Positions 1-25,374 of a DNA stretch of 25,374 nt are shown piece after piece (positions within the stretch are counted from its first letter, which is position 1; each line of letters opens with the position of its first letter). A program made the position numbers and the translations under genes. Where the stretch lies: the IMG/VR virus record IMGVR_UViG_3300037325_000094, positions 1 through 25,374 of that record. One strand, 5' to 3'. This DNA is from a virus. A model generated the notes under the pieces. The model had not been told where the DNA came from, searched no databases, and saw only the letters and a list, made by a program, of their open reading frames with translations.

Positions 1-1926
1 GGCACCGGCCAGCCCGCCTACCCTTGGCGCGGACGGATGACGTGTCACCCTGCGGCGGGCGAACCCGGCACCGTAGATATGACCGCAGCCGCCGCAACCC
101 AGGTCTCCAACTTCTTCGGCACGGTCGGAGCGAGCGACTTCGGCTGGGACGCGGCCAACAAGCGGGTGACCTACTCCGGCCCCGCAGGAGAGTGGTCTTT
201 CCGGCGTCACATCCTCCACATGGCGACTATCGCCGCAGAGGCGGGCGCAACGGACTTTCTGATCGGGACGGAAATGGTCGGCATGACCTCCATCCGGTCG
301 GCACGAACGGTTTTTCCCGCCGTCGATCAACTGATCTCCCTCTTGGGCCAGGTTCGGACAATCCTGGGCAGCGGGCCGAAAGTCAGCTATGCGGCGGACT
401 GGTCGGAATACCATAGCTACAGGCCCCAGGACGGGTCGAACGACATCCACTTCCCCCTGGACCCACTCTGGACAGACTCCCGGATCGACTATGTGGGGAT
501 CGACAACTACCTGCCGATCTCGGACTGGCGCGTGGGCACCGATCACCTGGACGCACGGCAAGGCTGGCAAACGACCTACGACCTGAACTACCTGCGGGAG
601 CGCATGGAGTCCGGGGAGGACTACGACTGGTTCTACGCCAGCCAAGCGCACCGGGACAGCCAAACGCGCACCCCGATCTTGGACGGCGCTTTTGGGGAAG
701 ACTGGATTTACCGGCAGAAGGACCTTCGCGGGTGGTGGGGGAACCAGCACCGGCCCCGGCTTAGTGGAGTCCAGCAGGCCGCGACCGCGTGGGTGGCCCA
801 AGGCAAGAAGATCGTCTTCACGGAATTCGGCTGTCCCGCCGTGAACCGGGGGGCGAACCAACCGAACGTGTTCGTGGACCCGAAGTCCTCCGAGAACAGC
901 TACCCCCGGTATTCCCTGGAGGTCCGCGATGACCTGATCCAGCGCGCCTACCTGGAAGCAACGATCACCTACTGGTCGGCAAACAACCCAGCTTCCGGGG
1001 TCTACAGCGGGCGGATGCTCGACCTGAACCTATGCTCCATCTGGTGTTGGGACGCTCGCCCCTTCCCGGACTTCCCGAACGCTGCGAGCTTCTGGGGTGA
1101 CGCCCCGAATTGGGAGACCGGCCATTGGCTGAACGGGAGGCTCCTGAAGCCTACCGGGCTGACCGGCCAGTCCGGGGAGTTCCGATATACCACGTCGCCG
1201 CGACCTGTCGAATACGGCGGCTACACCTATGAACCCGTCGTCGTGAAGCCGGGGAAGATGCGGGTCGAAGGAAACGCGGCCCAGAACAATCTGTCGATCA
1301 AGTTGCCCCGCACGAACCCCCTGTCGGAAGTTTTCAAGTCGCACCGACCCGCGCACCCGCTGACCCTGACGATCCTTCAAGGGCACCTGACGGACGGCAC
1401 CGGCCTGTTCTTGCCCCGCTGGACGGGCCGCATCGTCGGCTCCAAACGCAAGGGGGAGGAACTGGAGCTTACGGGCGCGCCGTGGACCGTGGCCCTGTCA
1501 CGCGCGGGTCTCCGGCGCAACTACCAGATCGGGTGCCCCCACGTCCTCTACGGCGAGTTCTGCCGCGCCAGCAAGGCCGCAGCGACCGTCGTCGGCACCG
1601 TCACGGCAGTCTCCGGTGCGACGATCACCCTGGCGGGCGGCTGGGAGGCCCACGCCAAGAACAAGTATATCACCGGGTTCGTGGAGTGGGATGGGTATAG
1701 CGGTCAAATCGAGCGCCGCCGCATCCAGGGAGTTAGCGGTAACACCCTGACCCTGACCGGCTATGTCAACGATCTGGTGGCCTCCGAAACCGTTTCGGTG
1801 ATCCTGGGGTGCAACCAGTCCGTCAACGACTGCCGGGACCTCCACAACAACATCGACAACTGCGGGGCCTGCCCCACGATCCCGACAAAGAACCCGATGG
1901 GTTCCAACACCAACAACTTCTACTAG
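1..1926 (+). CDS. GTA-like TIM-barrel / phage_BR0599 tail hub fusion (5' end missing)
   Basis: The reading frame is open from base 1 and starts mid-domain, so the true start lies left of the window. The first ~350 residues match the GTA TIM-barrel-like domain of host-specificity proteins: PWRGRMTCHP at the start, then DWSEYHSYRPQDG and DYVGIDNYLPISDW, near-diagnostic strings. From about nt 1180 the protein changes to a phage_BR0599/DUF2163-type tail hub domain, with NYQIGCPHVLYGEFC, a VSG-type beta repeat, GCNQSVNDC and CGACPTIPTKNP. The conserved cysteines (codons at 1534, 1561 and 1810 and a C-terminal cluster) recall those that bind an Fe-S cluster in the related lambda gpL; that role is inference here. 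In RcGTA these domains, as I recall, sit in separate proteins, so the fusion is notable. Role: central tail-tip hub contacting the cell surface. Confidence 0.88.
   Translation, partial: GTGQPAYPWRGRMTCHPAAGEPGTVDMTAAAATQVSNFFGTVGASDFGWDAANKRVTYSGPAGEWSFRRHILHMATIAAEAGATDFLIGTEMVGMTSIRSARTVFPAVDQLISLLGQVRTILGSGPKVSYAADWSEYHSYRPQDGSNDIHFPLDPLWTDSRIDYVGIDNYLPISDWRVGTDHLDARQGWQTTYDLNYLRERMESGEDYDWFYASQAHRDSQTRTPILDGAFGEDWIYRQKDLRGWWGNQHRPRLSGVQQAATAWVAQGKKIVFTEFGCPAVNRGANQPNVFVDPKSSENSYPRYSLEVRDDLIQRAYLEATITYWSANNPASGVYSGRMLDLNLCSIWCWDARPFPDFPNAASFWGDAPNWETGHWLNGRLLKPTGLTGQSGEFRYTTSPRPVEYGGYTYEPVVVKPGKMRVEGNAAQNNLSIKLPRTNPLSEVFKSHRPAHPLTLTILQGHLTDGTGLFLPRWTGRIVGSKRKGEELELTGAPWTVALSRAGLRRNYQIGCPHVLYGEFCRASKAAATVVGTVTAVSGATITLAGGWEAHAKNKYITGFVEWDGYSGQIERRRIQGVSGNTLTLTGYVNDLVASETVSVILGCNQSVNDCRDLHNNIDNCGACPTIPTKNPMGSNTNNFY
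1784..1798. repeat. CCGAAACCGTTTCGG palindrome, copy 1
   Basis: 15-bp inverted repeat (7 bp arms, one central base) inside the hub gene. Exact copies lie at 24353, 25067 (opposite orientation) and 25226; a shortened form, CCGAAACCGTTCGG, at 22078. Confidence 0.7.
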
Positions 1927-1935
1927 GAGGTCCAC

Positions 1936-2160
1936 ATGCCCGGTTGGTTCATCTACCTCCTTATCTCCTTGGCGCTCCAAGTCGTCAGCTTCCTCCTGAC
2001 CCCACGGGCCAAGACGAACAAGCCGGACACGGTGCAAGACCTGGAGTCCCCCACGGCGGAATCCGGTCGGCCCGTGCCGGTGATCTTCGGGACGATCCCC
2101 GTCGATAGCCCGAACATCTTGTGGTATGGGGAGAAAAGCACCAAGGAAGAGAAAGCATGA
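1936..2160 (+). CDS. small membrane-anchored tail-tip assembly protein
   Basis: 74 aa. A hydrophobic N-terminus (about residues 4-22) is followed by a polar stretch and a short conserved-looking segment, RPVPVIFGTIPVDSPNILWYG, also typical of the N-terminal parts of phage tail-tip proteins. A strong ribosome site, AGGAGG, lies 6 nt before the ATG. The stop overlaps the next start (ATGA). It sits between the hub and J-like genes, the usual place for small tail-tip assembly factors. The exact role is unknown. It could be a chaperone or a structural peptide. Confidence 0.75.
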   Translation: MPGWFIYLLISLALQVVSFLLTPRAKTNKPDTVQDLESPTAESGRPVPVIFGTIPVDSPNILWYGEKSTKEEKA

Positions 2161-2369
2161 CGCACAAGCTGACAGTTTCGGACGTTCGGAAAGCCGGGTT
2201 CTGCGTCAAGGGCTTGAAAGAGTTCTATGAACTCCAGGGTTTCGAGAAGTCGTTCAAGGACTTCCTCCGGGAAGGCATGGACCTGGAGGAAATGCGGGTC
2301 CACCCTGATCCGCAGATCAAGCGCGCCGTCGAGTTCGCGGACCGTCGCATCGCCGGGGAGATCGTCTAA
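2157..2369 (+). CDS. small conserved tail protein upstream of J-like gene
   Basis: 70 aa, acidic and probably alpha-helical. The start chosen is the ATG overlapping the previous stop (ATGA) rather than an in-frame ATG 36 nt upstream, because coupling of this kind is the rule here. Its pattern (TVSDVRKAGFCVKGLKEF, then FLREGMDLEE) matches small proteins commonly found just before the tail-tip J-like gene in alphaproteobacterial phages. Its own stop overlaps the next start as TAATG. The molecular role is not known, and the assignment rests on position and pattern. Confidence 0.78.
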   Translation: MTHKLTVSDVRKAGFCVKGLKEFYELQGFEKSFKDFLREGMDLEEMRVHPDPQIKRAVEFADRRIAGEIV

Positions 2370-4798
2370 TGGGCGGCGGCGGGGGCAAAGGCGGCAAGAA
2401 AGGTGGGGGCAGCACCTACTACAAATACTTCATGTCGCTCCAGGCCGGTATCTGCGTCGGGCCGGTGGATGAACTGAAGTCGATCATCCTGGGGGACCGG
2501 GCGATCTGGGAGGGCACCATCACGCAATCCACCTTCATCAACGTGGACATCCCGGACGCCTTCGGAGGCGCGGTCCGAGAGGGCGGCGTTGGCGGCGGCA
2601 TCACCGTTATGATGGGGGAAGATCACCAGAAGATGCCCTTGGCCTTGCGGGAAAAGTTCGGGGCGAACTCGACCTTGATTCCCAGCTATCGCGGCATGAC
2701 CTCCCTGTTCTTCCACGAACCTGTCCAGCCGTATCTGGTCGGGCGTCCTCTGGCCGACGCGGACGACATGACTACCGAACAGATATTCCAGGGTGCCGCA
2801 CCGAACCCCCTGACAGGGCTGGCGATGCTTGGCATTTTCGGGGGCATCTTGGCAGGAGGTTTTCTTCCGGGAAGTCCGACGGCAGTCGCCGCTCGAAAAG
2901 GGTTCTACTGGCAAGCGAACAACCCGTATCTGCGGGACCTGAAAGTCGTGGCGACACGGCGCGCCAAGGGTCTCGACCGGCGCTACAGCACCATCTGGCG
3001 CGATGCTGCCGAGACCATCGCGGACACGAACTTCGCCCACATTATCTACGAGCTTCAGACGAACCGGGACTTCGGGGCGGGCCTGACGATCTCCAAGATC
3101 GACGTGGAGTCCTACGAACTGGCCGCGAAAACCCTCTACGACGAACGGTTCGGAGGCTCGATCAAGTGGATGCGGCAAGGCAAGGTCAAGGACATGATCC
3201 TTGAAATGCTCGACCACATCAACGCGGTTTGCTACGAGAACCCGCGCACCGGCTTGTCCACCCTGAAGCTCCTGCGGAACGACTACGACGTGGCCGATCT
3301 CCGGCTCGCCACCCCCAAGAACAGCCATGTGATCGACTTCCAGCGCAAGAGCGAAGAACTGGTCAACGAGATCGTCGCCACCTACACCGACGGCGTGACC
3401 TACGAAGAAGCGTCTGTCACGGTCCAGGACCTTTCCGGGATCGCGGCAGAGGGCAGCGTCGTCTCCACGGGCCGGAACTACTACGCCGTTCTCCGCGCGG
3501 ACCTGGCGAAGCAACTGGCGGAGCGCGATCTCCGGGCGGAGGGCTACCCCATCGCCACGGCGGAGGTCGAATTCTTCCGGGAGTTCTGGGACCTGAACCC
3601 CGGAGAGGTCATCAAGATCAATTCGCCGGAAGACTCCGACGTGACGCTTGTCATGCGCGTCATGCAGATTGACGACGACCCCGCAGGCACCGGCCCGATC
3701 AAGGCGCGGCTGGTGGAGGACATCTTCGGGCTGGACCTCCCGCCGTTCGTGGAGGTCCCCGATTCTCTGTTCGAAGACCCCGACGGCCCTCCCCAGCCTG
3801 CCGACTTCATCCAGCCCTTCACCATGCCTTTCACGCTGGCGAACCTGGCCGGTCTGGGGCCGTTCAACGAAGCGGACTACCCTGTCGCCTACTTGGGCGT
3901 CTTGGCCGCAACCGATCAGTTCGGGGTCAACGGGTTCAAGCTGTCGGGGAACAAGACCGACCCGCTGGGGGTCGAGACCTTCGGGGACTTCGGCACCGAA
4001 ACCATAGCGGCGCGGGGGACCCTGGCCGCAGACTTGGCGTTTGAAGCCTTGACCGACATGCCGTTCCCTGCGGCGATGACCTACGGCGAGACGGCCACGG
4101 CAGGGGATGTCCTGTTGATCGGTAGCGGGGCCGAAGAGGGCCTGGAGCTTGTGGGCGTTACCGCCGTCACGGGCACCGTCTTGTCGGTCCGGCGCGGCAT
4201 CCTGGACACCATCCCGCGCGAATGGGCGGCGGGGACTCCGGTGTGGGTGGTAGACCTGGGCGCGTCTACCCTCTGGGACCCGACCCGGCGCGCGGCGTTC
4301 GAGGAAGTGAACTTCAAGGTCCGCCCGGTGAACGCTGCCGGAATCCTCCCTGCCGGTTCTGCGGCGTGGCAGAGCTTCACCCTGTCGGAACGACCCTACC
4401 AGCCTTTCCGGCCTGCGGACGTTACGGTGGGCGGGATCGACCACGGTCAGCTTGACCTCTTGGCGGACGGGCCTGTAGTCGTGACCTGGAAGAACCGGGG
4501 CCGACCCTACGAAGACTCCAACTTTCTCCCCTGGAACGCGGCATCGGTTCCCGTGGAGCCGGGGCAGACCACGACAATCGAGATTATCAACGACGCTTTC
4601 GGCGCTGTCGTCACGACCCACGCGGGACTTACCGGGGAGACCTTCACCGTCCCGGCGATCTCCTTCACGGGACTTACGACGGCCAGGGTCCGGGTGCTTT
4701 CGGAGCGGGACGGTTTCCGCTCTTTCCAGGCCCAAGAGATCACGGTGACGCTGCCGGGTGGATATGGTATGAACTATGGCGCGGCCTACGGGCTGTAA
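2369..4798 (+). CDS. J-like tail tip / host-specificity protein
   Basis: 809 aa. Starts with a Gly/Lys-rich run, then a segment typical of tail-tip proteins (YFMSLQAGICVGPVDELKSI, later GFYWQANNPYLRDLKVVATR), a long central region rich in beta structure and a C-terminal beta domain with fibronectin-III-like spacing (RVLSERDGFRSFQAQEITV). It occupies the J position: after the hub and before the fibre genes. It should form the tip below the hub and carry or be the receptor-contacting part. It is shorter than lambda J (about 1130 aa). A hydrophobic Gly-rich stretch near residues 148-170 (GLAMLGIFGGILAGGF) is unusual and may be a membrane-insertion or loop element; this is speculative. Confidence 0.85.
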   Translation: MGGGGGKGGKKGGGSTYYKYFMSLQAGICVGPVDELKSIILGDRAIWEGTITQSTFINVDIPDAFGGAVREGGVGGGITVMMGEDHQKMPLALREKFGANSTLIPSYRGMTSLFFHEPVQPYLVGRPLADADDMTTEQIFQGAAPNPLTGLAMLGIFGGILAGGFLPGSPTAVAARKGFYWQANNPYLRDLKVVATRRAKGLDRRYSTIWRDAAETIADTNFAHIIYELQTNRDFGAGLTISKIDVESYELAAKTLYDERFGGSIKWMRQGKVKDMILEMLDHINAVCYENPRTGLSTLKLLRNDYDVADLRLATPKNSHVIDFQRKSEELVNEIVATYTDGVTYEEASVTVQDLSGIAAEGSVVSTGRNYYAVLRADLAKQLAERDLRAEGYPIATAEVEFFREFWDLNPGEVIKINSPEDSDVTLVMRVMQIDDDPAGTGPIKARLVEDIFGLDLPPFVEVPDSLFEDPDGPPQPADFIQPFTMPFTLANLAGLGPFNEADYPVAYLGVLAATDQFGVNGFKLSGNKTDPLGVETFGDFGTETIAARGTLAADLAFEALTDMPFPAAMTYGETATAGDVLLIGSGAEEGLELVGVTAVTGTVLSVRRGILDTIPREWAAGTPVWVVDLGASTLWDPTRRAAFEEVNFKVRPVNAAGILPAGSAAWQSFTLSERPYQPFRPADVTVGGIDHGQLDLLADGPVVVTWKNRGRPYEDSNFLPWNAASVPVEPGQTTTIEIINDAFGAVVTTHAGLTGETFTVPAISFTGLTTARVRVLSERDGFRSFQAQEITVTLPGGYGMNYGAAYGL

Positions 4799-4813
4799 CG
4801 AAGGGATCGCAAC

Positions 4814-5593
4814 ATGGCTTCGAGGAATCTCCCCGGCCTGCAACTGAACGGCTTCTGGGCCTCTGGCGAAGACGGCTGGAACACGGGCATGGACTCGAAC
4901 CTCTTGGCGCTGTCGGCGCTGGGGCACCTTCACGCGCTGGACAAGGACCTGACGGCCCCTCCTGGCGCGCCGACGGATGGAGCGGTCTACATCGTGGGTC
5001 AGTCCGCGACCGGAGCTTGGGCCACCCAGGACGGAAAGATCGCGGTCCGAGACGCGGGAGCTTGGGTCTTCCTGGACGCGCGCGATGGGATGCTGGCATA
5101 CCTGGCCGATGAAGGCGTGTTCTACCGCTACGTCGGGGGCTGGGCACCGCTGTTCAACGTGATCGTGGCCCCGCAGAACCCGAAGTTCCACGGCTACCTG
5201 AACTCCCGGCAAGTCATTGTCGCGGACACCTGGACGAAGATTCCGTTCAACAACTCGACCCACAATGACCAAGGGTCTTTTGCCTCCGGCACCAGCTTGT
5301 TTACCGCGCCGTTCGCGGGGGTCTATGCTCTCGAAGCGTCGTGGGCGTTCGACCAAGAAGGTGCCGGGGTGCCGGACTGGATCGCGGTAGGGTTCAGTGT
5401 CAACGGTGGCGCGCCTGCCACACATCAGCAGCAACGGGAAGCCCACTACGTCACCGACGGGACTTCGGTCTCCTGCTACAGCCTTATCAAGCTCGCCGTG
5501 GACGACACGGTAGAGGTCAGGGCCTTCGCCAAGAGCAACACTTGCGCGATCCTGGCCGATCTCAATCACTTTAACGGGCATCTGGTGCCCTGA
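4814..5593 (+). CDS. DUF2793 tail-fibre protein with C1q-like C-terminal domain
   Basis: 259 aa. Residues ~5-110 have the DUF2793 signature: LDKDLTAPPGAPTDGAVYIV, TGAWATQDGKIAVRDAGAWVF and GMLAYLADEGVFYRYVGGW. Residues ~125-259 look like a C1q/TNF-type jelly roll (SLFTAPFAGVYALEASWAF, later VDDTVEVRAFAKSN), a fold used by phages for trimeric receptor-binding heads. Together they suggest a short side fibre attached to the tip. The ribosome site AAGGGA lies about 8 nt before the ATG. It lies directly after the J-like gene and before the lysis block. Confidence 0.83.
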   Translation: MASRNLPGLQLNGFWASGEDGWNTGMDSNLLALSALGHLHALDKDLTAPPGAPTDGAVYIVGQSATGAWATQDGKIAVRDAGAWVFLDARDGMLAYLADEGVFYRYVGGWAPLFNVIVAPQNPKFHGYLNSRQVIVADTWTKIPFNNSTHNDQGSFASGTSLFTAPFAGVYALEASWAFDQEGAGVPDWIAVGFSVNGGAPATHQQQREAHYVTDGTSVSCYSLIKLAVDDTVEVRAFAKSNTCAILADLNHFNGHLVP

Positions 5594-5608
5594 CTTCTGG
5601 AGACCGCC

Positions 5609-6793
5609 ATGTTCGACACCTTTCAAGGGGCCGCAAAACGGCTCGAAGACCTGGACATTCCGCGCATCGGATCGCGGATTAACGTCGGGGAAGATGAAAT
5701 CCACGCCTTCATGGAAGTGGAGGCAAACGGTTCCGGGTTTGACGCCCAGGGCCGTCCGAAAGCTCTGTTCGAGCCGCACGTCTTCTACCGGAATCTTTCG
5801 GGGGAAGAGCGCCAGCGCGCCGTGGACGAAGGGCTGGCCTACGCCCGCTGGCGGCGGGGCAACTATCCCACCGATAGCTTTCCCCGGATCAAGGCGGCGA
5901 TGCGGATCAACCAGGCGGCGGCGCTGAAAGCGACCTCCTGGGGTGCGACGCAAATCCTGGGCGAGAACTACAGGATGGTCGGCTACGCCACGGTCGAAGA
6001 CATGGTGTCGGCCTTCATGGACGACGAAGAGAATCACCTGGAGGCGATGGTCAACTTCTTGATCGCCAGCGGCATTGACGACGACCTCCGCGAACACCGC
6101 TGGGAGATCGTAGCGCGGGTCTACAACGGTCCGAAATACGCCGAACACAACTACCACGGTCGCATGGCCGCAGCCTTCGCCAAGTGGCAACGGATCGCGG
6201 ACACGCCATACCCCGGCACGACTCCCTCCGCACCCGCACCCCGGTATCCTGCCGTGCAGATCGGCGCGAACGGTTTTGTGGTGAAGCACCTTCAGGAAAC
6301 CTTGGACGCGCTGGGCTACCGAGTCGGCATGATCGACGGAAAGTTCGGCCCTTCGGTCCGAGCGGCGGTGCTGGCGTTCCAAGCCGATAACAACCTGACG
6401 ATGGACGGAACCGTGGGGGACGAAACCTGGAGCGCGCTGGAGAACGCGCCCCGGCCCCTGCCGATCTCGGAAGAGCGCGCCACGGCTACGGTCAGCGACC
6501 TCCGCGACGAAGGGTCGCGCACCGTTCAGACTGCGGACATCGCCCAAGTCGGCGGTGCCGTGGTGGCCGTGGGTGGGGCGCTGGGCACCGTGGAAGAAGT
6601 TCTGGGCACCGGAGAGCAAGCAACCGGCCTCCTGGGCCGTGCCACGGCGCTGATCGAGCCTCTGACCGGCTTCCTTCAAGCGAACTGGCAAGTGGCCCTG
6701 TTGGCTGTCGGCGCGCTGGTCATCTGGTCCGCGTGGAAGCAAAAGCGAATCAGGCTGGACGATCACCGGACCGGCGCGAACAAGAGGCTCTGA
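5609..6793 (+). CDS. endolysin: N-acetylmuramidase + peptidoglycan-binding domain + C-terminal membrane anchor
   Basis: 394 aa. Residues ~25-200 match the DUF3380 N-acetylmuramidase family (FMEVEANGSGFDAQGRPKAL, then LFEPHVFYR, with the conserved acidic residue at E38 and ATSWGATQILGENY). Residues ~210-275 form a PG_binding_1 repeat (GFVVKHLQETLDALGY, GKFGPSVRAAVLAFQ, DGTVGDETW). After an Ala/Gly-rich helix, residues ~360-376 form a clear transmembrane segment (WQVALLAVGALVIWSAW) followed by a basic tail. Cleavage of the glycan backbone is the known family activity. The C-terminal anchor is uncommon for endolysins. There is no N-terminal signal. GGAG lies 9 nt before the ATG. Spanin genes follow directly. 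Confidence 0.88.
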   Translation: MFDTFQGAAKRLEDLDIPRIGSRINVGEDEIHAFMEVEANGSGFDAQGRPKALFEPHVFYRNLSGEERQRAVDEGLAYARWRRGNYPTDSFPRIKAAMRINQAAALKATSWGATQILGENYRMVGYATVEDMVSAFMDDEENHLEAMVNFLIASGIDDDLREHRWEIVARVYNGPKYAEHNYHGRMAAAFAKWQRIADTPYPGTTPSAPAPRYPAVQIGANGFVVKHLQETLDALGYRVGMIDGKFGPSVRAAVLAFQADNNLTMDGTVGDETWSALENAPRPLPISEERATATVSDLRDEGSRTVQTADIAQVGGAVVAVGGALGTVEEVLGTGEQATGLLGRATALIEPLTGFLQANWQVALLAVGALVIWSAWKQKRIRLDDHRTGANKRL

Positions 6794-6795
6794 CG

Positions 6796-7146
6796 ATGGG
6801 ATTCCTGACCGTCCTGGGCAACCCGGTTGTCCGCTACGCCCTTCTGTCGCTGGCCGTTGTATCCTTCCTGGGCTACGTCCGAAAGGACGCAGCGGACCAA
6901 GCCCGCTTGATTGAGAGGGCGGCTTGCCAACAGGAGGTCCAAGAGGCTACAATGGCGGAAAGGGACAGACAACGGCAGGCCGGGGCGCAAGCTCTGGCCG
7001 ACGCCACCCGCCGCGCCGCAGAGGCCGAGACCGCCGCTGCCGAACTCCAGAGGACCGCAGATGAACTTCTCGCGCAGATCGAAGGCCAAGGTCTTTCTTG
7101 CCCTATCCCTGCCGATGTTCTTCGCCGGTTGCGCGACATCCGGTAA
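6796..7146 (+). CDS. i-spanin (Rz-like)
   Basis: 116 aa. One N-terminal transmembrane helix (about residues 10-28) is followed by a long Ala/Glu/Arg-rich coiled coil (about 35-95) and a short C-terminal tail, the classic inner-membrane spanin design. The ATG 2 nt after the endolysin stop was chosen because it places the membrane helix at the N-terminus; an in-frame ATG 63 nt upstream would lie inside the endolysin. The o-spanin is nested out of frame in its 3' end. The pair should fuse inner and outer membranes in the last step of lysis. There is no sequence identity to lambda Rz that I can claim; the call rests on architecture. Confidence 0.8.
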   Translation: MGFLTVLGNPVVRYALLSLAVVSFLGYVRKDAADQARLIERAACQQEVQEATMAERDRQRQAGAQALADATRRAAEAETAAAELQRTADELLAQIEGQGLSCPIPADVLRRLRDIR

Positions 7147-7342
7147 CCTGCCCCCGGTGGCCGAAGCGCCCCGCCTGCCCGATCCGCCCGCCGCTCTAAT
7201 TCGCGGGTGCCCCGATATTCCGATAGCCCCTGACGCCTTGGTCGCGCTGGCCGAACACCGTGTCGCCTTGGCCCGATGCCGAGGAACCCAACGGCAGACC
7301 GTGGAGTTTTACCTTGACGTGCAACGCCGTCTGGAGGGATAG
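7061..7342 (+). CDS. o-spanin lipoprotein (Rz1-like), overlapping the i-spanin
   Basis: 93 aa. Basic N-terminus (MNFSRRSKAK), hydrophobic core and lipobox FFAGC with the lipidation cysteine at residue 24, then a Pro-rich segment (LPPVAEAPRLPDPPAAL): a typical outer-membrane spanin. It starts inside the i-spanin gene in another frame, extends past its stop and so overlaps it by 86 nt, an arrangement intermediate between nested and separate spanin pairs. The mature lipoprotein (about 70 aa) is longer than lambda Rz1 (about 40). Two further cysteines occur in the C-terminal part. Confidence 0.83.
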   Translation: MNFSRRSKAKVFLALSLPMFFAGCATSGNLPPVAEAPRLPDPPAALIRGCPDIPIAPDALVALAEHRVALARCRGTQRQTVEFYLDVQRRLEG

Positions 7343-7346
7343 AGGG

Positions 7347-7700
7347 ATGCAAACAACCCTGGGTGGAGTGAAGCAAGACATGGAATTCCAGTATTTCCCT
7401 GCAATTTTGACGGGCGTCACAGCCCTGGTTGTGGCGTTCGGCGGGGGGATCAAATGGATGCTGTCGCGTATGGACCGCCACGAAGAGGTCGAGCGAGCTT
7501 GGCAGGCCGCAGAGCGATCCAAGCTCGAAACGGTTTTAGGGGAGCGGATTACTTCCCTAGAGCGGAGCCTCCTGTCGCAGAACGATGAAATGATCCGGGT
7601 CCGCCAAGAGATCGCAGGATACGTCCGGCACGTTGGCGTTCTGGAGGGCCTTCTGAAAGCCCACGGGATCGAAATCCCTTTGATGGAGCGCCCCCGTTGA
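7347..7700 (+). CDS. small membrane protein with cytoplasmic coiled coil; holin candidate
   Basis: 117 aa. One hydrophobic segment (about residues 16-36, ending GGGIKWML) is followed by a charged coiled coil (about 40-85). This topology resembles XhlA-like or other single-span holin-associated proteins, and no other clear holin is visible in the lysis block, so it is the best holin candidate; this is inference from position and topology. GGAGGG lies 8 nt before the ATG. An internal ATG 33 nt downstream could allow a dual start, as in some holin/antiholin genes. Confidence 0.65.
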   Translation: MQTTLGGVKQDMEFQYFPAILTGVTALVVAFGGGIKWMLSRMDRHEEVERAWQAAERSKLETVLGERITSLERSLLSQNDEMIRVRQEIAGYVRHVGVLEGLLKAHGIEIPLMERPR

Positions 7701-8251
7701 AGCCCCCAAAGCCCCTTGCCTCCGAGACCTTTGTCCACGTTCTGAACCGAGTCTTGTTCGCCGCTGTTTTGGCCCTGTTCGCCGGTATCGTCCTCCTGAC
7801 GAACAACTGGTATCACCTGAACCGGGGCTTCATCGAAATGCGCCTGTTTCCCGTAGTGGAAGACGGCACGGCACGAAACTGGACACGGGAGGAAGACGGG
7901 TTCTGGTCTGCCCAGGTCTACCTGAACAAAGTCCGTCCGGGGTGCATCTACGTCCCGGATCAGATCGTCACCGCCATCGGCACCACGCCCTACGGCTACA
8001 CGTTTGAAGCCTCCGTTGTCTACATCGGGGACCGCACCCCGAACAGCAACCGGAACGAAGGCTGGCAACGTCTGGACGACCGGGTGGAGTTCCAGGACCC
8101 TCTGGCCGTGGTGGGTTCGACCGTCACCATGCACGTCCTCCACGACTGCCATGATTCGCCCCCGACCGCCTCCCAGATCGGGCCGTTCGTCATCGGGCAG
8201 GATAGCCCGTGGCCCGACTCCGGCCAGTGGACCCCCGTGCTGCCGCAATAG
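7697..8251 (+). CDS. single-span membrane protein of the lysis region, unknown function
   Basis: 184 aa from a TTG start overlapping the previous stop (TTGA). The N-terminal segment (about residues 19-36) is a good membrane helix; the remaining ~145 residues look like a soluble beta-rich domain, probably periplasmic, with two cysteines (in RPGCIYVP and HDCHDS) that could form a disulfide. I do not recognise the family. It could be a lysis accessory or a superinfection factor acting at the membrane. The TTG start is supported by coupling and by the absence of another early start preserving the helix. Confidence 0.65.
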   Translation: MKPPKPLASETFVHVLNRVLFAAVLALFAGIVLLTNNWYHLNRGFIEMRLFPVVEDGTARNWTREEDGFWSAQVYLNKVRPGCIYVPDQIVTAIGTTPYGYTFEASVVYIGDRTPNSNRNEGWQRLDDRVEFQDPLAVVGSTVTMHVLHDCHDSPPTASQIGPFVIGQDSPWPDSGQWTPVLPQ

Positions 8252-8277
8252 GCTATACAGTTCCGCCCAAGTATCGT

Positions 8278-8314
8278 AAGCTCCCGGAGGGTTTGACCGC
8301 CATCCTGGGAGCTT
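8278..8314 (+). promoter_or_regulatory. hairpin covering the ribosome site of the next gene
   Basis: AAGCTCCC (8278-8285) and GGGAGCTT (8307-8314) pair perfectly over 8 bp around a 21-nt loop. The right arm contains GGGAG, the likely Shine-Dalgarno sequence for the ATG at 8319. In mRNA the helix would hide this site. It lies in the one larger gap of the late arm (8252-8318), between the lysis and fibre genes. It lacks a U-tract, so it is more likely a translation control or processing site than a terminator. Confidence 0.5.
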
Positions 8315-8318
8315 CCGC

Positions 8319-8624
8319 ATGAAATTCAAACAAGGCGACACTTTCGACTACTCCGGCCCCGCCGAGGTCCTGGACGCCGCAGGCGCGCCGGTTGACCTGA
8401 CGGGCTGGACTGTAGCCTCCCATGTTCGGTTTCCCGACAAGGGCAGCAAGTTCATCCTGACCGCGACTTGGGTCGGCGCGAACGTCCGGCTCCGCTCGAC
8501 GGAAACCCTGTCTTGGCCCATCGGGATCGCGGAGATCGACGTGGAGTTCACGTCTCCCGCAGGCGATGTCGTCTCGACCGAAACCGTTCGCTTCGAGGTC
8601 ACGGCGGACCTGACCAGTGCTTAA
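8319..8624 (+). CDS. BppU-like N-terminal domain / tail fibre accessory protein
   Basis: 101 aa, all beta. The pattern QGDTFDYSGPAEVLDAAGAP, then DLTGWTVASHVRF, WPIGIAEIDVEF and VVSTETVRFEV is typical of small Ig-like proteins related to the BppU/DUF2479 N-terminal domain that link fibres to the baseplate or tail tip. It is followed, with an 8-nt overlap, by a collagen-motif protein and then large fibre genes. Translation may be controlled by the hairpin at its start. Role: probable connector or small tip protein; the exact partner is unknown. Confidence 0.7.
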   Translation: MKFKQGDTFDYSGPAEVLDAAGAPVDLTGWTVASHVRFPDKGSKFILTATWVGANVRLRSTETLSWPIGIAEIDVEFTSPAGDVVSTETVRFEVTADLTSA

Positions 8625-8964
8625 CCTTGTCCCCCGATACCGCGCTGGGCGGCTAGACCTGAAGCCCACCACGGGCAAGGGAACCCTGGCGTTCGTCAAG
8701 GGGTCCGCCGCGTTGAAGCTGTCCCTGACGCCCTTCTTCCAGGGTGACCCAGGACCCCCCGGCCCCTCCGGCGCAGGCTACGTTCACTCCGAACCGCTCC
8801 CGGCTTCGGTCTGGACCGTGAACCACAATCTCGGATTCTGGCCGAACGTCTACGTCCTGGACACCAACGGCGACGAATGTGAAGGGGACGTGGACAACGT
8901 ATCCCAGACCAGCCTGACTATCACCTTCTCCGCGCCCTTCGCTGGGATCGCCCGACTGACTTGA
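8617..8964 (+). CDS. short tail-tip protein with collagen-like segment
   Basis: 115 aa from a GTG start overlapping the end of the previous gene. A basic N-terminal part is followed by a short collagen-like Gly-X-Y segment (GDPGPPGPSGAG) and a C-terminal beta domain with VWTVNHNLGFWPNVYVLD and FSAPFAGIARL, a module common in phage tail and fibre proteins. The Gly-X-Y repeats suggest trimerisation. The protein probably forms part of the fibre or its attachment. The GTG start is supported by the overlap. Confidence 0.75.
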   Translation: MLNLVPRYRAGRLDLKPTTGKGTLAFVKGSAALKLSLTPFFQGDPGPPGPSGAGYVHSEPLPASVWTVNHNLGFWPNVYVLDTNGDECEGDVDNVSQTSLTITFSAPFAGIARLT

Positions 8965-8977
8965 AAGGATCAATCCC

Positions 8978-10000
8978 ATGTCGAAGAAAATTCTCCAGAG
9001 CTACGACTTCGCAGGCAACCAGATCATCGACGCGCGGCTGGAGAACCTGGCCGGTTTCCCCACGGCGGGAAAGGCGGGCCGGTTTGTCCTGAACACCACG
9101 ACCTCCCTTGTCGGCTTCGACAACGGGACGGTGTTCCGCGTCCTGGCCCCGCTGGACTCTCCGGCCTTCACCGGCAACCCGACCGCGCCGACCCAGACGG
9201 CAGGGAACAACTCGACCCGGCTCGCCACCACGGCCTATGTGGACGCTGCGGTGACGGCGGGTTCTGTCGCAGACGGCACGGTGACGAACGTCAAGCTGGC
9301 CGATGTCCCCACCGCCACCCTGAAAGGCCGGAACGCGGCTGGCACCGGGGTTCCGACTGACCTTACCGTGGCCCAGGTGCGAACGCTCCTGGGGATCGGC
9401 GCGCTGGGTCTGAAGGCCACCGTAGCGACCGCTGACATCGACAACAGTGCCGTCACCAACGCCAAGCTGGCGAACGCTGCCGCGAACACCTTCAAGGGCA
9501 ACAACACGGGCTCCGCTGCCGCGCCCATCGACATGACCGTGGCCCAGGCCAAAACCCTTCTGGCAATCGCGCAGTCCGACGTGTCGGGCTTGGTGGTCGC
9601 TCTGGCCGCGAAAGCCGCCACGTCCCACACCCACCTTGCCGCCGATGTCACCGATCTTGCCACGGCGATCAACACCCAGATCGTCGCCTATTGGGACACC
9701 ATCGCCGGGGCCGACGCCAACGTGGATACGATCCGGGAAGTCCTGGACCTGATCTTGTCGAACACTTCGGACCTGGCGAACCAGATCAAACGGTATTCGG
9801 TGAACATCGGGAACGGTTCGCTGACGGCGTTGCCGGTCACCCACGGCTTGAACAGCCTGGACGTGACAGTGGAGGTCTTCGACAACGGGACCGGAGAGAC
9901 TGTCGGCGTCGGTGTGACCCGAACCAGCGTCAACGTGGTCACCATCGAAGCGGTTCCCGCGCCTGCGACGAACGCCCTCCGCGTCGTCGTGAAATACTAA
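8978..10000 (+). CDS. tail fibre protein (proximal or short fibre)
   Basis: 340 aa, rich in Ala, Thr, Val and Asn. It contains AFTGNPTAPTQTAGNNSTRL and ATTAYVD, typical of phage fibre stalks, and two similar ~45-residue repeats (VTNVKLADVP...LTVAQVRTLLGI and VTNAKLANAA...MTVAQAKTLLAI). The C-terminal ~90 residues (VTHGLNSLDVTVEVFDN to ALRVVVKY) form a beta module found at many fibre ends. AAAGGA precedes the ATG. It lies just before a second, larger fibre gene, so the two may form one fibre or its stalk and tip. Confidence 0.82.
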   Translation: MSKKILQSYDFAGNQIIDARLENLAGFPTAGKAGRFVLNTTTSLVGFDNGTVFRVLAPLDSPAFTGNPTAPTQTAGNNSTRLATTAYVDAAVTAGSVADGTVTNVKLADVPTATLKGRNAAGTGVPTDLTVAQVRTLLGIGALGLKATVATADIDNSAVTNAKLANAAANTFKGNNTGSAAAPIDMTVAQAKTLLAIAQSDVSGLVVALAAKAATSHTHLAADVTDLATAINTQIVAYWDTIAGADANVDTIREVLDLILSNTSDLANQIKRYSVNIGNGSLTALPVTHGLNSLDVTVEVFDNGTGETVGVGVTRTSVNVVTIEAVPAPATNALRVVVKY

Positions 10001-10010
10001 GGGGTCCGCC

Positions 10011-11981
10011 ATGCCGCGCCGCTATCTTGTCGATCTGATCGGGCGTTACCTGGGCTTGGGTGGCGCGACTGGCGACGCCACGAACCCTCTTAGCGTCCGG
10101 GGGACCGGCGCATTGTTCGACGGAAACACGACCGGCCACCAGGTCAGGATTAACAAGTCCACCCTGGGCCAGACGGCGAGCTTCCTCTTCCAGCAGGCAT
10201 ACAGCGGGCGGGCCGAGTTCGGAAATCTTGGCGACAACGACTTCACCCTGAAGACATCGGCCAACGGCTCGACGTGGAACGATGCCTTCACCGTGGCCGC
10301 AGCGACCGGCGTGACCGACTTCAAGCAAGCTCCGGCATACCTGGGCCAGCCCCTCTACCACACCGGCAGCTTCGCCATCGCCAACTATGCGGCGCTGACC
10401 GGGGCGACGTTCTCCGGCGACGTGGTGGCCCCGAACCTGGTTCGGAACAACGCCAACAACAACCTGGGACAGTTCCTCCTGGAGACCCCGAACGGCCATC
10501 ACGGCGGCTACGGGAACTCGAACGGCGGCGGCACCGCCTGGGGCGCGGACATCTGGGGCCTGGGATCGAACCACCTGGGCGCGGGCTTTGGGGCGCTCTA
10601 CGCGCTGGGGTCCTACGGCTTGGCATGGCTGCGGGTGACAAACGCCGGGACGCTCGCGGACGCGGGCGAAGGTCTCTACGTCCGCCGCAACAGTGTGACC
10701 ATCGCAGCTTTCGGGCACATCGGAGCCTACTTCGGCCTGAAGCTGAAGGTGATCGGGGACTCCCTTCTCGCCAACGTCGGGATCGGCGGGGCCACGCCAG
10801 ACGCTACGAACCGGCTGTCCGTCAACACGCCCGCCGTGTTGCTGAACAACGCGGGCACCAGCATCGACATGAAATTCAACAAGAACCTGGAGGCAAACGA
10901 CGCGGCGCTGACGTTCCAGCAGGGCTTCACAACCCAGGCGCTTATGGGCCTCCTGGGCAGCAACGACTGGACCCTGAAGGTCGGTCCCAGCTTCCTTACC
11001 GCGATCACCGTCAACCGGACGACCGGCGCGGTCTCTATGCCCAATACCACGATCACCGCTACGCCTGCCGGGGTAGATAACGAAGTCCAATATCGGAACG
11101 GTTCGTCTCTGGGCGCGGCTTCTATGGTGCGGATTGGCGCGGCGGGGAACCTTCTCCTGGGGAGCAACAGCGCCCAGCCGACCTTGCCCCCGGACGACTA
11201 CCTCCAGTTCTACGCTCGCCGCAGGGCCGGTGCAGACTGGCCGGAAATCCAACGCCCGAACGGACGGGAGATTCCCCTGGGGCCGCACATGGGCCTTAAC
11301 CGCGTCGCCTGGTGGGCACCTTCGGTCAGCACCACGGTCATCGTCAACGGAATCCCCCGAACCGCCGTGGGCACCGTAGCGACGCCCGCTTTGGCCGCGA
11401 CGAACCTGTCCACGTCGATCCGGCGCTGGAGGGTTACTTCCGCCATCACGGCGAGCGCAATGGCCGACGAACGCTCCGCCGTAACCTCTTGCTGGCGGGG
11501 CAACGCCGCTGGCCTGGGTGGGTTCACTTATACGAACCGTATCTCCCTGGTGACGCTCCAGCCGCTCGCCGTGGCCTACTTCGGCCTCTTGGCGTCGGTA
11601 GCTGCCCTGGCGGGCACCCAGACGGTCGCGGCCTTGGTCAACTGCATCGGGTTCGGGTTCACCAACGGCACCGACACCAACTGGAATTTGATCTTCAACG
11701 ACGCCAGCGGCACAACGACCCAAACAAACCTGGGGGCCAGCTTCCCGGTCAATAACACGACGAACGTCTACTCGATCATCATCTACGCGCCGCCGAACGG
11801 CACGTCGGTCTGGGTCCGCATGGTCAACGAAACGACCGGCGCAGTCTTCGAACAAGAACTGACGACGAACATCCCGACGAACACTACGTTCCTTTCTGTC
11901 AGGAACTTCATGCACAACGGCGGAGAGACGGCGGCGGTGGCCTACGATTGCTCCGGCGTGTATCTCGAAACCGATTACTGA
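10011..11981 (+). CDS. large tail fibre / receptor-binding protein with duplicated module
   Basis: 656 aa. Two related ~95-residue modules are visible: one near the N-terminus (LGGATGDATNPLSV, SFLFQQAYSGRAEFGNLGDN, DFTLK) and one in the middle (IGGATPDATNRLSV, ALTFQQGFTTQALMGLLGSN, DWTLK), each followed by a short helix-like stretch. Such repeats are typical of prophage tail-fibre shafts. The last ~270 residues, from YLQFYARRRAGADWPEIQRP onward, form a distinct beta domain common in marine and GTA-related phages (NCIGFGF, NLIFNDASG) and probably bind the receptor. AAGGGG precedes the ATG. It is the largest fibre in the window. Confidence 0.82.
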   Translation: MPRRYLVDLIGRYLGLGGATGDATNPLSVRGTGALFDGNTTGHQVRINKSTLGQTASFLFQQAYSGRAEFGNLGDNDFTLKTSANGSTWNDAFTVAAATGVTDFKQAPAYLGQPLYHTGSFAIANYAALTGATFSGDVVAPNLVRNNANNNLGQFLLETPNGHHGGYGNSNGGGTAWGADIWGLGSNHLGAGFGALYALGSYGLAWLRVTNAGTLADAGEGLYVRRNSVTIAAFGHIGAYFGLKLKVIGDSLLANVGIGGATPDATNRLSVNTPAVLLNNAGTSIDMKFNKNLEANDAALTFQQGFTTQALMGLLGSNDWTLKVGPSFLTAITVNRTTGAVSMPNTTITATPAGVDNEVQYRNGSSLGAASMVRIGAAGNLLLGSNSAQPTLPPDDYLQFYARRRAGADWPEIQRPNGREIPLGPHMGLNRVAWWAPSVSTTVIVNGIPRTAVGTVATPALAATNLSTSIRRWRVTSAITASAMADERSAVTSCWRGNAAGLGGFTYTNRISLVTLQPLAVAYFGLLASVAALAGTQTVAALVNCIGFGFTNGTDTNWNLIFNDASGTTTQTNLGASFPVNNTTNVYSIIIYAPPNGTSVWVRMVNETTGAVFEQELTTNIPTNTTFLSVRNFMHNGGETAAVAYDCSGVYLETDY

Positions 11982-11992
11982 AGGAGAAGTCC

Positions 11993-12250
11993 ATGTCGAG
12001 CATGGTCGCAACGAACACCTGGGCCGGACCGATTCCCTTGGACGGGGCAAAGCTGGTTCAGGTCAGGGACGGAGGGCCTATCCTGGTCTGCGTCGAAGAG
12101 CCGGAAGATGTCAACGACGGCTTTCTGATCCCGGAAGGTGGGCACCACGTCTTCACGGGGTCCCCCCTCTACAACTCGATCTGGATCAGATCGCGCCGGA
12201 CAAACATCGACGCGGATGTCTACATCGGCGGCACGACCATCCAGGGTTAG
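11993..12250 (+). CDS. small beta-rich protein at end of late operon, unknown function
   Basis: 85 aa with a beta-sandwich-like pattern (TWAGPIPLDGAKLVQV, IWIRSRRTNIDADVYIGG). A good ribosome site (AAGGAG) starts right at the end of the fibre gene, 6-7 nt before the ATG; an earlier in-frame ATG lies inside the fibre gene and is not favoured. It is the last gene of the late arm. Proteins of this size and position are sometimes decoration or tail-tip proteins, but nothing in the sequence proves this. Its stop overlaps that of the converging gene. Confidence 0.68.
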   Translation: MSSMVATNTWAGPIPLDGAKLVQVRDGGPILVCVEEPEDVNDGFLIPEGGHHVFTGSPLYNSIWIRSRRTNIDADVYIGGTTIQG

Positions 12251-12257
12251 ACCCTGG
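12241..12257. terminator. convergent palindrome overlapping both stop codons
   Basis: CCAGGGT-TAG-ACCCTGG is a perfect 7-bp inverted repeat with a 3-nt centre. It contains the stop codons of the + strand gene (TAG 12248-12250) and of the - strand gene (TAA read on the - strand, 12247-12249). It marks the meeting point of the late and early arms. No U-tract follows on either side, so termination by this element alone is uncertain. Confidence 0.45.
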
Positions 12258-13017
12258 TGAGTTCCGGGGGGAGCTTCACGCCGAAGTCCTCCTGGGCCTC
12301 TTCCGCCCGACGAATTCCCCGCAGCACGGTAGAGGGCGCGACGTGGCTTCGACGCGCGATCTCCCGCATGGACACGCCGTCCTTAGCGTGGGCTTTCCAC
12401 CATTCCATATCCCGGTTCGCCTGGACTTCTGTCCCCGCGAAGATCAGCCGGTAGCCTTCACCCCAGACGTTTTCGATCCTGAACCCGGCCTTCTCGATCT
12501 TAGGCCGCAGCTTGCATACGAACACGTCGATGATCTTGGCGTCGGGAACCTTGTCAATTTCATGCGCGTCGTAGAGCCTGTTCAGGATGGTGTCCCTCCG
12601 AACGACTTCCCCCTTCGACCGCTGAAGGATCAGAAACAGTTTGGCTTCCTTCTGGGTGGCGTAGAACCGCTGCATGACCTCCGACTGTTCGGGGATCGAG
12701 TCCCCCGTCAGATAGTCTACCGTTGCCTTCAGGTCTTCGATGTCCGGGGACTCTTCGAGGTCCCGCCAGAACAGGCCCTCCGTCTCTTCCAGCGCGAACA
12801 ACAGGACGCTAAGGATCGCTTTGGCAGACCGCGCGGGCCAGCCCATCTTCTCTTCCATGACCTCCAGGGGGGTCTCCAAGATGATGACCTCCCGCAAGAT
12901 GCGGAAGATCGTCGGGCTGACGTTGAAGGAGTTCGGAGATTGGAAGAACTTGAACGCCGTCAGCGTTTGCTGTTCGGTCAGGAACTTTATTGCGCGGAGC
13001 CGGTGGACGTTCTGCAT
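12247..13017 (-). CDS. transcription regulator with CtrA/PhoB-type winged helix and C-terminal helix-turn-helix
   Basis: 256 aa, no receiver domain. Residues ~121-192 are a PhoB/OmpR-type winged helix closest in pattern to the DNA-binding domain of CtrA: GEVVRRDTILNRLYD, then KIIDVFVCKLRPKIEKAGFR and IENVWGEGYRL, against the CtrA pattern KIIDVFICKLR followed by IETVWGRGY. Residues ~215-238 (GVSMREIARRSHVAPSTVLR) form a second helix-turn-helix. The N-terminal ~80 residues are helical and may hold another DNA-binding or dimerisation domain. AGAGG lies 5 nt before the ATG. It is the distal gene of the early arm, next to the late genes. Without a phospho-acceptor it would act constitutively: a phage switch, or a competitor of host CtrA sites (inference). 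Confidence 0.82.
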   Translation of the reverse strand: MQNVHRLRAIKFLTEQQTLTAFKFFQSPNSFNVSPTIFRILREVIILETPLEVMEEKMGWPARSAKAILSVLLFALEETEGLFWRDLEESPDIEDLKATVDYLTGDSIPEQSEVMQRFYATQKEAKLFLILQRSKGEVVRRDTILNRLYDAHEIDKVPDAKIIDVFVCKLRPKIEKAGFRIENVWGEGYRLIFAGTEVQANRDMEWWKAHAKDGVSMREIARRSHVAPSTVLRGIRRAEEAQEDFGVKLPPELTRV

Positions 13018-13041
13018 AGGGGCCTCTGGGTGAAGGGATTC

Positions 13042-13269
13042 TTAACCCAGGAGTTTCCGCGCTCGCTCCAGTGGCGTCAAGGTCGAACCGGAACAATCTG
13101 GGCAAGAGTGCCACCAGCCGCCTTGTTTGTCCGGCTTGACAACCCAGGAGTCCGCTTTCGCGGCGGCAAGGAGCGCCGGGAATTCGTGCTGGTCGAACTT
13201 GTCGTCGCCGTAGGTGTCCCCGCAGTCATCGCAGACCATGCGGACAGAGGTCCCGCGCCGGTCGATCAT
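13042..13269 (-). CDS. small zinc-ribbon protein
   Basis: 75 aa with two CxxC pairs, CDDC near residue 13 and CPDC near residue 56, which should bind one zinc ion. It starts by overlapping the stop of the preceding gene (ATGA). Middle residues contain Trp/His (DSWVVKPDKQGGWWHSC). Role unknown: small zinc ribbons in phage early regions often bind host polymerase or other host proteins or nucleic acid, but nothing here decides between them. Confidence 0.75.
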   Translation of the reverse strand: MIDRRGTSVRMVCDDCGDTYGDDKFDQHEFPALLAAAKADSWVVKPDKQGGWWHSCPDCSGSTLTPLERARKLLG

Positions 13270-13760
13270 TCCACACCCCCGTCCTGCCCCAACCAGGTGC
13301 CATCGGCGCGCTGGGCGACGGCCTGACGCGGCCCTGGGGTGTATGGAAGGCCAAGAGCGGCTTCAGGCACCCCCACGGCTCGAACCAGGTCTTCCCTGGC
13401 TTGAAGCGTCGCCTTGACGATCCTGTCGATAGCCTCCGGGTTCTGGGGGAGGAACTGGATGGACGGGGTGGGGTTTTCCCGGCGAGAACGGAACAGCGGG
13501 TGGGTGGCGATCTCGCCGCCGCAGGCCATGTAGCCCGCCCCATCTGTCCAGTGGTCCGCGTGGGTCGGGTTCGACTTGATCCGCGCCACCTTCAGCAGCG
13601 TCATCATGGCCCCGACATCGTGGGGCGAAACCGTTCGTCCGAGGTAGGTGGACCAGAACTCCGCGATAGTGCCGAAGTTTTCCTCCATTTCCCCGTGATC
13701 GGCGGCACGGTCCACGGTGACGTGGCCTTTGGCGGTATCGAGAATTTCAGCACGGTTCAT
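13266..13760 (-). CDS. DUF6378-like phage protein
   Basis: 164 aa. The pattern NRAEILDTAKGHVTVDRAAD, HGEMEENFGTIAEFW, DVGAMMTLLKVARIKSNP and HADHWTDGAGYMACGGEIA matches the widespread phage DUF6378 family, whose function is unknown. The ATG at 13760 is chosen over a GTG one codon earlier because AAGGAG lies 7 nt before it and it overlaps the preceding stop (TGATG). The C-terminal part is Pro/Gln-rich and less conserved-looking. It may act in nucleotide or DNA metabolism, since homologues often lie among such genes. Confidence 0.85.
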   Translation of the reverse strand: MNRAEILDTAKGHVTVDRAADHGEMEENFGTIAEFWSTYLGRTVSPHDVGAMMTLLKVARIKSNPTHADHWTDGAGYMACGGEIATHPLFRSRRENPTPSIQFLPQNPEAIDRIVKATLQAREDLVRAVGVPEAALGLPYTPGPRQAVAQRADGTWLGQDGGVE

Positions 13761-14380
13761 CACAGGACTCCTTCGATGTCGGGGTGGTAGGTGGCAGCGG
13801 GTGGCCGGTTGCCCACATAGACGGGGCCTGCGGCGTGGTCAGCGTCGAACAGATACCAGGCGGCGTTATCCTTGCCGGTGTTCTCGGAGCCTTCGATCCA
13901 CTTCACCCTGCCGACGGAGACAATCTTGACGCAATGCGGCTCTAGTTCGCGGAAATAGACGTTGTGCATGAAGTCTGCGGCCAGCAGCATCCAAGTCGGC
14001 CTGAAGCGCATAAGGTGGGCTATGATGCCGACCGACGGCCAACCGTCCGGGGTGCCTTGGGGGCGGCTCTTGACCGGCATGGGCCACGGGGGATTGGAGA
14101 TCACCGCGTCGCAGCCGTCGAAGTCCTCTTCCCGAAGCATTTCCACCGGCCAGGTTCCAGCGCGCCCGATCATGTCCCCCTGCGGCTCCAGGTCCCAGGA
14201 TCGCGGACAAGACCATCCACGGGCCTCCAGGACCCGGATGATCGCGCCGTCCCCGCACATCGGCTCTGCGAACGTGCGGATGTCCTGGATGTGGGGGATA
14301 AGCCGCAGGATCGGCGGCGGCGGCGTGGCATAATAATCTCGATCCCGGCGCTCGAACTGGCCGTCGCTTCGTTTTGCCAT
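13760..14380 (-). CDS. DNA methyltransferase-like protein (N6-adenine type)
   Basis: 206 aa. It begins with a DYYATPPPP segment seen in phage adenine methyltransferases, has an AdoMet-binding motif EPMCGDGAI (residues 39-47) and the catalytic-type motif NPPW (96-99). The motif order and size fit a stand-alone Dam-like or ParB-associated phage methyltransferase. No restriction partner is nearby, so it more likely protects phage DNA or alters regulation than belongs to a restriction-modification pair. GGAG precedes the ATG by about 8 nt. The target sequence cannot be read from the protein. Some members of this group are inactive, so activity is inferred from intact motifs. Confidence 0.8.
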   Translation of the reverse strand: MAKRSDGQFERRDRDYYATPPPPILRLIPHIQDIRTFAEPMCGDGAIIRVLEARGWSCPRSWDLEPQGDMIGRAGTWPVEMLREEDFDGCDAVISNPPWPMPVKSRPQGTPDGWPSVGIIAHLMRFRPTWMLLAADFMHNVYFRELEPHCVKIVSVGRVKWIEGSENTGKDNAAWYLFDADHAAGPVYVGNRPPAATYHPDIEGVL

Positions 14381-14569
14381 CTAGTAGGCTCCCGTGCATC
14401 GCGGGCAGTCCGCGATCTCTTGCTCTTCGTCGTATCGGGCCAGGACCTTTATCGGTTCACGTCCAGCGAAAGCGCCTTCGATAGTCTGGTGTTCGATATA
14501 GACCGGCACCTTGACGGTGAAGGTCTTTAGGGGTGCGCCGCAGCGTCCGCATCGTGGGTCTTCGGTCAT
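14381..14569 (-). CDS. small zinc-ribbon protein
   Basis: 62 aa. Two cysteine pairs, CGRCG near the N-terminus and CPRC near the C-terminus, should form a single zinc ribbon; the middle has an acidic stretch (RYDEEQEIAD). It ends directly before the methyltransferase start and begins by overlapping the stop of the upstream gene (ATGA). Function unknown. Confidence 0.73.
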   Translation of the reverse strand: MTEDPRCGRCGAPLKTFTVKVPVYIEHQTIEGAFAGREPIKVLARYDEEQEIADCPRCTGAY

Positions 14570-14901
14570 AGGATGTCCTCCACTTCGTCATCGTCGTCTG
14601 CGGGCACCTTGGCGGGACCCATGATGTCATCTTCGTCGTCCAGTTCCCCGAAGACTTCTGCGAACTGCGGCCCCAGGATGCCGGACCAGGGCAGGCCCCA
14701 TCCGGGATGCAAGGCCCCCCTGACCGCCTCCACAACGTCATCCTTGATCGAGACCGTGTAGGCGGAGGTCCCAGGGCGCTTGTAACTGGCCTGGAACTTG
14801 CCGTCGGTGGTAGCCCCGATAGACAAGTGTTGCAGCAGCCCACGGGCCGCAAGGACGGTCAGAAGATCGTCCAGGGTCAGGGGGAACTTGTCAGTCGCCA
14901 T
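14566..14901 (-). CDS. unknown early protein with acidic DDIMGPA motif and acidic tail
   Basis: 111 aa. No known family is recognised. The body is mixed alpha/beta. The last ~25 residues are strongly acidic, contain DDEDDIMGPAK and end in DEVEDIL. A nearly identical DDDIMGPA lies at the N-terminus of the next upstream gene product, and a similar acidic EEDIL end occurs in the one before that. The start overlaps the upstream stop by 11 nt. The tail recalls acidic partner-binding tails such as that of SSB, but this is only a resemblance. Confidence 0.7.
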   Translation of the reverse strand: MATDKFPLTLDDLLTVLAARGLLQHLSIGATTDGKFQASYKRPGTSAYTVSIKDDVVEAVRGALHPGWGLPWSGILGPQFAEVFGELDDEDDIMGPAKVPADDDDEVEDIL

Positions 14902-15184
14902 CTGGAAGCATCCCCAAGCTGGAGAGGTAGAGTTCGAAGACCGCTTCTTCCTCCGCCACTTCGTCCTTGTTCCGCTTCCGGTATGCGATCACCCGGCGCA
15001 TGACCTTGGTGTCCCAGCCTTCGGCTTTGGCCTCCGCGAAGACCTCCTTAATGTCGTCCGCTACGCCCTTCTTGTCTTCCTCCAGGCGCTCGACCCGCTC
15101 GATCAGCGATAGCAGGCGATCCCCGCCGCTATTATGGCCCGCTGCCGGACCCATGATGTCATCGTCTTCACCGCGCTTTGCCAT
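14891..15184 (-). CDS. GapR-like (DUF2312) nucleoid-associated protein
   Basis: 97 aa. Residues ~22-92 match the DUF2312/GapR family: LIERVERLEEDKKGVADDIK, then EVFAEAKAEGWDTKVMRRVI, and EEEAVFELYLSSLGM at the end. GapR of Caulobacter is a small coiled-coil protein that clamps overtwisted DNA and supports replication and topoisomerase action. The phage version carries an extra acidic N-terminus (GEDDDIMGPAAGHNSGGD). It starts at a TAATG overlap with the upstream gene. Expected role: binding AT-rich or overtwisted phage DNA, or interfering with host GapR (inference). The family match is strong; DNA binding is assumed from the family. Confidence 0.86.
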   Translation of the reverse strand: MAKRGEDDDIMGPAAGHNSGGDRLLSLIERVERLEEDKKGVADDIKEVFAEAKAEGWDTKVMRRVIAYRKRNKDEVAEEEAVFELYLSSLGMLPDGD

Positions 15185-15756
15185 TACAGGATGTCCTCTT
15201 CGTCACCGTCGTCTTCGTCGGCGGGGGCATCGCTCGACGTTTCGTCAGGCTCTTCGGTCGCAGCCGTGGGGTCGAATTCCCAGGTCAGGCCATGCTCTTC
15301 CAGGAGCGAGTCGAACTGTTTCATCGTCTCCGCCGCGACGCCTTTCACCGCCTCAATCGTCTCCCGTCGATGGACGGCAAGCTGGTGCAGGGTCTCGACC
15401 TTGATCCGCTCCAGCGGCGCGCAGGCACGGCCCGACACTTCCAGGTCGCGGAGCTTCGGGCTGGCCTTGGCGGCGGTCTTCGCCTCTTCGGCACGGCGCG
15501 CGGCCAGACCGTCCTGGATGACCTGTTGCTGCCGGTCGCGCTGGCCTGCCGTGCGGCTGTCTCCGGGACGATCCCGGACGTTCGGATCGACGGGTGCGGT
15601 CTGCCCCTCCAGCCGGAGGATCACGGCGTCGGCGTAGCGCACGGCCACGTCGGCAACCTGGGTGGGGTCGGCCACCTTCCGGTTCGGGTCCGCCAGCAGG
15701 CCCCCCAGGGCCGAAGCGGCGAACCGTTTGCGGTCTTCTTCACGATTGCTTGTCAT
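15184..15756 (-). CDS. unknown helical early protein with acidic C-terminus
   Basis: 190 aa from the ATG at 15756, with GGAG 9-10 nt upstream; an ATG 15 nt earlier (15771) is an alternative. The protein is Ala/Arg/Glu-rich and largely helical, with a Gln/Arg-rich central stretch (RTAGQRDRQQQVIQDG) and an acidic tail ending DEDDGDEEDIL. No family is recognised. Its position directly upstream of the GapR-like gene and its shared acidic ending suggest it works with its neighbours. It could be a scaffold or a DNA-associated factor; unproven. Confidence 0.65.
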   Translation of the reverse strand: MTSNREEDRKRFAASALGGLLADPNRKVADPTQVADVAVRYADAVILRLEGQTAPVDPNVRDRPGDSRTAGQRDRQQQVIQDGLAARRAEEAKTAAKASPKLRDLEVSGRACAPLERIKVETLHQLAVHRRETIEAVKGVAAETMKQFDSLLEEHGLTWEFDPTAATEEPDETSSDAPADEDDGDEEDIL

Positions 15757-15970
15757 GCTCTTGGACTCCATATTGCGCCTTCAAGGCGTCGTAGGTTTTC
15801 GGGGTGCAGTAAATTATGCCGCCCGACCGGACGGCGTTCGTGTCGGTGACCGTCTCCTGCCGGTCGGTGGCATCATCGCGGATCACGGTGCCGGACACAA
15901 CGGCGGCGATGGTGGTGGACCCCCAAGGCCGGATCGGAGCGCCCAAGAGGGAGTCTTCAGGTCTCGCCAT
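15740..15970 (-). CDS. unknown small early protein
   Basis: 76 aa, mostly beta in appearance (STTIAAVVSGTVIRDDA, AVRSGGIIYCTPKTYDAL). A good ribosome site (GGGAGGG) lies 8 nt before the ATG, which comes 1 nt after the previous stop codon. Its end overlaps the next gene by 17 nt. It shows no motif I recognise. Coding is supported by spacing, ribosome site and coupling. Confidence 0.65.
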   Translation of the reverse strand: MARPEDSLLGAPIRPWGSTTIAAVVSGTVIRDDATDRQETVTDTNAVRSGGIIYCTPKTYDALKAQYGVQEHDKQS

Positions 15971-15971
15971 A

Positions 15972-16157
15972 TCAAAGCCCTCCCGTGGCGTGAGAGTGCC
16001 AATGCGCTGTCGCCAGCAGCAGAGCTTCGGAGGCGGTCACCCCCAGGCCATGATGCCGAAAACTGTCGCCCCGTATGTCAGCTTGAAATAGGCGCGGGTC
16101 TGACTCTTCCCGATCCCGGTTCACCTGACGCTCCCAGACTTGGACCCTGATATTCAC
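15972..16157 (-). CDS. unknown small early protein (GTG start)
   Basis: 61 aa. The start is taken as the GTG overlapping the ParB-like gene's stop (GTGA), because AGGAGG stands 8 nt upstream of it; the longer ATG frame would overlap parB by 31 nt. Contains Arg-rich segments and a run of histidines near the C-terminus (ATAHWHSHATGG). No family recognised. Confidence 0.6.
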   Translation of the reverse strand: MNIRVQVWERQVNRDREESDPRLFQADIRGDSFRHHGLGVTASEALLLATAHWHSHATGGL

Positions 16158-16984
16158 TTCAGGGCCTCCTGGACGCGCGCCCACAGTTCGGCGGAGACAA
16201 CCAGATCGTAGACCAGTTCGTCCTCCCCGTAGGTGCCCTGGGGCACGTCGGTCGCGGCAACCAGTTCGGCCAGGAGGCCCTTATGATCGACCTTCGGCTT
16301 CTTCGGCACGGGCTTCTTCTTGGTCTTCTCGACGTGACGCGGACCGGCTTTCGCCTTGCCCTCTGCCGTGGCCCGCTCGACCGCCGCCTTGACCTTGCTG
16401 TCGATCTCCGCGCCGTCCTTGGCCTTGGCGACGATCCGCTGGACCACGGTCGCGGACACCTTGCCGGAGCGGATCAGCTTCTTGGTGGTTTCGGGGGCCT
16501 GGTTCAAGGACATGATCTGCCGAACCCGCTCGATTGTGATGCCGCCACGGGCCGCGATGTCGCGCTCCGCCCAGCCGAAGCCCACCAGCCGACCGAAGAC
16601 CTGGGATTGTTCCAGAACGGTGAAAGGCTTGCCGGAGTTCCGGGTGATCTGGGAGGCGAAGCGGTCCGCTTCGGAGGCGTGGCGCGGTTCGGTCTGGACC
16701 GGCACGGTCTTGATCTCGACGCCTTGCTCCAGCAGCAGCCGCACGGCGCGGAGGCGGCTTTCACCATTGGTCAATACGGGCTGGCCGTCCTCCATGAAAA
16801 CGGTCAGAGGCTCCAGGACGCCAACCTCCCGGATGGATTCGGCCAGCGTCTCGACGTGGCGCATGTTCTCTGGATCGCTGAAGTCGCGCGCGTTCCACGC
16901 CTCCTTCACCACGATCAAGGTGGGGTCAATTCGGAAGAGGTCTGACCGCGCTGCGGCAAGCCCCTGGATTCCTGATTTTGTCAT
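16154..16984 (-). CDS. ParB/Spo0J-like protein
   Basis: 276 aa. An N-terminal ParB/sulfiredoxin-type domain (residues ~20-115) carries the conserved NARD and LAESIREVGVLEPLTV segments and the ParB box variant NGESRLRA (73-80). A helix-turn-helix region follows (about 125-160, GWAERDIAARGGITIERVRQ), then helices and a Lys/Pro-rich linker before a compact C-terminal domain. Chromosomal ParB binds CTP through this box and slides on DNA; phage versions may partition plasmid-like prophages, act as regulators or as nucleases. No parA is visible in the window. AGAAGGA precedes the ATG in a 16-nt leader identical to that of the DUF932-like gene. A tRNA-like RNA lies in its leader. Confidence 0.85.
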   Translation of the reverse strand: MTKSGIQGLAAARSDLFRIDPTLIVVKEAWNARDFSDPENMRHVETLAESIREVGVLEPLTVFMEDGQPVLTNGESRLRAVRLLLEQGVEIKTVPVQTEPRHASEADRFASQITRNSGKPFTVLEQSQVFGRLVGFGWAERDIAARGGITIERVRQIMSLNQAPETTKKLIRSGKVSATVVQRIVAKAKDGAEIDSKVKAAVERATAEGKAKAGPRHVEKTKKKPVPKKPKVDHKGLLAELVAATDVPQGTYGEDELVYDLVVSAELWARVQEALK

Positions 16985-17011
16985 CTTCGCGTTCCTTCTC
17001 TTCTCTAAACT

Positions 17012-17140
17012 TGGTGCGAGCGGCGGGAGTCGAACCCGCAGTCCTAAGTCTTAATCGCCCTAACGGCTCGACCCTGGACCCCTCTGCGGGGGACTTGGGC
17101 CGGTCGGAACTGCCCCGACTACTTTCACCACGAAACTCGC
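17012..17140 (-). ncRNA. candidate tRNA-like RNA (about 129 nt) ending in CCA
   Basis: Read on the - strand, the 3' end has a perfect T-arm (GCGGG, loop TTCGACT, CCCGC at 17039-17023), a 7-nt acceptor strand and ACCA (to 17012). The 5' end, GCGAG (17140-17136), pairs with CTCGC (17020-17016), plus one G-U. A 5-bp hairpin with a 7-nt loop (GTCGG/CCGAC) follows the 5' strand, and AGTCC/GGACT forms a helix directly under the T-stem. No normal anticodon arm with U33 can be built and the RNA is too long for a standard tRNA. It resembles the tRNA-like domain of tmRNA, but without a tag reading frame. It lies 27 nt before parB. Alternative: a tRNA-derived attachment-site remnant. Confidence 0.5.
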
Positions 17141-17148
17141 CTGTTCCC

Positions 17149-17177
17149 TATCTAGGAAACCCGGAGTTGATTGTCAA
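17149..17177 (-). promoter_or_regulatory. sigma70-like promoter for tRNA-like RNA and parB
   Basis: On the - strand TTGACA (17177-17172), a 17-bp spacer and TAGATA (17154-17149) give a near-consensus promoter. The predicted start (about 17141-17143) falls within 1-3 nt of the first base of the tRNA-like RNA. The -35 box lies inside an inverted repeat AGTTGA-TTG-TCAACT (17165-17179), a possible operator. It sits directly after the stop of the 50-aa membrane-protein gene. Confidence 0.72.
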
Positions 17178-17330
17178 CTACCAGTAGATCGAAGAAAACA
17201 GTTTGTAGAGGCAGTAGATGCCCAGGTAGAAGAACGCGCTGGCGACGGTGGCGTAGAAGAGGCCCAGGAAAAACCGTTCGCCTTCGCTTTCACCCTCCGG
17301 GTCGCGGGGTTCGTGCGGATCGTCAACCAT
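17178..17330 (-). CDS. 50-aa membrane protein
   Basis: A 50-codon frame: an acidic N-terminus (VDDPHEPRDPEGESEGER), then a hydrophobic aromatic-rich segment FFLGLFYATVASAFFYLGIY and a short tail KLFSSIYW. AGGAGG stands 5 nt before the ATG, and the start overlaps the upstream stop (ATGGTTGA). One, perhaps two, membrane helices. Function unknown; small acidic membrane proteins in early arms may act in superinfection exclusion or membrane interference. Confidence 0.72.
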   Translation of the reverse strand: MVDDPHEPRDPEGESEGERFFLGLFYATVASAFFYLGIYCLYKLFSSIYW

Positions 17331-18024
17331 TGTCGCCTCCTACAAGCCGGTTCAGTTTTGCCGTCAGTCCCAGGAAGTTTGCGGTGTCCCGCAGGTGCTC
17401 GATCTGTTCCGGCCACCCGAAGCCCTCCAGGACAGAGGGGTTCCGGGTCGAAACGTAAAGCACCGGCTCCAGCTTGTCGCAGAAGTCCAGCAGCGCCAGT
17501 TCCTCCCCCGTCAGTTCTTCACTCGGATCGAACCCCATGATCTTGATCCGGCTCTTGTGCTCGATTACTTCGAGCATCCTGGCGAACTCCGGGTTCGCGC
17601 GTTTGAACGGGCCGGGGGCGTCGAACTCTTCCCCGATGTCGTGGCATTGCGCCGCGATCAGGAGGTTACGGGACGGGGCTTCGGAGAAGAACAAGACCAG
17701 GGTCACCACGCCCCAGGTGTGGTCGGCGTTCGACTGGCCGGTCCAGTTCAGTTCAGGGTTCCCGTGGTAGCGGAACAACTTGCCGCGCCGGTAGGCTTCC
17801 AGCCCGTCCATGCCGGACGTGTCCGGCTCTGCCCTTTGGTCCGGGTCGGTCCCCAGCAGCGTCAGGAACTCCCGGCGCTTGGCGACGGGAACGTCCAGGG
17901 TCTTCTTGCACCGGAAGGTCACAAGCGCGCTTTTCAGGGCGCTAAGGTTCAAGCCCACCTTGTCGTGGACCAGGATCGCGGAGACGGCATCCAGGAACTT
18001 CTGGGTTTCAAGGTCATGGGTCAT
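17323..18024 (-). CDS. HD-domain phosphohydrolase (YfbR-like 5'-nucleotidase type)
   Basis: 233 aa from the ATG overlapping the previous stop (ATGA). The HD metal-binding pattern is intact: H102 (in DHTWGVVTLVLFF), H128-D129 (AAQCHDIGEEF) and D183 (LDFCDKLEPVLYV), in the order and spacing of the YfbR family of deoxynucleoside 5'-monophosphatases. A ~90-residue N-terminal extension is not part of that domain. Expected role: shaping the nucleotide pool, as in many phages. An (p)ppGpp- or cyclic-nucleotide-acting HD enzyme cannot be excluded from the motifs alone. Confidence 0.82.
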   Translation of the reverse strand: MTHDLETQKFLDAVSAILVHDKVGLNLSALKSALVTFRCKKTLDVPVAKRREFLTLLGTDPDQRAEPDTSGMDGLEAYRRGKLFRYHGNPELNWTGQSNADHTWGVVTLVLFFSEAPSRNLLIAAQCHDIGEEFDAPGPFKRANPEFARMLEVIEHKSRIKIMGFDPSEELTGEELALLDFCDKLEPVLYVSTRNPSVLEGFGWPEQIEHLRDTANFLGLTAKLNRLVGGDNG

Positions 18025-18245
18025 TGGACTGTCGCCACCGCGTTCGCCGCCGTCAGCAGCGCCACGATCTCCTGGTGGGTGACCGGGTGCATCCAGACCG
18101 TCGTGCCGTCGGGAAGTTCGGTGCCGAGACCGCTGTCTGGGTCGCAAAGGCGGATGGTGTAGTCGGGGTAGACCACGATAGCGGCACCCTGGGGCACCTG
18201 GGGGTTCATGCCGACGCGGACGGGGTTCTTGATCTCTGGGGTCAT
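18021..18245 (-). CDS. unknown small early protein
   Basis: 74 aa. The true start is taken as the ATG overlapping the upstream stop (ATGA), much shorter than the longest open frame. The segment AAIVVYPDYTIRLCDPDSGL and a short helical C-terminus (HQEIVALLTAANAVATV) are the main features. It is followed by the HD hydrolase with a further ATGA overlap. No family recognised. Confidence 0.65.
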   Translation of the reverse strand: MTPEIKNPVRVGMNPQVPQGAAIVVYPDYTIRLCDPDSGLGTELPDGTTVWMHPVTHQEIVALLTAANAVATVQ

Positions 18246-18532
18246 GGGTTCCTCAAATCTTGCTGGATCAGGGTGCGGATGCGACCGGGGATAGTCTGGC
18301 CGACGCGGAGGGCCTTCTTCCGCAGCAGCGCGTATTCGTCTTCGTGGATGCCGACGCGGACCTTGACTTTCAGGCTCCCCGTCCGGCGTGGTTCCAGCTT
18401 CAGGGCGCGGCGCTGGTTCTTCACGGCGCTTTCGCTTTTGCCCAGGTCTTGCGCGATCTCCGAAACCGTTTTGCGCTCGCCCCAGAGCTTCGTCATCTGG
18501 GCCTTCTCTTCGTCGGTCCATCGGGTGTTCAT
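18242..18532 (-). CDS. small DNA-binding protein with GcrA-like helix-turn-helix
   Basis: 96 aa from the ATG at 18532; a TTG at 18598 would add 22 low-complexity residues and overlaps the upstream stop, so it is an alternative. Residues 5-45 (RWTDEEKAQMTKLWGERKTV, then SEIAQDLGKSESAVKNQRRA) follow the pattern of the GcrA N-terminal helix-turn-helix (W-T-D-E, L-W-x-E, I-A-x-x-L-G, AV). The C-terminal half (VRVGIHEDEYALLRKKALRV, later IPGRIRTLIQQDL) looks like a ribbon-helix-helix. GcrA proper is about 170 aa and has a sigma70-binding C-terminus, absent here. Myb/resolvase-like domains share part of the pattern, so the GcrA link is moderate. Confidence 0.72.
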   Translation of the reverse strand: MNTRWTDEEKAQMTKLWGERKTVSEIAQDLGKSESAVKNQRRALKLEPRRTGSLKVKVRVGIHEDEYALLRKKALRVGQTIPGRIRTLIQQDLRNP

Positions 18533-18594
18533 CTGTTCCGCCTTGCGTGTCGTGGGGGATCGAGAGGTTACCGTAGTCCGATCTGGGGGGACGT

Positions 18595-18813
18595 TCAAGA
18601 CCCCCGGCAGCAGGGACAGGTGTATTTCCCCCGCTTCTCCGTCCAGCCTTGGCGCATGGCCTTCTTGTGCATCACTTGGTCCGGCAGGGTTCCTGGCCCG
18701 TTCGGGGCGCGGATCGAGAGAGCGGACCCGCAGTCGCAGCAGGGGATCGACGTGACCCGGACCGGGTGCCCTCCGATGACTTGGACTTCGCGCTGGGCGG
18801 TGGCGTAGGTCAT
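18595..18813 (-). CDS. small zinc-binding protein
   Basis: 72 aa from an ATG with AAGGGG upstream, overlapping the preceding stop (ATGA). Cysteines occur as CCDC in the first half and CPCC near the end, separated by ~37 residues: a zinc-ribbon pattern. The basic segment between (MHKKAMRQGWTEKRGKY) may bind nucleic acid. Function unknown. Confidence 0.72.
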   Translation of the reverse strand: MTYATAQREVQVIGGHPVRVTSIPCCDCGSALSIRAPNGPGTLPDQVMHKKAMRQGWTEKRGKYTCPCCRGS

Positions 18814-18959
18814 AGTCGTCCCCTTGTGTCCAGGTGTTCCACTAGCAGGGCCAGGGTGAGCGTGGCGATGATCTGCCACAGTGCCGCGTCCAGCCCGACG
18901 ACTTCTGCCACAACCGCGACGATCCCCGTCACGGCAAAGGCTCGCAGGACTTTGTTCAT
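18810..18959 (-). CDS. 49-aa membrane protein
   Basis: 49 aa: MNKVLRAF, then two short hydrophobic segments (VTGIVAVVAEVVGLDAAL and WQIIATLTLALLVEHL). The ATG overlaps the upstream stop (ATGA); upstream in-frame codons belong to the previous gene's coding region and are not favoured. It could be a small antiholin-like or membrane-interference peptide; no evidence decides. Confidence 0.66.
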   Translation of the reverse strand: MNKVLRAFAVTGIVAVVAEVVGLDAALWQIIATLTLALLVEHLDTRGRL

Positions 18960-19213
18960 ATCGGCTCCCGTTGTGCCCAGCGACGCACTTTTGAAGTTCT
19001 GGTTTCCGGATCGAAGGCTTTCAGGTGGTGTTCGTCCCACGGCAAGAGCCGGAGCCGCGCGCCGCTGGGGTGCTGAACGACGATCCGTTCATCCGGCAGG
19101 ACCTCCAAGACGCGGACCGGCTTGCCGTGGTTTTCGGTGGCGATGCCGGTGCCGCGATCCACGGCTCCCAGGAACAGCACGTCGAACCGTTTCGGTGCCC
19201 TTGCATTAGACAT
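18956..19213 (-). CDS. unknown small early protein, basic
   Basis: 85 aa, beta-rich and basic (RFDVLFLGAVDRGTGIATEN, PVRVLEVLPDERIVVQHPSG). The ATG is preceded by GGGAG with 9-nt spacing; a GTG one codon earlier is possible. The pattern recalls small SH3-like or KOW-like beta barrels, but no family is assigned. It overlaps the end of the preceding gene. Confidence 0.66.
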   Translation of the reverse strand: MSNARAPKRFDVLFLGAVDRGTGIATENHGKPVRVLEVLPDERIVVQHPSGARLRLLPWDEHHLKAFDPETRTSKVRRWAQREPI

Positions 19214-19412
19214 CACCCAGCACTCCCAGGGTCCACGGGGCCACGGCTCGACGCAACGACGACTCGAACGTCTCGCCGGGGCTGTAGGTCAGCGTGATCG
19301 GCATGACGCTGGACAGGGGCAGTTCCGCGCCGGAGCAAGAGCGGAGAACCAAGTTCGAGAGGGGGACGTGGGCCAGGTCCTTTGAAGGCCCCGCCAGAGT
19401 GGAATCTAACAT
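19206..19412 (-). CDS. 68-aa ORF within the 3' part of a longer ORF; separate gene or frameshift product
   Basis: The frame begins ATG at 19412 with AAGGA 8-9 nt upstream and has balanced amino-acid use (SNLVLRSCSGAELPLSSVMP, TLTYSPGETFESSLRRAVAP). It runs out of phase inside the longer ORF 19213-19614. Where they overlap, the longer frame is Arg/Pro/Gly-rich in the manner of a shadow, so this frame is the more credible one there. Its stop overlaps the next start. Either an overlapping gene, or the true C-terminus of the longer gene reached by frameshift. Confidence 0.6.
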   Translation of the reverse strand: MLDSTLAGPSKDLAHVPLSNLVLRSCSGAELPLSSVMPITLTYSPGETFESSLRRAVAPWTLGVLGDV

Positions 19413-19614
19413 CACGAATATCCTTGAATATCTTGGTGAACATCTGGGGCAAGATGACTTCGGTCAGCATGTCCCGGAGGAACCGCGCGCAAAGCTCTTT
19501 GGCACGGGTGGGTCGGAGCGCCCCGTGGCGCTCCAGATCGTCAACCATCGCCTGCATGTCCCCGGTCCGGGGCTTTGGTCGATCATTGAACCAGTCCGGG
19601 GGCAGGAGCGCCAT
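19213..19614 (-). CDS. unknown early protein, credible to about 19412 only
   Basis: The first ~67 residues look genuine: ALLPPDWFNDRPKPRTGDMQ, MVDDLERHGALRPTRAKEL and FLRDMLTEVILPQMFTKIF. The remaining ~66 are low-quality (RRGTAPVQRHADHADLQPRR), and another frame there (19206-19412) looks coding. The ATG comes 1 nt after the upstream stop. Options are a real long overlap, a frameshift near 19412-19420 joining the two frames into a ~135-aa protein, or a single-base assembly error. No classical slippery heptamer is visible at the junction. Confidence 0.5.
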   Translation of the reverse strand: MALLPPDWFNDRPKPRTGDMQAMVDDLERHGALRPTRAKELCARFLRDMLTEVILPQMFTKIFKDIRDVRFHSGGAFKGPGPRPPLELGSPLLLRRGTAPVQRHADHADLQPRRDVRVVVASSRGPVDPGSAG

Positions 19615-19615
19615 G

Positions 19616-19906
19616 TCAGGCCGTCCGCAGGAGCTTGGCCCGCAGGCGTTCCTTCTGGCGGCGAACCTGGCGGGAGTCGGCGTCGTCCGGGGTCAACTCC
19701 ATCGGCTTCGCACGACGCCCCAGCTTCATCCAGCGACGGTCGGAGTTCGTCTCCCGCTTGTAGTGAGGGTTCGGGGAGGTCTTGCGTTCGTAGCCCTCTG
19801 GCGGCGCGCTGGGGCGCTTGGGCGTCAGGGGGGCCGACGACGGGGTGGAACCCATGCCGCCGATGATAAGGGACGCCAGAGCGCCAAAGAAGCCTGTCTT
19901 GTTCAT
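19616..19906 (-). CDS. small basic protein with hydrophobic N-terminus
   Basis: 96 aa. MNKTGFFGALASLIIGGMGS could be a signal sequence or membrane anchor; the rest is Arg/Lys/Pro-rich (RRQKERLRAKLLRTA at the end). A strong ribosome site (AAGGAG) stands 8-9 nt before the ATG. No lipobox cysteine is present. Function unknown; the basic tail may bind DNA or membrane lipids. Confidence 0.68.
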   Translation of the reverse strand: MNKTGFFGALASLIIGGMGSTPSSAPLTPKRPSAPPEGYERKTSPNPHYKRETNSDRRWMKLGRRAKPMELTPDDADSRQVRRQKERLRAKLLRTA

Positions 19907-19920
19907 GGTGGTGTTCTCCT

Positions 19921-20139
19921 TCAGAACAGTTTCGCTACGGGGGCCAGCAGGAGGCCCAGAGAGATCAGGATCAGCAGGCCGTGGCCCAGCCCGCCGAGGA
20001 TGTCAGAGACGGCCCGTCGGAGGGGCGTCTGGGCCGCTCTGCGGGCCGCGTAGTAGCGGTTCCACGCCGGGGCGGTGTTCCACTTGCCGTAGGCGTCTTG
20101 GGCCTGGGCTGCGGCCTTCAGGGCGGCGGGATCGGTCAA
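19921..20139 (-). CDS. small tail-anchored membrane protein
   Basis: 72 aa from a TTG start overlapping the upstream stop (TTGA), with GGAG about 10 nt before it. The N-terminal half is helical and basic (YYAARRAAQTPLRRAVSD); the C-terminus is a membrane helix (GLLILISLGLLLAPVAKLF). Function unknown. Confidence 0.65.
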   Translation of the reverse strand: MTDPAALKAAAQAQDAYGKWNTAPAWNRYYAARRAAQTPLRRAVSDILGGLGHGLLILISLGLLLAPVAKLF

Positions 20140-20414
20140 CCCAGGAACTCCAGGTCCTCTTCCGCGATCCCGGCCCCGGTCAGGGCTTGCGTGATCGCCT
20201 CCTTTGTGGGGAAGCCGCATGTCGAGAAGATGTCGTCCCCGTCTTGGGAAAGGACCATAGCGGTCCAGCCCTTGAAGTGGGGAAGCTCTTCGGAGTCGGA
20301 AGGCGGGTCGATCTGGGCGTAGCAGTTCCCAGGGTCCGCGTCCTTCTTCTCGAAGACCTCCACCATTTCCGCTTGCGTGGCGGGGATAAGGTCCCCGAAG
20401 TGGTTCGTCTGCAT
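20136..20414 (-). CDS. small acidic early protein, unknown
   Basis: 92 aa, acidic, alpha/beta (IPATQAEMVEVFEKKDADPG, WTAMVLSQDGDDIFST, KEAITQALTGAGIAEEDLEF). AAAGGAT lies 6 nt before the ATG. The sequence reads like a soluble globular protein, but I recognise no family. Acidic small early proteins often mimic DNA or bind host factors; not demonstrated here. Confidence 0.7.
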   Translation of the reverse strand: MQTNHFGDLIPATQAEMVEVFEKKDADPGNCYAQIDPPSDSEELPHFKGWTAMVLSQDGDDIFSTCGFPTKEAITQALTGAGIAEEDLEFLG

Positions 20415-20418
20415 CGCG

Positions 20419-20637
20419 CTATCCTTTCAGCGGTTGCCCTACGGGGCAGGGGTGGTTTCGTTCGTTCCGGTAGATCGCGTTGGTGTTCTTGATCGTCATC
20501 TTGCCGTCGGGGTATCGGAACGATTGGGGAGGAACGGCGAAGGTCTTAGTCCAGGTGCAGCGGCCTTGGCCTGTCGGGGATAGCCGGTCCGTCTTAGTCC
20601 GTTCCCAGACGGCGAACTTACATTGGGCGCATTGCAT
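20419..20637 (-). CDS. small cysteine-rich, probably zinc-binding protein
   Basis: 72 aa. Cysteines at CAQC (residues 3-6), in GRCTW and in HPCPVG could bind one zinc ion. GGAGG lies 6 nt before the ATG. Phage proteins of this type (MQCAQCKFAVWERT) are frequent but uncharacterised. Confidence 0.72.
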   Translation of the reverse strand: MQCAQCKFAVWERTKTDRLSPTGQGRCTWTKTFAVPPQSFRYPDGKMTIKNTNAIYRNERNHPCPVGQPLKG

Positions 20638-20664
20638 CGTGGCCTCCGCTTAGGTTTCCGGTGG

Positions 20665-20688
20665 CCCCAGGAGCCGAAGCCCCTGGGG
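20665..20688 (-). terminator. GC-rich hairpin after the DUF932-like gene
   Basis: CCCCAGG (20665-20671) and CCTGGGG (20682-20688) form a 7-bp stem with a 10-nt loop. It lies between the stop of the DUF932-like gene (20697) and the start of the next gene (20637). No U-tract follows on the - strand, so it may attenuate or mark processing rather than end transcription. Confidence 0.4.
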
Positions 20689-20696
20689 TCGATTCG

Positions 20697-21815
20697 TCAG
20701 AGGGCCAGGTCCAGGAGGGAGCCGCCAGCCCGCTCCAGATCGACGCGGGAGTCGTTGTGGGGCATTTCCCGCGCGACGGCGGTCACGGCCACGGTAGCGT
20801 CCCAGATCGTTTCGATGGGCCGACCTTCTTCGCGCATGTGGACATCCTGGAAGATGTTCGCCTGACGGGCGCTGAAGCGGTTCGCCAGGAATTCATCCAC
20901 CTTGTCGAGCTTCTTGGCTTGCGCGGCCTGGATCGCCCGTTCGATGGGCTGGGCGCTCGACGCCGCATACTCCAGCATGACCGGCGTGATGTCGTCGGCC
21001 CAGCGATCCGGCGCGCTGATGGTGTGGCGGATGCGGCGTTCGGTGTATTCCGACACGCCCCAGACGATCCGGTTCATGCAAACGAAGTCGAACAGGAAGA
21101 ACGCCACGCCGACCGACTTGGACCCGACCTCCGAGTTCCAGACGAAGAACCCACGGGCCAGAGAACCCGACTTTCCGTCGCGCCGGTTCGGCACTTCGAG
21201 CCGGTTCTTTTCGTCGGCCAGGAAGACGAACATATCGCGGTCGCTGCCGTAGAGGGTGGTGTTGTGCTTGCCGATTGCAACCTCTTTGCCGAACTCGCCG
21301 GGGATGCGGAAGTCGCCGGTCCGGCCATCCCCGAAGCGCCGCATCAACTCGGACGTGATGTCCCCGTTCCAGATGCGGCCATAGTTCGGGCCGGTCGCGG
21401 CCCGCAGGCTGGGCAGTTCAGAGTCGCTCACGTTTTGGGTCAGCAGGACTCCCACGTCCTCTGCATTGCGTTCATACCGCATCCCGTAGTTCAGGCAGTC
21501 GGCAGCGATGGGCGCGGGCAGCTTCCGCATGTAGCCCGCAGGGGCACCGGCAAGCTGGGAGACCTGGCCGAACGACCAGTGGGTCATCGTGGCGGCTTCA
21601 CCGTCGGGGCCAACCGCTTCCAGACCGTTGCGCGGATCGGCTTCGGAGGGGCGGAACTGGAGGCGGTGGGAGGACACGGCCTTCGCATGGCTGCGGTCTT
21701 GGATCGCGCGGAAGTGGGCGTCCATCGACGGGAGGTCCAGGAACCGTTGATCGTCAGGGCGGGAGGCCCATTCGCGGGAGCATTGGGTCAGGATACCGGG
21801 GTTATCAAGTGGCAT
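20697..21815 (-). CDS. DUF932 / phage-plasmid-like protein
   Basis: 372 aa from the ATG at 21815, with AGAAGGA upstream. The family pattern is clear: QNVSDSELPSLRAATGPNYG, then SDRDMFVFLADEKNRLEVPN, and RGFFVWNSEVGSKSVGVAFF with DFVCMNRIVWGV. DUF932 proteins are widespread in phages and plasmids; their biochemical role is not established, though they often lie near early replication or recombination genes. It is the first gene after a promoter (21868-21896) and so probably one of the first early proteins. The C-terminal third is helical and includes a long amphipathic segment. Confidence 0.86.
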   Translation of the reverse strand: MPLDNPGILTQCSREWASRPDDQRFLDLPSMDAHFRAIQDRSHAKAVSSHRLQFRPSEADPRNGLEAVGPDGEAATMTHWSFGQVSQLAGAPAGYMRKLPAPIAADCLNYGMRYERNAEDVGVLLTQNVSDSELPSLRAATGPNYGRIWNGDITSELMRRFGDGRTGDFRIPGEFGKEVAIGKHNTTLYGSDRDMFVFLADEKNRLEVPNRRDGKSGSLARGFFVWNSEVGSKSVGVAFFLFDFVCMNRIVWGVSEYTERRIRHTISAPDRWADDITPVMLEYAASSAQPIERAIQAAQAKKLDKVDEFLANRFSARQANIFQDVHMREEGRPIETIWDATVAVTAVAREMPHNDSRVDLERAGGSLLDLAL

Positions 21816-21867
21816 ATCGCGTTCCTTCTCTTGGGCTGGGAGGACGATGGTGTCCGTCTCGACACCC

Positions 21868-21896
21868 AAGATAGTCAACTGTCTGTTGATTGGCAA
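21868..21896 (-). promoter_or_regulatory. promoter for the DUF932-like gene and early operon
   Basis: On the - strand TTGCCA (21896-21891), 17 bp and TATCTT (21873-21868). The spacer holds an inverted repeat TCAAC-N5-GTTGA (21875-21889) whose AGTCAACT half also occurs at the other two early promoters. The bases after TTGCCA match those after TTGACA at 17177 (TTG-A/C-CAATCAAC). Confidence 0.62.
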
Positions 21897-21929
21897 GGGG
21901 GTGCCTCAATTTATTTTTGAGGGGGAGTC

Positions 21930-22345
21930 GCTCAAGTTTTCATGGAGTTCAGGTCGCTCAACCTATGGGGCGGAATCAAAAACCCGGCCTACAGGCACGA
22001 TTCACCCCGGAAGGTGCGTCGTGCGAGAGACCGGGTTCCTGGACCGCTCTACCGTTTGCACGGCATGGGCACCTTAGCCGAAACCGTTCGGCGGGGCAAA
22101 GTGTCGGTGGGGGTCGCGCTGTAGTGAGAGGACGCGGCCCGATCTGGTAGACGAACCCCCGGTAAAGGGAAGCCTCCGCAGATCGAGCCGCGAGAGAGAA
22201 GGACCTGTCCTGGGATGACCAGACCCGACGGAACTTATCAAGCGAGGGCTTCTTGGGTTCCGGTCAACAGAAACGCGAACCCCTGTCAACACCCAGGAGA
22301 ATAGGATGTTCGGCTGGATAATTCAAGCGCCCTGTTGACCGGCAC
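21930..22345. other. structured intergenic region with nested hairpins (possible ncRNA)
   Basis: No credible gene occurs in this ~530-nt gap. Three elements stand out: a nested hairpin at 21979-22038 (AACCCGG/CCGGGTT enclosing GCACGA/TCGTGC enclosing CACC/GGTG); GCCGAA-ACCG-TTCGGC at 22077-22092; and an 11-bp stem GCGGC+GATCTG / CAGATC+GCCGC with a 2x2 internal loop (22134-22146 with 22179-22191). The right end holds an 11-bp inverted repeat CCGGTCAACAG / CTGTTGACCGG (22260-22270, 22332-22342) and a further TGTCAACA. Strand of the RNA cannot be decided. Confidence 0.5.
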
Positions 22346-22348
22346 GAC

Positions 22349-22654
22349 TCAATCGTCCCCGTCGTCCACCAGGAGCGTGCAAGTCGCCAGGAGATCGCCT
22401 TGGGCTTCGCGGTCCATCTGGGCCAGGTTCAGGCGGCAGAGAACGTGCGCTCGAACCGCCGCGTCCTTGGCTTCCAGCAGCTTTCGAAGGGCAACGGCGG
22501 TCTCCAGGTTCACCGGGGCAAAGTCGTTCAGGCCCTCCGCCAGTCGGCAGAAAGGTTCGCTGGCCTGGGCCAGATCAGGCGGCAGGTGCTTGTAGCTGAA
22601 GTTCCGCATGTCGGGGTAGTGAAGCTGGTCCTTGACGGCTTGGCTGGGTCGCAT
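22349..22654 (-). CDS. small helical protein, ALRKLLEAKDAAVRA family; possible Acb2/Tad1-hairpin relative
   Basis: 101 aa from the ATG at 22654, with GAAGGAA upstream. Pattern: DMRNFSYKHLPPDLAQASEP, FCRLAEGLNDFAP and ETAVALRKLLEAKDAAVRAH. The last string is a hallmark of a very common small helical family in phages and actinobacteria. The layout (short aromatic/His/Pro lead, helix, Pro turn, helix) resembles the Acb2/Tad1 hairpin proteins that sequester cyclic-nucleotide immune signals, but I cannot confirm this. The C-terminus is acidic. It stands alone between the structured region and the repeats. Confidence 0.72.
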   Translation of the reverse strand: MRPSQAVKDQLHYPDMRNFSYKHLPPDLAQASEPFCRLAEGLNDFAPVNLETAVALRKLLEAKDAAVRAHVLCRLNLAQMDREAQGDLLATCTLLVDDGDD

Positions 22655-22697
22655 CGTCGGGTTCCTTCGGCTGTAGGGTTTTGGGTTTTGTTCGATC

Positions 22698-22727
22698 ATG
22701 ATAGTTGGAGTGGGGTTTGGGTGTCGA
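22698..22727 (-). promoter_or_regulatory. possible promoter for the 101-aa gene
   Basis: On the - strand TCGACA (22727-22722), 18 bp, TATCAT (22703-22698). Acceptable match to sigma70-type boxes, placed 44 nt before the ATG at 22654. Weaker than the other promoters listed. Confidence 0.4.
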
Positions 22728-22743
22728 GAGGGCACGGGTGGCC

Positions 22744-22812
22744 GGGAATTTTTGGGTCCGGCCAGGTATTTCAAGTAAGGGATTTTTGGAACGGGCCAGG
22801 TATTTCAAGTAA
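22744..22812. repeat. two copies of a 34-bp direct repeat
   Basis: GGCCAGGTATTTCAAGTAA occurs at 22760-22778 and 22794-22812, each preceded by a similar GGGA-A/T-TTTTTGG segment, giving two ~34-bp units in tandem. These AT-richer units stand out in a GC-rich setting upstream of the 101-aa gene. They may be iterons or operators. Confidence 0.75.
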
Positions 22813-22850
22813 CGGGCCTGGTGGTCCGGGGTCGGGGGTCTGGCCCTATA

Positions 22851-22912
22851 CGCGCGCGCCCGCGCACCCGCACCCGCGCGCACCCGCACCCGCGCGCGCC
22901 CGCAGGCGGATG
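22851..22912. repeat. alternating CG/CA low-complexity tract
   Basis: A tract of GCGCGC, GCACCC and GCGCGCCC words, mostly alternating purine and pyrimidine. Such DNA can adopt Z-form. No ribosome site or credible gene covers it. Confidence 0.6.
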
Positions 22913-22963
22913 CTGCGGCGCGGCAATGGCGGCGCGGCGTTACCGCTAACACGGACTCCCGGC

Positions 22964-23103
22964 TCCCGGCGCTCCCCCGGCTCCCGGCGCTCCCCCGGCT
23001 CCCGGCTCCCGGCTCCCGGCGCTCCCCCGGCTCCCGGCTCCCGGCGCTCCCTCGGCTCCCGGCTCCCGGCTCCCGGCTCCCGGCTCCCGGCTCCCGGCTC
23101 CCG
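22964..23103. repeat. GGCTCCC heptamer array (G-quadruplex-capable on - strand)
   Basis: About 18 copies of GGCTCCC or the variants GGCGCTCCCCC and CGGCTCCC. The - strand reads GGGAGCC repeated, giving many GGG runs separated by 4 nt, a canonical four-stranded G motif. The array also keeps several frames open by chance. Confidence 0.85.
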
Positions 23104-23292
23104 ACGGTCCAGAGCGCGCCAAGGGGAGCCGCTGGAGCGCGTCCGGGACGTGGGCAGGGGGAAGCGGTCCCGACGGTCCAGAGCGCGCCAAGGGGAGCCG
23201 CTGGAGCGCGTCCGGGACGTGGGCAGGGGGAAGCGGTCCCGACGGTCCAGAGCGCGCCAAGGGGAGCCGCTGGAGCGCGTCCGGGACGTGGG
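23102..23292. repeat. 69-bp tandem repeat, 2.8 copies
   Basis: Units start at 23102, 23171 and 23240 with CGACGGTCCAGAGCGCGCC; copies look identical until the third ends at GGGACGTGGG (23292). Because 69 is a multiple of 3, all frames repeat 23-residue peptides, which explains long but meaningless ORFs here. The words GGGACGTGGGCAGGGG and CCGCTGGAGCG recur in the repeats at the right end. Confidence 0.88.
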
Positions 23293-23342
23293 AAGCCGGA
23301 GTCTAGGGGACAGGGGACTCTTGACGGCTCCCGGAATCAAGA

Positions 23343-23367
23343 AAGCCGGGGAACGTGTCCCCGGCTT
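23343..23367 (-). terminator. strong hairpin terminator after the right-hand cassette
   Basis: AAGCCGGGGA (23343-23352) and TCCCCGGCTT (23358-23367) form a perfect 10-bp stem with a 5-nt loop, 4 nt beyond the stop of the last gene of the cassette. The following - strand sequence has only a weak T tract (TCTTGATT). Confidence 0.65.
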
Positions 23368-23371
23368 CCGT

Positions 23372-23506
23372 TCATTGCTGGATCATATACGCGAAGAGTC
23401 CCGCCCATATAATCGGGGACAGATTCCCGGACGCAAGCGCCGCAACGGCTCCAGCGGTCAACACGAGTCCGCCCACGATACGCGCCACGCGGCGCGCCGG
23501 ACTCAC
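23372..23506 (-). CDS. 44-aa membrane protein (GTG start)
   Basis: GTG at 23506 overlaps the upstream stop (GTGA). The 44 residues contain two hydrophobic segments: RIVGGLVLTAGAVAALASG and LSPIIWAGLFAYMIQQ. Translational coupling and the terminator right after its stop support it. Function unknown. Confidence 0.62.
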   Translation of the reverse strand: MSPARRVARIVGGLVLTAGAVAALASGNLSPIIWAGLFAYMIQQ

Positions 23507-23739
23507 GGGGGACCGCCTTCCCCACGGGACTCAAGAATTGCCAGAGCTTGCGCGGCGCTTGGCGCGTGGGGGGAGTGTCGCGCGCATAGCTGGAGCGCGC
23601 GCCGTCCCCATAGCTCCAGCGGAGCGGGATAGCATCCGGCGCGGAAGCCGTCCGGGGACACATAGCCGGGAGCTTCGAACACGGGGACAAGCGCGCGACG
23701 CCACGCGGGGACGGGGGAAGGCTTGCGACGGCGCGCCAT
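23503..23739 (-). CDS. unknown small basic protein
   Basis: 78 aa, starting at a TAATG overlap with the upstream gene and ending in a GTGA overlap with the next. The sequence MARRRKPSPVPAWRRALVPV, then FEAPGYVSPDGFRAGCYPAP, is Arg/Pro-rich. Another - strand frame (23337-23690) is open across it but lacks coupling. No family recognised. Confidence 0.55.
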   Translation of the reverse strand: MARRRKPSPVPAWRRALVPVFEAPGYVSPDGFRAGCYPAPLELWGRRALQLCARHSPHAPSAAQALAILESRGEGGPP

Positions 23740-24098
23740 TAGGACACATAAACGCGCGAGTCGTCCCCCCGGTAGATGTCCGACTCGCGGAAGGCGGAAG
23801 CGGAATCGGAAAGCCGTTGCGCGATAGCTCCCGCGCGTCCCTTGAATCCCCTATCCCAAAAGCCGACTCCGTGGCCGTTGCGCGTATACCAAAAGTCACG
23901 TCCAGCGGCTTCGCGGTCATAGTCCGACTCCGCGCGCTCCAGAGCGCGAGTCGCGGAGCCAAACGGCGCGGAGCTTGTCCGCGCGCGGCTTATGGCATTG
24001 CGGCGCGCGTGGCGATAGGCGCGGAGCAATAGAGTCCGCGCGTCCGGGAGTTGATCGAAGCGGACTCCCGGCTCCGCGAAGAATTCAAAGGCTTTCAT
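23739..24098 (-). CDS. phage hypothetical protein with DFWYTRNGHGVGFWDRG motif
   Basis: 119 aa. The C-terminal half (GRDFWYTRNGHGVGFWDRG, then FRESDIYRGDDSRVYV) matches a common but uncharacterised phage family with DFWLTRNGHGAGFWDR. The N-terminal half is helical and Arg/Ala-rich. TGGAG lies about 10 nt before the ATG. The 24099-24197 gap upstream holds only short G-rich words. The gene's DNA is rich in GCGCG and GANTC compared with the left part of the window. Confidence 0.75.
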   Translation of the reverse strand: MKAFEFFAEPGVRFDQLPDARTLLLRAYRHARRNAISRARTSSAPFGSATRALERAESDYDREAAGRDFWYTRNGHGVGFWDRGFKGRAGAIAQRLSDSASAFRESDIYRGDDSRVYVS

Positions 24099-24197
24099 TG
24101 TGCAAGGCTCCAGAGATAAGCGGACAAAAGGGACAGGGACGGGGACAGGGGGACAGAAAGCGCGAAGAAAAGCGCGAATTCCCCCACGGCGCGGAGC

Positions 24198-24695
24198 TTA
24201 CACATAGCCGGACCACGCGCGACCGTATGCCAAGCCGTCCAGAGTCTCCGCTTCGAAGTGATCGAAGAATTCGACGGCTTCGACGGCGCGCGCGCAACGG
24301 TCCGAAACAAGCGCGAAGGCGCGCGCCAGAGCGTCCCCGCATACCACGAGTCCCGAAACCGTTTCGGGAGCGTCCGAGTCGTCCCCGTCGAAGCCGTCGA
24401 AGCCGTCCAGCGGCTCCCCTTCCGCGTCGAATTCGGAAGCGTCGAACATTTCCCCGGCGACGTGATTCCCGGCTTCGATTGCCAAGCCTTCCGCGTCATC
24501 CGAAACCGTCGCGCCGTTGCGCGCGCGCTCCACCATATCCAAGCCGGTGACTACCGCGTCATTCGTGGAGTCGGTGTAGTATGCGGCGGACTCGTTGCCG
24601 GGGAAGCCTACGCGAATTTCCCCGTCAAGGCGCGTCACCTTGAGTCCAGCGGCGCGGAGAGTCTTAGCGGCTTGCGTGTAGCTTTGTTCTTTCAT
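24198..24695 (-). CDS. unknown acidic protein, first gene of right-hand cassette
   Basis: 165 aa, acidic (Asp/Glu/Ala-rich), with the aromatic-acidic stretch LDGFDGFDGDDSDAPETVSG and a helical C-terminal part (FFDHFEAETLDGLAYGRAW). The N-terminal 60 residues (SYTQAAKTLRAAGLKVTRLD, EIRVGFPGNESAAYYTD) look globular. AAGGA lies 9-10 nt before the ATG. A promoter (24767-24794) lies ~70 nt upstream. The gene contains the CCGAAACCGTTTCGG palindrome at 24353. I recognise no family. Acidic composition would fit a DNA mimic, but that is guesswork. Confidence 0.7.
   Translation of the reverse strand: MKEQSYTQAAKTLRAAGLKVTRLDGEIRVGFPGNESAAYYTDSTNDAVVTGLDMVERARNGATVSDDAEGLAIEAGNHVAGEMFDASEFDAEGEPLDGFDGFDGDDSDAPETVSGLVVCGDALARAFALVSDRCARAVEAVEFFDHFEAETLDGLAYGRAWSGYV
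24353..24367. repeat. CCGAAACCGTTTCGG palindrome, copy 2
   Basis: Exact copy within the 165-aa gene; the arms extend by one base pair on each side (CCC...GGG, 24352-24368). Confidence 0.7.
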
Positions 24696-24766
24696 GGCTT
24701 TGTTTCCTTGTTTCGGGGGGACGTGTCCGGGGACCGATCCCCCATAGCTCCCGCCTTGATGTCCCT

Positions 24767-24794
24767 ATTCTACAGAATTCCCCTTAACAGTCAA
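24767..24794 (-). promoter_or_regulatory. promoter for right-hand cassette
   Basis: On the - strand TTGACT (24794-24789), 16 bp, TAGAAT (24772-24767). The -35 lies in ACAGTCAA-CTA-ACAGTCAA (direct repeat, 24788-24805), sharing the GTCAACT motif with the two early promoters. A short AT-rich island in G-rich surroundings. Confidence 0.66.
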
Positions 24795-25066
24795 CTAACA
24801 GTCAAACGCAATCAACACGGGGGACAATATCCCGGAAGCCGGTCCCGTGGGGACAGGGGACTCTAGACGCGCTCCAGCGGGGACCGGGGACGTGGGCAGG
24901 GGGACCGCTGGAGCGGATCGAAGGGGAGCCGGGGACGTGGGCAGGGGACACGCGGAGCGGATCGAAGGGGACGCCATGCCGGGGACGTGGGCAGGGGACA
25001 CGCGGAGCGGATCGAAGGGGACGCCATGCCGGGGACGTGGGCAGGGGGGAGCCGTGGGCAGGATAG

Positions 25067-25081
25067 CCGAAACGGTTTCGG
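25067..25081. repeat. CCGAAACGGTTTCGG palindrome, copy 3
   Basis: Reverse complement of the other copies, in the G-rich repeats at the right end, where it interrupts the G-rich words. Confidence 0.7.
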
Positions 25082-25225
25082 ACGCCATGCCGGGGACGTG
25101 GGCAGGGGGAGCCGTGGGCAGGGGGACGCCATGCCGGGGACGGATCGAAGGGGACGCCATGCCGGGGACAGGGGGACCGCTGGAGCGGGGACCGGGGGAC
25201 GCCATGCGGGGACCTATGCGCCAAG

Positions 25226-25240
25226 CCGAAACCGTTTCGG
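25226..25240. repeat. CCGAAACCGTTTCGG palindrome, copy 4
   Basis: Exact copy, 159 bp from copy 3, also in the G-rich terminal repeats. Confidence 0.7.
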
Positions 25241-25374
25241 GGATTGCGCCACGCCATGCCGGGGACGGGAGCGCGAAGCCGGGGAGTCCGTGGGCAGGGG
25301 TTGCCGGGGACGGGGGGACCGCTTGGAACGGGGGACCGTCGAAGGGGGGAGTCGTCCTATGGCGGGAACGTGGG

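Follow-up and report, generated by a model that had tools for sequence, protein, structure and literature searches.

The window, the whole 25.4-kb IMG/VR virus record that was analysed, carries two blocks of genes that run towards each other (Table 1). Tail and lysis genes on the plus strand extend to position 12250, and a tightly packed minus-strand block comes down from about 25 kb to its final gene, which encodes the protein called here the regulator. The earlier note had placed this ORF at 12247-13017; these coordinates are right, with an ATG start codon at 13017 on the minus strand, and the ORF is real, with homologs at the protein level. Coding on the plus strand across the same interval was considered and is unsupported. 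The gene does lie at the border with the late genes, as had been claimed, because it closes the minus-strand block and overlaps, stop codon on stop codon, the ORF that ends the plus-strand late block. The late promoter falls outside the window.

Table 1. Features of the regulator and of the genes around it (coordinates are those of the window; residues are those of the regulator).
Feature	Coordinates	Strand	Basis or remark
Regulator ORF	12247..13017	-	256 aa; ORF, homologs, Pfam, double GafA profile match
Five-helix N-terminal domain; DUF6456 match at residues 33-77	12766..13017, residues 1-84	-	Pfam, profile scans, model
CtrA-type OmpR-family winged helix, receiverless	12445..12660, residues 120-191	-	PF00486 (Trans_reg_C) E 1.6e-13; tree
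Predicted recognition helix KIIDVFVCKLRPKIE	12493..12537, residues 161-175	-	Residue comparison; helix 161-175 in model
C-terminal HTH, homologous to the N-terminal DnaA-like HTH of GafA / GafY	12283..12414, residues 202-245	-	Profile matches
Terminal ORF of plus-strand late block	11948..12250	+	Stop (12250) overlaps regulator stop; convergent
Small ORF immediately upstream of regulator, within minus-strand block	13042..13269	-	ORF list
ORF related to DNA methyltransferase family, minus-strand block	13760-14380	-	
ParB-like gene in minus-strand block	16154-16984	-	
Late gene, GTA TIM-barrel-like domain (GTA gp15-type tail protein), near contig left end	37..1926	+	PF13547 E 3.5e-129; tail PHROGs
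Late tail protein, Phage-tail_3	2369..4798	+	Profile matches
Late lysis gene, N-acetylmuramidase endolysin with peptidoglycan-binding domain	5609..6793	+	Profile matches

Three modules make up the regulator, in the order GafA/GafZ-type DNA-binding module, receiverless CtrA-type winged helix, and GafA-N/GafY-type helix-turn-helix (HTH). A model of the whole protein (pLDDT 74, moderate) has three domains with a low-confidence linker at residues 83-103, and a Foldseek search with this model is dominated by OmpR-type domains.

The first module, which the earlier note had left as an unknown N-terminal domain, is identified by Pfam and profile scans: it corresponds to the sigma-like DNA-binding module at the C-terminus of GafA/GafZ, proteins that directly activate gene transfer agents (GTAs) or act on them as antiterminators. 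Pfam DUF6456, the GafA/GafZ family (PMC9638019, PMC9765227), matches the regulator above its gathering cut-off (E 2.5e-6, profile positions 87-131 of 136) and was found again in the homologs scanned. In GafA this DNA-binding module is C-terminal, but here it occupies the N-terminus (residues 33-77). A profile of nine phage N-termini matches the C-terminal end of each of 16 host DUF6456 ORFs, the best with E 3e-9. Over 296 Rhodobacteraceae genomes the N-terminal profile found one phage-type ORF (E 9e-35, in genome G446); the remaining matches, to columns 31-82, are only to ORFs of 265-546 aa, mostly of GafA size, in 84 of these genomes. Modelled alone, the domain (pLDDT 89.5) forms five helices with an HTH at 51-58/65-80. 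Structure comparison gave it only middling matches (sigma region 4, UPF0122 and KorA), which are not taken as proof, because this HTH arrangement is common; the first two agree with the sigma-like HTH that GafZ is reported to have (PMC11150451).

The middle region, about residues 117-192, had been judged closer to CtrA than to general PhoB-type regulators, and its CtrA type is upheld both by phylogeny and by diagnostic residues. In a tree of 66 rows and only 76 columns, the winged helices of nine phage proteins are placed together with the CtrAs of RDJL phages and of hosts, against 27 other OmpR-type paralogs from three alphaproteobacterial genomes, with support of 100/100; branching within the CtrA side is poorly resolved. 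The strings KIIDVFVCKLR and IENVWGEGYRL are residues 161-171 and 181-191 of the protein. CtrA-specific letters are matched at K161, I162, F166, C168, K169 and, in the wing, W185. Ten of the 23 diagnostic columns agree with CtrA, in a comparison that is partly circular because the host CtrA set was gathered by a pattern from the phage motif; the rest of the winged helix is largely diverged. The CtrAs L138, L141 and L149 were recovered independently by an unbiased PF00486 scan.

CtrA, a response regulator of Alphaproteobacteria and a master regulator in these bacteria, shares with the phage regulator the winged helix, the recognition helix and the wing tryptophan. In contrast to CtrA, with its N-terminal receiver and phospho-acceptor aspartate, the phage protein has a DUF6456-type domain at its N-terminus, and other DNA-binding modules are present on both flanks of the winged helix. 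The Pfam scan gave no receiver match, so the reported absence of this domain holds. Uncoupling from the host phosphorelay, also proposed earlier, would follow from the loss of the receiver, and it has a parallel in two prophages (see below) whose CtrA receiver is without a phospho-acceptor.

The extra C-terminal HTH of the earlier note is present as well (Pfam gives weak HTH-family matches at about 210-240) and can now be named as the N-terminal HTH of GafA (GafY). A profile of this module matches the N-termini of RDJLphi1 gp38 (E 5e-18) and RDJLphi2 gp33 (E 4e-15), full-length host GafAs (E 7e-15 and 2e-14) and, more weakly, separate GafY-like ORFs at other DUF6456 loci. Where GafA loci had been found by the N-terminal profile alone, the HTH module lies near the start of the same ORF in 13 of 14. 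The DnaA-like HTH that is N-terminal in GafA is therefore found, but at the other end of the regulator (residues 202-245).

A profile of full-length GafA, built from 13 GafA ORFs, matches the regulator twice. Profile positions 332-358 match residues 51-77 (20.4 bits) and positions 25-64 match residues 205-244 (31.4 bits), against a maximum of 3.9 bits in a shuffle control (n=1000). The GafA centre (profile positions about 65 to 331), which binds RNA polymerase omega in R. capsulatus, has no match in the regulator with the full GafA profile. Because one full-length profile matches twice in swapped order, the regulator is, judged by its sequence, a permuted GafA that lacks its central part and holds, between its two ends, the DNA-binding domain of a CtrA without receiver. 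Both terminal DNA-binding modules are homologous to those of R. capsulatus GafA (rcc01865) and Caulobacter GafY/GafZ; unlike these proteins, the regulator has the two in swapped order, carries a CtrA winged helix between them, is missing the GafA centre and is phage-encoded.

Homologs of the regulator are found in other phages of Alphaproteobacteria with 35-61% identity. For example, Roseobacter phage RDJL3, Paracoccus phage vB_PmaS-R3 and 21 Rhodobacter capsulatus phages encode proteins of 43-46% identity across most of the length, and the homolog in IMG/VR contigs L007/L008 is 61% identical overall (63% in the best segment). The proteins of vB_PmaS-R3 and RDJL3 have all three modules, like that of the window, yet they are annotated only as a 'CzcR-like response regulator' in spite of having no receiver; no mention of the composite make-up of the R3 protein was found in the R3 genome paper (PMC4641407). 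A single-sequence scan of viral contigs gave no homologs, and an alignment query was needed to recover seven IMG/VR contigs, R3 itself among them and two of the seven encoding the same protein. In the genome-contig scan the matches listed are mainly host CtrA, and full-length prophage copies may be missed. The position of the gene differs among phages: it is convergent with the late genes in the window and in RcMcDreamy, precedes them in R3 and closes the late block in RDJL3.

Other ARRANGEMENTS of the same modules, split or joined differently, occur in related phages and prophages. In RDJLphi1, a GafA-type gene (gp38, HTH ... DUF6456) is followed after a gap of ~390 bp by a receiverless CtrA gene (gp37), and RDJLphi2 is alike; the GafA and truncated CtrA of RDJLphi1 were already noted by Fogg 2019 (PMC6363796). 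RDJLphi1 has the three modules of the regulator, a receiverless CtrA and GTA-like structural genes, but as two genes in GafA order and not as one permuted protein of 256 aa. The first two modules are fused in gp58 (201 aa) of Rhodobacter phage RcMcDreamy, whereas the HTH module, unlike that of the window protein, is split off as a separate small gene, gp67 (E 1.3e-13). In RDJL6 a separate DUF6456-type ORF of 141 aa (L005 3121-3543), which carries the annotation 'ATPase', lies upstream of the phage ctrA; the HTH half with which GafA begins was not found within the stretch read, so this gafA gene may be truncated or split. Two prophage-like loci in Rhodobacteraceae genome G370 (L192 6458-8184 and L193 5970-7684) have a CtrA homolog that overlaps the gafA gene in an operon, beside GTA-type tail and endolysin genes. 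This prophage CtrA keeps its receiver but without the phospho-acceptor aspartate and the conserved lysine. Decoupling from the phosphorelay would thus exist in two forms, decayed and deleted, since the G370 receiver has lost its acceptor and the regulator its receiver.

A CtrA-type winged helix without a receiver is also encoded in a Mesorhizobium genome (L019, ORF around 8001-8306, 123 aa), and it is the highest-scoring genome-contig match to the phage profile among the matches listed (71.8 bits). A weak DUF6456-like, gafA-like gene in MW462191.1 (L156, 'Bacteriophage sp.', ~76043-76849) was set aside. This record is probably a bacterial contig and not a phage, because its gafA-like gene has a sulfur-acceptor (SufE-like) gene as neighbour, an arrangement shared with host genomes.

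The tail gene with a GTA TIM-barrel domain (GTA_TIM) accompanies the regulator in 8 of the 10 records that carry it, the exceptions being a 14-kb fragment and G152. This is an association and not proof, because GTA_TIM is present in 62 phage records overall, including phages where the regulator was not found. In RcMcDreamy-type phages an insertion of ~180 residues interrupts the domain, which is matched in two pieces (L004, record MW677518.1 38523-39959).

Canonical CtrA boxes, which the earlier note had proposed for a binding check, find no support in the phage genomes. TTAA-N7-TTAA is absent from the window and from the records of eight of nine relatives, and in the same records a spacing of 7 nt between TTAA halves is not enriched over other spacings. 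Searches for CtrA half-sites were also without enrichment. With the canonical box not enriched, half-sites or an altered site may be what the CtrA module recognises. A dyad search of the intergenic regions of R3, RDJL3 and G153, a weak search with poor gene calls on the GC-rich window, gave no convincing motif.

In hosts, the C-terminal part of GafA binds the -35/-10 region and the N-terminal part binds either side of it, and GafA is thought to act together with CtrA at the gafA promoter and the late GTA promoters (PMC9638019). GafZ acts as an antiterminator together with NusA/G/E and sits on the DNA between -10 and -35 (PMC11150451). The joining of the CtrA DNA-binding part with both end parts of GafA suggests that the regulator is probably a phosphorelay-independent activator of late genes that works like GafA plus CtrA, and by homology and position a late-switch role is plausible. 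One phage chain would then pack three DNA-binding modules that switch on GTAs in host bacteria. Made late in the early/middle programme, the regulator would occupy the late promoter(s), its GafZ-like module on the core promoter and its HTH and CtrA modules at flanking sites, and would direct the host's RNA polymerase to the GTA-like structural and lysis genes; as with GafZ, it might promote terminator read-through too. Without a receiver it would act independently of CckA/ChpT phosphorylation. Contact with RNA polymerase would need another source, because the omega-binding centre of GafA has no match in the regulator. Points against an activator are the lack of CtrA-box enrichment and of any other shared motif, the variable gene position, and a late promoter that lies beyond the window.

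The N-terminal module is homologous to GafZ, for which loading between -10 and -35 and an antitermination complex with NusA/G/E are reported (PMC11150451), and this also fits a protein that is chiefly an antiterminator (GafZ/Q-like). It would load at the late promoter and then accompany RNA polymerase through the late operon and past its terminators; the CtrA and HTH modules would serve only as loading sites. However, the two proteins have in common only the DNA-binding part of DUF6456 (the profile positions given above), and such a role is considered unlikely, if worth keeping in mind. A different target is conceivable as well. The regulator retains a CtrA-type recognition helix and has lost the receiver, and the scarcity of canonical CtrA boxes in the phage genomes might mean that its CtrA-type sites are on the host chromosome. 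It could then be a takeover factor that competes with or replaces host CtrA/GafA and shuts down or redirects the CtrA regulon (motility, cell cycle, host GTA) during infection. A CtrA competitor would need less than three fused promoter-binding modules, however, and CtrA half-sites may still be present in the phage, which makes this quite improbable. Least credible, and very improbable indeed, is a repressor or early/late switch that holds the late genes off until it is displaced: a multi-HTH DNA-binding protein at the early/late border would suit the part, but those host homologs of the terminal modules that have been characterised act as activators, and no lysogeny module was recognised beside the regulator within the window.

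GafA and a receiverless CtrA were already known as separate neighbours in RDJLphi1; no description of a single-chain permuted GafA/CtrA fusion was found in the open-access literature searched. Since this single-chain form exists beside split and intermediate ones in related phages and prophages, it counts as gene-fusion evidence for the modules working as one unit. GafA and CtrA act jointly on GTAs, and the regulator bears both on how they do so and on the origin of the circuit; the fusion is a clue to the evolution of gene transfer agents from phages. It is rather doubtful, but conceivable, that the regulatory module which RcGTA-like agents had in their phage ancestor lives on in these phages, in which case the fusion could drive the host GTA cluster, or GafA plus CtrA could replace the fusion, and infection and GTA production would share one phosphorelay-free switch. 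Cultured phages of Paracoccus, Roseobacter and R. capsulatus provide this small protein for tests of GTA-type promoter opening and of whether CtrA phosphorylation is dispensable.

The window also contains repeated sequences. A near-perfect palindrome, CCGAAAC[C/G]GTTTCGG, is present in four exact copies (window 1784, 24353, 25067 and 25226), three of them at the upstream end of the minus-strand block, and with up to 3 mismatches there are 10 matches against 1.5 expected. Given the ParB-like gene at 16154-16984 and the copies at the upstream end of the block, a parS-like or operator site is possible. Two copies of the palindrome are found in the closest relative, record G149. The stretch at 22745-25300 is rich in repeats and has few clear genes; it includes a 34-nt tandem pair (22745-22812), a 69-nt unit present three times (23099-23305) and many GGGGAC-rich repeats.
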